NCBI GenBank assembly: GCA_027621505.1
Contig: JAQCBK010000005.1
Location: 1 to 57,509, forward strand
Reading direction: 5' to 3'
Length of the DNA: 57,509 bases
Source: Bacteroidota bacterium
Lineage (GTDB): Bacteria > Bacteroidota > Bacteroidia > Flavobacteriales > Flavobacteriaceae
Position numbers and translations under genes: made by a program. A model generated the notes under the pieces. That model searched no databases. It was not told where the DNA came from and saw only the letters and a program-made list of their open reading frames with translations. Shown here piece by piece: positions 1 through 57,509 of this stretch. Position 1 is the stretch's first letter. Every line of letters starts with the position of its first letter.

Positions 1-16
1 TTGCAAAAAAATAGCT

Positions 17-1054
17 ATGCCAGATATGTATCCTTTGGTGATTTCAAAAATCACCCGAAATACTCCAAATGCCGTATTGATTTCATTTGAGGTTTCCGAA
101 TCGGAAAAAGAAAGGTTTAGATTTGAAGCGGGGCAATACCTGACTTTAGAAACAAATATAAACGAAAAAGCGGTAAGGCGATCTTATTCGATTTGCAGTG
201 CACCTTCGGAAGGCCTTCAAGTGGGCATCAAAGAAGTCCCTGAAGGGGTTTTTTCCACTTTTGCCAATCGGGATTTAAAAACGAATGACCGCCTACTGGT
301 CGCTCCGCCAGAAGGTCGCTTTCGATATGATCCCAAAGAGGACACGACCCAGCTCGCGGCTTTTGCTGCGGGAAGCGGTATCACTCCCATCATGTCCATT
401 ATTAAAACTGCGTTGACCGCTGATTCCAACCATCGGTTTCATTTGGTGTATGGAAATAAAACGCCCGAAGACACCATGTTTTATGAAGCCTTGAAGGACT
501 TGGAAAAGGAATTTCAGGGTCGTTTAACGATTCAGTGGGTGTTTAGTCGTACCAATATTTCAGGAAGCCTTTTCGGACGGATAGAAACCGCCGTGGTAAA
601 AAATGCATTAAAAAGTATGGGGCAAAGTGCGGATAAATTTTACCTCTGCGGGCCAGAGGCCATGATCCATTCCGTAAGCGATGCTTTGATAGATGCGGGC
701 GTAGCGACGAACAATATTCTTTATGAATTGTTTACTGCCTCCACTGAAGTCAATGAAATTGAAACGAAAAAAGAGGGCGCTTCTCTGGAGATCATTTATG
801 ATGAAATGAGCCATAAGATCGATAGTATTGAGGGCAAAAGCGTTTTGGATGCGGCCCTTCAAAACAAACTCGATGTCCCCTATTCTTGCCAAGGTGGCGT
901 GTGTTCCAGTTGTATCGCCCGTATCCAATCCGGCACAGCAGAGATGGCCAGTAACCAAATCCTAACGGATGCCGAAATCGAGGAAGGCTTGATATTGACC
1001 TGCCAAGCCCATGCCACCAGTAGCCATTTGACGGTGGATTATGACGATGTGTAG
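17..1054 (+). CDS. PaaE/PaaK-type flavin and 2Fe-2S oxidoreductase
   Basis: 345 aa, complete. The order is an FAD-binding ferredoxin-reductase domain (RRSYS at about residues 54-58), an NAD(P)-binding domain (GSGITP at about 119-124) and a C-terminal plant-type 2Fe-2S ferredoxin domain with cysteines at 291, 296, 299 and 329. The family passes electrons from NAD(P)H through FAD and the iron-sulfur cluster to an oxygenase or other acceptor. It is the layout of PaaE, the reductase of phenylacetyl-CoA epoxidase, but no paaABCD genes lie in the window, so the partner is unknown. It converges with the GT9 gene, overlapping its 3' end by 16 nt. The start is the first ATG, 16 nt into the window; an earlier start outside the window cannot be excluded. 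Confidence 0.85.
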   Translation: MPDMYPLVISKITRNTPNAVLISFEVSESEKERFRFEAGQYLTLETNINEKAVRRSYSICSAPSEGLQVGIKEVPEGVFSTFANRDLKTNDRLLVAPPEGRFRYDPKEDTTQLAAFAAGSGITPIMSIIKTALTADSNHRFHLVYGNKTPEDTMFYEALKDLEKEFQGRLTIQWVFSRTNISGSLFGRIETAVVKNALKSMGQSADKFYLCGPEAMIHSVSDALIDAGVATNNILYELFTASTEVNEIETKKEGASLEIIYDEMSHKIDSIEGKSVLDAALQNKLDVPYSCQGGVCSSCIARIQSGTAEMASNQILTDAEIEEGLILTCQAHATSSHLTVDYDDV

Positions 1055-2088
1055 CCCTTTTGATTTAGGATTTTCAAGGCTTTTTCAATAACGGCTTTGG
1101 GTTTCATGGATCTGAATGCGTCTTCATAGCCTGGGGGTATGACATTTCCATAGACCGAGGTGGGAATCAGTGGAAATTGATTTCTATCCAATGTTAGGGC
1201 ATGATCCAAAGGCTGATCGAAAGGGGAAAATCCACAAAAAGGATGGGTCATTCCCCAAAGGGTAAGGACGGAGATTCCAGCATTGGCGGCCAAATGTCCA
1301 TTGGCGGAGTCCATGGCAATCATCAGGTCTAAATAGGGCATCAAATTGAGTTGTTCCTTGAGGTTGATTTTTTCTACAGTACTGTAAACATTGGCGTAGG
1401 CTTTTTCCCACACTTCGAGGCGTTGTTTTTCTTCTTGCCCCGCTCCAAACAAAAAAATCTGATGGTCTTGCTGTAAAAAATGGATGACCTGTTGCATCAA
1501 ATCTAAAGGGTAGGTCTTCCCCAGGTGGGTCGCAAAAGGAGCAATGCCAATCCATTTTTTTTCGGTTTCTAAATAAATGGGCATGAGGGCTTCGGGGAGG
1601 GCTTTTTTGTCGGGATACTCGTGCTGATCCAAGGATATGGGGTAGCCCAGTTTTCTAAATTTATCGGAATAGCGATAGGTGGTCGGGGTGAGGGGTTGAA
1701 ACTTTTTACTTTTCGCTCTGGTTAATGTTCTTTTTTGAGAACGGCCTTTGTCAATGGACTTGATTTTATAACCAAAAACACTAAAGAAAATGAATAGCAA
1801 ATGGGTGCGCAATACACTGTGTAAATCTGCAACAGCAGTGAATGGAATTTTTCTAAGCTCTTGAAACAATCTCCAGAGGCCTTTTATCCCCTTGTGTCGT
1901 CCATCGAAATCTGTGGGGAAAAAATTCAGTTGATCAAATTCATGAAAAAGGGGTGCTAGGTGAGGACGGCTTACAAATGTAATTTTAAGGTCCGGATAGG
2001 TTTGAAAGAGGCATCGAATCACTGGTACTGTCATGGCTACATCTCCCATAGCGGAGAACCGAATCAACAGTAGGTGAGGGTTTTTCAT
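1039..2088 (-). CDS. Glycosyltransferase family 9 (heptosyltransferase-like)
   Basis: 349 aa. The start (HLLLIRFSAMGDVAMTVPV) is the classic N-terminus of the ADP-heptose:LPS heptosyltransferase family, and the C-terminal half carries the nucleotide-sugar region (AMDSANGHLAANAGISVLTLWG). GT9 enzymes add sugars, usually heptose, to the lipid A core at the cytoplasmic face of the inner membrane. The gene follows the DUF4254 gene by 6 nt and is probably in the same transcript. Acceptor and donor sugar cannot be told from sequence. Confidence 0.88.
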   Translation of the reverse strand: MKNPHLLLIRFSAMGDVAMTVPVIRCLFQTYPDLKITFVSRPHLAPLFHEFDQLNFFPTDFDGRHKGIKGLWRLFQELRKIPFTAVADLHSVLRTHLLFIFFSVFGYKIKSIDKGRSQKRTLTRAKSKKFQPLTPTTYRYSDKFRKLGYPISLDQHEYPDKKALPEALMPIYLETEKKWIGIAPFATHLGKTYPLDLMQQVIHFLQQDHQIFLFGAGQEEKQRLEVWEKAYANVYSTVEKINLKEQLNLMPYLDLMIAMDSANGHLAANAGISVLTLWGMTHPFCGFSPFDQPLDHALTLDRNQFPLIPTSVYGNVIPPGYEDAFRSMKPKAVIEKALKILNQKGYTSS

Positions 2089-2094
2089 CTTACG

Positions 2095-2712
2095 CTATGA
2101 TTTGTCCTTGTACAATACGGGATTGGTTTCCTCATCGTTGTACATTTTCATTTGCTTGTAAACTTTCATATATTTTGATCCTTTTTCAATGTCCTCCAAA
2201 AGAAGATCAATGGCCGCACTGAGGTCTTTTCGTTGCTCCAGCAGGACTTGAAGTTTGGCATTGCATTTTTCGCGATGCGATTCACTCGCCTCCTTGCGGT
2301 GGGATTCTTCCTCCATGTGATAGATTTTTAATTCCAAAATGGACAATCGATCCAATGCCCAAGCGGGACTTTCGGAATTTACAGTGGCCTCTTCTTGAGC
2401 CTCTACTTCCTTGTACTTGTTGAGAAAATAGCTGTCAATGTATTCTACTGTGTCGGTTCGGTCTTGATTGGAGGCATCAATCAGCCTTTTGAGGGCCATC
2501 CCTTCAGCAGGATTGATCTCAGGATCCCTGATCAAATCCTCATAGTGCCATTGAACCGTGTCAATCCAATTTTTTCGGTAAAGCAAGTGATCCAAAGTAT
2601 CAGAAGCATACGGATTTTCAAACGCTTGGTCAACTTTATCTATCTGGTGATACTTGTCAATACTTTGCCTGAAAATTTGAATGGAAATTTGACTGATGGT
2701 TTTTTGGCTCAT
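2095..2712 (-). CDS. DUF4254 domain protein
   Basis: 205 aa from the ATG at 2712 (MSQKTISQIS). The open frame extends 13 codons further up, but homologues as I recall them begin near this inner Met. The sequence is hydrophilic and helical, with no signal peptide or membrane segment. A conserved-looking block reads WHYEDLIRDPEINP, and the helical C-terminal part is rich in Glu and Lys. The family has no assigned biochemical role. It sits 6 nt upstream of a GT9 gene, a pairing I recall from other Bacteroidota, so a role in LPS or glycan assembly is an inference from context. Confidence 0.8.
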   Translation of the reverse strand: MSQKTISQISIQIFRQSIDKYHQIDKVDQAFENPYASDTLDHLLYRKNWIDTVQWHYEDLIRDPEINPAEGMALKRLIDASNQDRTDTVEYIDSYFLNKYKEVEAQEEATVNSESPAWALDRLSILELKIYHMEEESHRKEASESHREKCNAKLQVLLEQRKDLSAAIDLLLEDIEKGSKYMKVYKQMKMYNDEETNPVLYKDKS

Positions 2713-2897
2713 ATGATGGGTTTTGTTGATACGAAGATACAATTCAATCATTAATATTTTGACTTAAGAATGGCAATTCTATATGCATAAAGTAGGCTGG
2801 GGTATGAATTAATAAAGGGAGGTCCGATATCAAGATCATAAAATAAATTTTTGTGATCAAAGCCCTAAAATAAATTTAATATCGTATTCTATTTTCT

Positions 2898-2905
2898 TAA
2901 ATTTG
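2898..2905 (+). promoter_or_regulatory. TAnnTTTG -7 element upstream of small membrane gene
   Basis: TAAATTTG lies 20 nt before the ATG at 2926 and just before an alternative TTG start at 2908, favouring the ATG. I see no clear TTTG -33 box at the usual distance. Confidence 0.5.
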
Positions 2906-2925
2906 TATTGAATAAAGTCGCTGAT

Positions 2926-3153
2926 ATGAAAAAAATTTTCGAGGCCGTTGCAAGTTTATTTGAAGAAATATTTTTTCTTCCATTTCAACTGCTCACCCAA
3001 CTCGAACCTTTTAGCTGGTGGTTGTCCAATGGAATGAGTTTTATCTTTTTGTCAATTGGATTTGTTGCTGCCACTTATTGGATCAGACAATTGCGAAAAT
3101 TCGATAAAAGTGGTGAGGAAAATAAAGATCCCTCTGCCCATTCCTTTTTATAG
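2926..3153 (+). CDS. Small single-pass membrane protein (DUF6341-like)
   Basis: 75 aa from the ATG at 2926 (MKKIFEAVASLFEE); a TTG start six codons earlier would put translation 2 nt after the -7 box. It has an amphipathic N-terminus, one transmembrane helix (about residues 35-57, WLSNGMSFIFLSIGFVAATYW) and a short charged tail ending AHSFL. It resembles the short flavobacterial family I recall as DUF6341, often found next to purD; no function is known. The last 6 nt overlap the 3' end of the convergent purD gene. The family name is from memory and less certain than the gene itself. Confidence 0.7.
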   Translation: MKKIFEAVASLFEEIFFLPFQLLTQLEPFSWWLSNGMSFIFLSIGFVAATYWIRQLRKFDKSGEENKDPSAHSFL

Positions 3154-4428
3154 GTCGAACCCGATATCTTTTCGGTAATACATGCCTTCGAAGTGAATTT
3201 CCTCTAAGGTTTTATAAGACTTTGCTGTGGCTTTTTGATGATTTTCTCCCATTGAAGTAACCGCCAGGACCCTGCCCCCGTTCGTTAAGATATCTGCATC
3301 AGCATTAATGGTTCCTGCATGGAAAATGGTTTTGTCGGGGTGGGAGTCGAGTCCATCTATTTTTTTCCTTTTTTCATAGGTCTCTGGGTACCCGCCCGAT
3401 ACCGCTACAACTGTCGTAGCAGTCTGATCTTCAATCAAAAGTTCAACCTCATCCAGCTTGCCGTTAGCTGTAGCAAAAAGCATCGCTACAAAATCATTTT
3501 TGATTCGGGGCAACACAACTTGTGTTTCGGGGTCTCCCATTCTTACATTGTATTCTATTACATAAGGCTGATCTCCAACACGTATCAATCCAATAAACAC
3601 AAACCCCAAATAGGGAATATTGTCTTTTTTAAGTCCCTCAATGGTCGGTTTTACAATGGTTTCTTGAATTTCATTATAAAACTTCTCATCCGCAAAAGGA
3701 ACTGGAGAAATGGCACCCATTCCCCCGGTATTGAGTCCTGTATCTCCCTCGCCAATGCGTTTATAGTCTTTGGCCATTGGTAGGGTGAGGTAAGCTTCCC
3801 CATCGGTCAAAACAAAACACGAAAGTTCAATTCCACTCAGAAATTCCTCAATGACTACCCTGGAAGACGCCTTGCCGAATTTTCGATCGATCAGCATCTT
3901 ATAAAGCTCTTTTTTTGCTTTATCTAACTCATTGATAATGAGCACTCCTTTGCCTGCAGCTAAACCATCTGCTTTAAGTACGTAGGGAGCGGTCATCTGC
4001 TCTAAAAATTCATAGCCTTCTTGTAAGGTTTCAGAGGTAAAACTTCCATATTTTGCCGTGGGTATGTTGTGGCGACTCATAAAGGCCTTGGCAAATTCCT
4101 TACTGCCTTCTAAAGTCGCCCCTAGCTTTTGAGGTCCAATGACCGGTATGTCTTTAAGTTGCTCATCTTGAAGAAAGAAATCATGAATGCCATTAACCAA
4201 AGGGTCCTCTGGGCCCACAACAACCAAGTGTATGTTGTGAAGGATCACTGCATTTTTAAGGGCTTCAAAGTCATTGACGCCAATGTTGAGATTGGTGGCT
4301 AGGGCAGCCGTTCCAGCATTGCCTGGGGCGACAAAGATTTGATTGGTCATTTTACTTTGAGCCATTTTCCAACAAAAGGTATGTTCTCTACCTCCACTTC
4401 CCAATACCAGAATATTCCGTTTTTTCAT
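3148..4428 (-). CDS. purD: Phosphoribosylamine-glycine ligase
   Basis: 426 aa. PurD joins glycine to 5-phosphoribosylamine using ATP, the second step of de novo purine synthesis, in the cytoplasm. Visible marks are the N-terminal domain (LGSGGREH), the ATP-grasp core (KADGLAAGKGV, later GFVFIGLI and EYNVRMGDPETQ) and a normal length. The ATG at 4428 is chosen because the earlier in-frame start at 4437 overlaps a TATATTTG promoter element. That element leaves only 6 nt before the ATG. The gene ends the leftward M23-GH3-methyltransferase-GT2 run but appears to have its own promoter. Confidence 0.95.
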   Translation of the reverse strand: MKKRNILVLGSGGREHTFCWKMAQSKMTNQIFVAPGNAGTAALATNLNIGVNDFEALKNAVILHNIHLVVVGPEDPLVNGIHDFFLQDEQLKDIPVIGPQKLGATLEGSKEFAKAFMSRHNIPTAKYGSFTSETLQEGYEFLEQMTAPYVLKADGLAAGKGVLIINELDKAKKELYKMLIDRKFGKASSRVVIEEFLSGIELSCFVLTDGEAYLTLPMAKDYKRIGEGDTGLNTGGMGAISPVPFADEKFYNEIQETIVKPTIEGLKKDNIPYLGFVFIGLIRVGDQPYVIEYNVRMGDPETQVVLPRIKNDFVAMLFATANGKLDEVELLIEDQTATTVVAVSGGYPETYEKRKKIDGLDSHPDKTIFHAGTINADADILTNGGRVLAVTSMGENHQKATAKSYKTLEEIHFEGMYYRKDIGFDL

Positions 4429-4434
4429 TTGCCA

Positions 4435-4442
4435 CAAATATA
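4435..4442 (-). promoter_or_regulatory. TAnnTTTG -7 element of purD
   Basis: TATATTTG on the minus strand, 6 nt before the purD ATG. Transcription would start within a few bases of the start codon, so the mRNA would be leaderless or nearly so. Confidence 0.6.
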
Positions 4443-4454
4443 GTTAAGTAGACA

Positions 4455-5309
4455 TTATTTTGGATGAAACCTTTGCCAAATCCCCTTCCATCTGTTTTTT
4501 CTTAAAAATTCCCCTTGTGCTGCATCAATCAAAAATGTGGATTTGTCTTTTTTGGCTTTACTGTAGCCTTTGAGATAATGGAAAAAAGTGAGCGGCTGCT
4601 TTGTTTTCCATGCCCTTTTCAAGCCCATGATGGCCGTAAGTGTGATGCCCATTCTCATCCGGTAGGTGGCCACTCCTTGTAACATTCCTGCTCCTGCACT
4701 GTATTTAAAGCCAGTGGGTTTTAGGTGTTTTACCTTTAGGGAGGGGTCGACCAATATATCCCATTTGAAATATCGTGCCATCCACTCATCCAAAGTGTCC
4801 CAGCCTATGGATTCGGCAATTTTGCCAATTTCTAGAAAACAAGCCTTGCGGTAGGCTTTGAGCGATCCCCTGATGTGATCGTCTTTGCTTAGGCTTTCCA
4901 AGACCCATTGGCCGTTTTTTTGAATGAAGCACTGGCCCGCAGCCATCCCTAATCTAGGGTTGTTTTCGAAGTGTTGTGACAATCGCTTAAGGTAATCCTC
5001 TTCAAAAACCATATCGGCATCAAACTTACATATGATATCATAGGCTTGGTCCAAAACCTTATATCCCTCATAGAATGCAGCCACCACCTTGGCGCCGGGA
5101 AGGTGTTCTTCGCTGGATTTTTTGTGTACCAACTGTATCCAGGAGTGATGTTTTACAAAATCATTAACGATATTGGTGGTTTGATCGGTAGAATTGTCAT
5201 TGACCACAATCAATTGGGTCGGTTTTAACTGCTGGTTCACCAAAGACTTCAAGGTTTTCCCAAGGTTTTCCTCTTCGTTATGGGCCGGTATGACAATGTA
5301 AATTTTCAA
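4455..5309 (-). CDS. Glycosyltransferase family 2
   Basis: 284 aa. The N-terminal GT-A fold starts IYIVIPAHNEEENLGKTL and includes VNDNSTDQT and the metal-binding D-x-D (KFDADM, about residues 97-102), as in inverting family 2 enzymes. No clear transmembrane helix is present, unlike many GT2 synthases. It overlaps the upstream methyltransferase gene by 4 nt (ATGA type), so the two are probably translationally coupled. The acceptor is unknown; context suggests an envelope or glycolipid substrate. Confidence 0.88.
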   Translation of the reverse strand: MKIYIVIPAHNEEENLGKTLKSLVNQQLKPTQLIVVNDNSTDQTTNIVNDFVKHHSWIQLVHKKSSEEHLPGAKVVAAFYEGYKVLDQAYDIICKFDADMVFEEDYLKRLSQHFENNPRLGMAAGQCFIQKNGQWVLESLSKDDHIRGSLKAYRKACFLEIGKIAESIGWDTLDEWMARYFKWDILVDPSLKVKHLKPTGFKYSAGAGMLQGVATYRMRMGITLTAIMGLKRAWKTKQPLTFFHYLKGYSKAKKDKSTFLIDAAQGEFLRKNRWKGIWQRFHPK

Positions 5310-5839
5310 GATTTATGCGTTAATTTTTCAGCATAAACGATATAGTGTCTGGGTGTAAAATACCTCAATAAGGATCGAACGCCAAAAGATTGAGGGGGAT
5401 TGATCCACTTCTCACTTGCTACAATTTTCCAACCTGTTTTCTCCAAAAGCCAATCAAACTGCCAGTCTTCAAATTCGTGAAAGTGGCGGTCTCTCACGTC
5501 TGTTAAGCTTCTATAAGGCTTTGAGAACCATAGGTTTAATGGAACACTGACCACTAATTTTTTGGCCTTTATACTTTTTAGAACTTGATAGGGCGAAAGA
5601 AGGTGTTCCAAAATTTCAAATGCGGTAACTACCTCTGCTTTGGAGTTGATCAATGCCGTTTGGTCCTCGTCCAAGTCTTCTCCATGGGTATTCTCCACTT
5701 TATGGCCTTGGGCCAGCATTAACTCAGTCATTGGATTTTGAACCCCCAAGTCCAAGATGTGAGAACCCTGCTCAATGTGTTGGGTCAGAAATGCCAGGGT
5801 CTTTTGAAATCGCTTTTGATGGGCTTGATTGGCGTACAT
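5306..5839 (-). CDS. Small class I SAM-dependent methyltransferase
   Basis: 177 aa. Motif I appears as ILDLGVQNP (residues about 24-32), followed by an acidic motif (EDLDED) and the EILEHL block typical of the Methyltransf_11/23 group. It lies 3 nt after the GH3 gene and overlaps the GT2 gene by 4 nt, so it belongs to the same operon. The substrate is unknown. It is shorter than most members (usually 200-280 aa), so it may be a minimal catalytic domain. Confidence 0.78.
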   Translation of the reverse strand: MYANQAHQKRFQKTLAFLTQHIEQGSHILDLGVQNPMTELMLAQGHKVENTHGEDLDEDQTALINSKAEVVTAFEILEHLLSPYQVLKSIKAKKLVVSVPLNLWFSKPYRSLTDVRDRHFHEFEDWQFDWLLEKTGWKIVASEKWINPPQSFGVRSLLRYFTPRHYIVYAEKLTHKS

Positions 5840-5842
5840 GGA

Positions 5843-7327
5843 TTACTTTAAGGGAAGTTGATCAGCAATTTTTCTGTCATTGGACAAACGGGGTACTTTG
5901 TTTTGACCTCCGAGTTTTCCAATGCTTTTCATGTATTGTTGAAAGCCTCCGTCAGCAACAGTACTGATAACGAGCGTTCTCAGAACGCTACCCTTTAGAA
6001 GGTCTTCGTAATATACATTTTGTTTCTGCATGGATTGATCGAGTTTTCGAGCAAAATCCTGCATGTTTTGGGGTGGTTTTTTAAATTCTATAAACCATTC
6101 ATGGAAGGGAAGCCCTTCTTTTGGATCAATTTGTGGCGCCACTGTAAATTCTTTTACCTGAACCTGACTGTCTTTACAGGCCAGTTGCATCGCCGTTTCA
6201 ACCTCTTTCCCTATCACGTGTTCTCCAAAGGCAGAAATAAAATGTTTGACCCTTCCTGTAACGACCAAGCGGTAAGGGTTCAATGACACAAAACACACGG
6301 TGTCTCCTATGTTGTAGGCCCACAAGCCCGCTGAAGTGGAAAGGATTAAAACATAGTTGACCCCCAATTCAACCGCTCCCAAGGTATGCCTTTTGGGGTT
6401 TTCTTCCCCAAACTCATCCGCTTTGATGAATTCGTAGAAAATTTCATTGTTGAGCAAGAGCAATAGCCCTTTGTCTTTTTGTCGGTCTTGATAGGCAAAA
6501 AAGCCTTCGGAGGCGGGAAAAAGCTCCACGCTATCCACCTTCTTGCCAATCAGTTTTTCAAACATGGGTCGGTAAGGCTCGTAATTAACCCCTCCATATA
6601 CAAACAATGAAAAGTTGGGGAAAATCTTACCAATGGGTTGATGGGTATGTTCGATGAGCTTTTCAAAATACATTTGAACCCAAGAGGGAATCCCTGCAAT
6701 CAGGGTCATGTCTTCGGCTAGGGTTTCTTTTACAATCGCATCCACCTTGGTTTCCCAATCTTCTATACAATTGGTGTCCCATGAGGGCATTCTGCTTTTC
6801 TGAAAATATTTAGGCACATAGTGGGCCACGATTCCCGAAAGTCTGCCGATGACATTTCCCTGTTTTTTATTGAGCACTGGGCTTCCTTGAAGGAAAATCT
6901 GTTTACCGCTTACAAAATCGGTATTGCCGGTTTCGTGTATGTAATTCAAGAGGGCATCCCTTGCGGCGACAATGTGGGTGGGCATGGATTCTTTGGTCAG
7001 TGGGATGAATTTGGCGCCGGAGGTAGTGCCGCTGGTTTTGGCATAGTATAGGGGTTTTCCCGGCCAAAGGACAGAAGGGTTCCCAGCCAACATTTTCTCT
7101 ACATAAGGCCTGATTCCTTCATAATCTCGAACGGGAACCGAAGCCTGGAACTCCTCATAATTGCGGATTTTATCAAATCCGTGGTCACGGCCAAACTCGG
7201 TTGTTTTGGCTTTTCGAATGAGGTAATCAAAGGTTTTTTGTTGCGCAGTATGTGGATCTTTGATCCATTTTTGATTCTTGTTGTGAATGTAGTTGGCGAA
7301 AATTTTTGCGCCTATTTTTTTGATCAT
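5843..7327 (-). CDS. GH3 auxin-responsive-promoter family protein (acyl-adenylating enzyme)
   Basis: 494 aa. GH3 proteins belong to the firefly-luciferase adenylating superfamily; plant members activate a carboxylic acid with ATP and join it to an amino acid. The nucleotide-binding signature is plain (YYAKTSGTTSGAKFIPLT, about residues 93-110), followed by YGGVNYEPYRPMF and the later GLWAYNIGDTV block. The bacterial role is not established. The gene overlaps the M23 peptidase gene by 4 nt upstream and lies 3 nt before the methyltransferase. That points to a multistep conjugate or envelope-lipid pathway, which is inference. Confidence 0.9.
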   Translation of the reverse strand: MIKKIGAKIFANYIHNKNQKWIKDPHTAQQKTFDYLIRKAKTTEFGRDHGFDKIRNYEEFQASVPVRDYEGIRPYVEKMLAGNPSVLWPGKPLYYAKTSGTTSGAKFIPLTKESMPTHIVAARDALLNYIHETGNTDFVSGKQIFLQGSPVLNKKQGNVIGRLSGIVAHYVPKYFQKSRMPSWDTNCIEDWETKVDAIVKETLAEDMTLIAGIPSWVQMYFEKLIEHTHQPIGKIFPNFSLFVYGGVNYEPYRPMFEKLIGKKVDSVELFPASEGFFAYQDRQKDKGLLLLLNNEIFYEFIKADEFGEENPKRHTLGAVELGVNYVLILSTSAGLWAYNIGDTVCFVSLNPYRLVVTGRVKHFISAFGEHVIGKEVETAMQLACKDSQVQVKEFTVAPQIDPKEGLPFHEWFIEFKKPPQNMQDFARKLDQSMQKQNVYYEDLLKGSVLRTLVISTVADGGFQQYMKSIGKLGGQNKVPRLSNDRKIADQLPLK

Positions 7328-8199
7328 AAAGCCTCTGAAAAATCGATAAAATAAGATGGATCAACCGAGTAGCCGTTCATCCACAATTCAAAGTGTAAGT
7401 GCCAACCCGTTGACAACTCTCCAGTGTTGCCGGCCATTGCAATTACTTCTCCAGCTTTTACCAGATCGCCCTGAGCTTTTTCTAGAGAAGCGTTGTGTTT
7501 ATAAACGGACAACAAACCAAAATCGTGTTTGAGAATGATCACATAGCCCGTCTCAACAGTCCACTCGGAAAAAACAACAATGCCATGGGCCACGGCCATG
7601 ACCGGTGCATTTTCTTTTAAGGCAACATCCACTGCAAAATGTTTTTTGTCAGGATCATAGGGTTGTGAAATGGGACCCCTCGCGGGTGGATACAAAAGGT
7701 AATTTATGTTTTCCAAACCATTGTAAATCACATTGTATTTGTCTTCTTGCCCAACTTCCAGGCGTAAAATGGAGTCGGCTTCGGGAGTAGCATTTTGGTA
7801 GATTAATTGCTGTGGCGATGTTCCAGGAGGTTCTGTAATGGTGCCATCTTCGCCAATAATTTCTCCCGTAAGGGCACTTTTAATGGATTGAATAAATTGA
7901 TCTCTTTTTTGAAATTCTCTACTGAGAGAATCTAATAAAAAGCTGTTTCTAAGGGCCTCTATCCTGAGTTTAGAGCTGGTATATCCAGGGATGAATTCCT
8001 TGATTGGGGTATAGGCTACAAGGAAAAAGGAGCCAATGACAATAAAGGTAATGAACAAACTGACCAGTAAAAGAATATTGAACTGAGTAACCCTGACAAA
8101 AAATCGTTCCTCAAGGGTGGTTTCATTGATGACCACCATACGGTATCGGTTCAATAAGTTTTGAATCCAAAGTCGCCTCTTTTTTTCTTCTTTTCCCAT
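7324..8199 (-). CDS. M23 family (LytM-type) metallopeptidase, membrane-anchored
   Basis: 291 aa from the ATG at 8199. The alternative start at 8208 lies inside the -7 element, so the inner Met is preferred. A short basic cytoplasmic tail is followed by one transmembrane segment (about residues 36-60, LLVSLFITFIVIGSFFLVAY), a periplasmic linker and a C-terminal LytM domain (GPISQPYDPDKKHFAVDVAL to HLHFELW). The family cleaves peptidoglycan cross-links or acts as a regulator. The HxH motif and the upstream Asp are present; the usual first His is replaced in the visible block (QPYDPDKKHFAVD). It is the first gene of the operon with GH3. Confidence 0.88.
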   Translation of the reverse strand: MGKEEKKRRLWIQNLLNRYRMVVINETTLEERFFVRVTQFNILLLVSLFITFIVIGSFFLVAYTPIKEFIPGYTSSKLRIEALRNSFLLDSLSREFQKRDQFIQSIKSALTGEIIGEDGTITEPPGTSPQQLIYQNATPEADSILRLEVGQEDKYNVIYNGLENINYLLYPPARGPISQPYDPDKKHFAVDVALKENAPVMAVAHGIVVFSEWTVETGYVIILKHDFGLLSVYKHNASLEKAQGDLVKAGEVIAMAGNTGELSTGWHLHFELWMNGYSVDPSYFIDFSEAL

Positions 8200-8205
8200 C
8201 CACCA

Positions 8206-8213
8206 CAAATATA
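8206..8213 (-). promoter_or_regulatory. TAnnTTTG -7 element of the M23-GH3 operon
   Basis: TATATTTG on the minus strand, 6 nt before the ATG at 8199, with the same spacing as at purD. Confidence 0.6.
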
Positions 8214-8279
8214 GTGTTTACCCATAAAAAATAAATTCCATGCTTTGTAAAGAAATTTAGATCGCAAGGAATAATTATT

Positions 8280-8287
8280 TACATTTG
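8280..8287 (+). promoter_or_regulatory. TAnnTTTG -7 element of tatA
   Basis: TACATTTG, 15 nt before the tatA ATG. An imperfect TTTA lies 20 nt upstream as a possible -33 box. Confidence 0.55.
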
Positions 8288-8302
8288 TTTAAATTATAAA
8301 CC

Positions 8303-8497
8303 ATGTATTCATTAATCTATTCTTTAGGTATGATCGGGGCACCGCAAATTATTCTTATCGTTGTAGTCGTTCTTTTGCTTTTTGGAGGAAGAAAAATTCC
8401 CGAATTGATGAGAGGTTTGGGAAGTGGTATTAAAGAATTCAAGAATGCCACAAAGGAAGACGAAGAAAGTTCTGACAAAAAGCCGTTAGAAAAATAA
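8303..8497 (+). CDS. tatA: Twin-arginine translocase subunit TatA/E
   Basis: 64 aa. TatA forms the protein-conducting part of the Tat system, which exports folded proteins across the inner membrane. The sequence shows a short N-terminus, a transmembrane helix ([16 protein letters not shown]), the hinge and amphipathic helix ([20 protein letters not shown]) and an acidic-basic tail, as in the family. It is transcribed divergently from the M23 operon and converges on the DUF4837 gene with a 1-nt gap. No tatC lies in the window. Confidence 0.93.
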
Positions 8498-8498
8498 T

Positions 8499-9464
8499 CT
8501 ATTCGAAGACGATTCCATCGATAATGGTGTTGAGTTCAAACATCTGATCTCTTTTGCTAGATGAGGGAGCAAATGCGAATCCCTCAACGACCATCCACCT
8601 TTTATTTAGCGTATCCTTTATCATGTAATTTACAAAGGGGCCTGCCATAAAGTCATTGGCAACTTCCCATGTTCCCTTGGTAATATAGGTCAATTTCCCC
8701 TTTGATGAGCTTTTGTAGAAATAGGGCCGGTAGGCCCTTTCGGTAATCATATAGGATCCTTTGAGTCGCCCAGGTATGTAGCGTTTACCAATTGAGTCTC
8801 GGATTTCAAGGATTCTCTTTTTTACATTCCCCTTTAAGCCTTGAAGCGGGAGGCTATAGGCAATCAAGTTCATGTGTCCTTTGGGGGTGTCCTTTTGTAT
8901 CCAAACAAAATTCGTGGTGTCTTTTACCGTTTTGTAGGCTGTTGGGTAGCGTAATGATATCTTAAAGCGATCTTTCAAATCTCGGTCTTTGGCGGGCGAT
9001 TTTTTGATCCTTCTTAATTTTTCTTTTTTCTCTTTATCGGTGAGTGTGGCTCTAAGCAGCTTGATGTTTTCTTCGAGTAAATAGGCTTTTACATCATCAT
9101 CTTCCCCAGAAATTCGAGCCACCAATTGGGGTTTGGCCATAAAATCCTCACTCAACTGGAACCTGCCCAAGGAGTCCTTTAAAAACCAAACGATGTTTCT
9201 GCTGTTTCTGGCAAAGCCAGTAAAAACTTCTGGAGGAAGGTATTTTAGGGTAAACTGTGGTTCATCGAAGGGAAGTCCTTCATAGGGGGTCTCCAATAAA
9301 TCTCTGGTCGTTTTTCCCAAACGGCCTTCCCAGCTTTTTTTGGGCATCACCACGGTGACATGATTGATGTTGGCATTGGAATCGGGAAGATACCTGAGAG
9401 GTGTTTTTGACTCTTTACAAGCGTTTAAGCAAAGAATCAAAACAAATATTACTGCTTTTTTCAT
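8499..9464 (-). CDS. DUF4837 family lipoprotein
   Basis: 321 aa. A lipoprotein signal peptide (MKKAVIFVLILCLNAC, lipobox cysteine at 16) means it is exported and lipidated. The rest matches the Bacteroidota family DUF4837 as I recall it: VVMPKKSWEG near the start and paired domains with WVIQK- and FMAGPFVNY-like blocks. Function is unknown. It is 10 nt downstream of pgk on the same strand and is probably co-transcribed with it. Confidence 0.82.
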   Translation of the reverse strand: MKKAVIFVLILCLNACKESKTPLRYLPDSNANINHVTVVMPKKSWEGRLGKTTRDLLETPYEGLPFDEPQFTLKYLPPEVFTGFARNSRNIVWFLKDSLGRFQLSEDFMAKPQLVARISGEDDDVKAYLLEENIKLLRATLTDKEKKEKLRRIKKSPAKDRDLKDRFKISLRYPTAYKTVKDTTNFVWIQKDTPKGHMNLIAYSLPLQGLKGNVKKRILEIRDSIGKRYIPGRLKGSYMITERAYRPYFYKSSSKGKLTYITKGTWEVANDFMAGPFVNYMIKDTLNKRWMVVEGFAFAPSSSKRDQMFELNTIIDGIVFE

Positions 9465-9474
9465 GATCTGAGGC

Positions 9475-10662
9475 TTAATCTAAAAGTGCGGCAATGCCCG
9501 GTAAGGTTTTTCCTTCCAAGCTTTCCAGCATGGCACCGCCGCCAGTAGAAATATAGCTCATTTTATCTTCAAATCCAAACTGCTTGACGGCGGCCACTGA
9601 GTCCCCGCCGCCAACGAGAGAAAAAGCCCCTGCAGCCGTACTATTTGCAATGTGCTCGCCCAAGGTTATTGTTCCTCGGGCAAAGCTTTCCATTTCAAAA
9701 ACACCCAATGGACCATTCCATAAGATGGTTTTGGAAGCCATCACAATTTTTTCAAAGCTTTTGAGGGTTTCGGGGCCTGCATCTAATCCTTCCCAGTCGT
9801 GGGGTATTTCATGAACTTTACAAGATTTTTTGTTTGCCTGATTGGAAAAATCGTCGGCAATGATCACATCTGTGGGGAGGTGAACCGCCACTCCTTTTGC
9901 TTTTGCTTTTTCCAATAACTCAAGGGCATAATTGCAATAATCGTCCTCGCATATGGAGCGCCCGACACTGCCCCCCTGTGCTTTGATAAAGGTATATACC
10001 ATTCCCCCTCCAATGATCAAATGGTCGATTTTGTCCAACATGTTTTCGATGATGGTGATTTTAGAGGATACCTTGGCCCCTCCCAAAATGGCCAGGACGG
10101 GTTTTTCTCCGGTTTTCATTACTTTGTCAATGGCATTGACTTCCTTTTCCAATAATTTGCCAAAGAATTTGTCCTCCTTAAAAAACTTGGCGATGATGGT
10201 GGTGGAGGCATGCGCCCTATGGGCCGTACCAAAGGCGTCGTTTACATAACAGTCTCCCAATTGGGCGAGCGCTTTTGCAAAGTCCATATCACCACTGGTT
10301 TCTTCTTCATAAAAGCGCAAGTTTTCCATCAATAAAACCGAACCAGGCTGGAGGTTGGCTGCGGCTTTCTCCGCTTCTGGCCCAATGCAATCGGGGCAAA
10401 AGGCTACTGGTACTCCAAGGACCTCCTCTACATTATTTACTATATTTATTAATGATAGTTCAGGCGTTTTCCCTTTTGGACGCCCCAAGTGTGAAAGCAA
10501 AACACAACTTCCCCCTTTTTGCAAGATGTGGGTTATGGTTTCCTTGGCAGCCACAATTCTAGTGCTGTCTGTTACATGGAGTTGTTCGTCTAATGGGACA
10601 TTAAAGTCTACTCTGACGACCACTCTGCGGTTTGAAAAGTCTTGATCGGTTAGGGTGCGCAT
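9475..10662 (-). CDS. pgk: Phosphoglycerate kinase
   Basis: 395 aa, usual bacterial length. It transfers the acyl phosphate of 1,3-bisphosphoglycerate to ADP in glycolysis. Visible signatures are RVVVRVDFNVPLD near the N-terminus, LLSHLGRPKGK (substrate binding), GGAKVSSKI in the hinge region and GGGDSVAAVKQF near the C-terminus. Cytoplasmic. It is the first gene of a two-gene unit with the DUF4837 lipoprotein, and is divergent from holB. Confidence 0.97.
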   Translation of the reverse strand: MRTLTDQDFSNRRVVVRVDFNVPLDEQLHVTDSTRIVAAKETITHILQKGGSCVLLSHLGRPKGKTPELSLINIVNNVEEVLGVPVAFCPDCIGPEAEKAAANLQPGSVLLMENLRFYEEETSGDMDFAKALAQLGDCYVNDAFGTAHRAHASTTIIAKFFKEDKFFGKLLEKEVNAIDKVMKTGEKPVLAILGGAKVSSKITIIENMLDKIDHLIIGGGMVYTFIKAQGGSVGRSICEDDYCNYALELLEKAKAKGVAVHLPTDVIIADDFSNQANKKSCKVHEIPHDWEGLDAGPETLKSFEKIVMASKTILWNGPLGVFEMESFARGTITLGEHIANSTAAGAFSLVGGGDSVAAVKQFGFEDKMSYISTGGGAMLESLEGKTLPGIAALLD

Positions 10663-10678
10663 GCTTTTAATTTTGTTC

Positions 10679-10686
10679 CAAAAATA
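10679..10686 (-). promoter_or_regulatory. TAnnTTTG -7 element of pgk
   Basis: TATTTTTG on the minus strand, 16 nt before the pgk ATG. Confidence 0.55.
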
Positions 10687-10801
10687 CTTTTTTTATGGCG
10701 TTGGACAAAGGGATTTGGAGGCATTGGGAACATAATTTTTTTGGGACAGACAAATCCAAATGGATTGGTTATTTTTATTGTCTTTAAGGGTTCAAAAAAG
10801 T

Positions 10802-11944
10802 ATGTATTCCAGTGAAATCATAGGCCAAGCGTCGTTAAAGCATCAATTGAAACAGACTATAATTAGTAGTCAAGTTGCTCATTGTCAGCTATTTATAGAT
10901 CACAAAGGCTTTGGTGGCCTTCCGCTATCCCTCTATGTTGCCATGGGTTTGCTTCACGGTTTTGATGCGATGAAATCAGCGGAGGAACAAGGAACGCCCG
11001 CTCTAAAATTAATGGACCATCCCGACCTTCACTTTGTCTATCCAGTGGTTAATACTTCCTCGGGAAGTTCAAAGCCAATTTCGGTTGACTTTAAATCCCA
11101 GTGGCGAGAATTCTTGTCGGATCAGGTTTACGGATCTACTCAGGATTGGATTCAGCTTTTGGAAGGAGGAAACAAACAGGGCATGATTGGCGTAGAGGAG
11201 GTGCATGATATGCACCACAAGATGTCATTGAAAGCGCATAACGGAGGCAATAAAGTAATGATTGTGTTTGGAGCGGAGAAGTTGTCTCCAACGGCTTCCA
11301 ACAAATTACTCAAACTCTTGGAGGAACCCCCTAAAGACAGTTTTTTTCTGTTGGTGACCGAACAAATAGAAGGGATGCTTCCCACATTGGTATCCCGATG
11401 CCAGGAGATTAAATTAAGGCCCTTGACGAATGAAGAAATCACCGCCGGACTCGACAGCCTGAATTTGAGTTTGGGAAGTTCTTCTCTGCATGCGATGAGG
11501 GGGAGCTGGCGAAAAGTTTTGTTGGAGCTCAATACACCGGATCAGTCGCTTCGCTTTGAAGAGTTGTGGGTTCAATGCTTACGGGCTGCCTTTAGGGCAA
11601 GATCAAACAAGGCCATAGTGATTGAACTGATGCAATGGGCAGACCAGCTTGCTGAACTCCATCGAGAAGAGCAAAAAGCTTTTTTAACCTACGCTTTGGA
11701 ATTCATTCGTCAAGCGATGTTGATCTCTTATCATTCGGAGTCGCTTTACGACATGAAGATCCATTCCACATTTGATATTCGAAAGTTTGCGCCCTATGTC
11801 CATAGCGGAAATCTTGCGGTGATGGTAAGGCTTCTTGAGGACACTTTATACCATGTAGAACGCAACGCAAACCCTAAAATACTCTTCAGTCATTTTGCAT
11901 TGTCCATGACTCGTGCGTTGAACATCAAGGCGCCGGTTTCCTAA
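10802..11944 (+). CDS. holB: DNA polymerase III subunit delta'
   Basis: 380 aa from the ATG at 10802 (MYSSEIIGQ); the frame is open 14 codons earlier, but the family begins with this I-x-GQ block. Delta' is part of the clamp loader that puts the sliding clamp on DNA. The AAA+ core shows [12 protein letters not shown] and the sensor-1 stretch [21 protein letters not shown]. The Walker A region is degenerate (HKGFGG), as expected for delta', which does not hydrolyse ATP. Its last 20 nt overlap the convergent methyltransferase gene. Confidence 0.88.
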
Positions 11945-12776
11945 ACAGATATACGATTGAAGAATGTTTGGCGGTAAACAAGGCTTTGAGGGAAAAAAAG
12001 CTTGCTTTTACCAAAGCGCGAAGCAAGGGAATCCTCTTGCCTTTGTGCTTCTCGGAGAGATAGGCGATATAAAAAACGTCAAATGGCAAAAAGCTTTTTT
12101 GGATCAACTCGAACTCTTTTTCTTTGGCCATGGAAATAAGGCCCTTAGGAGTAAAGTGCCATAGGTGTCGCGGGACATCCAAAGCAGCCCAATCTTCTTT
12201 ATAGTGGTGGCGGTCGTGGCTTTCAAAATTAGGTGCCGCAATAACCAAAATTCCTCCAGGCTGGAGGAGATCTTTATAGCTCGCAATATGTTTCTCAGGT
12301 TGTGGCAAGTGTTCCAAAACATGCCAAAGGGTGATGAGGTCAAAACTTTTTTGGGGAAAACCTTCTGTCGTGGGCTGTACCGGCAAATCGTTTACATGAC
12401 AGATTTTTCTGGCTTTGCCGTTGTTTTCAACACCACTTACGTCAAGCCCTTTTTTTTTCATAAATGACAAAAAAGCGCCCGTACCGCAGCCTACATCCAA
12501 TAAACGTCCTTGGGATGGAATGTTCTTCATTAGAAAGCGATACTTGTAATGAAACATCAATGTTCTTACAAGGTCATAAAGCCCTTGTATGGCTGAACGG
12601 GGTTTTGAATGGTGAGAAATATATTCCGATGAATCATAAAATGGATCCAGTGTGTCCAAATGTTGAACATCTGTCCAGGCCCGGCCCTTTGTTTCATCCC
12701 AATGAATATCAAAGGTGTTTCTGCTGACCAAATGGTCTTTGGCTTGGAGGATGATATTTTTTTTTGCCTTCGTCAT
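11925..12776 (-). CDS. Class I SAM-dependent methyltransferase
   Basis: 283 aa from the ATG at 12776. A GTG six codons upstream falls inside a parS-like palindrome, so it is not preferred. The N-terminal segment (CKDH-type: [19 protein letters not shown]) is typical of a Bacteroidota methyltransferase group. Motif I is [12 protein letters not shown], followed by LWHVLEHL and [12 protein letters not shown]. The substrate is unknown; related proteins are often annotated as UbiE/Coq3-like without proof. It is 18 nt downstream of mnmG and probably in the ybeY-mnmG transcript. Confidence 0.85.
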
Positions 12777-12778
12777 AA

Positions 12779-12792
12779 GTTCCACGTGGAAC
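12779..12792. promoter_or_regulatory. parS-like palindrome downstream of mnmG
   Basis: GTTCCACGTGGAAC is a perfect 14-bp palindrome in the gap between mnmG and the methyltransferase gene. With one flanking base each side it matches the general bacterial parS consensus (TGTTTCACGTGAAACA) at 13 of 16 positions. A ParB-binding role is inferred. Confidence 0.6.
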
Positions 12793-12794
12793 AC

Positions 12795-14663
12795 TTACCT
12801 TCCCAGTTTGACCAAAAGAACGCTTATGTCGCTGGGATTAATTCCACTGATTCTGGAGGCTTGCGAAAGGTTGGTGGGCCTGATGTAGTTCAACTTTTCC
12901 TTGGCCTCGTGTGACAAAGAGGCAAGAACGTCATAATCAAAATCATCAGGGATTTTGATATGATCCAAACGATTGAGCTTTTCTGCGTTGGCCATTTCTT
13001 TCTCAATATAACCAGAGTACTTGATTTGGATCTCTGCTTGTTCGTATACTTCATCACTCACATGCTGCGTCTTGAGGTAATTTTTTACAGAGGATAGGGT
13101 GGCCAAGTCCTGACGGCTCATCCGGGGGCGAGACAAAATCTTGCTGAGCTTATCGGATTGCTTTACAGGGGCAGATTCCTTTTGCTCCAAAATGGGATTG
13201 ATTTCATCCGGTTGGTAACTTTCTGTTTTTAGAAAAAGAACCAATTCTTTGGTTTGAGCCGCTTTTTGCTCCACAGCCTCCATGCGCTCCTTTTTGGCCA
13301 ATCCCAATTGATAGGAAAGGGGAGTTAGTCGCAAATCAGCATTGTCTTGTCGCAACAAGGTCCTGTATTCAGCCCTAGAGGTAAACATTCTGTAAGGTTC
13401 CTCGGTTCCTTTAGTAATTAAGTCGTCTATGAGAACTCCGATATAAGCCTCATTTCTTTTGAGGACAAAAGGAGCCTGCTCATTCACTTTTAGATGGGCA
13501 TTGATTCCAGCCATCAATCCCTGGGAGGCCGCTTCTTCATATCCAGTAGTGCCGTTGATTTGACCTGCAAAAAACAAGCCTTCTACCAATTTGGTCTCTA
13601 AGCTGTTTTTTAATTGCGTTGGTGGAAAGTAGTCATACTCAATGGCATAGCCAGGTCTGAAAAATTTTACCTTTTCAAAGCCTTTGACAGACCGTAAGGC
13701 TTTGTATTGTATGTCTTCTGGAAGAGAGGTTGAAAAGCCGTTAACATAAACCTCAACGGTGTCCCAACCCTCAGGTTCAACAAATATTTGGTGGCGCGAC
13801 TTGTCTGCAAATCGATTGATTTTGTCTTCTATGGAGGGACAATATCTCGGCCCAGTGCTCTGGATGTTTCCGTTGAACATGGGAGATCGGTCAAACCCCT
13901 CGCGCAAAAGATCATGAACTTCAACACTGGTGTGGGTGATGTAACAGCTTCGCTGTTCTGTCAAGGGGGAGGTATGCAGGTAACTGAATGTTGAGGGATG
14001 ATCATCTCCAGGTTGTTCTTCCATCAGGTCATAATTCAATGACCTTCCATCCACTCGAGGGGGGGTTCCTGTTTTCATCCTGCCCGACTGAAATCCAAGA
14101 TTTTCCAAACTGTGGGTAAGTCCGGTCGAGGCTTTCTCTCCTGCCCTGCCACCTCCATAATTTTTTTCTCCAATATGAATGAGTCCGTTTAGAAAAGTTC
14201 CATTGGTAAGGACAACACTTTTGGAATATATGGGTATGCCAAGAGAGGTAATCACCCCTTCAATGCTTCCGTTCTTAACGATTATGTCTTTGATCATGTC
14301 TTGATAGAAATCAAGCTTGGGGGTTTGTTCCAGTAATTCCCTCCATCTTTTGGCAAAAAGCATTCTATCGGATTGTACCCTTGGGCTCCACATGGCCGGT
14401 CCCTTGGAACGATTCAACATTTTAAATTGAATGGCCGATTCGTCAGAAACGATTCCACTATAACCGCCCAAAGCATCAATCTCTCTAACAATTTGACCTT
14501 TGGCAATTCCACCCATTGCGGGGTTACAAGACATTTGGCCTATGGTTTGTAGATTCATTGTCACCAACAGGGTCTTCGAGCCCATGTTGGCCGCAGCAGC
14601 GGCGGCCTCCGCTCCAGCGTGACCCCCTCCTACTACAACGACATCATATCTTCCTTCAAACAT
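12795..14663 (-). CDS. mnmG: tRNA uridine-5-carboxymethylaminomethyl modification enzyme MnmG
   Basis: 622 aa, usual length. With MnmE it makes the carboxymethylaminomethyl group on wobble uridine 34 of several tRNAs, using FAD. The FAD-binding motif is VVVVGGGHAGAEAA at residues about 8-21; later blocks include CNPAMGGIAKG, GTFLNGLIHIG and the C-terminal YIxxE helix region (KYSGYIEKE). It overlaps ybeY by 8 nt. parS-like sites sit at both ends of the gene, a location often seen for gidA loci near replication origins. No mnmE is in the window. Confidence 0.97.
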   Translation of the reverse strand: MFEGRYDVVVVGGGHAGAEAAAAAANMGSKTLLVTMNLQTIGQMSCNPAMGGIAKGQIVREIDALGGYSGIVSDESAIQFKMLNRSKGPAMWSPRVQSDRMLFAKRWRELLEQTPKLDFYQDMIKDIIVKNGSIEGVITSLGIPIYSKSVVLTNGTFLNGLIHIGEKNYGGGRAGEKASTGLTHSLENLGFQSGRMKTGTPPRVDGRSLNYDLMEEQPGDDHPSTFSYLHTSPLTEQRSCYITHTSVEVHDLLREGFDRSPMFNGNIQSTGPRYCPSIEDKINRFADKSRHQIFVEPEGWDTVEVYVNGFSTSLPEDIQYKALRSVKGFEKVKFFRPGYAIEYDYFPPTQLKNSLETKLVEGLFFAGQINGTTGYEEAASQGLMAGINAHLKVNEQAPFVLKRNEAYIGVLIDDLITKGTEEPYRMFTSRAEYRTLLRQDNADLRLTPLSYQLGLAKKERMEAVEQKAAQTKELVLFLKTESYQPDEINPILEQKESAPVKQSDKLSKILSRPRMSRQDLATLSSVKNYLKTQHVSDEVYEQAEIQIKYSGYIEKEMANAEKLNRLDHIKIPDDFDYDVLASLSHEAKEKLNYIRPTNLSQASRISGINPSDISVLLVKLGR

Positions 14664-15081
14664 AAGATTGTTTCACGTGGAACAAATTAATACATTCTTC
14701 TTCCTTCGATCGCATGTTCTTTTTTTCATGATCAGACTTGTCGTTATAACCCAAACAATGAAGAAGGGCATGGCAGATCAGCCTAAGCTGCTCATTTTCA
14801 ATTGTTTGGCTATATTCCTTTGCATTATTGGATACCGCCTCAATTGAAATAAAGGCCTCAGCACTGACCTCAGTGCCTCTCGTGTAATCAAAAGTAATGA
14901 TGTCGGTATCCGTATCGTGATTTAAAAACTCTGTGTTCAGCAAAAGGAGCTGTGCTGCGTCCACAAAATTAAAATCCATAGCATCAATGGTGTAACCCTC
15001 CTCCATAGCAATGTCGGAAAGCCACTGACTTAGTTTACTCTCCTCCAAACTTAGGTAATTTTGATGTATAAAACGGATCAA
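14656..15081 (-). CDS. ybeY: Endoribonuclease YbeY
   Basis: 141 aa if translation starts at the TTG at 15081 (reading as MIRFIHQNYLS), which gives the usual YbeY length and N-terminus. The longer open frame would run through the ybeY promoter and into the divergent gltX 5' end. YbeY is a metal-dependent RNase needed for 16S rRNA 3' processing and ribosome quality control. The metal site is HALLHCLGYND: two His plus an Asp where the enterobacterial protein has a third His. The 3' end contains a parS-like site and overlaps mnmG by 8 nt. Confidence 0.85.
   Translation of the reverse strand: MIRFIHQNYLSLEESKLSQWLSDIAMEEGYTIDAMDFNFVDAAQLLLLNTEFLNHDTDTDIITFDYTRGTEVSAEAFISIEAVSNNAKEYSQTIENEQLRLICHALLHCLGYNDKSDHEKKNMRSKEEECINLFHVKQSYV
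14669..14684. promoter_or_regulatory. parS-like site at the 5' end of mnmG
   Basis: TGTTTCACGTGGAACA matches the bacterial parS consensus TGTTTCACGTGAAACA at 15 of 16 positions. It lies in the last codons of ybeY, 5 nt before the mnmG start codon. ParB binding is inferred from the match. Confidence 0.7.
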
Positions 15082-15093
15082 ATCTTTTTTTTG

Positions 15094-15101
15094 CAAATAT
15101 A
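15094..15101 (-). promoter_or_regulatory. TAnnTTTG -7 element of ybeY-mnmG
   Basis: TATATTTG on the minus strand, 12 nt before the TTG start at 15081. It supports that start over upstream ones. Confidence 0.55.
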
Positions 15102-15146
15102 GAACAAAGAAAAAACAAATAATTTCCCTCATGCGTTGCATGATGT

Positions 15147-15154
15147 TATCTTTG
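15147..15154 (+). promoter_or_regulatory. TAnnTTTG -7 element of gltX
   Basis: TATCTTTG, 11 nt before the gltX ATG at 15166. It rules against the upstream in-frame ATG at 15136. Confidence 0.55.
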
Positions 15155-15165
15155 AAGAAAAAAAA

Positions 15166-16653
15166 ATGAAGGTTCGCGTAAGGTTTGCACCAAGTCCCAC
15201 TGGTGCTCTTCACATCGGTGGGCTAAGAACAGCCCTCTATAACTATTTGTTTGCCAAAAAAATGGGGGGGGCATTTGTCGTAAGGATTGAAGATACTGAT
15301 CGAAACCGTATGGTGGAAGGAGCAGAGCGCTATATTATGGAGGCATTGCGATGGAGTGGTTTACACCCAGATGAAAGCCCTGAACATGAAGGGGCGTTTG
15401 GACCTTATCGTCAGAGTGAAAGGGAGCTGGTCTATCAGAAATACATAGCGGAACTTATCAATAAAGGAAAAGCCTATTTTGCTTTCGACACGCCCGAAGA
15501 CTTGGCTAAAATCAGATCCGAGTATGAGCAAGAGAAGAAAACTTTTAAATACGGAACGCATAACCGAATCGGGTTTCGGAATTCCCTCACTTTGTCCTCA
15601 GAAGCCACAGAGAAGTTGAAGGCTACCGTTCCTTACGTGATCCGATTAAAGATTGAAAAGGGAGCCCCTGTAAAGGTAATTGATGGTGTGCGAGGTCTGA
15701 TTCAAGTTGATCGAGAAGAGATCGACGATAAGATATTGGTCAAAGCCGACAACATGCCTACTTATCATTTTGCAAATGTGGTAGATGATCACCTGATGAA
15801 GATTACCCATGTCATCCGTGGAGAAGAATGGCTGCCTTCCCTCCCTTTACATCAATTGATTTATGATGCCTTTGGTTGGGATGCACCCCAGTTTATGCAT
15901 TTGCCCTTAATCTTAAAACCCGAAGGAAAAGGGAAGCTCTCCAAAAGGGATGGTGAAAAAATGGGCTTTCCAGTTTTTCCTTTGGCTTGGGAAGAATCTG
16001 AAGGTTTTAAAGAACGTGGTTTTTTGCCAGAGGCTTTGATGAATTATTTGGCCCTGTTGGGGTGGAATCCTGGAACGGAAGAAGAGATCATGAATATGGA
16101 AAAGTTGAAGGAAGTTTTTGACGCCGAGAGAATACAAAAGGGAGGCGCCAAGTTTGATTTTGAAAAAGCAAGGTGGATCAATCACAAATTTTTAGCGTCT
16201 GAGGAAGAAAAAAGCGTTTTGAAGCGTTTTCCTGAATTCTTCGAATGCTTTCCAAGTGATTGGTCGGAAAAAAAGAAAAAAGCCCTGTATGGCCTCCTAA
16301 AAGATCGATTGTTTTTACTCGAAGACTTCAAAATCGAATCTCAAACTTTTTTGAAGGATCCCACAGCATACGATCTTAAGGTTTTAGATAAAATAAGAAA
16401 ACACAACCCCAAAGTGATTGTGGATCAGTTTATAGGTTATGTGCATCAGGAAATCCCTCCTGCGGATTGGAAATTGAATATTCAAGGTTGGAATCAAACG
16501 GCTGGATTTCCTTTTGGCGTAATTATGCAAACTTTAAGATTGGCATTGGTGGGCAGTTTAACCGGCCCCGATTTGTTTAAAATTTGCGAACTATTAGGAA
16601 AAGAAATAACTTTAAGGAGATTGGAAAAATTTTATAAACATTTAAATTCATAA
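15166..16653 (+). CDS. gltX: Glutamyl-tRNA synthetase
   Basis: 495 aa. A class I aminoacyl-tRNA synthetase that charges tRNA-Glu. The HIGH-type motif is in FAPSPTGALHIGG (residues 7-19) and the KMSKS-type motif is GKLSKRDG (about residues 254-261). The ATG at 15166 matches the family N-terminus exactly. GltX is divergent from ybeY and followed after 3 nt by the SPFH gene. One glutamyl and one glutaminyl synthetase are both present in this window, so no transamidation pathway for Gln is required. Confidence 0.97.
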   Translation: MKVRVRFAPSPTGALHIGGLRTALYNYLFAKKMGGAFVVRIEDTDRNRMVEGAERYIMEALRWSGLHPDESPEHEGAFGPYRQSERELVYQKYIAELINKGKAYFAFDTPEDLAKIRSEYEQEKKTFKYGTHNRIGFRNSLTLSSEATEKLKATVPYVIRLKIEKGAPVKVIDGVRGLIQVDREEIDDKILVKADNMPTYHFANVVDDHLMKITHVIRGEEWLPSLPLHQLIYDAFGWDAPQFMHLPLILKPEGKGKLSKRDGEKMGFPVFPLAWEESEGFKERGFLPEALMNYLALLGWNPGTEEEIMNMEKLKEVFDAERIQKGGAKFDFEKARWINHKFLASEEEKSVLKRFPEFFECFPSDWSEKKKKALYGLLKDRLFLLEDFKIESQTFLKDPTAYDLKVLDKIRKHNPKVIVDQFIGYVHQEIPPADWKLNIQGWNQTAGFPFGVIMQTLRLALVGSLTGPDLFKICELLGKEITLRRLEKFYKHLNS

Positions 16654-16656
16654 ATC

Positions 16657-17610
16657 ATGGACCTCACTACTTATGTCATTATTTTTGTTGTTGTACTTAT
16701 TTTAAGCTCGGGCTTATTTATTGTTAAGCAACAGACCTCTGCCATCGTCGAACGATTTGGTAAATTCATTGCCATTCGAAAACCTGGCCTGCACTTTAAA
16801 GTTCCCGTAATCGATAAGATCGCAGGACGGGTAAGCTTGCGAATACTCCAATTGGATGTGATCGTAGAAACCAAAACCAAAGATGACGTTTTTGTAAAAC
16901 TGAAAGTGTCGGTTCAGTACAAAATACTTGCAGATAACGTTTACGATGCCTTTTATAAGCTGGACTTCCCCCAGGATCAAATTACCTCTTATGTTTTTGA
17001 TGTGGTAAGGGCTGTGGTTCCGAAAATGCGTTTGGACGACGTGTTTGAGAAAAAGGATGAAATAGCAAATGCCGTAAAAGGAGAGTTGAATGATGCCATG
17101 ATCAATTATGGCTACGATATCATCAAGGCACTGGTAACGGATATCGATCCAGACAGTGAAGTAAAAACTGCAATGAACAGGATCAATGCTGCGGAACGGC
17201 AAAAGATTGCGGCTCAATACGAGGGGGATGCTGCCCGTATTTTGATCGTTGAGAAGGCCAAAGCAGAGGCAGAAAGTAAGCGACTACAGGGTCAAGGAAT
17301 AGCAGACCAAAGAAGGGAAATAGCCAGAGGCTTGGAAGAATCTGTAGATGTGCTCAATAATGTCGGTATCAATTCCCAAGAGGCTTCAGCGCTTATTGTG
17401 GTCACACAGCACTATGACACCTTGCAGTCCATAGGGGAAGAGACAAACAGTAACCTGATTTTACTCCCTAACTCTCCTCAGGCAGGAAGCGATATGTTGA
17501 ATAATATGGTGGCTTCATTTACAGCCAGTAATCAAATTGGCGAGGCCATGAAGATCGGGAATCAGAAAAAGAAAAACGGAAATAAGACTGACGAGAAGCC
17601 TAAGGAGTAA
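16657..17610 (+). CDS. SPFH/Band 7 (stomatin-like, QmcA-type) membrane protein
   Basis: 317 aa. It has an N-terminal transmembrane helix (about residues 5-24), then the SPFH domain (RFGKFIAIRKPGLHFKVP, later YVFDVVRAVVPKM) and an Ala/Glu-rich coiled coil (AERQKIAAQYEGDAARILIV region cut short here). The C-terminal tail is Asn and Lys rich. Members form ring-like membrane scaffolds and often regulate proteases such as FtsH. No NfeD partner gene is adjacent. The gene lies 3 nt after gltX and converges on glnS with a 1-nt gap. Confidence 0.9.
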   Translation: MDLTTYVIIFVVVLILSSGLFIVKQQTSAIVERFGKFIAIRKPGLHFKVPVIDKIAGRVSLRILQLDVIVETKTKDDVFVKLKVSVQYKILADNVYDAFYKLDFPQDQITSYVFDVVRAVVPKMRLDDVFEKKDEIANAVKGELNDAMINYGYDIIKALVTDIDPDSEVKTAMNRINAAERQKIAAQYEGDAARILIVEKAKAEAESKRLQGQGIADQRREIARGLEESVDVLNNVGINSQEASALIVVTQHYDTLQSIGEETNSNLILLPNSPQAGSDMLNNMVASFTASNQIGEAMKIGNQKKKNGNKTDEKPKE

Positions 17611-17611
17611 A

Positions 17612-19276
17612 TTAGTTTTTACTCCAAGTGTCTCTTAATCCCACGGTTTTATTAAAAACCAAATTACCGTCTTTGTTTTCATCAAGGACAAAGTATCCGA
17701 GGCGTTGAAACTGAAATTTTTCTCCCTTAGAGGCGTTTGATACAGTGGGTTCAATATGGCCATTAACGCGCTCAAGAGAATGCGGGTTTATAAATTCTTC
17801 GGGGTCACTTTCCTTGTCTTTATCGGGTTCTTCTACAGAAAACAAGCGGTCGTATAGATTCACCTTTATGGGGAGGGCGTGTTCCGCGGATACCCAATGC
17901 AGTGTTCCTTTGACTTTCCTTTGGCTTTCTTCGGTACCGGACCCACTTTTACTTAAGGGATCGTAACTGCAGATGATTTCTGTTATCTTGCCCTGATTAT
18001 CCTTGATCACCTCTTCCCCTTTGATGATGTAGGCATTTTTGAGTCGTACCTCTTTTCCTAGGCTTAGTCTAAAAAATTTTCGGTTGGCTTCCTCTTTAAA
18101 GTCCTCTCTTTCGATGTATAAGTTGCCAGAAAAAGGAATCTCTCTTTCTCCAGCTTCTTCATTTTCAGGATTGTTTTCAGCATTAAGCCACTCCGTTTGT
18201 CCTGATGGATAGTTTTGAATGGTCAATTTAACAGGATTAAGCACCGCCATGACTCTGGGTGCTATCTTATTTAGGTGTTCTCTCGCACAAAACTCTAGAA
18301 GAGAAACGTCGATAATATTGTCTCTTTTAGCAACACCGGCGGTGTTGACAAAATTTTGCAAGGCTTCGGGGGTATATCCCCTTTTTCTCAGTCCGCTGAT
18401 GGTAGGCATCCTTGGGTCGTCCCAACCGGCAACATGGCCTTGATCGATCAGGGCCTTTAGTTTTCTTTTGCTCATTACGGTGTAGGACAGATTCAATCGG
18501 GCAAATTCTCTTTGCTTGGGACGTGTTCCCTTCAGAGGGGAAAGGGCGTCTAGAAACCAATCATAGAGGTCGCGATGAGGTTTGAACTCCAACGAACAAA
18601 GTGAATGGGATATTTGTTCTATATAGTCTGACTCTCCATGTGTCCAATCGTACATAGGATAGATGCACCAGTCATTTCCCGTGCGATGGTGCGGCTGAAA
18701 TAGGATTCTATACATGACCGGATCCCTTAAAAGCATATTGGGGGCAGCCATATCAATTTTAGCTCTAAGAACATGGGCGCCTTCTTGGTGTTTGCCTTCT
18801 TTCATTTCCTCAAAAAGTTTGAGGTTTTCTTCTATAGGGCGGCTCCTGAAGGGGCTATTGGTTCCCGGTGCGTTTGGGGTGCCTTTTTGTTCGGAAATCT
18901 GCTCTGAGCTTTGGGAATCTACATAGGCCAAACCTTTGTTTATCAACAACTTAGCCCATTTGTAAAGTTGAGAGAAGTAATCTGACGCATAACATTCTTT
19001 GTCCCAATGGAAACCCAGCCATTGGATATCATTTTTTATCGCTTCTACATATTGGGCCTCTTCTTTGGCAGGATTGGTATCATCAAACCTTAGGTTTACT
19101 GGCGCGTTGTATCGATGACCCAAATTAAAGTTCAGACAGATCGCTTTGACGTGACCTATATGAAGATGACCGTTGGGTTCAGGAGGAAAACGAAATCTCA
19201 ATACGTCAGGAGAAAGGCCTGACCTAAGATCCTCTTCAATAATGTGTTCAATAAAATTTAGCCTCTTTTCCGCCAT
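17612..19276 (-). CDS. glnS: Glutaminyl-tRNA synthetase
   Basis: 554 aa from the ATG at 19276 (MAEKRLNF). The earlier in-frame start overlaps the -7 element. A class I synthetase charging tRNA-Gln: HIGH-type motif EPNGHLHIGH at about residues 33-42, KMSKS-type motif VMSKRKL, and the C-terminal anticodon-binding beta barrels (ALPIKVNLYDRLF, FQFQRLGYF). It is present in gamma-proteobacteria and Bacteroidota, where GlnRS replaced the GatCAB route. Confidence 0.97.
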   Translation of the reverse strand: MAEKRLNFIEHIIEEDLRSGLSPDVLRFRFPPEPNGHLHIGHVKAICLNFNLGHRYNAPVNLRFDDTNPAKEEAQYVEAIKNDIQWLGFHWDKECYASDYFSQLYKWAKLLINKGLAYVDSQSSEQISEQKGTPNAPGTNSPFRSRPIEENLKLFEEMKEGKHQEGAHVLRAKIDMAAPNMLLRDPVMYRILFQPHHRTGNDWCIYPMYDWTHGESDYIEQISHSLCSLEFKPHRDLYDWFLDALSPLKGTRPKQREFARLNLSYTVMSKRKLKALIDQGHVAGWDDPRMPTISGLRKRGYTPEALQNFVNTAGVAKRDNIIDVSLLEFCAREHLNKIAPRVMAVLNPVKLTIQNYPSGQTEWLNAENNPENEEAGEREIPFSGNLYIEREDFKEEANRKFFRLSLGKEVRLKNAYIIKGEEVIKDNQGKITEIICSYDPLSKSGSGTEESQRKVKGTLHWVSAEHALPIKVNLYDRLFSVEEPDKDKESDPEEFINPHSLERVNGHIEPTVSNASKGEKFQFQRLGYFVLDENKDGNLVFNKTVGLRDTWSKN

Positions 19277-19288
19277 CTTTAATTTTGG

Positions 19289-19296
19289 CAAAGATA
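19289..19296 (-). promoter_or_regulatory. TAnnTTTG -7 element of glnS
   Basis: TATCTTTG on the minus strand, 12 nt before the glnS ATG. Confidence 0.55.
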
Positions 19297-19335
19297 TTAA
19301 AAGCTCGTGGCTATGAATATAAATTGGGCTGTTAT

Positions 19336-19343
19336 TATATTTG
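19336..19343 (+). promoter_or_regulatory. TAnnTTTG -7 element of folB
   Basis: TATATTTG, 14 nt before the folB ATG at 19358. Confidence 0.55.
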
Positions 19344-19357
19344 CCTTAAACAAACCC

Positions 19358-19714
19358 ATGGGAAAAGTTATTTTAAAAAACATCAGGATATATGCATTTC
19401 ATGGATGCATGGAGGAAGAAGAAAAAATCGGAAGCGATTATATTGTCAATCTAAAGGTGGATGCTCCCATGGAAATGGCCAGCAGGACAGATGAGCTTGA
19501 AGATGCAGTAGATTATGTAAGTTTAAATGCTATCGTAAAAGAGGAGATGTCTGTTCGTTCGAAACTCTTAGAGCATGTGGCCCAGAGGATAGTCGATAAG
19601 ATCATGGGGCAATTTGACGAAGTTGAATCTGTCGAGGTTTCTGTGGCCAAACAGAACCCACCGATCGGTGGTGATATGGACGAGGTTTGTATTCGACTAA
19701 AAGAGGAACGTTGA
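19358..19714 (+). CDS. folB: Dihydroneopterin aldolase
   Basis: 118 aa from the ATG at 19358 (MGKVILKNIRIYAFHGCM). Upstream in-frame codons run through the promoter and are rejected. FolB converts dihydroneopterin to hydroxymethyldihydropterin and glycolaldehyde in folate synthesis. Family marks are the N-terminal YAFHGCMEEE (catalytic Glu), the DYVSLNAIV block and a C-terminal VSVAKQNPPIGGDMDEV region with the catalytic Lys. Cytoplasmic; homologues form octamers. The gene is directly upstream of tRNA-Cys. Confidence 0.92.
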   Translation: MGKVILKNIRIYAFHGCMEEEEKIGSDYIVNLKVDAPMEMASRTDELEDAVDYVSLNAIVKEEMSVRSKLLEHVAQRIVDKIMGQFDEVESVEVSVAKQNPPIGGDMDEVCIRLKEER

Positions 19715-19737
19715 TGCCTAGAAAGCTTAAATTTTAG

Positions 19738-19745
19738 TACTTTTG
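19738..19745 (+). promoter_or_regulatory. TAnnTTTG -7 element of tRNA-Cys
   Basis: TACTTTTG ends 6 nt before the mature tRNA 5' end. A TTG at 19711-19713 is a possible -33 box, with a rather long 24-nt spacer. Confidence 0.6.
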
Positions 19746-19751
19746 GGACAT

Positions 19752-19822
19752 GGCATCGTGGCCGAGTGGCTAGGCAGAGCTCTGCAAAAGCTTGTACAGC
19801 GGTTCGAATCCGCTCGATGCCT
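19752..19822 (+). tRNA. tRNA-Cys (GCA)
   Basis: A full cloverleaf can be folded by eye. The 7-bp acceptor stem is GGCATCG with CGATGCC, the D stem GCC/GGC, the anticodon stem GAGCT/AGCTT with loop CTGCAAA (anticodon GCA at 19784-19786), and the T stem AGCGG/CCGCT with loop TTCGAAT. The discriminator base is U, as required for Cys. No CCA is encoded. Confidence 0.97.
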
Positions 19823-19845
19823 CTTATTCATTAAAAGAAAAGCTC

Positions 19846-20562
19846 TTATTTCATTTCGAAAATTTGTCCTCCAATGGATTTTTTGGTTATCATTTTTTTA
19901 GGATTACCATAAATGCGAATGGTTCCACCCGCCGTGACCTTGGCTTCTACGAGCTCCGTAGCATTGATATAGGACACGCCTCCCGCAGTTACGTTTACCT
20001 TACTTTGCTCGGTTTCAAACGTTTCTCCTTCGCAGGAACCGCCGCTGGTAACAGAGGAATGGTGAGTGGTTGCTTTCCCTGACAAAAAAAGCTTTCCCCC
20101 AGTATTTACTATTGAGGTTAACTTCTCTCCCTCAAATTTAAACTCTGCTTCCGAGCCCTCCTGGATTTTTAGAGAGATGCTGGTTTGTTTGTAAACGCTA
20201 TCTGCTTTTAGTTTTGCCCCTTGATACAAAGAAATATAATCCAGCTCTTCGCTGTGATAAACCTCAACATAAGTAAATGTTGGGTTGAATATGTGTTCAA
20301 GACTGTGTCTTATTTTAAGGGTTTGGCCTTTGATTTTAGCCACCACATCCATTCGGTCTTCCCCTCTGATCACCAGTTTGTTTTCCTCAGATGGGATTAG
20401 CTTTAACTCGATGCCAGAATAAACTTTAAGGTTGATGAATTCGCCCACATTGAGCTGTCGTTCAAACTCTGAGCCTGCTATTGACTCACTTTCATTTTCT
20501 TGTGCTTGAAGCGTACATAAGAAAAGGATAAAGAGACCGGTATACATATAAGAATGAAACAT
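19846..20562 (-). CDS. Secreted GIN-domain (DUF2807-type) protein
   Basis: 238 aa. It has an N-terminal signal peptide (MFHSYMYTGLFILFLCTLQAQ) and then repeated short beta strands with alternating Gly/Ser/Thr (for example LKIQEGSEAEFKFEG and VNTGGKLFLSG). These fit the head GIN domain, a beta-solenoid-like fold common in Bacteroidota. Function is unknown; probably periplasmic or surface located. It lies 33 nt downstream of rnr on the same strand. Confidence 0.8.
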   Translation of the reverse strand: MFHSYMYTGLFILFLCTLQAQENESESIAGSEFERQLNVGEFINLKVYSGIELKLIPSEENKLVIRGEDRMDVVAKIKGQTLKIRHSLEHIFNPTFTYVEVYHSEELDYISLYQGAKLKADSVYKQTSISLKIQEGSEAEFKFEGEKLTSIVNTGGKLFLSGKATTHHSSVTSGGSCEGETFETEQSKVNVTAGGVSYINATELVEAKVTAGGTIRIYGNPKKMITKKSIGGQIFEMK

Positions 20563-20595
20563 AAGTGCAATTTTAGGTGAATCTAAATTACTTAA

Positions 20596-22767
20596 TTATT
20601 CTTTTCCTTCATCAATAACAAAATCTAATTGTCTTCTTATAAGATCTGCTTTTTTAACAATTACGGATAGGGTGTCACCCAGTTGATACCTCTTTTTGGT
20701 TCTTTCCCCAACCAAACTATGAGCCGCTTGATCAAAAATATAATAGTCTCCTTTTATTTCTGATATTTTCACCAATCCCTCACATTTGTTTTCTATCAAC
20801 TCTACGTAAATCCCCCTATCGGTTACACCAGAAATGATCCCATCAAAGGTTTGATCTACTTTGTCTTCCATGAATTTTACTTGCATGTATTTAATGGAGT
20901 CTCGCTCGGCCTTGGTTGCCAATTGTTCTCTATTAGAAGAATGAATACAGGCTTCCTCCAAGGCTTCTGAATTAATTTTATCGTGACCTTTGAGATAGGA
21001 TTCCAGCAGTCTATGAACCAAAATATCTGGATACCTCCTGATGGGGGAGGTAAAGTGGGTATAGTGATCAAATGCCAATCCATAATGTCCTATGTTTTTT
21101 GTCGTGTATACGGCTTTGCTCATGCTTCTAATGGTAAGGGTATCGATGAGGTGTTGTTCTTTTTTCCCGTTGGATTCTCTTAATAAAAGATTGAGTGATT
21201 CATTGACCTTAGAGGTGTCCAGATGGAGCTGATAGCCTAGATTGTTTGCAATGGTTTTTAGATTTTGTAGTTTTTCTTCATCGGGTAAATCGTGGACTCT
21301 GTAAACAAAAGGCTTCTTGTTTTTTGATTTACCTATGAATTCTGCGACCCTTCTGTTGGCCAAAAGCATAAACTCCTCCACAAGTTTATGAGCATCTTTT
21401 GAACTTTTGAAGTAAACGCTTTGGGGATTTTTTTCTTTATCTAAATTAAATTTTATCTCAACTCGATCAAAAGAGAGGGCCCCCATTGACATTCTTTTTT
21501 CCCTAAGTATTTTTGCAAATGTGTCCAATTGCCGAATCGCCTCATAAATTTCGGTTGATACCGTGTATGCTTTTCCTTGCAATGCCACCCCTTCTGATAC
21601 GTTTTTGCTTTCGGTCTCCAAGAGGTATTGTACCTCCTCATAGGAAAATCGATGATCTGATAAAATGACGGTTTTACCAAACCATTCCTTTTGAATTTCC
21701 ATTTTTTCATTGACTGTAAATACTGCGGAAAAGGTGTACTTTTCCTCATGGGGACGGAGCGAACACGCTCCATTGGAGAGTACTTCGGGAAGCATGGGAA
21801 CCACCCGGTCCACCAGATAGACAGAGGTCGCTCGATCATAGGCCTCTTGGTCCAGAATGCTATTGGCTTTAACATAGTGAGAAACATCTGCAATATGAAT
21901 CGCTATTTCCGTTTTTCCATTTCCCAAAGGGGTCACAGAAAGGGCATCATCAAAATCTTTTGCATTTATTGGATCAATCGTAAAGGTAGTTTTTGTTCTA
22001 AAGTCCTTTCTCGCTGCTATTTCTTTGTCACTCATTCCTACATCCATTTTTTGAGCGTAGGTTGCTACATCTTCAGGAAAAGTTTCTGGAAAGCCATAGT
22101 CGTACATTATGGCATGCATTTCTGTATTGAGCGCTCCTGGCTTTCCTAGACTTCTAATCAAAGTTCCAAAAGGAGAAGAAGCTTTTTTAGGCCAATCTTT
22201 AAATCGAACGACTACCTTATCACCATTCTCATAGTGTTCTATTTCTTTCTTTTCTATAAAAAAATCTGTTTGCATTCTCGATCCTCGGGTGCTGACAAAA
22301 GCAAAATCTTTCTTTTTGTCCAGAATTCCTACATGATCCTTTTTCGATCTTTGAGTGATCTCTACCACTTCCCCTTCCTGTTTTCCGTTTTTTCTCTTTT
22401 TTAATCTATGAACCAATGCTCTATCTCCATCTAATGCTCTATTGGTATTTTTTCTTGGAATGAAAATATCTTCCTCCTCTTCCTCTAATATCAAATAAGC
22501 ATTGCCTGAAGATGTAATTTCTATTACCCCTTCTACATAATCATTTTCTCTGACGACCAAGACATAGCTTCCTCTGTTTTTCTGATTTATGATCTTCTGT
22601 GCGTTGAGTTCCCCAAGGGACCTGATGACAGCATTTCTTCCTTGAGTATCAGTTATCTCAAGCTTGGAAGCGATTTGTTTATAATTGAAAATTTTTGAGG
22701 GATTTTTTTTAAATACTTTTAGGACTTTTCCCTTTACGTTTCTGTCCTTCTTTTTCTTTTTTGACAT
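20596..22767 (-). CDS. rnr: Ribonuclease R
   Basis: 723 aa. A processive 3'-5' exoribonuclease that digests structured RNA and helps in rRNA quality control and mRNA decay. It has an N-terminal winged-helix region (about 15-75), two cold-shock domains, the RNB catalytic domain with its metal-binding Asp cluster (DPINAKDFDDAL, Asp at 271, 273 and 274) and a C-terminal S1 domain (about 640-720). The Lys-rich N-terminus is normal. A -7 element lies 17 nt upstream of the ATG. Confidence 0.95.
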   Translation of the reverse strand: MSKKKKKDRNVKGKVLKVFKKNPSKIFNYKQIASKLEITDTQGRNAVIRSLGELNAQKIINQKNRGSYVLVVRENDYVEGVIEITSSGNAYLILEEEEEDIFIPRKNTNRALDGDRALVHRLKKRKNGKQEGEVVEITQRSKKDHVGILDKKKDFAFVSTRGSRMQTDFFIEKKEIEHYENGDKVVVRFKDWPKKASSPFGTLIRSLGKPGALNTEMHAIMYDYGFPETFPEDVATYAQKMDVGMSDKEIAARKDFRTKTTFTIDPINAKDFDDALSVTPLGNGKTEIAIHIADVSHYVKANSILDQEAYDRATSVYLVDRVVPMLPEVLSNGACSLRPHEEKYTFSAVFTVNEKMEIQKEWFGKTVILSDHRFSYEEVQYLLETESKNVSEGVALQGKAYTVSTEIYEAIRQLDTFAKILREKRMSMGALSFDRVEIKFNLDKEKNPQSVYFKSSKDAHKLVEEFMLLANRRVAEFIGKSKNKKPFVYRVHDLPDEEKLQNLKTIANNLGYQLHLDTSKVNESLNLLLRESNGKKEQHLIDTLTIRSMSKAVYTTKNIGHYGLAFDHYTHFTSPIRRYPDILVHRLLESYLKGHDKINSEALEEACIHSSNREQLATKAERDSIKYMQVKFMEDKVDQTFDGIISGVTDRGIYVELIENKCEGLVKISEIKGDYYIFDQAAHSLVGERTKKRYQLGDTLSVIVKKADLIRRQLDFVIDEGKE

Positions 22768-22784
22768 TCAAATTGAATCTACTA

Positions 22785-22792
22785 CAAAAATA
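22785..22792 (-). promoter_or_regulatory. TAnnTTTG -7 element of rnr
   Basis: TATTTTTG on the minus strand, 17 nt before the rnr ATG. Confidence 0.55.
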
Positions 22793-22879
22793 AGTTTTCT
22801 TTTCTTCACACATTAATAAGTTATTAAAAGGGTTAACATTATTATTAAATCCTTTTTTTAAAATTTAATTAAAATGATG

Positions 22880-22901
22880 GGTATTATGTAATGTTAATAC
22901 C
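22880..22901. repeat. Inverted repeat GGTATTA-N8-TAATACC
   Basis: Perfect 7-bp arms around an 8-nt loop in the rnr/rpiB intergenic region. No T-run follows on either strand, so an operator or RNA hairpin is more likely than a terminator. Confidence 0.45.
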
Positions 22902-23243
22902 TAGTAAAAGATTTCTATCAAAAGAGAAGAAGATTAAAAAAAGAAAATATATGAACGACTTATATGGCCGTCTTTTAAAATTAATATACTCTAAATGAAT
23001 GGATTGATCAGAATATAAACATCTGTTAATATCATTCATTTGTTTATTTATTTTGCTTCAATTCGTTACTTTTATTGTTAAGATCAAGGGAAAAATGTTT
23101 GAAGAATGGAAGATTGTTTATCATAAAAAAAAGAAGGCCAAAAGGAATCTTTTTTTATTTAGTTTAAAATCTCATAAAAGCAAACATATTTAATAAATTG
23201 TTTCCCTATTTAATTAACATGTTTAACCACACAAAAAATCAAA

Positions 23244-23675
23244 ATGAAATTATCGATTGGAAATGATCATGCGGGAGTTGATTTAAAAGAAGCTATTATC
23301 TCCTTTTTCAAAGAAAAGGGACATGAATTTAACAACCACGGAACAGATCAAGCAGACAGTGTGGATTATCCTGATTTTATACACCCAGTTGCCAAAGACA
23401 TTGAAGATAAAAAAACAGAATTAGGAGTTATCATCTGCGGGAGTGGCAATGGAGCGGCCATGACAGCAAATAAACACAAAAAAATACGTGCGGCATTGTG
23501 TTGGAACGTCGAAGCTTGTAAGCTAGCGAGACAGCACAACGATGCAAATGTCATCAGCATACCCGCTAGATTTGTGAATCTAGAGCAAGCCCTGGAGATG
23601 GTTGATGTATTTATCACAACCCCTTTTGAAGGAGGAAGACATCAAAAAAGAATAGAAAAAATTCCTTGTGCTTAA
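23244..23675 (+). CDS. rpiB: Ribose-5-phosphate isomerase B
   Basis: 143 aa. It interconverts ribose 5-phosphate and ribulose 5-phosphate in the pentose phosphate pathway. The LacA/RpiB fold is clear: SIGNDHAGVDLKEAI at the N-terminus, YPDFIHPVA in the active site and the catalytic Cys in GVIICGSGNGAAM (Cys65). Cytoplasmic dimer in homologues. It is co-directional with elaA, 3 nt apart. Confidence 0.95.
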   Translation: MKLSIGNDHAGVDLKEAIISFFKEKGHEFNNHGTDQADSVDYPDFIHPVAKDIEDKKTELGVIICGSGNGAAMTANKHKKIRAALCWNVEACKLARQHNDANVISIPARFVNLEQALEMVDVFITTPFEGGRHQKRIEKIPCA

Positions 23676-23678
23676 AAG

Positions 23679-24131
23679 ATGAAATGGATTTTTAAAAAGT
23701 TTGAGACATTAAAATTAACAGAGCTCTATGATTTGTTAAAGTTGCGATCCTCTGTTTTTGTGGTTGAACAGGACTGTGTCTATCAGGATCTTGATGAAAA
23801 AGATCAGCAGGCTACGCATTTGTTGGGTTATGAAAATGAAAAGCTTATTGCTTACTCAAGAATCTTTTCCCCTGGAACTTTTGAAAAAAAATATGCAAGA
23901 ATAGGCAGAATCGTTACCAAAAAGCAACACAGAGGAAAAGGCATAGGGCAAAGTTTGGTTCAAAGAAGTATAGAATTTTGTGCAGAACAATTCAACCGCC
24001 AAACCATTAAGATATCCGCTCAGGTCTATCTCAAAAAATTTTACAATCAACAAGGGTTCGTAGAAAAAGGGAAAATATATTATGAGGACGGCATTCCCCA
24101 TTGTGCAATGTACTTCCTGTTTAAGCCTTAA
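23679..24131 (+). CDS. elaA: GNAT N-acetyltransferase, ElaA-like
   Basis: 150 aa. The N-terminal block LYDLLKLRSSVFVVEQDCVYQDLDEKD is cut into RSSVFVVEQ and YQDLDEKD, both hallmarks of the ElaA group. The acetyl-CoA binding motif A is RIGRIVTKKQHRGKGIGQSL (about 78-97), and KKFYNQQGF follows near the end. GNAT enzymes move an acetyl group to an amine; the ElaA substrate is unknown. It is 3 nt after rpiB and overlaps rnpA tail to tail by 11 nt. Confidence 0.88.
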   Translation: MKWIFKKFETLKLTELYDLLKLRSSVFVVEQDCVYQDLDEKDQQATHLLGYENEKLIAYSRIFSPGTFEKKYARIGRIVTKKQHRGKGIGQSLVQRSIEFCAEQFNRQTIKISAQVYLKKFYNQQGFVEKGKIYYEDGIPHCAMYFLFKP

Positions 24132-24474
24132 AAGAATCAATCAATCCCTTGAAGTCCTTTAAAATTAGTTTACTGTCGACTTCTGGACTCCCTTTGTACA
24201 GAACCATGTACAAGCCCGGCGGAAATAACTCAAGGATTTGATTTTTATGGGATTGAATGATAGCCCTAAGCTGTCTTTTAATACGATTGCGTTTGTAGGC
24301 CAACGCAACATTTTTTTTTGGGACTCCTACTCCAAAAAGGGGGCTTATGATCTCGCTCTTACCTTGAACATAATGCATGCTCACCAGACCCGATTTTAGT
24401 GTTTTCCCATGCTTAAAAACGAGGTCGATTTGGTTCTTGTTCTTTAGCTTCTTAATGCTTTTTTTGGAGGTCAA
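24121..24474 (-). CDS. rnpA: Ribonuclease P protein component
   Basis: 117 aa. RnpA is the small protein subunit of RNase P, which trims the 5' leader from pre-tRNA. The basic core is present: KNKNQIDLVFKHGK, FGVGVPKKNVALAYKRNRIKRQLRAI (the RNR motif, cut here for length) and a hydrophobic C-terminal strand (LYMVLYKG). Unusually it is not next to rpmH or yidD but sits at the end of a peptidase operon, overlapping the M1 gene by 4 nt. Confidence 0.93.
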   Translation of the reverse strand: MTSKKSIKKLKNKNQIDLVFKHGKTLKSGLVSMHYVQGKSEIISPLFGVGVPKKNVALAYKRNRIKRQLRAIIQSHKNQILELFPPGLYMVLYKGSPEVDSKLILKDFKGLIDSFKA

Positions 24475-26291
24475 GGTTGATTAAAGAATGAGTTATTGTT
24501 TCGATCTATATCTGCCATGTAGAACGAGGGGTCAATAAAAATATCTACAATATCGGCTTTTGGTCGGTCGAGGCTCAACTCATACTCAGGACGCGCCCAC
24601 GCCCAATCTCTTTGAACCTTCCATGAAATGCCATAGGGGTTTTCTTTTTCACCTCTCATTAGAGGAATGGGGATATAATGTATTTCTGAACTACCATCTT
24701 TATAGTTGATCAATACTTCTAGAGGCATGGGCATAGATCCAATTCTTTCCAACTGCACCAGCGCTTGCCCATTTTCTTCCTCTACAGATTTGATGCCATA
24801 GTCAATGGTATTGGTGGTTTGCGTCCAATCTGTTAAATACCACCTCAACTGAATACCAGATTTTTGTTCAGCGATACGCCTAAAATCATCGGGGACAGGA
24901 TGTTTGAATTGGTGTTTTCGATAATATTCTTTCAGTGTTTCGGCCAATTTATCTTCTCCAATTATGTATCCCAGTTGGCTTAAAAAAACAGCCCCTTTGC
25001 TGTAGGCTGTTAGTTCATAGGCCATATTGTACTCATAACGGTTGGCATTGGTTTGTTGCGGCTGTTCTTTTCCGGATCGGGCGAGATAAATGTAGTTGTC
25101 ATAAGATCTCTCCAGAGGAAAAAAGTTGTTTTGGTTGAGGATTTTGTCTTCGGCCAAGGTAGAAATATAGGTAGTAAACCCTTCATCCATCCATTCGTAT
25201 TTCATTTCATTGGTGGCCAAGACAAACTGAAACCACGAATGGGCCAACTCATGAGCTGTTACCCCCACCAAACTCTCAAAGCCTCTTTCGCCCGTAATCA
25301 AAGTAAGCATAGCATATTCCATACCCCCATCTCCTCCTTGGGCAACTGTATATTGTTTATAGGGGTATGGCCCTATGGTTTGGTTGTAAAAACGCATCAG
25401 TTCAGCGGTTTTGGGCTGAAGTTTTTTCCAGTTGTCTATCAACTCAGGGTTATTTTTATAGAAGAAGTGAAGGTCAACATTGTTCGGCCCCTTATAAATA
25501 TCATGGATATAGTCAGGATCTGCAGACCAAGTAAAATCGTGTACATCCGGAGCGAAGAAATGCCACTTTAACTTCCCCTTTTTTGCTCTCCCTTTTTTTG
25601 GGCTGTAGCCGTGTCCCACGGCATCGGGGTTTTGGAGGTAGCCACTTGCTGCCACGGTGTAGTCTTTGTCCAGGATCAAGGTGACATCAAAACTTCCCCA
25701 AACGCCATGAAACTCTCTTCCCAAATAGGGTTCAGCATTCCACCCTTCATAGTCATATTCTGCCATTTTGGGATACCACTGCGCCATAGAAAGCGCCACT
25801 CCCTCTTCAGAATTTCTACCAGCGCGACGGATCAGTTTGGGAACTTGCCCTTCAAAATCCATAGTGAAGAGGGTCTTTTGGCCTGGCCCCAGGGGTTTTG
25901 CTAGGGTTGCCTCTAAAATGGTTTCTGACACCTCATGTTTTAATGAAGCCCCATCTTGCTTTAGGTTGGAAACTTTAAGATAACCAACCTCTAAGGGATC
26001 AAGATCGTCAATATCGAAGTCGAAACGGGTGTTCTTATCTTTTGCTGTTTTAACTCTTACCGCCATTTCACTTCCTGGCTGAAAGGCGTTGAAGTACAAA
26101 TGGAAAAAAACTTTTTTCAAGCTGTCGGGAGAATTATTTTTGTAGAGCAATTCCTGTTTTCCAGAGTAACGAAAAGAGGAAACGTCCATGTGAACCTCCA
26201 TTTTGTAATCGGCGGACTGTTGCCAATAGTTTTGGGCATGGCCCAAGGCGCAACAACCAAAGACAAGCCAAACGAGAATTCTTAATTTCAT
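24471..26291 (-). CDS. Secreted M1 family metallopeptidase
   Basis: 606 aa. A signal peptide (MKLRILVWLVFGCCALGHAQ) sends it to the periplasm or outside. The N-terminal beta domain leads to the gluzincin catalytic domain: GGMEYAM exopeptidase motif (about 322-328), HELAH zinc motif (His347, Glu348, His351) and the third ligand Glu370 after the standard 18 residues. It should act as an aminopeptidase on peptides. It overlaps the S8 gene by 1 nt and rnpA by 4 nt, so the operon is tight. Confidence 0.93.
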   Translation of the reverse strand: MKLRILVWLVFGCCALGHAQNYWQQSADYKMEVHMDVSSFRYSGKQELLYKNNSPDSLKKVFFHLYFNAFQPGSEMAVRVKTAKDKNTRFDFDIDDLDPLEVGYLKVSNLKQDGASLKHEVSETILEATLAKPLGPGQKTLFTMDFEGQVPKLIRRAGRNSEEGVALSMAQWYPKMAEYDYEGWNAEPYLGREFHGVWGSFDVTLILDKDYTVAASGYLQNPDAVGHGYSPKKGRAKKGKLKWHFFAPDVHDFTWSADPDYIHDIYKGPNNVDLHFFYKNNPELIDNWKKLQPKTAELMRFYNQTIGPYPYKQYTVAQGGDGGMEYAMLTLITGERGFESLVGVTAHELAHSWFQFVLATNEMKYEWMDEGFTTYISTLAEDKILNQNNFFPLERSYDNYIYLARSGKEQPQQTNANRYEYNMAYELTAYSKGAVFLSQLGYIIGEDKLAETLKEYYRKHQFKHPVPDDFRRIAEQKSGIQLRWYLTDWTQTTNTIDYGIKSVEEENGQALVQLERIGSMPMPLEVLINYKDGSSEIHYIPIPLMRGEKENPYGISWKVQRDWAWARPEYELSLDRPKADIVDIFIDPSFYMADIDRNNNSFFNQP

Positions 26292-27874
26292 TATTTATAA
26301 TTTTTATTTGAGGCGTAAATCAATGCGTTAAATAGGTTAACCATCTTTCCAGACTTGGAAAGGGTCTTGGCATCTACTTTTTCTCCGGAGGAGGGGTTTT
26401 TAACAGAGGGAAAAAGCGGGATTCCTGAGTCCATTAAGACTTTCTTCACTTGATGCGCTTTTAGTTTCGGAAAGAATGATCTTACTGCAGCCGCAACACC
26501 CGAAGCATTCGGGGCGGCCATAGAGGTGCCGCTGTAAAACTCATAATTACCGTGGGGAACGGAAGACCAAATTTTATGACCTGGCGCAAAAACGTCCACA
26601 TTTGTGGATCCGAAATTGGAAAAAGAAGCGACCTGTTCCGAGTCAAAGGAGGATCCGACAGCTCCAACAGTTAAAAAGTTGGAAACGACTTCTTCGCCGT
26701 TCACTTCATCGGTAACAAAGGTTTTTTTCTTTCCAGGGTCAACGTCAGCCCCACTATTTCCAGCAGCATTAACAATAAGGGCATCATTTTTTTCGGCGTA
26801 TTTGAGCGCCTCCCAAACCCACTCTTTTTGTGGAGAATAGCCCTTCCCAAAACTGGTATTGATGACCTTGGCACCATTGTCCACCGCATACCGAATGGCC
26901 AACGCAACGTCTTTGTCGTATTCATCTCCATCGGGAACTGCCCTGAGAACCATAATTTTGGCTTGATCGAATACCCCCTTGTTCCCTTCATTGTCACTTC
27001 TATTGGCAGCGATGATTCCTGAAACGTGAGTGCCGTGATTGGCCCCGTCCTTTTCAGGCCCGATAACATTGGAATTGCCATAATTCCTGTCGTTGATGTC
27101 ATCAGGGTCATCTCCCACTACTTTTCTTCCATCAAAATCAATGTTGTAGTGCGCTTCTATTCCGCTTTGAGTCCCTTTTCGATACTCCTCAAGCTTTGTT
27201 TTTGTCAATTGATTTTCTTCAAGAAACCGTATAAAGATCAGGGCCTCCATTAAAGCAAAAGTCTTAGGGGAATACCCTTCTATGTCATCTATTGTGTAGT
27301 CCTCTTTGCCGAGTGTAACTTTTACCAAGCTGTCTGACTTACGGAGTTGAGAGATCATCTCCTCTATTTTCTCCAGCTCATTTTTTTTGTTTTCAATGTT
27401 CTTCAGCCGGTCTTTTTCAAACTTCTCATAGGCTTCCGATCCGGGCTCTTCCTTTTTTTGTAGCCGCACCGATTCCATATTCTCCAAATCGGCATCACCT
27501 AGAAAATTCCACCCGTGGATGTCATCAACATAACCGTTCTGATCATCATCAATGTTGTTGTTAGGAATTTCATCTTCGTTAATCCACAACACCTCACTAA
27601 GCTGGGGGTGTTCAATATCTACTCCAGAGTCAATCACAGCCACGATTACTCCATTTCCTTTTTTATCTTTGATCAACTCCTTGTGAGCACGTTCAACACT
27701 CATTCCTGGAATACTGTCCGTTCGAAGGTCCATCAAGTGCCAGAATTTCTTTTCATCGTCAGAAAGCGATTCCTTTTTGTTGTGATCTAGCAATGGAACA
27801 TCAATGGGGCTACCGATAAATTTTACGGTTCCGCAGGAAACCAAGAGGGGGAGTATGAATAATAGTTTTTTCAT
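26291..27874 (-). CDS. Subtilisin-like S8 serine protease lipoprotein with large insert
   Basis: 527 aa. A lipoprotein signal (MKKLLFILPLLVSC, Cys14) anchors it in a membrane. The catalytic triad is complete: Asp82 (AVIDSGVD), His280 (NHGTHVSG) and Ser451 (SGTSMAAP), with oxyanion Asn373. The Asp-to-His distance, about 198 residues, is far above the 30-70 seen in typical subtilisins; the insert (about 135-240) is Glu/Lys rich and probably coiled coil. It overlaps the MBL gene by 4 nt and the M1 gene by 1 nt. Confidence 0.92.
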   Translation of the reverse strand: MKKLLFILPLLVSCGTVKFIGSPIDVPLLDHNKKESLSDDEKKFWHLMDLRTDSIPGMSVERAHKELIKDKKGNGVIVAVIDSGVDIEHPQLSEVLWINEDEIPNNNIDDDQNGYVDDIHGWNFLGDADLENMESVRLQKKEEPGSEAYEKFEKDRLKNIENKKNELEKIEEMISQLRKSDSLVKVTLGKEDYTIDDIEGYSPKTFALMEALIFIRFLEENQLTKTKLEEYRKGTQSGIEAHYNIDFDGRKVVGDDPDDINDRNYGNSNVIGPEKDGANHGTHVSGIIAANRSDNEGNKGVFDQAKIMVLRAVPDGDEYDKDVALAIRYAVDNGAKVINTSFGKGYSPQKEWVWEALKYAEKNDALIVNAAGNSGADVDPGKKKTFVTDEVNGEEVVSNFLTVGAVGSSFDSEQVASFSNFGSTNVDVFAPGHKIWSSVPHGNYEFYSGTSMAAPNASGVAAAVRSFFPKLKAHQVKKVLMDSGIPLFPSVKNPSSGEKVDAKTLSKSGKMVNLFNALIYASNKNYK

Positions 27875-28725
27875 TCAAAAAAGTTTGCTAATGTATGTAT
27901 TTTATCTACTCTAACCCCTTTTTCTGTTTGCTTAAGGGAAATGAGTTCGTTATTTGGATCGTGTTCCAAAAATAGCAAGAAGTTTTCATCACACGCCATT
28001 TTTAAAAAACGACTTTTTTCATCCATACTGATTAACGGACGCGTATCATAGCCCATTACATAGGGGATGGGTAAGTGCCCTATGGTAGGGATGAGATCCG
28101 CAGCAAATACAATGCGTTGATTTTGGTAGCGCAATACGGGTAGCATTTGTTTTTCTGTATGTCCATTTACCAGAATGATGTCAAAATCGAGTGGGGTGTC
28201 CTTCAGCATAAAGTCTTTTCCTTTGAGTAGCTGAAGTTGCCCGCTCTCTTGAATGGGCAAAATGTTCTCTGGCAAAAATGAAGCTTTCTCACGCGGATTT
28301 GGATGCGTGGCCCATTGCCAGTGATCTTCGTGAGACCAGAAAGTGGCATTTTTAAATGCGGGTTCAAGGGTATCTTTTTTATTTCTAAGTATGGCATCAC
28401 CACAATGGTCGAAGTGGAGGTGGGTAAAAAACACATCGGTCACATCGTCTCGATGAAACCCTTTCTTCCGAAGTGAACCATCCAAGTTTTCATCCGCTGA
28501 CCGGTCATAGTGACTAAAAAACTTTTCACTTTGTTTGTTTCCCATTCCAGTATCAATCAAGATGAGTCGCTCGCCATTTTCAACCAATAAAGACCTACTG
28601 CACATTTGAATACGATTATTGGCATCGGCGGGGTTGGTTCTTTCCCACAATGGTTTGGGGACTACGCCAAACATGGCACCACCGTCCAATTTGAATTTGC
28701 CACAGCCAATGGAATGAAGCTTCAC
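27871..28725 (-). CDS. MBL-fold metallohydrolase
   Basis: 284 aa. The metallo-beta-lactamase fold is shown by the HxHxDH motif in FFTHLHFDHCGDA, with other ligands in NGHTEKQM and AADLIPTIGHLPIPYV. Without a signal peptide it should be cytoplasmic. Relatives include lactonases and quorum-quenching enzymes, but the substrate cannot be assigned. It lies 4 nt after the SMP-30 gene and overlaps the S8 gene by 4 nt; both neighbours upstream are possible lactone or ester hydrolases. Confidence 0.86.
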   Translation of the reverse strand: MKLHSIGCGKFKLDGGAMFGVVPKPLWERTNPADANNRIQMCSRSLLVENGERLILIDTGMGNKQSEKFFSHYDRSADENLDGSLRKKGFHRDDVTDVFFTHLHFDHCGDAILRNKKDTLEPAFKNATFWSHEDHWQWATHPNPREKASFLPENILPIQESGQLQLLKGKDFMLKDTPLDFDIILVNGHTEKQMLPVLRYQNQRIVFAADLIPTIGHLPIPYVMGYDTRPLISMDEKSRFLKMACDENFLLFLEHDPNNELISLKQTEKGVRVDKIHTLANFFE

Positions 28726-28729
28726 AAGC

Positions 28730-29740
28730 TTAGAGTTTGATCCGTGTTAGGTACATATGTGTGGTCATGTAGAGGTATTCAAGTTTAGTGTCAAAAGCAC
28801 AGTTGGCTGTTTTCTGTTCTGTTCTGATGGTACCGAGGTGTTTGCCCTGGGGGGTAATGATCAAAACACCACCGGGTCCAGTAGAAAAAACGGTACCCGA
28901 AGGATGGATTTTAAGCCCGTCAAAGTTCCCTTGGTCTCCTTTTGGCAATGCATCATCGTTAAAAAATACCCGGCCATTTTCCACGCCCTTGGAGGTGATA
29001 TCATAGGCCATGATTCTTCTGTCTTTGGGGTCAGATATGGCCACATACAGCGTCTTTTGGTCATTGGAAATGGCCACCCCGTTGGGTCGGGTCAGGTCTT
29101 TAATAATCAGTGAAAGTTTACCAGAAGGAGTAAGCTTATAAACACCATTGAAATCCAATTCCTTCAATGGGTCTTCATCCCCTTTTTTTAGGCCGTAGGG
29201 AGGGTCGGTAAAATATAAATCTCCATTTTTGGCGAAAACCAAGTCATTGGGACTGTTGAAATATTTTCCTTGATATTTACCAACGATGGTTGAAAAGCTT
29301 TTCTTTTCCCAATCCTCGAGTTTTGCGACCCTTCTGTCTCCATGCATACAAATGGTGAGTTGACCATTTGCATCCAATACCAAACCATTAGAACCACTTT
29401 CGTCACGGTTTTCGGCGTTGAGACTACCCTCTTTTCCTCGGGGAGCAATGCCGGTGTAGCCACTGGGATCGAGAAACACTCCTAGTCCGTTTTTCTCGTC
29501 CCACCGATAGATTTTATTGGCAGGAACGTCAGAAAATAATATCGCATCGAGTCGATTCACCCATACTGGGCCTTCCGACCAACCAAAACCCTCAGCGAGA
29601 ATCTCTATTTCTGCTCCAGGTGAAATGTACTGATCCAATTCGGGATGTAGCCGGTCTACAGTACCAATGGTTCTTTTTGTTTGGGCGTTCAAAGAGAGCA
29701 AAATACAAATAACAGCAAAGGGTACAAGCTTAAGTTTCAT
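28730..29740 (-). CDS. Secreted SMP-30/gluconolactonase-like protein
   Basis: 336 aa. A signal peptide (MKLKLVPFAVICILLSLNAQ) is followed by a six-bladed propeller. Marks are ILAEGFGWSEGPVWV at the start, GSNGLVLDANGQL, SPNDLVFAKNGDLYFTDPPYG and RPNGVAISNDQKTLYVA, where the Glu, Asn and Asp residues are the usual metal ligands. The family hydrolyses sugar lactones, such as gluconolactone, outside the cytoplasm in this case. It follows the SulP gene by 43 nt on the same strand. Confidence 0.9.
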   Translation of the reverse strand: MKLKLVPFAVICILLSLNAQTKRTIGTVDRLHPELDQYISPGAEIEILAEGFGWSEGPVWVNRLDAILFSDVPANKIYRWDEKNGLGVFLDPSGYTGIAPRGKEGSLNAENRDESGSNGLVLDANGQLTICMHGDRRVAKLEDWEKKSFSTIVGKYQGKYFNSPNDLVFAKNGDLYFTDPPYGLKKGDEDPLKELDFNGVYKLTPSGKLSLIIKDLTRPNGVAISNDQKTLYVAISDPKDRRIMAYDITSKGVENGRVFFNDDALPKGDQGNFDGLKIHPSGTVFSTGPGGVLIITPQGKHLGTIRTEQKTANCAFDTKLEYLYMTTHMYLTRIKL

Positions 29741-29783
29741 TATAGAGAAGTTAGATTATGTTAGTATCTATGTGATATAAGTA

Positions 29784-32015
29784 CTAAGTTAAAGAATGGT
29801 TTTGTTTTTTTTCTAAAATTTTGAGGAGTTCTTCTGAAAATGCCAGCATTTGTTTAATTTCCTGAATGCTTGACAGTCGCTCTTTACTTCGAATCAGGAT
29901 GCTCTCTCCATTGGACTCCAAATAATAGGGAGGGTGGCTTTCAAAGAAGAAAAGGAGTTCATCAGAAAAAAAGTCTCGAATGGATTTTTCGTTTTCGCCG
30001 CTGAGATAAAATCTTTTTGAAAAATCAGGGTAATTGCTGAAATCAATATCTTTTAATCCGGAAAGGTGGAAGATAGAGGACATAAAATTTTCTCTGTCTA
30101 ATGCAAAAACAGGGGTTTTTTTAATCCCTTTTATTTGAAGAAATGTGGACCTTAGATCTTCTTTTGAAATGAAAGCGCCCTCACTGTAGGAAAGGTCAAA
30201 AAGCAGGAATTCCTTTTTTTTGCTTTCCAAACTGTTGTAGCGGTAGTTGATCCATTTGGTTTTAAAATAGAAAAACCCTTCAAGCTCATCGTAGCTTGAA
30301 ATAGGATCAGGGAGATAATTCCAATCCAGTATGGTAGAAAGCTTTTCCAAAAGCTTTTGTCTTTTCGTTAGGGAAACCTCAAAGTTAAAAAGAGAGGAAT
30401 TGGGCAAGCTTTTACGAACGGCAAAAGGGTGTTCGGTTTGGGCTTCATGAATATCTAATCCGATGATTTCAAAAAACCCGCCTTGTCTAGAAAAGCCTCT
30501 GCTGTAATCGTTCAGCCCTTCCATAACGGTGTGATCTACAAATTCACAGAGGGAAAAATCGACAATAGCATGGGCATAGGGGGGGATTTCATCCAACTTG
30601 GCTTTAAGTTTAAAGAAATTCAAAAAGCTACAAAAGTTTTTGACGCTCACATAATAGTTCCCGCTTTCTTCCTCCATATACATCAGCACGTTTGGTTTAA
30701 GCCAGTTTCTAGAGAATAAGACCCCACTTTTGTTCAAAATGACATGCATTATAAGAGTTGCCAGTATGCCCAGCAGAATTCCTGTGGTTAAACTGGTCAA
30801 AAGGGTAGCCAGTAGCGTGATGAGGAATATGATGGCTTGTTCTTTGCCAATCTTGTATATTCGGAGAAGATTTTCAGGGGTTGCTAAACGATAACCAGTG
30901 AAGACCAATATGGCAGCCAAGGCAGGCATGGGAATTTTTTGAATTTGTTTGGCAAATAACAGGATAAAAACAAGCAAAAAAGCTGCATGAAAGAAATTAG
31001 CAGAGCGGTTATTTGCTCCATTATTGACATTGACGGAGCTTCGAGCAATTACAGTAACTACATTGAGCCCACCAAAAAAGCCACTTATTCCTGTGGCAAT
31101 TCCTAGCGCCCTCAAATCTTTGTTGATGTTTGACCTTCTTTTAAGAGGATCCAATTTATCAACGGCTTTGATGCTTAATAGGGATTCAATCACGGCAACC
31201 AAAGTAATCGACAGGGTATGGCCCATAAAGTCTGAAGAGAGTAGTTTGCTAAAGTCGGGTCGTGGGAGGGAAGTTACCAAGTTTTCAGGCAAGGTAATCA
31301 TCAGTCTTGATCCTAAGACATCGGGTGTTTTCAACACCAAGTCATAATAATATATGATTCCGATAGAAGCAATGACGATCCACATGGGAGCGGGGATCAG
31401 TTGAAACAGGGGAATTCTTATTCGAGCATACAAAAACAAAAAGGCCAAGCTGAGCAATCCAATTCCAGCGGCTAGAAGCATTTCGCTTGAGGGGTTTTCA
31501 ATGAGGTTTTTGAGGGACTTGGGAATGAAAATCAACTGATCGATGGTATTGCCTTTGACATCGGTAAAACCCAACATGACATGAAATTGTTTGGCCAAAA
31601 TACCTACACCAATGGCTGCCAACATGCCTTGCAAAGCGGTTGAGGGAAAAAACTCACTCAAAGCTCCCAACCGAAAAACCCCGAAGAGGAAAAGCAATAA
31701 GCCCGACAGCATTATGGCGGCTAAGGTGAACAAATACCCTTGATACAAGTTTCCCTCTCCCATGCCTACAATGGCTGCGAGGACCACTATCACCAATCCA
31801 TTTCCTGGACCTGTAATGGTGAGGTGCGAACCTCCAAGAATGGAGACGATGGTTCCACCAGCGATGGCTGCAACGATCCCTGCAATGGGAGGTGCCTCAG
31901 AAGCAATGGCCAGCCCAAGACCCAGTGGCAATGCAATGAGCGAAACCACAAAGCCAGAAAAAATATTTTTTGGGAGGTCGCCCAAAAATTGTTTTAATGG
32001 GGCAGCATTATTCAT
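29784..32015 (-). CDS. SulP family anion transporter with extra C-terminal domain
   Basis: 743 aa, longer than the usual 550-600. The membrane part (about residues 1-430) starts FSGFVVSLIALPLGLGLAIA and carries the transmembrane spans and the TGPGNG-type loop of SulP carriers (sulfate, bicarbonate or other anions). A STAS-like domain follows (about 450-540). Then comes a roughly 180-residue tail with no clear match by eye, ending in FYLSGENEKSIRDFF and YYLESNGESILIRSK. The gene overlaps the universal stress protein gene by 8 nt. The transported ion is unknown. Confidence 0.9.
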   Translation of the reverse strand: MNNAAPLKQFLGDLPKNIFSGFVVSLIALPLGLGLAIASEAPPIAGIVAAIAGGTIVSILGGSHLTITGPGNGLVIVVLAAIVGMGEGNLYQGYLFTLAAIMLSGLLLFLFGVFRLGALSEFFPSTALQGMLAAIGVGILAKQFHVMLGFTDVKGNTIDQLIFIPKSLKNLIENPSSEMLLAAGIGLLSLAFLFLYARIRIPLFQLIPAPMWIVIASIGIIYYYDLVLKTPDVLGSRLMITLPENLVTSLPRPDFSKLLSSDFMGHTLSITLVAVIESLLSIKAVDKLDPLKRRSNINKDLRALGIATGISGFFGGLNVVTVIARSSVNVNNGANNRSANFFHAAFLLVFILLFAKQIQKIPMPALAAILVFTGYRLATPENLLRIYKIGKEQAIIFLITLLATLLTSLTTGILLGILATLIMHVILNKSGVLFSRNWLKPNVLMYMEEESGNYYVSVKNFCSFLNFFKLKAKLDEIPPYAHAIVDFSLCEFVDHTVMEGLNDYSRGFSRQGGFFEIIGLDIHEAQTEHPFAVRKSLPNSSLFNFEVSLTKRQKLLEKLSTILDWNYLPDPISSYDELEGFFYFKTKWINYRYNSLESKKKEFLLFDLSYSEGAFISKEDLRSTFLQIKGIKKTPVFALDRENFMSSIFHLSGLKDIDFSNYPDFSKRFYLSGENEKSIRDFFSDELLFFFESHPPYYLESNGESILIRSKERLSSIQEIKQMLAFSEELLKILEKKQNHSLT

Positions 32016-32871
32016 TTCGGGTTGTATTCACGATTAAAACATCTGTTGGCAGTTCTGCCAGGATGTGTTCCAGGTCTCGGGTGAAGAGCCGGTCAATAAA
32101 ACTTAAGTTTTCATTAGCGTTCATCACTAGCAAATCAGCCCTAACCACCCTAGCATAGTGTCCAATGGAATAACCCCTTCTGCCAAAAATACTTTGGGTG
32201 ACCCAGTTTATTTCTGCTGTTAAATTAGAGGGAAGTCTTTTTACAACATCTTTTACTCTTGTTTGTTCTTGTCGCCTGAGCTTTTCCTTTTTTAGTGTAG
32301 CCTTCCTCAAGCTCCTGTCGTCATCGACAGCAACCGCTACTTTTGATCTGCTGATCTCTTCAACCAATGATATTTTTTTGGCGCCAAGCGCATTTGCTAC
32401 CACAAAAGCGACCTCGATGGTCATTTGGGTTTGAGGACTGTCAAATCCGTTCACCACAATGTGTTGACAGGGACGCCGCTCAACAGAAGGGTTGATCAAA
32501 AGTAATACGGAACATTTGGCTTTTCTGGTAATTTTTCTGGCGATGGAACCCAAATAAAATTTTACCACATTTTCCCGCTTCAAAGCACCCAATAAGATGA
32601 GGTCAACCTCAAACTCCTTACTGGCCTCTAATAGGGTATTTACTGGGTTCCCCAGTTTCCAATGAACAGATATTTTTTTGGATTGAACTGGGCATGACGC
32701 GATAATTTCATTGAATTGGGATTCTTTTTTATCGGTTTTGTTCCCCACGTGAACAAAAACCAATTCTCCATCAAAAGCGTGTGCCATTCTCATGGCCTCA
32801 AAAACATTTGCTTTGAGGTTGGGAGAAAATGCAAATCCGACCAAAAACTTTTTAAATCCAATTGCTCTCAT
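32008..32871 (-). CDS. Universal stress protein (UspA) family, tandem type
   Basis: 287 aa, about twice a single Usp domain. The first domain starts FKKFLVGFAFSPNLKANVFEA and has an ATP-loop-like stretch (LGSIARKITRKAKCSVLLL); the second covers about 155-285 and ends with ILAELPTDVLIVN. Usp proteins bind ATP or act as stress or signal sensors in the cytoplasm. The 8-nt overlap with the SulP gene suggests the two act together. This may be a soluble regulator of the carrier; that is inference. Confidence 0.85.
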   Translation of the reverse strand: MRAIGFKKFLVGFAFSPNLKANVFEAMRMAHAFDGELVFVHVGNKTDKKESQFNEIIASCPVQSKKISVHWKLGNPVNTLLEASKEFEVDLILLGALKRENVVKFYLGSIARKITRKAKCSVLLLINPSVERRPCQHIVVNGFDSPQTQMTIEVAFVVANALGAKKISLVEEISRSKVAVAVDDDRSLRKATLKKEKLRRQEQTRVKDVVKRLPSNLTAEINWVTQSIFGRRGYSIGHYARVVRADLLVMNANENLSFIDRLFTRDLEHILAELPTDVLIVNTTRNE

Positions 32872-32970
32872 GAATTGAAGATAAAAATTAGGTGCCCATC
32901 AACCAATTTTTTTATCCCTCTTGAGATTGTTGATTTTCGGATGGATAAGTTTAACTCTAAAATCAAAAAA

Positions 32971-34428
32971 TTAATATTTAGCCCAGTTTGTTTTTTTCTT
33001 CCGTATCTCCAAGTTCAGTGGCAAGTTTTCCCAAGGATAAAGGCGGTTTTTGATCTCTGCCAATTGTTTGTCAACCAACATTTTTAGTGAGTCTTTTTTG
33101 GGGTGTAGATCAAAAAGGTCATTTCGTTGTGAAAAATCGCTACTTAGGTCGAAGAGCTGATAGTTTTTTAGGGAAATGGTCTTTAGGTAGTTGTAGTCAT
33201 CTTGGGAAAATTGGTGGGGTCTTGGAATGGTGTCTCGGTCTAAGCCTAAAATCATGAAATTCCCCACACGCATTGCAATTTCTGGAACGGAGCGGTAGAA
33301 GAACCAGTAAAGTGGGCGTTTTCTAATGAAGGGGTTTCCTTCTAAAAGTGGCAGAAAGCTCGTTCCATCAATGTCATCAGGTAGGTCAATTCCTACAATA
33401 TCGCATAGGGTTGGGAGTACATCGACCAAACCAATGGGGGTATCGATTACCTTTTTGTTGGTTTTAATCCCCTGCCATTTAACAATCCCCGGAACGCGGA
33501 TTCCACCATCATATAAATAACTTTTTACCGCCTTTAAACCTCCATTGGAGGCCAAACGATAGGAGCCGTTGTCTGAACTGAACATGATGATGGTATTGTC
33601 CATCAAGTCATTTTGTTCGAGATAATCCAAAAGGCGTCCAATGGCCATGTCTAAATGGTCGATGTTGGCCAAATATTTAGCATCTTTTAAAGGCTGATTT
33701 GCATATTTTTCAACCAGTTCTGGAGGAGAAGCGACCTTGGCATGAGGCTCATGAAAGGCGACGTATAAAAAGAAAGGGTCATCACTTTTTTGACTGAGCC
33801 AGTCCATACACTCTTGGGCAACGATTTGGCAAGAATATCCATCTACAAGTCCTAGGGCTTTGCCATTGCGTATAAAATTTATGGGGTTAAGGTGAGAGGG
33901 CTCCGCATTGTTTTCTGTCCCCAGTGAATAGTCAAAACCTTGGTGATGAGGCTGTGGATGGTTGAGCTGGGGATTTTCGGCCAATTCTCCCAAATGCCAT
34001 TTGCCAATATGGGCGGTTTGATAACCTTTGGTTTTGAGCAACTCTGCCAGTGTCACTTCTTGATCGGGAAGGTGAAGGGGATGCTGAGGCGGTCTGTAGC
34101 TGTACATGCCCACTTTGGCGGGGCTTTTCCCTGTCATAAGCCCAGTCCGAGAAGGGGAGCAGTTGGGCCCTGCGGCGTAAAAGTTATCAAAAAAAACACC
34201 CGATTCAGCCAGTCGGTTCAAATTGGGGGTTTTCGTAGATCCTCCTATCTTTTCAAAGTCTCCATAACCCATATCATCGGCCAATAGAAAAACTACATTC
34301 GGCAATTTTGTTTTGGGATGTGGGAGATTATTGCATCCCAACATAAGAAGAAGAGGGACACAAAGTGATATAAAAAACGATGATGACCGACGGTTAAAAC
34401 TTTTTCTTGTCCACTGGAGAATTACCAT
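32971..34428 (-). CDS. Lipoprotein sulfatase (CSPSR type)
   Basis: 485 aa. The signal peptide ends in a lipobox (LLLMLGC, Cys32). The catalytic signature is GPNCSPSRTGLMTG, where Cys90 would become formylglycine; Asp51 and Asp52 (LLADDMGYGD) are metal ligands. Family members remove sulfate esters from sulfated polysaccharides or other compounds in the periplasm or at the surface. Maturation needs a formylglycine-generating enzyme, not seen in this window. It lies 15 nt after lepA on the same strand. The substrate is unknown. Confidence 0.92.
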   Translation of the reverse strand: MVILQWTRKSFNRRSSSFFISLCVPLLLMLGCNNLPHPKTKLPNVVFLLADDMGYGDFEKIGGSTKTPNLNRLAESGVFFDNFYAAGPNCSPSRTGLMTGKSPAKVGMYSYRPPQHPLHLPDQEVTLAELLKTKGYQTAHIGKWHLGELAENPQLNHPQPHHQGFDYSLGTENNAEPSHLNPINFIRNGKALGLVDGYSCQIVAQECMDWLSQKSDDPFFLYVAFHEPHAKVASPPELVEKYANQPLKDAKYLANIDHLDMAIGRLLDYLEQNDLMDNTIIMFSSDNGSYRLASNGGLKAVKSYLYDGGIRVPGIVKWQGIKTNKKVIDTPIGLVDVLPTLCDIVGIDLPDDIDGTSFLPLLEGNPFIRKRPLYWFFYRSVPEIAMRVGNFMILGLDRDTIPRPHQFSQDDYNYLKTISLKNYQLFDLSSDFSQRNDLFDLHPKKDSLKMLVDKQLAEIKNRLYPWENLPLNLEIRKKKTNWAKY

Positions 34429-34443
34429 CAGAGTCTGAATTGT

Positions 34444-36240
34444 TTAATCATTGAGTTTTAGCACGGCCATAAATGCTTGTTGAGGAATTTCTACATTGCC
34501 TACTTGTCGCATTTTCTTTTTCCCCTTTTTCTGTTTTTCAAGCAGTTTCCTTTTTCGGGTAATATCTCCCCCATAACATTTGGCGGTTACATCTTTTCTG
34601 AGAGCTTTGATGGTCTCTCGGGAAATGATCTTGGCACCAATTGCGGCTTGGATGGGAATGTCAAATTGTTGTCTGGGGATCAATTCTCTCAGTTTTTCAC
34701 ACATTTTTTTACCGATGGCATAGGCATTCTCCGCATGGATGAGGGCAGAAAGGGCATCTACAGGATTGGCGTTGAGCAAAATATCAACTTTCACCAACTT
34801 TGACGGACGCATCCCTATGGGGGAATAGTCAAAAGAAGCATAGCCTTTGGAGACGGTTTTTAATCGGTCGTAAAAATCAAAAACGATTTCTGCCAGAGGC
34901 ATGTCAAAATTTAATTCTACCCTTTCTGTGGTGAGGTAGGTCTGATTGGTGATCACGCCTCTTTTTTCGATACAAAGCGACATGACATTGCCTACAAAAT
35001 CAGATTTGGTAATAATGGAAGCTTTTATAAAAGGTTCTTCGACGCGATCCAAAAAAGAAGGATCTGGTAAATCAGATGGATTGTTTACCATCACAATTTC
35101 GTCGGGATTTTTTTTGGTATAGGCATGATAGGAAACATTGGGAACCGTAGTGATGACGGTCATGTTGAATTCTCTTTCCAGCCTTTCCTGGATGATTTCG
35201 AGGTGGAGCATACCCAAAAAGCCACAACGAAACCCAAAGCCAAGCGCTGCCGAACTTTCTGGCAAAAAGACCAATGAAGCATCATTCAACTGTAACTTTT
35301 CCATACTGGCTCTCAGCTCCTCATAGTCTTCTGTATCCACCGGATAGATTCCTGCAAAAACCATGGGCTTTACTTCTTCAAAACCTTCGATGACCTCTTG
35401 GGTGGGGTTCTCTGCCCCTGTGAGCGTATCTCCTACTTTTACTTCTTTCGCCTCTTTGATTCCTGTGATGAGGTAACCTACATCACCTGCAGCGATTGAT
35501 TTTTTGGGTTCTTGCTTGAGCTTTAGGGTTCCGATTTCGTCGGCGAAATAGGTTTTTCCCGTGGCGATAAATTTTATTTTTTGTCCCTTTTTGATTTCGC
35601 CATTGATGACCCTAAAGTAGGTTTCCACCCCTCTAAAAGGGTTGTAGACCGAGTCAAAAATCAAAGCCTGTAAGGGAGCATTTACCTCTCCTTTGGGTGC
35701 TGGAATGCGGTCAATGATGGCAATTAAAATGTCTTTTATTCCCAGGCCCGTTTTTGCAGAAGCAGGAATCACATCCTCGGGCTTGCAACCCAAAAGGTCA
35801 ACAATGTCGTCGGTTACTTCCTCAGGATTGGCAGAGGGCAGGTCTACTTTGTTTAGAACAGGAATGATTTCGAGATCGTTTTCTAAAGCCAAGTAGAGGT
35901 TGGAAATCGTTTGCGCTTGGATACTTTGGGCAGCATCCACAACCAATAGTGCACCTTCGCATGCGGCGATGGATCGGGACACTTCATAGGAAAAATCCAC
36001 ATGGCCTGGCGTATCAATCAGGTTAAAAACATATTGTTCTCCTTGGTGTTCGTATTCCATTTGGATAGCGTGAGATTTAATCGTAATCCCTCTCTCCCGT
36101 TCCAAATCCATATTGTCCAACAACTGATCCTGCCTTTCTCTTGAAGTTACTGCCCCAGTAAAGTCTAGCAGACGATCGGCAAGGGTACTTTTGCCATGGT
36201 CGATGTGGGCGATAATGCAAAAATTTCTCAGGTGTTTCAT
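34444..36240 (-). CDS. lepA: Elongation factor 4 (LepA)
   Basis: 598 aa, typical length. A ribosome-bound GTPase linked to translation under stress and 30S assembly. The G1 loop [10 protein letters not shown] (about 10-19), the switch block [19 protein letters not shown] and NKVDLP are all present, and the C-terminal LepA domain ends with [23 protein letters not shown] (shown shortened: [15 protein letters not shown]). Its promoter lies 23 nt upstream. It precedes the sulfatase by 15 nt. Confidence 0.97.
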
Positions 36241-36263
36241 CCGCGCATTTTCCTCTGCTGATG

Positions 36264-36271
36264 CAAAGATA
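36264..36271 (-). promoter_or_regulatory. TAnnTTTG -7 element of lepA
   Basis: TATCTTTG on the minus strand, 23 nt before the lepA ATG. Confidence 0.55.
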
Positions 36272-36339
36272 CTTATTTTGAAAGCTTGCTTTTTTGTTTG
36301 GTTCAGAAAAGTTACATTTAGTATATAATTTCATAACTG

Positions 36340-37212
36340 ATGAAAATGGTTTCGAGAGTCTTGCAATATCTTTTGGCCATCACTTTCCTCTTTTCTGCCT
36401 ACACCAAGGCCGTAGGACCGGGGTTTTTTGAAATCACGCTAATGGATCAGGGCTTGGCTCCCAACAGGACATTCGCAGCTTATATGGCACGTTTTTTTAT
36501 TGGATTGGAATTTGCTTTGGGCTTTTTGATGCTGCTGCCATTTTATGTAAAAAGGCTGATGCAGTTTACCTTTTTACTTTTAGGAGGATTTACTGCCCAT
36601 CTCATTTATTTGTGGTCAATTGGCGACACCGAAAACTGTGGTTGTTTTGGAGAGGTGATTTCTATGACGCCAGAACAGTCCATCCTTAAAAACTTGGTAA
36701 TGTTGGCCGTAGCTTTTGCCATATTTAAAACCGCTGAAAGTCGAACCATTCCCAAGATTATTCCTTTGGGGTTAACGACTGCAACCATTCTCAGCATGTG
36801 GTTATTTTTGCCCATGCCCAACCACGAGGACTTTGCTTTTGACAGATTTACCCAATTTGAATCTGCTGGACGGGTGGATCTTTCCTCAGGAGAAAAATTG
36901 ATTGCCATTTTCAATTTGGACTGTGAACATTGTCAAGAGGCTGCCACAAAATTGGGGGAACTTCAAAGAAAGCATGATGACTTTCCAAAACTTTACGAGC
37001 TGTTTTATCAGGAGGGTTCTACCTCCGTGGCGGGCTTTGAAAGCATCACACAATCTTCATTTCCTCACTCTTTTATTGATGTTAACACCTTTTTTGATTT
37101 GATTGGCGATTCTCCTCCGAGGATTTATTATCTCAAAGACGGTAAAGTGTCGGCCATTTGGGACGATCAATTCATTGAAAATATTGTAAACACTTTTGGG
37201 TTAGGCGAGTAA
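36340..37212 (+). CDS. MauE/DoxX-type membrane protein fused to thioredoxin-like domain (BT_3928 family)
   Basis: 290 aa. Four to five membrane helices (about residues 1-165) contain the MauE-type signature NCGCFGE (Cys100, Cys102). A thioredoxin-like segment follows with the redox pair Cys195-Glu-His-Cys198 (FNLDCEHCQEA). The family probably moves reducing equivalents or handles disulfides across the inner membrane; the partner is not known. Divergent from lepA, with dusB following in the same direction. The near-match TACATTTA upstream may be its -7 box. Confidence 0.82.
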   Translation: MKMVSRVLQYLLAITFLFSAYTKAVGPGFFEITLMDQGLAPNRTFAAYMARFFIGLEFALGFLMLLPFYVKRLMQFTFLLLGGFTAHLIYLWSIGDTENCGCFGEVISMTPEQSILKNLVMLAVAFAIFKTAESRTIPKIIPLGLTTATILSMWLFLPMPNHEDFAFDRFTQFESAGRVDLSSGEKLIAIFNLDCEHCQEAATKLGELQRKHDDFPKLYELFYQEGSTSVAGFESITQSSFPHSFIDVNTFFDLIGDSPPRIYYLKDGKVSAIWDDQFIENIVNTFGLGE

Positions 37213-37235
37213 GGGTATTTCGACAAGGAAATTGC

Positions 37236-37243
37236 TACTTTTG
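37236..37243 (+). promoter_or_regulatory. TAnnTTTG -7 element of dusB
   Basis: TACTTTTG, 14 nt before the proposed CTG start at 37258. If correct it places the transcription start just upstream of that codon and helps decide the start. Confidence 0.55.
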
Positions 37244-37257
37244 TAAAAAAACTAAAG

Positions 37258-38256
37258 CTGGTCAAAATTGGCGACATATCGGTTGGGGATTTCCCATTGT
37301 TATTGGCACCTATGGAGGATGTCAGTGACCCTCCTTTTCGTGCTTTGTGCAAGGAAAACGGAGCGGATGTTGTTTACACCGAGTTTATTTCCAGTGAGGG
37401 TTTGATTCGTGATGCAGCAAAAAGCGTTCAAAAGTTGGATATTTATGAAAAGGAGCGTCCAGTAGGGATTCAAATTTTTGGAGCCAATTTGGATTCCATG
37501 TTGCGCTCTGTAGAAATTGTTGAAGCCTCCAATCCTGACATCATCGATATTAACTTTGGTTGTCCAGTCAAAAAAGTGGTCAGCAAGGGGGCAGGAGCGG
37601 GTATTCTAAGAGACATTCCTTTGATGGTAAAACTGACTGCCGAGATCGCCAAACACACCTCTTTGCCCTTGACGGTAAAAACCCGTTTGGGCTGGGATCA
37701 CGATTCGATCAAAATCGTTGAGGTGGCGGAGCGGTTGCAAGATGCGGGAGCTCAAGCGATTTCCATTCACGGCCGAACACGCGCCCAGATGTATAAGGGA
37801 AGTGCCAATTGGCAACCCATTGCTGAGGTAAAAAACAACCCCAGAATGCACATTCCTGTTTTTGGAAATGGGGATGTGGACAGTCCAGAACGTGCGGTGG
37901 AAATGCGCGACCAATATGGCTTGGATGGGGCGATGATAGGCAGGGCCAGTATTGGAAACCCTTGGTTTTTCAACCAAGTAAAACACTATTTTGAGCATGG
38001 AACCCACGCCGAGCAGCCCAGTTTAAAAGATCGTGTGGAGGTAGCGAGGCGCCATTTGCAAATGTCTATAGCCTGGAAAGGAGAGGTCTTGGGCGTTTTG
38101 GAAACCCGACGTCATTACACCAACTATTTTAAGGGGATTGCCAACTTCAAGCCTTACAGAACGGCGATGGTTACTGCCAATGATCCCAATGAGGTTTTCG
38201 ACACACTGGATCGGGTTCTGGAGGAAGTTGCAGAGCCAACCATGGGAATGATCTAA
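37258..38256 (+). CDS. dusB: tRNA-dihydrouridine synthase DusB, probable CTG start
   Basis: 332 aa if read from the CTG at 37258 (as MVKIGDISVGDFP). This restores the conserved first strand before the FMN-barrel motif LLLAPMEDVSDPPFR. The first ATG, GTG or TTG in frame is the TTG at 37297, which would remove that strand; an in-frame stop lies at 37210-37212, within the preceding gene's stop. Later marks are DINFGCPVKKVV, KTRLGWD, ISIHGRTRAQMY and MIGRASIGNPW. DusB reduces uridine in the tRNA D-loop using FMN and NADPH. It overlaps the convergent permease gene by 4 nt. Confidence 0.88.
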   Translation: MVKIGDISVGDFPLLLAPMEDVSDPPFRALCKENGADVVYTEFISSEGLIRDAAKSVQKLDIYEKERPVGIQIFGANLDSMLRSVEIVEASNPDIIDINFGCPVKKVVSKGAGAGILRDIPLMVKLTAEIAKHTSLPLTVKTRLGWDHDSIKIVEVAERLQDAGAQAISIHGRTRAQMYKGSANWQPIAEVKNNPRMHIPVFGNGDVDSPERAVEMRDQYGLDGAMIGRASIGNPWFFNQVKHYFEHGTHAEQPSLKDRVEVARRHLQMSIAWKGEVLGVLETRRHYTNYFKGIANFKPYRTAMVTANDPNEVFDTLDRVLEEVAEPTMGMI

Positions 38257-39440
38257 CGGAGGGCACTTCTACTTGCCCAGGCAGAAGCTATCCCACCCAA
38301 TACAATTAGTGTAGCCATCACCAAAAGCAAATTTTCAAGCTGCCATATGACAGGATAAGGTAAACTTGTCCCGGGAACTTTAATAAATGGCATCCATTGT
38401 TGTATTAGGATTACAACGGAGGAAAGGATGAGTCCAATGCCTCCACCGAAAGCAACGATGGTCATTCCTAAAAGAAAAAAAATACTGCGAATTTTTTTAG
38501 GGGTAATTCCCATGGCTTGTAGGATATTCATTTGGGGGTTTTTGTCCAAAACCATCATTATCAGAGCACCTGCAACATTGAAGAGCGCGATGATCAAAAC
38601 CAAAGTGAAAATAAGGTAAATGGCCAAATGTTCTGTATTCAACATTTTATAGAGCGCCGTGTTGAGCGCCATCCGATTTTTGATGGCAACTTCAGAACCC
38701 AAAATGGCGATGATTTTTCTTTTTAAACTTTTTTCATCAATGCCCGCTACAGTTTTGATTTCAATAGAAGTGAAATCATCCTTAGGGTATTGTAACAACT
38801 TTCTAGCGAAATCAATGTTGCTGAAAATGTATTTTTTGTCAATGTCTTCACTGATTTGATACAACCCAATGGTTACGGCATTTTGGGTAAAAAAAGGATT
38901 TTGACTCAAACGCCTACTGTTGTTTTTTCTGGGAATGCTGATGTTCAACAAGGATCCATAGTCATATACCCCCAAGCCCATGGCTGCTCCGATGCCAAAG
39001 CCCGCCACTATGGTGTTGGATTCGGGAATCAACCACTCCCCAACCGCAATGAGCGAATCTGCAGGGATAACCGACAAGTAATCTTTCCCCACCCCTTTGA
39101 GATAGGCTACTTGGTTTTTTTCCTCGAAAGAGACAAAGACTTTTTCCTCCAAAATGGGGCTGATGGCCTTTATTTCATCGATGGCTTTTAATTGACTTAA
39201 GGCAGCACTGTCCAAACTTATGGTTTTCCCTAGCAAGGATGTTACCCTGTAATTTGGGTCAAAAGCATTCGAAAAGGACAGGCCAAAATCTTTTAATCCT
39301 GAAAATGCACTCAATACGATCATCAATGCAGCTGTGGCCACCACAATCACCAATAGTGCAATGGCGTTGATTCTGTTGATTACTGTTTGCCTGCTTTTAG
39401 AAAAAAAGTAACGCCAAGCGATTTTGAAAACAACAGGCAT
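38253..39440 (-). CDS. ABC transporter permease, FtsX/LolE-like
   Basis: 395 aa. An N-terminal transmembrane helix (about residues 25-50), a large periplasmic domain (about 60-265) and three C-terminal helices (about 275-390) form the FtsX/LolC/LolE layout. Such permeases, with a separate ATPase, release lipoproteins or move other substrates from the inner membrane; no ATPase gene is adjacent. It is 3 nt downstream of rbfA. The exact substrate is unknown. Confidence 0.85.
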   Translation of the reverse strand: MPVVFKIAWRYFFSKSRQTVINRINAIALLVIVVATAALMIVLSAFSGLKDFGLSFSNAFDPNYRVTSLLGKTISLDSAALSQLKAIDEIKAISPILEEKVFVSFEEKNQVAYLKGVGKDYLSVIPADSLIAVGEWLIPESNTIVAGFGIGAAMGLGVYDYGSLLNISIPRKNNSRRLSQNPFFTQNAVTIGLYQISEDIDKKYIFSNIDFARKLLQYPKDDFTSIEIKTVAGIDEKSLKRKIIAILGSEVAIKNRMALNTALYKMLNTEHLAIYLIFTLVLIIALFNVAGALIMMVLDKNPQMNILQAMGITPKKIRSIFFLLGMTIVAFGGGIGLILSSVVILIQQWMPFIKVPGTSLPYPVIWQLENLLLVMATLIVLGGIASAWASRSALR

Positions 39441-39443
39441 GTT

Positions 39444-39845
39444 TTACTTCTTTTGTCTTTTGGGGAGTCCCTTTGGGTCTTCAAAAGGGTTCTCGGGCTG
39501 ATTGAGGGCTTTTTCAATGGTATCAACATAGTCGAGGGAGTCATCCATAAAAAATGAAAATTCCGGCATGCGTCGCAATTGATTTTTCATTCTTTTGGCC
39601 ATGTCATGCCGGATTTGAGGCTTGTTTTCTTGGATACCTTTCAAATAGTCCATCGCCTTGTCCTTCGGAAATATACTAAGGTAGATTTTGGCCATGGAAA
39701 GGTCAATGGTCACTTTGACTTTGGTAACGGAGAGTACCAGGTTGGAAACGCCCTGATTTCGGATGACCTCCTGAAGCATCTTGGCCAGTTCTTGCTGTAT
39801 GGCTGTGGCAATTTTTTGCTGTCTTGGTGTTTCCTCAATTCCCAT
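39444..39845 (-). CDS. rbfA: Ribosome-binding factor A
   Basis: 133 aa. RbfA binds the 30S subunit late in assembly and helps 16S rRNA maturation, especially in the cold. The KH-like fold is recognisable: RQQKIATAIQQELAKMLQE, VKVTIDLSMAKIYLSIFP, and MRRMPEFSFFMDDSLDYVDTIE near the end (as RRMPEFSFFMDDSLD). Its -7 element sits 4 nt before the ATG, so the mRNA is probably leaderless. It is divergent from the CAP-domain gene with only 45 nt between. Confidence 0.93.
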   Translation of the reverse strand: MGIEETPRQQKIATAIQQELAKMLQEVIRNQGVSNLVLSVTKVKVTIDLSMAKIYLSIFPKDKAMDYLKGIQENKPQIRHDMAKRMKNQLRRMPEFSFFMDDSLDYVDTIEKALNQPENPFEDPKGLPKRQKK

Positions 39846-39849
39846 TCTG

Positions 39850-39857
39850 CAAAAGTA
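39850..39857 (-). promoter_or_regulatory. TAnnTTTG -7 element of rbfA
   Basis: TACTTTTG on the minus strand, 4 nt before the rbfA ATG. A back-to-back element for the CAP gene lies 20 bp away. Confidence 0.6.
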
Positions 39858-39877
39858 GGCATTCCTGTGATAATTGT

Positions 39878-39885
39878 TATTTTTG
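39878..39885 (+). promoter_or_regulatory. TAnnTTTG -7 element of the CAP-domain gene
   Basis: TATTTTTG, 5 nt before the ATG at 39891. The upstream frame that overlaps rbfA is rejected because it spans this promoter. Confidence 0.6.
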
Positions 39886-39890
39886 GGACA

Positions 39891-40418
39891 ATGAGAAAGA
39901 CAGGCTTTGGTTTATATTTAATTCTGATTACTATTGGGATCGGTTCACATCAACTGCAGGCTCAAGGAAACCTGCAACAGATGCGTCAATTGATTTTTGA
40001 AAAAACGAATGCCCTAAGGGCAGAAAAAGGATTGCCCGAATTAAAACTTCTTGATTCTTTGGGCGAGCTGGCCCAATGGCACAGTGAGAATATGGTGAAA
40101 CACAATTTCTATGCTCATGTAGACCATTTGGGCCTAAATCCCATCGAGCGTGCCGAAAAATATAAGGTGAAGGCTTGGGCCAAAAAAGGGAATCGCTTTA
40201 CTGGAATAGGAGAGAATATTGCCAAAACGCCTTGGTTTGAAAATGTTGTAGGCTGCGGTGATACCCGATCAGAGGAGCGTTTGGCGCAGTGCATGGTGAA
40301 TGGCTGGAAAAACAGCCCGCCCCATTACAAAAACATCTTAGGAGACTATACCTATTTGGGGGTTGGTTTGTACTTTGATGAAAAGGGAATGGGATTTGGG
40401 ACTCAAAACTTTCGTTAG
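39891..40418 (+). CDS. Secreted CAP-domain (SCP/PR-1-like) protein
   Basis: 175 aa from the ATG at 39891. A signal peptide (MRKTGFGLYLILITIGIGSH to LQAQG) is followed by a single CAP domain: LRAEKGLPELKLLDSLGELAQ, the His-containing AHVDHLG, GENIAKTP and a NGWKNSPPHYKNIL block with the conserved HYxN motif. CAP proteins are secreted; bacterial roles are mostly unknown. The longer open frame back to 39579 overlaps rbfA and is judged spurious. Confidence 0.88.
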   Translation: MRKTGFGLYLILITIGIGSHQLQAQGNLQQMRQLIFEKTNALRAEKGLPELKLLDSLGELAQWHSENMVKHNFYAHVDHLGLNPIERAEKYKVKAWAKKGNRFTGIGENIAKTPWFENVVGCGDTRSEERLAQCMVNGWKNSPPHYKNILGDYTYLGVGLYFDEKGMGFGTQNFR

Positions 40419-40419
40419 T

Positions 40420-40821
40420 TTACCATTCTACCCTTTCCCATTTGTATTCTGAACTGAGTCTGAAGGCTCCAATGAAATTTTTTTTCCATTGCTCAGGAGG
40501 AATAAGAGACAGATAATCTTCTTTGTCTCCTTTGTATAGAAAATAGGTTTCTCCAACCAAAGGTTCGAATTTAAATTTGGCCGTATAGACCTTTTGGGTA
40601 TCACTGGCGGATTTGACAAATTTTTTGATTTTATCCTGCAGTTCCTCCAGCTCGGTTTGCAGCTGCTTTGATACTTTTTCCACGCCTTTTTGCTTAAAGG
40701 CATCGACATTGGGAATCTTGATGACGGGACCACTGGCTTGGGAAGCATAGGGGAGCAGTCGAGCAATGTACTCTTCCTGCTCATCGTTCCAAACGACTTG
40801 ATCCGGCTTTTTCTTTTTCAA
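40420..40821 (-). CDS. DUF2452 domain protein
   Basis: 133 aa, probably started by the TTG at 40821 (reading KKKKPDQVVWNDEQEE). No ATG is available before the conserved region. The family is soluble, with GPVIKIPNVDAFKQKG, a helical middle and a C-terminal strand block (YFLYKGDKEDYLSLIPPEQW). Function unknown. It is convergent with the CAP gene with a 1-nt gap, and is the last gene of a leftward group including the two small membrane proteins upstream. Confidence 0.75.
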   Translation of the reverse strand: MKKKKPDQVVWNDEQEEYIARLLPYASQASGPVIKIPNVDAFKQKGVEKVSKQLQTELEELQDKIKKFVKSASDTQKVYTAKFKFEPLVGETYFLYKGDKEDYLSLIPPEQWKKNFIGAFRLSSEYKWERVEW

Positions 40822-40882
40822 ACTAAAAATTTGTTAAAGATAGTGAGTTTGAAAACCTTGGGGATTTTTTCCAGAAATGAGA

Positions 40883-40975
40883 CTATCTTTTCATGTCTTT
40901 AATGGCCTTGTAGACCAAAAACACCAAAAACACAACAATAGAATAGACAATAATATTTCTAAGAAAATAGCCCAT
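40883..40975 (-). CDS. Putative 30-aa membrane microprotein
   Basis: 30 aa, too short for most gene callers. The reading is one hydrophobic helix (IIVYSIVVFLVFLVY) between a short basic N-terminus (MGYFLRN) and a basic tail (KAIKDMKR), fitting an inner-membrane protein with the basic ends positioned by the positive-inside rule. Its ATG lies directly after the stop of the upstream 117-aa gene (no gap), suggesting coupling. No homologue is recalled, and a chance open frame is possible. Confidence 0.4.
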   Translation of the reverse strand: MGYFLRNIIVYSIVVFLVFLVYKAIKDMKR

Positions 40976-41329
40976 TTATTTTGTTTTTGAAAACCATATT
41001 CTAGTGACCAATATTTCTTGATCCATGGATTTTTTGATGAATTCTGTTATGTAATCCAATTTAAATCCTTTTTGTTCATAAGCGGCGGAAATGTCAACGA
41101 TAGAATTGGTTAAAAATGTTTTTTTAATGGGAGATTCCCCTGTAACCTCCTCATATGCTACTGCAGTGTGATTCTTCCAATCGATCTCATCGCTGTTGAT
41201 GGTCAATATCAAACGTTCTACTTTCTTGTTATGGGTTTTAAACTCGCTGTAAATGAAATAACCACTGGAAAGCGCAATAATATAAAACAAAAAAACAATC
41301 ACTATCGAAGCCCTATCTGTAGGATTCAT
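40976..41329 (-). CDS. Unknown single-pass membrane protein
   Basis: 117 aa. It has one N-terminal transmembrane helix (IVIVFLFYIIALSSGYFIY, about residues 9-27) and then a soluble domain of alternating strands and helices (FKTHNKKVERLILTINSDE and so on). I do not recognise the family. It probably faces the periplasm, and it runs directly into the 30-aa microprotein and then DUF2452 on the same strand. Coding character is fair: the frame is open for its whole length and has a clear membrane segment. Confidence 0.6.
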   Translation of the reverse strand: MNPTDRASIVIVFLFYIIALSSGYFIYSEFKTHNKKVERLILTINSDEIDWKNHTAVAYEEVTGESPIKKTFLTNSIVDISAAYEQKGFKLDYITEFIKKSMDQEILVTRIWFSKTK

Positions 41330-41556
41330 TTTATGAAACTTTTAATAAAGATATTGATTTATAAATATTTTAGGACGTAATGTGCTGTAATAACAAATAC
41401 CGATGAACCTGATGGCCACTCATATCGATCAAATTCGAAGGATCAATTTTTTAAACCTCATAAGCCTTAAATAATGATTGACAAAACGCCTATTGTTAAA
41501 AATTATCAAAAAAAACAAATAGACTAAGCATATGTGTTAAATTCAGTCACATTATG

Positions 41557-41564
41557 TAAATTTG
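41557..41564 (+). promoter_or_regulatory. TAnnTTTG -7 element of the AraC gene
   Basis: TAAATTTG, 15 nt before the ATG at 41580. A TTG start at 41562 would overlap it and is rejected. Confidence 0.55.
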
Positions 41565-41579
41565 AATAAAAATAATTCA

Positions 41580-42452
41580 ATGATTAGGCCAGACTTTGAA
41601 ACGATTTCTCCTGATACAGGCCATTCTTATAAATATGCCTATTTCGATAAAGATTGCCCCAATACGAATAAGGTTAAATGGCACTATCACCCAGAGGTAG
41701 AGTTGGTTTATATCAACACTGGTGTTGGCAAAAGACAAGTAGGAACCCACCTTTCCAATTATAAAGATGGGAATTTAATACTGGTAGGATCCTATCTGCC
41801 GCACACGGGATTTACCAAAGGTTTTGATGAAAATCAAAAAGAAATCGTCATACAGTTCAAGGCCGATATTTTTGATACGCCTTTTGGCCATTTGGAGGAG
41901 TTGAAAGTGATCCAGCAGCTTTTGGAGTTGTCCAAAAAAGGGATTGTTTTTGATGGTGCCATCAAGGAAGACATTGGTCTTAGAATGGAAGGACTGCAGT
42001 ATGAAAGTCGAATCGATGCTTTTTTGACTTTTGTAAAAATACTTTATGATCTGGCCCGACATCCGGAGAAGACCATTCTCAATGCGGAGGGTTATGCTTT
42101 TATCAGCAGTCCAATGGAAAACAAAAGACTGAAGTCTATATTTAATTATATCCGAGATCATTTCATGGAACCGATAGCCTTGGAGGACATTTCTGCAAGG
42201 GTGTATATGACCCCCCAATCTTTCTGTCGATTTTTTAAAAAAAGTACCCATAAAACATTTACTACTTTTTTAAACGAATACAGGGTCAACCACGCCACGA
42301 AGTTACTTTTGGAGAGCGACGATGACATCAAAGCAATAGCTTATGAAAGCGGATTCAATAACAGCTCAAATTTTTTCAGAAACTTTAAAAAAGTTACTCA
42401 ACTTACACCAAATGCTTATCGGGAGCAGATGTTGACGAATTTAGAGGCTTAA
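41580..42452 (+). CDS. AraC family transcriptional regulator with cupin N-terminal domain
   Basis: 290 aa from the ATG at 41580. The N-terminal cupin-like domain (WHYHPEVELVYINTGVGKRQ, shortened) probably binds a small effector. The C-terminal AraC DNA-binding domain has two helix-turn-helix units: EPIALEDISARVYMTPQSFCRFFKKS and IKAIAYESGFNNSSNFFRNFKK, given here in part. It may control the convergent sulfatase gene, with which it overlaps by 4 nt, or carbohydrate genes elsewhere. The ligand is unknown. Confidence 0.88.
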   Translation: MIRPDFETISPDTGHSYKYAYFDKDCPNTNKVKWHYHPEVELVYINTGVGKRQVGTHLSNYKDGNLILVGSYLPHTGFTKGFDENQKEIVIQFKADIFDTPFGHLEELKVIQQLLELSKKGIVFDGAIKEDIGLRMEGLQYESRIDAFLTFVKILYDLARHPEKTILNAEGYAFISSPMENKRLKSIFNYIRDHFMEPIALEDISARVYMTPQSFCRFFKKSTHKTFTTFLNEYRVNHATKLLLESDDDIKAIAYESGFNNSSNFFRNFKKVTQLTPNAYREQMLTNLEA

Positions 42453-43897
42453 TTTTTTTCAAACGGAAAAGCAAACACCTCTGAGTTTTGGTGGGCGAGA
42501 CTCATTATGCTGTCAATTTCTCGGACTTTGTCAGGGAATTGCTCTGCCAGGTTGTTTTGCTCTTGTAGGTCTTCCGACAAGTTATACAACTCAATGGGAG
42601 CTTTTGGATTTTTGGCCATTTCCAACCGAACGCCTTTCCATTGTCCCAGTCTAACTGCCTGTCGTCCGCCGCGCTCAAGGAATTCCCAATAGAGGTAAGG
42701 GTGGTTGGTCTGCTCCATACCCAATAGGGTCGGCAAATAGGAAATTCCATCGATTTCGGTCATGTCATTTTCTGTTTCAGCGATGGCAAGAGCAGTTGGG
42801 AAAAAGTCCCAAAAGGCCGAGATATGGTCTGTGATGGAATTGGGTTTAATTTTGGAGGGCCAATAGGCGATCATAGGAACGCGAATCCCCCCTTCATAAA
42901 GGTCTCTTTTGTAACCCCTCAAAGGGCCATTGCTGTCAAAATAATCAGGATCTGCTCCGCCTTCCATATGGGGCCCGTTATCGGAAGTAAAAAGGATGAG
43001 TGTATTTTCGGCAATTCCAAGCTCGTGGACCTTGTCAATAATTTGCCCCACATGATCGTCGAGAATACTCACCATCGCTACAAAAGCAGCATGACCTTCC
43101 TCCTGAGCATTGTAACCACTGACACTGTAACCGTCTTTTTTTCGTTTCGGAGCATATTCTTTTTCGGGTAAAAACTTGCCTCTGTATTTTGCCATGTATT
43201 CCTCTGGAGCAATCATTTCAGCATGAGGGATTACAGAGGGATAATACATAAAAAAAGATTCGTCCTTATTTTCCTCCAAAAAGGACATGGCTTTCTGGTG
43301 GATTAGATTGGGCGCATAGGTTTCTGTGCTATGGCCATCATTACCTTCCAAAGCTTCTTTTGTGCGGTTGTTCCAAAGGTGGGTGGGGTAGTAGTTGTGC
43401 GCCACGCGTTGACAATTGTAGCCGTAGAATTGATCAAAGCCTTGGGCCGTTGGGTCTCCTTCCGAACCAGGGTATCCCAGCCCCCATTTACCAAAAGCTC
43501 CGGTGCGGTATCCCGCCTTTTTTAATACCTCGGCAATGGTCAGCTCTTGCGAAGCCAAGGGATACTGTCCCTCGTTTTCAAGCGTAAAGCCCCTTTCAGA
43601 ATTCCCTCTGATAAAGGTATGCCCTGTATGTTGGCCGGTCATCAGCGCCGACCTGGAGGGTGCACATACTGTTGATCCTGAATAGTGTTGTAAAAAACGC
43701 ATTCCCCCTTTGGCCAGTCGATCCATGTTGGGCGTTTCGAAATGGGTTTGACCGTAAACCCCTAGATCGCCATATCCCAAGTCATCGGCCATAATGTAGA
43801 TGATATTGGGAGCTTTAACTTTATCCGACTTCTTATCGGTTGGATTTTGACAAGCCCATGTTAGGAGTACAATGAGCAGTAAGTGAAAGTTTCTCAT
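42449..43897 (-). CDS. Lipoprotein sulfatase (CAPSR type)
   Basis: 482 aa from the ATG at 43897. A TTG start five codons earlier gives a less normal signal peptide. The lipobox is LLTWAC (Cys16). The formylglycine motif is VCAPSRSALMTG (Cys78) with metal ligands Asp38 and Asp39 (MADDLGYGD). It should hydrolyse a sulfate ester in the periplasm or at the cell surface, after activation by a formylglycine-generating enzyme not seen here. It converges on the AraC gene. It differs in motif and sequence from the sulfatase at 32971-34428, so it probably has another substrate. Confidence 0.92.
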   Translation of the reverse strand: MRNFHLLLIVLLTWACQNPTDKKSDKVKAPNIIYIMADDLGYGDLGVYGQTHFETPNMDRLAKGGMRFLQHYSGSTVCAPSRSALMTGQHTGHTFIRGNSERGFTLENEGQYPLASQELTIAEVLKKAGYRTGAFGKWGLGYPGSEGDPTAQGFDQFYGYNCQRVAHNYYPTHLWNNRTKEALEGNDGHSTETYAPNLIHQKAMSFLEENKDESFFMYYPSVIPHAEMIAPEEYMAKYRGKFLPEKEYAPKRKKDGYSVSGYNAQEEGHAAFVAMVSILDDHVGQIIDKVHELGIAENTLILFTSDNGPHMEGGADPDYFDSNGPLRGYKRDLYEGGIRVPMIAYWPSKIKPNSITDHISAFWDFFPTALAIAETENDMTEIDGISYLPTLLGMEQTNHPYLYWEFLERGGRQAVRLGQWKGVRLEMAKNPKAPIELYNLSEDLQEQNNLAEQFPDKVREIDSIMSLAHQNSEVFAFPFEKN

Positions 43898-44023
43898 TTT
43901 ATAAAAATTCAATTCTTATGATTTAGCCGACAATCCACAATGTTTGATCGGGTTTTGATTCGGAAATTCCACGGTTAAAATCATCAGATCAGATAAACAA
44001 CCTAAAGAATTTGCCAGAATTTA

Positions 44024-44839
44024 TTATTCAGCAAGTGTTACGGTTCTTGAGACTTTGTTAAATGGTCCGGGGATAAAATCACCTTCTGCATTTAATAACT
44101 CCAACTCAATGGTCACTTCACCCATGGGTAGGCCTTTGATGATATGAGGGGCCCATTGTGTAATAATGAATTCCTCCCCATTAATGGTAGCCCTTACTTT
44201 ATTGCCATTTTCCGAAAGTGTGGTGTTGAGCACAAAAAAATCCAGCAGAAGGTTTTCGGTATCTTTGCCTGAATATTGTCCTTTCGGTCTACTATAGATC
44301 AAAGTTGGGGCGGACATGTCCAAATTATTTTCGTCCACAGCATTTTCACCCACCGTTAGTTTTTTTACCACAACGCTATTTTCATTTTTTACAGACTCGT
44401 GATAGGAACGACTGAGGAAGGCCACAAGATGGTGTACGCCTTCTGGGATCTCTTTTTTAAACGAAGGAGTGTAGTGAGCGGAATAGGGCTTGTTGTTCAG
44501 TATAAAATGAATGTGTTGCCCTTTACCGGAGTTCGCCAAAAGCTTGGCATTGGGGCTGTCGGTTTGTTCTCCTAAGTTGTAATTGCTTACAGTAAAATTA
44601 AAATCAACCTCACCATCTGCAAGAGTGTTGGTATCGGTGGGCGCATCAAGTTTAAGCACTGCATCTGAATAGGCTGGGGAGCCCTTCAGAACCGCTAGGG
44701 TAATTTTTGATGCTTTGGCAGCTGCTGCTGAGTTTTCAGTGTTTACGTTTTGATTCGATTTTTTTTTGGGGCTATTGTTACAAGCAACGGCAAAAAAGGC
44801 TATGAGCGAAATTGCACCAATATAGCGTAGTGTTTTCAT
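44024..44839 (-). CDS. Unknown lipoprotein with two beta-rich domains
   Basis: 271 aa from the ATG at 44839; an upstream start would precede a normal signal peptide. The signal ends in a lipobox (LIAFFAVAC). The mature part has two similar-looking segments: VDFNFTVSNYNLG with GQHIHFILNNKPYSAHY, and LLDFFVLNTTL with ATINGEEFIITQWAPH. The His-rich HIHF and HHLVAFLSRSYHESV blocks could bind metal or carbohydrate. I do not recognise the family by name. A -7 near-match (TATCTTTC) is upstream. Confidence 0.7.
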   Translation of the reverse strand: MKTLRYIGAISLIAFFAVACNNSPKKKSNQNVNTENSAAAAKASKITLAVLKGSPAYSDAVLKLDAPTDTNTLADGEVDFNFTVSNYNLGEQTDSPNAKLLANSGKGQHIHFILNNKPYSAHYTPSFKKEIPEGVHHLVAFLSRSYHESVKNENSVVVKKLTVGENAVDENNLDMSAPTLIYSRPKGQYSGKDTENLLLDFFVLNTTLSENGNKVRATINGEEFIITQWAPHIIKGLPMGEVTIELELLNAEGDFIPGPFNKVSRTVTLAE

Positions 44840-45093
44840 TTTTTTATTTTTGATTGAAAGATACATAAATTAATAAGTACTCCCAACTGGCGCACGTATG
44901 TGATGCTTGCCCATCTTGATTGGGATTCTTTTTTTCTGCTTCTAAAAAACCGCCTCAGCAAACACCCATAAATATAGTTAATAAACACCCGAACCCCCCG
45001 TCACTATTGACCTAAGCTAAAAACCCCTCTTTTGATTTTATGATAAGAATCCCTAACTTTATTTCAACCCAATCGGACTACTGCCATGAAAGA

Positions 45094-45114
45094 CGTATGG
45101 ATTTTTCCCATACG
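45094..45114. repeat. Hairpin CGTATGG-N7-CCATACG upstream of fic
   Basis: Perfect 7-bp arms with a 7-nt loop. Its GTATGG/CCATAC arms are shared with the longer hairpin just downstream of fic (46474-46507). No T-run follows. Confidence 0.5.
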
Positions 45115-45278
45115 GTATTTCCAGATAGAGGGCTTGAGACAAAAGATAAAAGGAATATTGGAACCTTGGTTTGGATATTTATGAGTTGTCTTTAATTACT
45201 TGAGTTTTCTCCTTCTAAATAATGAAAATAAGATAGCCCATGTTTTCATTTTATTCAAATTATGAAAATACTAATTTA

Positions 45279-45286
45279 TATATTTG
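45279..45286 (+). promoter_or_regulatory. TAnnTTTG -7 element of fic
   Basis: TATATTTG, 23 nt before the ATG at 45310. It places the start after the longer frame's Met at 45262. Confidence 0.5.
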
Positions 45287-45309
45287 CATTATTTTATAAT
45301 TTCAAAATT

Positions 45310-46461
45310 ATGGATTTACAAGATTTCATTTCAGGAAAGTATATTAAACAAACAGAATATAAATCATTCTCTCCTGAAAAAATCAATCACGAATGGATCG
45401 TTTCAACCCCAGAAGTAAATAAACTACTCGCAAAAGCAAATCGGTTGATCGGAGAGTTAAACGCATACTCTCAAATAATTCCTGATGTGGACTTCTTCAT
45501 TACAATGCATATTCTTAAAGAGGCTACAACATCAAGTAGAATTGAAGGAACCAAAACGAATATGGAAGAAGCTCTTGTGAAAGAAGAAGACATTAAACCT
45601 GAAAAAAGAGATGACTGGGCTGAAGTTCAAAATTATATAAAAGCAATTAATACCTCTATTGAAGAATTAGAAAAGCTTCCTATTTCGAACAGGTTAATTA
45701 AAAACACACATAGAACACTTTTATCAGGTGTTAGAGGAAAGCATAAAATCCCAGGCGAATTTCGGACAAGTCAAAACTGGATTGGAGCTACATTAAAAGA
45801 CGCAATTTTCATACCCCCTCATCATTCTGAAGTTATAGAGCTAATGAGTGATTTAGAAAAGTTTATTAATGAGGATGAATATCACGTTCCTCATTTAATT
45901 AAAATAGCTATTGTACATTATCAATTTGAAACAGTCCACCCGTTCCTTGATGGAAACGGTAGATTAGGTAGATTACTTATTACTCTCTACTTGGTAAGTA
46001 ATAATGTATTAAAGAAACCTTCTCTTTACTTGTCTGACTTCTTTGAAAAAAACAAAGGCTACTATTATGACAACTTAACGACGGTTCGTTTAACAAGTAA
46101 TCTGACTCAATGGATTAAATTCTTCTTAGTTGGTGTAATAGAAACATCAAAAGAATCCATCCAAGTATTTAAAGATATTATTACTTTAAAAACAGATATT
46201 GAGACCAAACGATTACCAACATTAGGAAGCAAAGTAGAAAAAGCACAATTGTTATTAAAACAACTATTTCAAGTTCCCATTACAGATTCCAAACAGGTCT
46301 CAGAGCTTTTACAGATTTCTCCTTCAACAGCCAACAGACTCATTAAAGATTTAATTGAACTCAACATCTTGTCTGAACTAACTGGTTATAAACGAAATAG
46401 AAAATATATGTTCGGAGAATATTTCAGAATATTTCACAGCGAACTAGAAAATAAAAACTAA
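45310..46461 (+). CDS. Fic domain protein (class II, with winged helix)
   Basis: 383 aa from the ATG at 45310. The Fic core motif HPFLDGNGRLGR is complete (residues 210-221; catalytic His210), so AMP-transfer or related activity is expected. A class II inhibitory helix precedes it (SSRIEG, residues 75-80, with the regulatory Glu79). A C-terminal winged-helix (about 325-375, ISPSTANRLIKDL) suggests DNA binding. The gene is visibly more A+T rich than its neighbours and bracketed by hairpins, hinting at horizontal transfer. No toxin-antitoxin partner is adjacent. Confidence 0.93.
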   Translation: MDLQDFISGKYIKQTEYKSFSPEKINHEWIVSTPEVNKLLAKANRLIGELNAYSQIIPDVDFFITMHILKEATTSSRIEGTKTNMEEALVKEEDIKPEKRDDWAEVQNYIKAINTSIEELEKLPISNRLIKNTHRTLLSGVRGKHKIPGEFRTSQNWIGATLKDAIFIPPHHSEVIELMSDLEKFINEDEYHVPHLIKIAIVHYQFETVHPFLDGNGRLGRLLITLYLVSNNVLKKPSLYLSDFFEKNKGYYYDNLTTVRLTSNLTQWIKFFLVGVIETSKESIQVFKDIITLKTDIETKRLPTLGSKVEKAQLLLKQLFQVPITDSKQVSELLQISPSTANRLIKDLIELNILSELTGYKRNRKYMFGEYFRIFHSELENKN

Positions 46462-46473
46462 AGACAACAAGGT

Positions 46474-46507
46474 GTATGGTGCATACCCGTTGGGATACGC
46501 ACCATAC
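46474..46507. terminator. Hairpin between convergent fic and YeeE genes
   Basis: GTATGGTGC and GCACCATAC form 9-bp arms with an inner loop that can pair further (ATACCCgtt/GGGATAC, imperfect). It lies between the 3' ends of fic and the small YeeE gene, 12 nt past the fic stop. The T-run is weak, so a terminator role is probable rather than certain. Confidence 0.5.
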
Positions 46508-46522
46508 CCAAACCGTTGCCTT

Positions 46523-46939
46523 TTAGTGGGGAAGCTTAGAACGTATCAATCCATAAACAAAGGTGCCAAGGGTGGCCGACAGTATCACCACGATGATGGG
46601 GAAGAACCCGGCTCCCAGAAGGGAAAACATGGGTCCGGGACAAGCCCCTGAAATGGCCCAGCCTGAACCAAAAATGATCCCACCGTATAAATAGCGCTTC
46701 CAACCCTTTTCTTTGTCTGCAATCTCAATAGTGGATCCGTTTAGAATAGATTTTAGCTTTAATTTTTTAATGATAAATGTGATGGTGGCCCCCAGAAAAA
46801 CGGCTGTTCCAATCACGCCATACATGTGAAAGGAATTGAATTGAAACATTTCATAGATCCTAAACCATGAGGACACTTCGGACATATAGAGTGTGATTCC
46901 GAAGAGTGTTCCGATCAAAAAATACAAGAGAATATTCAT
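46523..46939 (-). CDS. YeeE/YedE-family membrane protein (short half)
   Basis: 138 aa, four membrane helices. It carries the sulfur-transporter signature in SGACPGPMFSLLGAG, with a conserved Cys. Proteins of this family (TsuA/YeeE) import thiosulfate or move other sulfur species. Here the transporter is split into two genes, this one and the next, 8 nt apart. It ends the four-gene sulfur operon. Confidence 0.88.
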   Translation of the reverse strand: MNILLYFLIGTLFGITLYMSEVSSWFRIYEMFQFNSFHMYGVIGTAVFLGATITFIIKKLKLKSILNGSTIEIADKEKGWKRYLYGGIIFGSGWAISGACPGPMFSLLGAGFFPIIVVILSATLGTFVYGLIRSKLPH

Positions 46940-46947
46940 ATATAGAG

Positions 46948-47514
46948 TTAGTAATTAAAAAGTAAAGGAACAACAAAATGATTGACCAACAGCCCACCGA
47001 TAAAGAAGCCGATGACGGCAATTAAAGAGGGCCACTGTAAATTGGACAAGCCCGAAATAGCATGACCGGAGGTACAACCCCCTGCATACCGCGCGCCAAA
47101 GCCCACCAAAAAACCACCCACGACCAGCAGGAGAAGGATGTATGGATCGCTAAAAGCAGCATTTGAAAACAGCAATTCAGGAGCAAAGCTTTCGCCTGCA
47201 TCTGTAATGCCCATGGCTGCCAATTGATCTATCGTTTGGGGGGTGAGCGCAACAGCTTTGGTGGTGGTGATATAATTTGAGGCAATGAAACCGCCAGCGA
47301 TGACGCCGAGCGATACAATCAAATTCCACTGTTGGGCTTTCCAATCAAATTGAAAAAAAGAGGCTTTTTTGCCGGCCCCCATCATCGAGCAGAGGGTGCG
47401 AAGGTTGGAGGACATCCCAAAGGACTTACCCACCCAAAGGAGTAAAAAAAGCACAAGGGCGATCATAAAGCCCCCGAAATACCAGGGCCAAGGTTTTGTC
47501 AAAAATTCAATCAT
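46948..47514 (-). CDS. YeeE/YedE-family membrane protein (long half)
   Basis: 188 aa. An N-terminal cytoplasmic and helix region (LTKPWPWYFGGFMIALVLFL, cut) leads to membrane helices with ARYAGGCTSGHAISG, the second Cys signature of the family. It is the partner of the following short half, and lies 1 nt after the MBL/rhodanese gene. Together they likely form a thiosulfate or related sulfur channel in the inner membrane. Confidence 0.88.
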   Translation of the reverse strand: MIEFLTKPWPWYFGGFMIALVLFLLLWVGKSFGMSSNLRTLCSMMGAGKKASFFQFDWKAQQWNLIVSLGVIAGGFIASNYITTTKAVALTPQTIDQLAAMGITDAGESFAPELLFSNAAFSDPYILLLLVVGGFLVGFGARYAGGCTSGHAISGLSNLQWPSLIAVIGFFIGGLLVNHFVVPLLFNY

Positions 47515-47515
47515 A

Positions 47516-48931
47516 TCAAGAGCTTATGGTGGTTGGACAAATGTAGTTTGTGAGTGGGATATTTGTTTCTTTGATGGCCTTAAAACCACCTTGCACATCG
47601 ACCAAATTGTGAATCCCTCTTTTCTTGAGGATGGAGGCCGCAATCATCGATCGGTATCCTCCAGCACAATGCACATAAAAAGTTTCCTTTTCGGGGAATT
47701 GATTCAAATGATCGTTGAGAAAATCCAAAGGCGTATTGTGTGCAGTAGGGATGCGTTCTGAAATGAATTCGCTTTCCTTTCGGACATCATAAACGGCTAC
47801 CTTTTTTTCTTTGATCAATCCTTCCAATTCGACTGCATCGATTCGACTGATGATATCATATTCTTTACCAGCTTTTTTCCATGCTTCAAACCCCCCTTTG
47901 AGATATCCCAGCGTTTGGTCAAAGCCAACCCGCGACAATCGCGTTATCGTTTCTTCTTCCCTCCCGCTCGGTGCGATGATCAATAGGGGTTGATTGACAT
48001 CCCCGATCAAAGCACCGACCCAAGGGGCAAAGCCACCGTCGAGTCCGATGAATATGGATTGAGGGACATGGCCATTGACAAAGTCATTTTGATGCCTTAC
48101 ATCGATGATGATGGCTCCCGTTTCATTGGCCAAACTTTCGAATGCCTCTGGCGCTAAGCCCTTCAAACCGCGGTCGAGTACTTGTCCTATGTCGTCATAG
48201 CCGGATTTGTTCATCTTTACATTTAAAGGAAAATATTGTGGGGGCGGTAACAAGCCATCAGTTACCTCCTCAATGAATTCTTCTTTGGTCATGTCTGCTC
48301 TCAAGGCATAATTCATTTTTTTCTGGTTGCCCAAGCTGTCAACCGTTTCCTTCATCATGTTTTTCCCACAAGCAGATCCGGCGCCGTGAGCAGGGTAAAC
48401 CGTTACATCATCCGGCAAGGGCATGATTTTGTTTCTAAGGCTATCGAAAAGCATACCGGCCAAATCTTCCTGTGTGATTTCTTCGGCTTTTTGGGCAAGA
48501 TCGGGACGGCCAACATCCCCCAAAAACAAGGTATCACCACTAAAAATAGCGATTTCTTTTCCCGCATGATCCTTAAGCAGATAGGTAGTACTCTCCATGG
48601 TATGTCCAGGTGTATGAAGCGCAATGATGGTTCCGTTTCCAAGAGGAAATGCTTGTCCATCCTCTGCGATGAGGGCTTCAAAATCTGGATTGGCATTGGG
48701 CCCATAGATGATGGGTGCAGCGGTTTCTTTGGACAGGGTGAGGTGACCGCTTACAAAATCGGCATGGAAATGGGTCTCAAAAATGTATTTGATCGTTGCC
48801 TTGTTCTTTTTGGCTTTTTCTAGATAGGGGGTGACTTCTCTGAGCGGGTCGATGATGGCGACTTCTCCCTCGCTCTCGATATAGTAAGCCCCTTGGGCCA
48901 AACAACCGGTGTAAATTTGTTCTACTTTCAT
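47516..48931 (-). CDS. MBL-fold/persulfide dioxygenase-like protein with two rhodanese domains
   Basis: 471 aa. An N-terminal metallo-beta-lactamase domain (HFHADFVSGH, later HTPGHTMEST) resembles ETHE1/Blh persulfide dioxygenases, which oxidise glutathione persulfide to sulfite. Two rhodanese domains follow (about 260-355 and 370-465). The first lacks a catalytic Cys (APSGREEE), while the second has it at Cys422 (VHCAGGYRS). It lies in an operon 9 nt after SulP and 1 nt before YeeE. Handling of persulfide or thiosulfate is likely. Confidence 0.92.
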   Translation of the reverse strand: MKVEQIYTGCLAQGAYYIESEGEVAIIDPLREVTPYLEKAKKNKATIKYIFETHFHADFVSGHLTLSKETAAPIIYGPNANPDFEALIAEDGQAFPLGNGTIIALHTPGHTMESTTYLLKDHAGKEIAIFSGDTLFLGDVGRPDLAQKAEEITQEDLAGMLFDSLRNKIMPLPDDVTVYPAHGAGSACGKNMMKETVDSLGNQKKMNYALRADMTKEEFIEEVTDGLLPPPQYFPLNVKMNKSGYDDIGQVLDRGLKGLAPEAFESLANETGAIIIDVRHQNDFVNGHVPQSIFIGLDGGFAPWVGALIGDVNQPLLIIAPSGREEETITRLSRVGFDQTLGYLKGGFEAWKKAGKEYDIISRIDAVELEGLIKEKKVAVYDVRKESEFISERIPTAHNTPLDFLNDHLNQFPEKETFYVHCAGGYRSMIAASILKKRGIHNLVDVQGGFKAIKETNIPLTNYICPTTISS

Positions 48932-48940
48932 ATTAAATGA

Positions 48941-50671
48941 TCATTTTAGGTTATTTTGATTTGAAATTCGTTTTTCGATGATGGGGATTTCCTCTCCTTG
49001 GATATGTTTGATTGCCGTTTTCAAATTAGAGAAAAAATTTCTTTTACCAATGATTTTAACCAAGCCATCACGGTAAAAAATATCCCTAAGCGGTCCGATG
49101 GCTTTGACCCATATCACGGTAATGTTTTTTTGTTGAAGATCCTGAATCCAATTTTCTAGCGTGTTGGAGGCACTGGCGTCAATATAGTGGATGGGACCGG
49201 CATCAATCACCAGAAACTTGACTTCGTTTTTTTGTTCCGCTATATGTTCTGCGATATGTTTTTTAAAATAGGCATGGTTTCCAAAAAACAGTTGTCCATC
49301 GAAACGGATGATCAATACCCCGGGAAAGGTTTCTACTTCATCAGAAAACCGCAAGACATTCCTAAAACGGGAGGTACCCTTGATGCGCCCCAAAACGGCA
49401 ATATGGGGCTGGGATGTACGGTAGATCATCAAGGAAAGAGCGATCAAGGTTCCCAGCAGAATTCCCTCTTGGATCCCCATAAACAAGGTGATGGCAAACG
49501 TAAATAGCAAGACGAAGAACTCATCTCTGTGGGTTTTCCACAATTTGTAAGGGTATTTTATATCAATGAGTTTGATAACAGCGGCAAGGATAATCGCTCC
49601 GAGTACAGCCTTGGGAAGGTAATAAAACCAATCGGTCAAAAACAGCAAAGTCAAGGCGACCACCGCAGCGCTGATCAATGCGGCGATTCCAGTTTGGGCA
49701 CCCGACTGGTGATTGACTGCGGTTCTGGAAAAACCTCCAGTAGTAGGGTAGGATTGAAAAATAGAACCTACAATATTGGCTGTGCCTAGGGCGATCAGTT
49801 CCTGATTGGAATCAACGGTTTCTTTCTTTTCTTTTAGCTCGATGGCCTTGGCAATTGAAATGGCTTCCAAAAAGGCAACCAATGCCAATGTCAATGCCAT
49901 GGGCAACAGCTGATAGATCTCATCTAAAGAGATGGCTTGCAACTGAATCGGGGGCAAACCTTCAGGCACAAAGCCCAGCACTTTGACCCCTTGATCATTC
50001 CAGTTCAGTTGAGCGGTCAACAGGGTGGTAGTGATCACCACCACCAATGCCGCTGGAATTTTATTTGAAAAATACTTGATGATAAAAATCAGAGCAATAC
50101 TCGCTAGGGTAATCAGCAAAGTGAACCAGTGGATTTGATCGGTGGTTTGCCAAAGCGATTGAAGCGTTTTTTGAATCAAACTGTGGGAAGGAAGATCAAT
50201 GCCGATGACATGTTTGAGTTGGCTTAAGCCAATGATTATTGCTGCTGCAGATGTAAAGCCACTGATCACGGGTCGGGATAAAAAATTAACCAAGAACCCA
50301 AACTTTAGGAGCCCCAAAAAAACTTGAATTAACCCCATGAACAAAGCCAAGAAAATGGCGAGTGAAATGTAATGATTGGTATCCAACACAACCATGGTGT
50401 TTAATGCGGTAGCGACCAAAAGAGAATCCATGGCTACGGGCCCAACGGCCAAATGACGAGAACTGCCCATAAATGCGTAAACCATTTGAGGAAAAATAGC
50501 GGCATACAAACCATATACTGGTGGAAGTCCAGCAATCAAAGCGTAGGCCATCCCCTGTGGAATTAGCATCACCCCTACGGTAATTCCTGCGGACAAATCT
50601 CCTTTAAACAGAAGGGTGTTGTAACTTTTAATCCACTCCAAAAAAGGAAAGTACCTTCGCATTCTAGTCAT
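48941..50671 (-). CDS. SulP family anion transporter with STAS domain
   Basis: 576 aa, standard length. The transmembrane core starts FKGDLSAGITVGVMLIPQGMAYA and includes GLPPVYGLYAA and the GxxxTGGFSRTAVN loop (TGGFSRTAVN). The C-terminal STAS domain (about 440-555) contains FLVIDAGPIHYIDASASNTL. In this context sulfate or sulfite is a plausible substrate, though other anions are possible. It heads the sulfur operon and has a -7 element 8 nt upstream. Confidence 0.93.
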   Translation of the reverse strand: MTRMRRYFPFLEWIKSYNTLLFKGDLSAGITVGVMLIPQGMAYALIAGLPPVYGLYAAIFPQMVYAFMGSSRHLAVGPVAMDSLLVATALNTMVVLDTNHYISLAIFLALFMGLIQVFLGLLKFGFLVNFLSRPVISGFTSAAAIIIGLSQLKHVIGIDLPSHSLIQKTLQSLWQTTDQIHWFTLLITLASIALIFIIKYFSNKIPAALVVVITTTLLTAQLNWNDQGVKVLGFVPEGLPPIQLQAISLDEIYQLLPMALTLALVAFLEAISIAKAIELKEKKETVDSNQELIALGTANIVGSIFQSYPTTGGFSRTAVNHQSGAQTGIAALISAAVVALTLLFLTDWFYYLPKAVLGAIILAAVIKLIDIKYPYKLWKTHRDEFFVLLFTFAITLFMGIQEGILLGTLIALSLMIYRTSQPHIAVLGRIKGTSRFRNVLRFSDEVETFPGVLIIRFDGQLFFGNHAYFKKHIAEHIAEQKNEVKFLVIDAGPIHYIDASASNTLENWIQDLQQKNITVIWVKAIGPLRDIFYRDGLVKIIGKRNFFSNLKTAIKHIQGEEIPIIEKRISNQNNLK

Positions 50672-50679
50672 TTAAAATT

Positions 50680-50687
50680 CAAAAATA
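50680..50687 (-). promoter_or_regulatory. TAnnTTTG -7 element of the sulfur operon
   Basis: TATTTTTG on the minus strand, 8 nt before the SulP ATG, so it probably drives all four genes. Confidence 0.6.
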
Positions 50688-50728
50688 CGCTTCCTTGGAG
50701 TAACAGATGGTAACTTAGGTTACATAAG

Positions 50729-51355
50729 TCAGAGGACTATAATTTTATTTCTCTTCAGTTGGATCTTTCCAGACAGTTCCAATTTTTTAAGCAAACGAGA
50801 AATCACTACCCTAGAGCTGTGCAATTCTTGAGCAATATTTTGGTGGGTAATGAACAATTCATTTTTTCCGTTGACTCTTTTTTTCTCAGCCATATAATCT
50901 ACCAGCCTTTTTTCAAGTCTGTTGAAAGCCAGGCTGTCTAAAGTCTCAATTAATTCGTCCATTCGGATTTGATAGCTGCGAAATAGAAAACGTCGCCAAC
51001 TGGGGTATTTTGATTCCCAATGTTTTATGTGACCAATGGGAATCATGATCAATTTAGAGGGCATTTCAGAGATCGCCCTGATTTTACTTTTGGTTTCGCC
51101 CATTTCCCAGGCAAAGGTCAGGGTACAAGAGTCACCGGCCTCCAAGTAATAGAGGAGCAGTTCTTCTCCATTTTCATTTTCTCGCGAAATCTTGATGGCT
51201 CCTGAGATCATCAAGGGGATGCCTTTGATGTTTTGTCCAATGTCGATCATCATAAATTCCTCGGGGATTTCCTTGAGGGTGCCTACTTTGGCGATCTCTT
51301 GAATGAGGTCCTCTTCAAAGACATTTCCAAAAAGTTGCTTTAGTTCTAGGATCAT
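50729..51355 (-). CDS. Crp/Fnr family transcriptional regulator
   Basis: 208 aa. An N-terminal cyclic-nucleotide-binding-like barrel (MISGAIKISRENENGEELLLYYLEAG, in part) is followed by a Crp-type winged helix near the end (THQNIAQELHSSRVVISRLL). There is no Fnr-type cysteine cluster. It is co-oriented with, and 57 nt upstream of, the sulfur operon, so it may control it. The TonB-type receptor gene is divergent, with an inverted repeat between. Confidence 0.88.
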   Translation of the reverse strand: MILELKQLFGNVFEEDLIQEIAKVGTLKEIPEEFMMIDIGQNIKGIPLMISGAIKISRENENGEELLLYYLEAGDSCTLTFAWEMGETKSKIRAISEMPSKLIMIPIGHIKHWESKYPSWRRFLFRSYQIRMDELIETLDSLAFNRLEKRLVDYMAEKKRVNGKNELFITHQNIAQELHSSRVVISRLLKKLELSGKIQLKRNKIIVL

Positions 51356-51376
51356 GCTAAGAGATCATTACTTTAG

Positions 51377-51410
51377 GAATTGAAAGTGTGATATTTGTAA
51401 ATTTCAATTC
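51377..51410. repeat. Inverted repeat between Crp/Fnr and TonB-receptor genes
   Basis: GAATTGAAA and TTTCAATTC form perfect 9-bp arms around a 16-nt spacer. It lies in the 129-nt divergent gap and could be an operator for the Crp/Fnr protein or another regulator. Confidence 0.55.
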
Positions 51411-51484
51411 AGTCTTATTTTTTATTAAAAGCCCTTATGAGTTAAACCTTTTTTCATCAAAAGAGTCAAAACTAAAAATAAACA

Positions 51485-53848
51485 TTGAAAATCCTTCCCA
51501 TTCTTTTTTGTTTTCTCGTAGGGATTTATTCTTATGCACAGCAAAACGCTTTTGAAATTAAGGGCATTGTTGTCGATGAATCGTCTCAACAGCCCATTCC
51601 ATTTGCCACGATTGTTGTTGGCGACAAGTCCACCCAGGAAGCCATGGCAGGAGTTAGTTCTGCTGATGATGGCTCTTTTTTGGTCATTTCTCCCTCTCAA
51701 GAAATTTATCTGGAGATCAGCTTTATGGGTTATGAGACTTTCCGCAAGGACAACATAACGCCCAATAATCAGGGAATAGATTTGGGGGTAATTTTGCTTA
51801 AGGAAAAGTCTCAAATGTTAAATGAAGTGGAAGTTAGAGGAGAAAAATCAACCACTGAGTTTAAACTGGATCGGAGGGTATTTAATGTAGGTAAAGATTT
51901 GAGCAGTACGGGTGCCAGTGCCTTGGAGGTCTTGGACAACGTGCCCTCTGTAACAGTAAGTATCGAAGGACAAGTAAGTTTGAGAGGAAACACCGGCGTT
52001 CAAATATTGATCAATGGTAAACCCTCTGTTGTGACCAGCGAAGGGGGGAATGCTTTGGGATCGATTACCGCTGATATGATCGAGCGGGTGGAGGTGATCA
52101 CCAATCCTTCTGCCAAATATGAAGCTGAGGGAACGGCTGGAATCATCAATATCATTATCAAAAAAGACGAAAGGAAAGGAATAAATGGCTCCCTTACATT
52201 GAATTATGGTCAACCCGTAAACAATAGTGCTGGATTGAGCCTCAATCGACGGACCGAAAAGTTTAATTTGTTCACCCAGATAGGTTATGGATCTAGAAGT
52301 TACCCCAGACGAGAAAAAAACAAAAATGATAACTTATTGACCAAGACTCAAGTGTTGACTGAAGGGACCCAATACAGAAAAGAAGAGTTTTTTAATTTTA
52401 TTCTGGGGACGGACTATTATATCAATCCCCAAAACGTGATTACCCTTTCTGGATTTTATGCTTTTGAAGCAGAGGATCAACCCTCAGATACCCATGTTAG
52501 GGAGTATCAAAATAACACTGAACTCACTTCAGAGTGGAACAGAGAGGAAGTTACTACTGCGGGGAATCCCAAATACCAATACGAGCTGATATACAAAAGA
52601 GATTTTTTGGATGATGAGGATCACGACCTGATTTTTAGTGCCACAGGAAACCTTTTTAGCAAGGATCAGAACTCTGAATTTTTCAATACAGCCGTGAGTG
52701 GTGCAAATCCCTTTGAGGATCAACAAACCCATACCTATTTTAGGGAGGAGGTCCATAATTTAAAATTAGATTATACCCGACCTTTTGCTGAAGTTTGGAA
52801 GCTGGAGGGTGGCTTCCAATACTCCAACAACGATGTGAGCAATGACTTTGAGGTCAAAGATGAATTGGCAGGAGTGTGGGTAGTGAATCCCGGATTGACC
52901 AATGTGTTTGAATTTACCCAAGGCGTTTTGGGGATTTATGGTATGATGGCTTATGAGTCCGACCCTTGGGGAGTACAGTTGGGACTTAGAACAGAAAATA
53001 CCCGGGTCAATACCGTTTTGGTAAATACCAATGAAAAGAATGATCAAGATTATAATGATCTGTTCCCCTCCTTAAACACTTCATATAAATTCAGCAATTC
53101 TTTTTCTGTTCAAGCAGGATATTCTAGAAGAATCTATCGACCGCGTTTGTGGGACCTCAACCCTTTCTTTAACATAAGGAACAGCTACAATTACAGACAA
53201 GGAAATCCTGATTTAAGAGCGGAATATTCTGATTCCTATGAACTCTCTGCAATATTTATTAAGGGTATTGCCTCTTTCAATATGAGTTTATACCAACTCT
53301 TTACCACCAATACCATAGAATCTGTTACCACTTTTAAAGACAATATCAGCGTGAGGGCCCCTGAAAACCTGGGAACCAAACGGGTCAATGGTATAGAGAT
53401 CAATACCAAGATCAATGCCGGTCAAAAAATAGTGATTAATGGAGATTTTAATTTCAACGGCTTTGACCGAAAAGCAATATGGCAAGAGCGGTCTTTCGAT
53501 TTTAAGGGAAACAGTTGGTTCTCCGAAATCACATCAAAATTTAAGCTTCCCAAAAATTTGGACACTGAGTTCAGTTGGAATTATCAGTCCCGTTTCAAAA
53601 CCATTGATGGAGAGACGCTTCCCAGTCAATATTTTAACATAGGCGTCCGAAAAAAACTTCTCAAAGGAAAAGGGATTATAAGTTTCAATATCAGAGATAT
53701 ATTTGCTTCAAGGGTTAGCGAAAACAGAACCATCAGGGATAGTTTTAATATATGGAGTCGTTCCGTATATGGAAGGTTTTGGGCATTGGGTTTTAGTTAT
53801 GGTTTTGGTAAAGGAGAAGCCATGGAATTTACGGGTAGAAGAAGATAG
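51485..53848 (+). CDS. TonB-dependent receptor-like outer membrane protein, TTG start
   Basis: 787 aa. It begins at a TTG (reading KILPILFCFLVGIYSYAQQ after Met), with no ATG in place. A signal peptide is followed by a carboxypeptidase-regulatory-like domain (about 25-105), a plug domain (VEVRGEKSTTEFKLDRRVFN to IINIIIKK) and a long beta-barrel ending SYGFGKGEAM. These receptors bring substrates across the outer membrane using TonB energy; this sub-family (OMP_b-brl_3 type) often lacks a known ligand. No SusD partner is adjacent. Confidence 0.9.
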   Translation: MKILPILFCFLVGIYSYAQQNAFEIKGIVVDESSQQPIPFATIVVGDKSTQEAMAGVSSADDGSFLVISPSQEIYLEISFMGYETFRKDNITPNNQGIDLGVILLKEKSQMLNEVEVRGEKSTTEFKLDRRVFNVGKDLSSTGASALEVLDNVPSVTVSIEGQVSLRGNTGVQILINGKPSVVTSEGGNALGSITADMIERVEVITNPSAKYEAEGTAGIINIIIKKDERKGINGSLTLNYGQPVNNSAGLSLNRRTEKFNLFTQIGYGSRSYPRREKNKNDNLLTKTQVLTEGTQYRKEEFFNFILGTDYYINPQNVITLSGFYAFEAEDQPSDTHVREYQNNTELTSEWNREEVTTAGNPKYQYELIYKRDFLDDEDHDLIFSATGNLFSKDQNSEFFNTAVSGANPFEDQQTHTYFREEVHNLKLDYTRPFAEVWKLEGGFQYSNNDVSNDFEVKDELAGVWVVNPGLTNVFEFTQGVLGIYGMMAYESDPWGVQLGLRTENTRVNTVLVNTNEKNDQDYNDLFPSLNTSYKFSNSFSVQAGYSRRIYRPRLWDLNPFFNIRNSYNYRQGNPDLRAEYSDSYELSAIFIKGIASFNMSLYQLFTTNTIESVTTFKDNISVRAPENLGTKRVNGIEINTKINAGQKIVINGDFNFNGFDRKAIWQERSFDFKGNSWFSEITSKFKLPKNLDTEFSWNYQSRFKTIDGETLPSQYFNIGVRKKLLKGKGIISFNIRDIFASRVSENRTIRDSFNIWSRSVYGRFWALGFSYGFGKGEAMEFTGRRR

Positions 53849-53872
53849 TTTTTAGATTTTGCGCGGCCCTAA

Positions 53873-54013
53873 TTTTACTTCAAGGCCTTCCCTTGTTTTT
53901 ATCTCTTTTTTCTTTTCATCGCCGCTGAGGTTGCTCGCTTTTCAACCGTACTCTATGGGAATGAATTTGGAATGGATCGACTCAAAGGGGTTTTGGACAT
54001 TCCTGAAGAGTAA
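53873..54013 (+). other. Open frame without start, possible gene remnant
   Basis: A 46-codon open stretch with coding-like content (AAEVARFSTVLYGNEFGMD) ends at a TAA. It has no start codon until Met near the end. It may be the tail of a decayed gene; family not recognised. A chance frame is possible. Confidence 0.2.
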
Positions 54014-54040
54014 ATTCTCTTTTTAAAGAATAACTTAAAG

Positions 54041-54071
54041 AAAAGGCCCTAATCTGAGTAGGGCCTTTTTT
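54041..54071. terminator. Rho-independent bidirectional terminator
   Basis: AAAAGGCCCTA and TAGGGCCTTTT make an 11-bp stem with a 7-nt loop followed by a T-run on the plus strand and preceded by an A-run, so it can work both ways. It lies between the TonB receptor (plus) and the DoxX-like gene (minus) 3' ends. Confidence 0.85.
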
Positions 54072-54423
54072 ATTGGCCAGAAGACCAAGTTTGAATCACT
54101 TGAAAAGACAAATAGGCATTGAGTAAGCCATAAAAAATGGCGGGTAGGATTTGTAACAAATGGTCTTTGATTTTTATTCGGGTGATGACTCCAAACCACA
54201 TTAATAGGGAAAGCCCCAAGGTGCTCACCAACTGAAGATGGGTCTCCCAAAACCCAACCAAGATTCCCAAGCCCCCCAAGATTTGCAACAGGCCTGTCAA
54301 CTTTCTGTATTGTGGGATGCCATAACGAATGAACTCCTTTTTCATCTTTGGATTAATAAAACAGCCAATGCCGTAAAAGAGGAATGAAACAGCACAAAAT
54401 AGAAAGAGTACATTCAGAACCAT
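54070..54423 (-). CDS. DoxX-like membrane protein
   Basis: 117 aa. Four hydrophobic helices with a DoxX-type layout; the second includes LTGLLQILGGLGILVGFW. DoxX family proteins are small inner-membrane proteins linked to redox or thiol stress in some bacteria; this one has no known partner. It starts MVLNVLFLFCAVSFLFYGIG and is separated from the next gene by about 140 nt. Confidence 0.72.
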   Translation of the reverse strand: MVLNVLFLFCAVSFLFYGIGCFINPKMKKEFIRYGIPQYRKLTGLLQILGGLGILVGFWETHLQLVSTLGLSLLMWFGVITRIKIKDHLLQILPAIFYGLLNAYLSFQVIQTWSSGQ

Positions 54424-54562
54424 ATATATCTCAGTTTTTTGGATCCCAGCTCTTTATGATCCAATGGGGGTGGATTAGGGTTGTACTTTTGAAAGTATAC
54501 CTATGTTGAAAGATTACGATCAACGCTTTGAACCATAAAAACACGAACTTGATATGTAACAC

Positions 54563-54952
54563 CTATGATTGCTTAGCTCCTGTTGGCTTGGGGTAGAAAA
54601 CCAAGATCAAACAGGACAACAACATTAAAGCAGAGGGAAGGGTAGGAACCATTCCATCCCCAATACTGATGTGAAAATATATCGCGCCAATCATAAACAG
54701 CGCCATGCCAACAGCAGCAGGTTTAATCAATTTGGGGAATTTAATTCCCCCGATTAAAAGCAAAAGGGCCAAAGATATTTTAAAAGCACCTACAATCATC
54801 ATCAGGGTATCATTGAGACCGTAGGCAGCAAATTCCTCCGACATATTGGTAGCTGTACCTCCTCTAAACATAGAGGGACGGTTCAGCTGGTAGGTCCAAG
54901 CGCTTAAAACCACAATAGAGACGAGAAAAGATATATATTTTGTTAGTTTCAT
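54563..54952 (-). CDS. DoxX-like/unknown four-helix membrane protein
   Basis: 129 aa. Four predicted helices: KYISFLVSIVVLSAWTYQL, then a central pair (MMIVGAFKISLALLLLIGG and AAVGMALFMIGAIYFHISIG, each shown in part), and a C-terminal helix. The pattern and length fit the DoxX superfamily broadly. It may function with the similar protein downstream. Family assignment is tentative. Confidence 0.65.
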   Translation of the reverse strand: MKLTKYISFLVSIVVLSAWTYQLNRPSMFRGGTATNMSEEFAAYGLNDTLMMIVGAFKISLALLLLIGGIKFPKLIKPAAVGMALFMIGAIYFHISIGDGMVPTLPSALMLLSCLILVFYPKPTGAKQS

Positions 54953-55184
54953 TTTTCTTTCAGCTTCAATAAAGTTATAAATAAAAATTAAATGGGAAAT
55001 GCTTACTTCAAAACCAGTACTTTAAAATCCAAAAAATTGAACTGGAAATTACCATTGAAATCTTATTTTTAAATGGAAAGATGGCAAAATCATTCAGTTG
55101 CGATGCTGTTTTGAAAATACAGCATTAATTACAGTATTGGTCGCTCAATAGAAAGCATAATGATGCCCCCCCCAAGTAAAGGAC

Positions 55185-55325
55185 TTATTTCAACTCAGGC
55201 CTATCCGCTTCACTAAGCTGAGGCACTTCTAATGCTCTTGGACAAGTCAAACTGACATTCACAAAGAAATATCCAAATACCATTTGAAGCTTGGTCAGAG
55301 GAAAGTTTTTCCAAAATTTAAATAT
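55185..55325 (-). pseudogene. Possible remnant of a small flavoprotein-like gene
   Basis: A minus-strand open stretch of 46 codons ending at a stop at 55185-55187 reads as a coherent C-terminus (FGYFFVNVSLTCPRALEVPQ). It lacks a start and is closed upstream by a stop. The CPRA stretch loosely recalls FMN-binding pyridoxamine-oxidase-like proteins, but this is a guess. Confidence 0.25.
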
Positions 55326-55358
55326 TTACAGGCGATGCTAATGTTTGCGAATACAATA

Positions 55359-55420
55359 GGTCCTATGGCTCAGTTGGTTGACCAGCTGACTCATCATCCG
55401 TTGGTTTGTCCTATAAGGCC
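55359..55420 (+). pseudogene. Degenerate tRNA-Met-like 5' fragment
   Basis: GGTCCTATGGCTCAGTTGG resembles the acceptor and D-arm start of a bacterial elongator tRNA-Met. It is followed by GACTCATCATCCG, where CAT sits in an anticodon-loop position with a nearly matching stem. The T arm is missing and the 3' acceptor strand is degenerate, so this is not a working tRNA. Confidence 0.5.
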
Positions 55421-55489
55421 TTTAAATACTGGGCTTTCCAAACTCATAGTTCTATAAATATAGTGAATTTTTGCCTCTACCAAACCACA

Positions 55490-55526
55490 GAAAGGGTTTT
55501 TTTGTTTTTTCTCACAACACCCTTTC
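55490..55526. repeat. Inverted repeat downstream of beta-helix gene
   Basis: GAAAGGGT and ACCCTTTC form 8-bp arms around a 21-nt T-rich spacer, just past the 3' end of the beta-helix gene (stop at 55565). It could be an inefficient terminator; evidence is weak. Confidence 0.35.
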
Positions 55527-55564
55527 CTCTTGATTTTTCCGCAAGGTATTGGGAGCAACCAAAA

Positions 55565-57208
55565 CTAATCTGCTTGCTCCACCAATACATCGTTGAACAT
55601 GATCGGATTTTCGCTTATACCCAGTGTTTTGCCACTCGAAATTTGTACATTTTTGAGGCTTACTCTTTTTGTGACCACGTAGGGAAATGATTCTTGATAT
55701 TGCTCATCAACTCGCTTGGGATTGAAGTCGTCGAAGATATTTACCGCTTTGTTTTGTGCGGCCAGTTGACCATCCTCTACAACAAGCCCGTCTATGATTA
55801 TGTTTTCCGGCATGTAAGAGGTATAACCAAAATCGTGTAGCCCAGAATTGTAACCTCCAAAAAGACTCACCGATGAAGATTTTGAATCACTGGGAATAAA
55901 GACACAGTTGCGAATCACGAAATTTCCTTTCCAGGTGCTGCCGTAATCTTGCCGCAAACTGATTAGGTTATTGGAAATTACTGTGCTGTTTTCTAGGGTA
56001 AAAGTGCCGGAGCCAATGGCGCGCACCCCCATATACCCAAGGGTGGAGTTGCTTATGGAAGCATTGTAAACCCCCATATGTGCATCAAAACGGGAAAGTT
56101 TACAATATTCAAATTTTAGATTTTTGGAATAATTAGAGGCGAACACCCCCCAGTAAGTTTTATCGCTAATATCATTGGTCTGGGTGCAGTTCAAAAACGA
56201 AACATTGATGGAACTTCGGACCGTAAGGTCATAGGAACCCATAGAAACAGGTTTTCCAGCAGAACCAATGGTACGGTAGGTCTTATGTCCTGTCATCAAA
56301 CAATTTTTTACCACCACATCGGAGGAGAAGCCAATCGAAATAAATCCACTGTAGGGAGCACCATGTGCTCCTTCACCCTCAACCCGATGAACCAAACCGT
56401 CTATCTCGACATTGGATCGCTCTATGGAAAAATTGCGACTGTAGTAGGTGTATTTGGATGGAGCACGGTTGGCAATGGTGATAAATTCCCCGCCTTTTAT
56501 CTGTAAAAGAGAAGGATCAACAGGAAAAGCTTTGATCGCAGTAATGTTGTCAAAATCCCATATGATGGGTCCATCCATGTTTACATCTCCATTTTTGTCA
56601 ACAAGAAAAATATCTGTTTGTGACTTGCCGTTGTTTTGGTTCAGTCCATAGCGGATGTATCGTCTTATGCTATCGTTGGTAAGGGACACCAAACAAGGAA
56701 AAGGAAGACGTATCCCGATATTTTTTTGAAAAGCCTTTACCGATTTTAGACCATTGATTTCGATAGGACTCAGGCTTGAGCGTACTTCGAACAATGGAGC
56801 CGTGCGATCTACCACATCGGTATCATCGATGATAAAAGTTGACGAGCCAAAATCTGTATTGGTCTTTATCGTAGCCTTAACATCTTCTCTGCCAATATAG
56901 TAGCGGGCTCCTTTATCGGCTTTGACCGATAGGCCATAGGTGTTGGCAACTTCATGGGTCGCCCTAATGAAAGGCATGTCATTGGTTTTGCCGTTTGCCA
57001 CAGCCCCGAGATCACTGTACATTACATATCCTTGCGCTTTGAATTTTTTCAGGTCTTCAGGATGTATATTGATTTTTAGGGGAGTAAGGTTTACGATACC
57101 GGTTTTGTCATAGGTATTCGTAAAACTTACGGCTTGAATCGATTCTTCTTGCTGTCCCAAAAGCGGGTAGATTGTCAGCAGAAATAGCAATAATATTGTT
57201 TTTTTCAT
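55565..57208 (-). CDS. Secreted right-handed parallel beta-helix protein
   Basis: 547 aa. A signal peptide (MKKTILLLFLLTIYPLLGQQ) leads to a pectate-lyase-3-like start: DLGAVANGKTNDMPFIRA, which fits the DxGAVxDGxTDDT pattern. Then short beta-helix turns follow, for example VVVKNCLMTGH, VSFLNCTQTND, LKFEYCKLS and FTLENSTVISN. Such proteins bind or cleave polysaccharides; no catalytic set is obvious. The function is unknown, but the secreted glycan-active context (sulfatases, receptor) is suggestive. Confidence 0.85.
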   Translation of the reverse strand: MKKTILLLFLLTIYPLLGQQEESIQAVSFTNTYDKTGIVNLTPLKINIHPEDLKKFKAQGYVMYSDLGAVANGKTNDMPFIRATHEVANTYGLSVKADKGARYYIGREDVKATIKTNTDFGSSTFIIDDTDVVDRTAPLFEVRSSLSPIEINGLKSVKAFQKNIGIRLPFPCLVSLTNDSIRRYIRYGLNQNNGKSQTDIFLVDKNGDVNMDGPIIWDFDNITAIKAFPVDPSLLQIKGGEFITIANRAPSKYTYYSRNFSIERSNVEIDGLVHRVEGEGAHGAPYSGFISIGFSSDVVVKNCLMTGHKTYRTIGSAGKPVSMGSYDLTVRSSINVSFLNCTQTNDISDKTYWGVFASNYSKNLKFEYCKLSRFDAHMGVYNASISNSTLGYMGVRAIGSGTFTLENSTVISNNLISLRQDYGSTWKGNFVIRNCVFIPSDSKSSSVSLFGGYNSGLHDFGYTSYMPENIIIDGLVVEDGQLAAQNKAVNIFDDFNPKRVDEQYQESFPYVVTKRVSLKNVQISSGKTLGISENPIMFNDVLVEQAD

Positions 57209-57509
57209 TTTCTAATACAGAGATTAATTCAACAGCAGCAAAAAAAGGGGAACGACAACAAAGGATTCATGTAACCATTGATGGCGAACACAACCAAAAA
57301 AAGACCACTCTTTTTTTTTCAAATTAAAAAAAATAAAACAATTTTTTTCATAACAGACCCATAATAGTAGCATCCATTTAATGCTCATGTCTGCCATAAT
57401 GCATTTGGGCCAAACCCGATGATGGCTTGGCGGCAGACAGGCTGGAATAGAGAAGATACCCTTGGGTGCTGGTGGGGCAGTTTCCGATCATTTTATTTAA
57501 ATATAGTAA
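57209..57509. other. Terminal 301-nt non-coding region
   Basis: No open frame with support. It includes a stretch of A and T runs and a short imperfect inverted repeat (GCCAA...TTGGC) near the end. It is upstream of the beta-helix gene, so it may hold its promoter, but no clear -7 element was seen. Confidence 0.45.

Follow-up and report, generated by a model that had tools for sequence, protein, structure and literature searches.

A GH3-type acyl-acid amido synthetase and an M23-type protein form an old gene pair in Bacteroidota, joined within one genus by an apparently relocated methyltransferase-glycosyltransferase pair

Results

A tightly packed gene run around a GH3-type enzyme

The stretch of DNA analyzed here, referred to as the window, comprises 57,509 nucleotides from a marine member of the Flavobacteriaceae (contig JAQCBK010000005.1, assembly GCA_027621505.1). 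In the ORF listing, its minus strand carries a compact run of four genes followed by purD. The first encodes a LytM-type M23 protein (positions 7324..8208; Pfam PF01551, 92 bits) and begins with a TTG at 8208; an in-frame ATG is present at 8199, the end point used in the original prediction. It is followed by the gene for a GH3-type acyl-acid amido synthetase of 494 aa (5843..7327; PF03321, PF23571 and PF23572), whose clade is here named GH3-B, by that for a small class-I-like methyltransferase, MT, of 177 aa (5306..5839; PF13489) and by that for a GT2-family glycosyltransferase of 284 aa (4455..5309; PF00535, 68.6 bits). The M23 and GH3 genes overlap by 4 nt, GH3 and MT are separated by 3 nt and MT and GT2 again overlap by 4 nt. 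All four genes and the predicted coupling by 3-4 nt junctions were thus found, all on the minus strand. The four do not, however, represent the full extent of the run, since it continues after a gap of 17 nt into purD (3148..4437, minus strand; TIGR00877, 476.6 bits, cut-off 288). On the other side, a gene for a TatA-type small protein diverges from M23 (8303..8497, plus strand; PF02416, 67.9 bits) and a DUF4837 protein is encoded at 8499..9464 on the minus strand (PF16125, 282.9 bits). According to the synteny listings, a DUF4837 gene lies upstream of the M23-GH3 core in the genus and in many loci of Flavobacteriaceae.

MT matches PF13489 weakly (28.2 bits, cut-off 27), and the homologue from locus L104 stays below it with 22.9 bits; no NCBIfam match was obtained. 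The usual glycine-rich SAM motif I of class I methyltransferases is GxGxG. In its place MT carries LDLGVxNP, which is kept across 14 aligned sequences from the genus. A DAD motif (DxD) was read by eye in an alignment of GT2 from 13 genus members.

GH3-B is a predicted acyl-acid amido synthetase distantly related to OlsH

The original prediction of a GH3 acyl-adenylating enzyme is borne out by domains, motifs and fold. The N, M and C domains of the family score 136.4, 53.6 and 76.0 bits in Pfam (curated cut-off 23.6 each), and the three nucleotide-binding motifs, TSGTTSGAK, FPASEG and GLWAYNIGD, are conserved across the GH3-B sequences. The serine of motif I is present in all motif forms listed, which cover 170 of 173 GH3-B sequences, and is invariant in alignments of 17 and of 25 sequences. 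An AlphaFold2 model (mean pLDDT 80.2) found plant GH3 amido synthetases as its top PDB matches (E 1.2e-22; Z up to 32.6), with PaaK-type ligases also among the structural neighbours. By motifs and fold, the window protein is an intact acyl-acid amido synthetase, with its activity predicted. The likeness to JAR1/GH3.11, GH3.5, GH3.6 and GH3.12 extends over the whole protein (Z 31 to 33), and JAR1 is also matched at sequence level (E 5e-17). Identity to the plant enzymes is, however, about 15-20%, and these act on hormones or benzoates, a role that to our knowledge has no counterpart in bacteria.

GH3 enzymes, introduced in the original prediction as best known from plants, are no longer a plant matter only. 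OlsH (Sinac_1599; NCBIfam NF052613) of Singulisphaera acidiphila is described as a lyso-ornithine lipid synthetase, a bacterial GH3 protein that makes N-acyl ornithine and depends on an essential serine, S115, in motif I (PMC12493201). The same report counts more than 7500 bacterial GH3 matches of unknown function, almost 90% of them in Bacteroidota, for which its authors consider ornithine an unlikely substrate. OlsH and the window GH3 share the family, a similar size and the same three nucleotide-binding motifs, and the window protein matches NF052613 over its full length. At 394 bits against a curated cut-off of 620 it is not OlsH proper, a candidate identity that we rejected; GH3-B is distantly related to OlsH. 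A second GH3 protein of the same genome scores 390.7 bits, and none of 148 genomes of the phylum reached the cut-off. The gene context differs as well: the gene run has neither an OlsI-type hydrolase nor OlsG, and the neighbours are M23, MT (typed by Pfam rather than by comparison with OlsG), GT2 and purD.

By analogy, GH3-B would use ATP to adenylate its carboxylic acid substrate, most likely a fatty acid, and would then transfer the acyl group to an amino acid or amine, forming the bond at the amino group. The predicted product would be an N-acyl amino acid or a lyso-amino-lipid, comparable to that made by OlsH with ornithine. Alternatively, GH3-B might act on an aromatic or other non-lipid carboxylic acid, or simply be an adenylating ligase like the plant GH3 proteins or the PaaK-type enzymes. 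These are the structural neighbours of the model, the plant ones with hormone or benzoate substrates, and the GH3-B pocket cannot be read from the model because the pocket stretch 166-189 has a pLDDT below 50. On the other hand, the one characterized bacterial GH3 protein that we found in the open-licence literature, OlsH, uses fatty acids (PMC12493201), and the neighbourhood of GH3-B is envelope-related, though this does not fix the substrate. We regard these alternatives as unlikely.

Of 60 relatives searched, 54 yielded GH3-B and 6 did not. An acyltransferase of the OlsB/OlsF/GlsB type (PF13444) was not found in 35 of the 54 relatives with GH3-B (21 of 22 in the genus), several of these genomes being incomplete. 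The window genome itself encodes an OlsF-like ORF of 602 aa with a PF13444 match on another contig (C99), and GH3-B was accordingly rejected as the sole N-acyl-amino-acid route of this organism. Contamination was considered for C99, the tetranucleotide correlation of which with the window is slightly low (0.892, compared with 0.91-0.95 among window pieces); the single etfA gene on it is 89-94% identical to those of genus members, which speaks for a true contig of the genus. One report links DUF2797 to GH3 in flavobacteria (PMC9425974). This link fits the other GH3 clade, GH3-A: a DUF2797-type neighbour was seen at 9 of 12 GH3-A loci, named as such by Pfam in one case.

MT and GT2 adjoin GH3 in a single genus

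Gene order was compared using greedy ORF calls; adjacency was counted over all ORFs with HMMs built in this analysis. The genus set consists of the window and 22 further loci, which come from 21 additional genomes, one of them with two loci. The class sample holds 40 of 75 strong GH3-B places in 119 genomes, chosen largely from the upper end of the list and with one from the family of the window. For the named loci, the best 80 of 585 were taken, nearly all from Flavobacteriaceae.

In all 23 genus loci, MT is the gene immediately following GH3, and the order within the genus is not due to chance. Outside the genus, MT-GT2 follows GH3 in 0/13 loci of other family genera, 0/19 loci of other families of the order and 0/40 loci of the class sample. 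Among the best 80 of 585 named loci, MT was seen behind GH3 once (L154), on a contig of equal length to that of genus member G012. In other genera of the family, ten loci with both MT and GT2 were compared, and nine of these have the pair behind gcvP-KASIII instead. These pairs are orthologous to that of the window by tree and identity (MT 53-66%, GT2 42-54%, 10 loci) and differ in sitting at gcvP-KASIII and not at GH3. In all five genus loci examined, gcvP-KASIII-mlaE-mlaF is present without MT-GT2. We infer that the pair was relocated, because it is found at gcvP-KASIII in other family genera and that site lacks it in the genus loci examined. In the trees, a single branch separates the genus sequences from the others, both for MT (support 96/90) and for GT2 (100/99). 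The pair would have left gcvP-KASIII in the genus ancestor and landed between GH3 and purD, in the slot where relatives keep other glycan genes. This variable slot, bordered by purD, holds rml genes or a GT4 glycosyltransferase with a polysaccharide pyruvyl transferase in some relatives and the unrelated dxr-rseP in others.

According to the original prediction, the four genes could build a modified, amide-linked glycolipid or wall component. Read as one pathway, GT2 would glycosylate and MT would methylate the N-acyl product of GH3, which would be exported or incorporated into the wall, aided by M23. Tight junctions and an order kept in 23/23 genus loci are consistent with this, and survival of the pair next to GH3 could reflect a functional tie. 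KASIII, the neighbour of MT-GT2 in other family genera, is also acyl-handling, and having a KASIII or a GH3 beside it at both sites would fit an acyl-linked role of the pair too. Against it stand the absence of MT-GT2 behind GH3-B from all three samples outside the genus (0/13, 0/19 and 0/40), its presence at sites other than GH3 in 10 genomes of the family and the lack of any evident acyl-carrier or lipid link in the Pfam and NCBIfam matches of GT2. Because MT-GT2 is genus-only at this site, a single dedicated four-gene pathway was rejected as the best reading, and at present we consider it improbable. Relatives of MT adjoin genes for a UDP-GlcNAc 2-epimerase and a YfhO-type protein, or for a sugar nucleotidyltransferase, and relatives of GT2 adjoin a polysaccharide flippase. 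MT and GT2 probably decorate a surface glycan, and they probably share a transcript with GH3 rather than a pathway.

M23-GH3 is an old pair in which some M23-type proteins lack the peptidase domain

While MT-GT2 is confined to the genus, the M23-GH3 part of the predicted four-gene order does extend to other genera and families. Genes were taken as adjacent when M23, on the strand of GH3, ended anywhere from 600 nt ahead of GH3 to 400 nt into it; by this definition, M23 directly precedes GH3 in 22/23 genus loci, 13/13 loci of other family genera, 17/19 loci of other families, 11/40 class-sample loci and 78 of the best 80 of 585 named loci. By this distribution M23-GH3 is an old pair. It is not obligatory, because M23 does not adjoin GH3-B in 29 of the 40 class-sample and 2 of the 19 order loci.

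The window M23 protein consists of a short N-terminal tail, one hydrophobic stretch (read by eye), a linker and the M23 domain. Like LytM/M23 envelope peptidases such as MepM, it has an M23 domain with the zinc ligands H-D-H-H. In contrast to these, it stays under every NCBIfam equivalog cut-off and has only one short N-terminal part, which persists in those relatives whose peptidase domain is lost. Among 141 M23-type neighbours of GH3, 109 share the ligands. Another 20, chiefly from Flavobacterium, have no peptidase domain, and in a further 12 the ligands are altered; changes of the type found at loci L155-L160 were seen in one alignment. GH3-B stays intact beside domain-less and ligand-altered neighbours alike. 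Across the N-terminal half, 19 domain-less genes show a median dN/dS of about 0.10. Taken together, the lost domains, the altered ligands and this low ratio suggest that the conserved partner of GH3 may be a membrane anchor rather than a peptidase. That the peptidase instead frees wall peptides or amino acids for acylation by GH3-B is very improbable: the pair is old and the window M23 retains its zinc ligands, but GH3-B persists beside the 32 neighbours just described, and the M23 domain would lie outside the membrane, in a different compartment from a cytosolic GH3.

Discussion

We favour, as somewhat more probable than not, a reading of the locus in two layers, an old M23-GH3-B core that would make an N-acyl product and a relocated, glycan-decorating MT-GT2 pair. 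It builds on the intact GH3 motifs and fold, the conservation of the core, the genus-only position of MT-GT2 and the emptied old site, all drawn from sequence comparison. Within the core, the M23-type protein would most likely use its N-terminal part to place the chemistry of GH3-B at the inner membrane or to tie it to envelope growth. We tentatively propose, as a possibility with the balance still against it, that GH3-B and this N-terminal part are the two components of an N-acyl amino acid synthase placed at the membrane in Bacteroidota. The peptidase domain would then be an add-on, because much of Flavobacterium has lost it, whereas purifying selection maintains the anchoring half next to an intact GH3.

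A search of open-licence full text found no paper that deals with the M23-GH3 pair or with what GH3 proteins do in Bacteroidota. The present results provide three handles on this function, namely an old partner gene, a way to set genus-only neighbours aside and genomes with GH3-B in which PF13444 was not found. In such genomes, a lipid lost together with GH3 should be easily visible. Loss of the peptidase domain beside GH3 predicts that the N-terminal part of the M23-type protein binds or places GH3. If the two-component proposal is true, streamlined genomes that have no OlsB/OlsF/GlsB-type acyltransferase would be left with GH3-B and its partner as their route to N-acyl amino lipids.

Conservation of the gene order around GH3

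Four tightly packed minus-strand genes for an M23-type peptidase (7324-8208), a GH3 enzyme (5843-7327), a small methyltransferase (MT, 5306-5839) and a glycosyltransferase (GT2, 4455-5309) had been proposed as one set building a modified amide-linked glycolipid or wall component. The packing was borne out: M23 and GH3 share 4 nt, as do MT and GT2, only 3 nt separate GH3 from MT, and purD (3148-4437) starts 17 nt beyond the run. The genome (100 contigs, 1.85 Mb, completeness 86%) is, as judged by its relatives, assigned to the Flavobacteriaceae. Among the best 80 of 585 named loci, the closest GH3 (73% identity) belongs to the MAG 'uncultured Flavobacteriaceae bacterium', whose isolate name, FRAM_WSC20, points to the Fram Strait as sample origin. 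A TatA-type gene (8303-8497) lies divergent from M23; a gene of this type was also labelled close to the M23-GH3 pair across many Flavobacteriaceae loci.

M23 was found directly upstream of GH3-B, the clade of the window's GH3, in 22/23 genus loci (GH3 is fragmented in the remaining one, L091) and likewise in 13/13 loci from other family genera, 17/19 from other families of the order, 11/40 from the class (sampled from 75 strong GH3-B places) and 78 of the best 80 of 585 named loci. Downstream of GH3, many Flavobacteriaceae carry DUF6909 followed by rml genes; other families and orders have dxr-rseP, and in two loci purD follows directly. A membrane-protein-like ORF of 116-141 aa with the motif PPKKINxLYGYRT, which we take to be SdpI-like, lies between M23 and GH3 in L158, L159, L161, L163 and L169.

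Relocation of the MT-GT2 pair

MT stands directly behind GH3 in all 23 genus loci, in none elsewhere (0/13, 0/19 and 0/40 in the same sets) and in a single one of the best 80 of 585 named loci (L154, on a contig exactly as long as that of genus member G012), which makes the proposed single four-gene pathway unlikely. Family-wide searches of 15 other genomes detected MT in 12 and GT2 in 11; ten hold both, adjacent to each other, and in nine of these the pair lies behind gcvP and KASIII. Further downstream, mlaE-mlaF follows on the same strand in 5/10 fetched family stretches. In all five genus loci examined at the gcvP-KASIII site (L244, L257 to L260) MT-GT2 is absent and mlaE-mlaF comes directly next. 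In trees, the genus MT proteins are confined to one side of one branch (96/90), as are those of GT2 (100/99). One relocation of MT-GT2 in the genus ancestor explains this pattern, and the genus-level move is well documented. The slot between GH3 and purD is variable: by Pfam, L165 and L191 contain a GT4 together with a polysaccharide pyruvyl transferase, L212 has two ORFs that resemble these in size, and L170 and L178 carry rml genes and a GT2 of 40-41% identity. At L109, KASIII and GT2 are about 550 nt apart and MT was not detected; this locus has perhaps lost it.

MT barely clears the Pfam threshold, and its motif I is unusual. Beside its homologues stands either a UDP-GlcNAc 2-epimerase with a YfhO-type membrane protein or a sugar nucleotidyltransferase; a polysaccharide flippase adjoins GT2 homologues. 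Our best guess is that MT and GT2 putatively decorate a surface glycan.

The GH3 protein and its relatives

The window's GH3 has all three Pfam GH3 domains, all three nucleotide-binding motifs conserved, and matched JAR1 in a PDB sequence search (5e-17). Its AlphaFold2 model (mean pLDDT 80.2) gave plant GH3 amido synthetases as top Foldseek matches (E 1.2e-22), and VIA-align against plant GH3 yielded Z 32.6 over 462 residues but an rmsd of 11.2, suggestive of a shifted C-terminal domain. We judge it to be an ordinary Bacteroidota GH3 with an old partner.

In a FastTree tree of 206 GH3 rows, three clades stood apart, GH3-B, GH3-A and a small third one, the branch uniting GH3-B having modest support (0.71). 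The window's genome has a second GH3 (contig C83; 36% identical). GH3-B occurs in 22/22 and GH3-A in 20/22 genus genomes. A DUF2797-type gene adjoins GH3-A in 9/12 loci (L245 and 8 of 11 others), a link likewise noted in the available text of PMC9425974. The divergent third clade comprises six relatives (L087-L090, L092, L093) and has no adjoining M23.

OlsH of Singulisphaera acidiphila, a GH3 enzyme, converts free fatty acid, ATP and ornithine to N-acyl ornithine, and its S115, for which the window's GH3 has an equivalent serine, is essential (PMC12493201, available sections). In the same sections, the authors deem ornithine unlikely for Bacteroidota GH3s, since in this phylum that task falls to homologues of OlsB or OlsF (PMC12493201). 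The window's GH3 reached 394 bits against the OlsH model, under the cut-off of 620, which was attained by 0/148 phylum genomes, with sub-threshold matches in 50/148. PF13444, the domain of OlsB/OlsF-type acyltransferases, was found in 22/60 relatives: 12/15 other family members, 9/23 from the rest of the order and 1/22 genus genomes, namely the window's own. There an OlsF-like ORF lies on contig C99 (L261, L262); the other genus genomes gave 0/21 matches. Since 35/54 relatives with GH3-B, some with incomplete genomes, gave no PF13444 match, GH3-B is not dependent on this acyltransferase and is free, in many genomes, to act as the N-acyl amino acid maker.

M23-type proteins without a peptidase domain

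Among 141 M23-type proteins beside GH3-B, the H-D-H-H columns are intact in 109, one or more zinc ligands are altered in 12 (L044 and L066, from one genus, and L071, L155, L156, L160, L169, L171, L175, L193, L206 and L210) and the domain is absent in 20. The latter (165 to 190 aa; L157, L158, L164, L168, L172 and L173 among them) come from 17 records named Flavobacterium, two flavobacterial MAGs and one further genome of the family. All 20 retain a TPLREYIPGY-type juxtamembrane sequence and 19 the motif NE[DE][TS]FEE. For the N-terminal 110 codons of 19 of these genes, the median dN/dS was 0.104 by an approximate method, from the 26 of 171 pairs with dS <1.5. Compared with the window, the full-length group is 61% identical in the M23 domain and 40% in the N-terminal half; the domain being the better conserved half, the peptidase matters where present. 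When searched with an N-terminal profile, 32/33 loci without an adjacent M23 gave no match upstream of GH3, so many class members lack such an anchor. That the M23-type protein might serve as an anchor is a new and testable, if unproven, idea.
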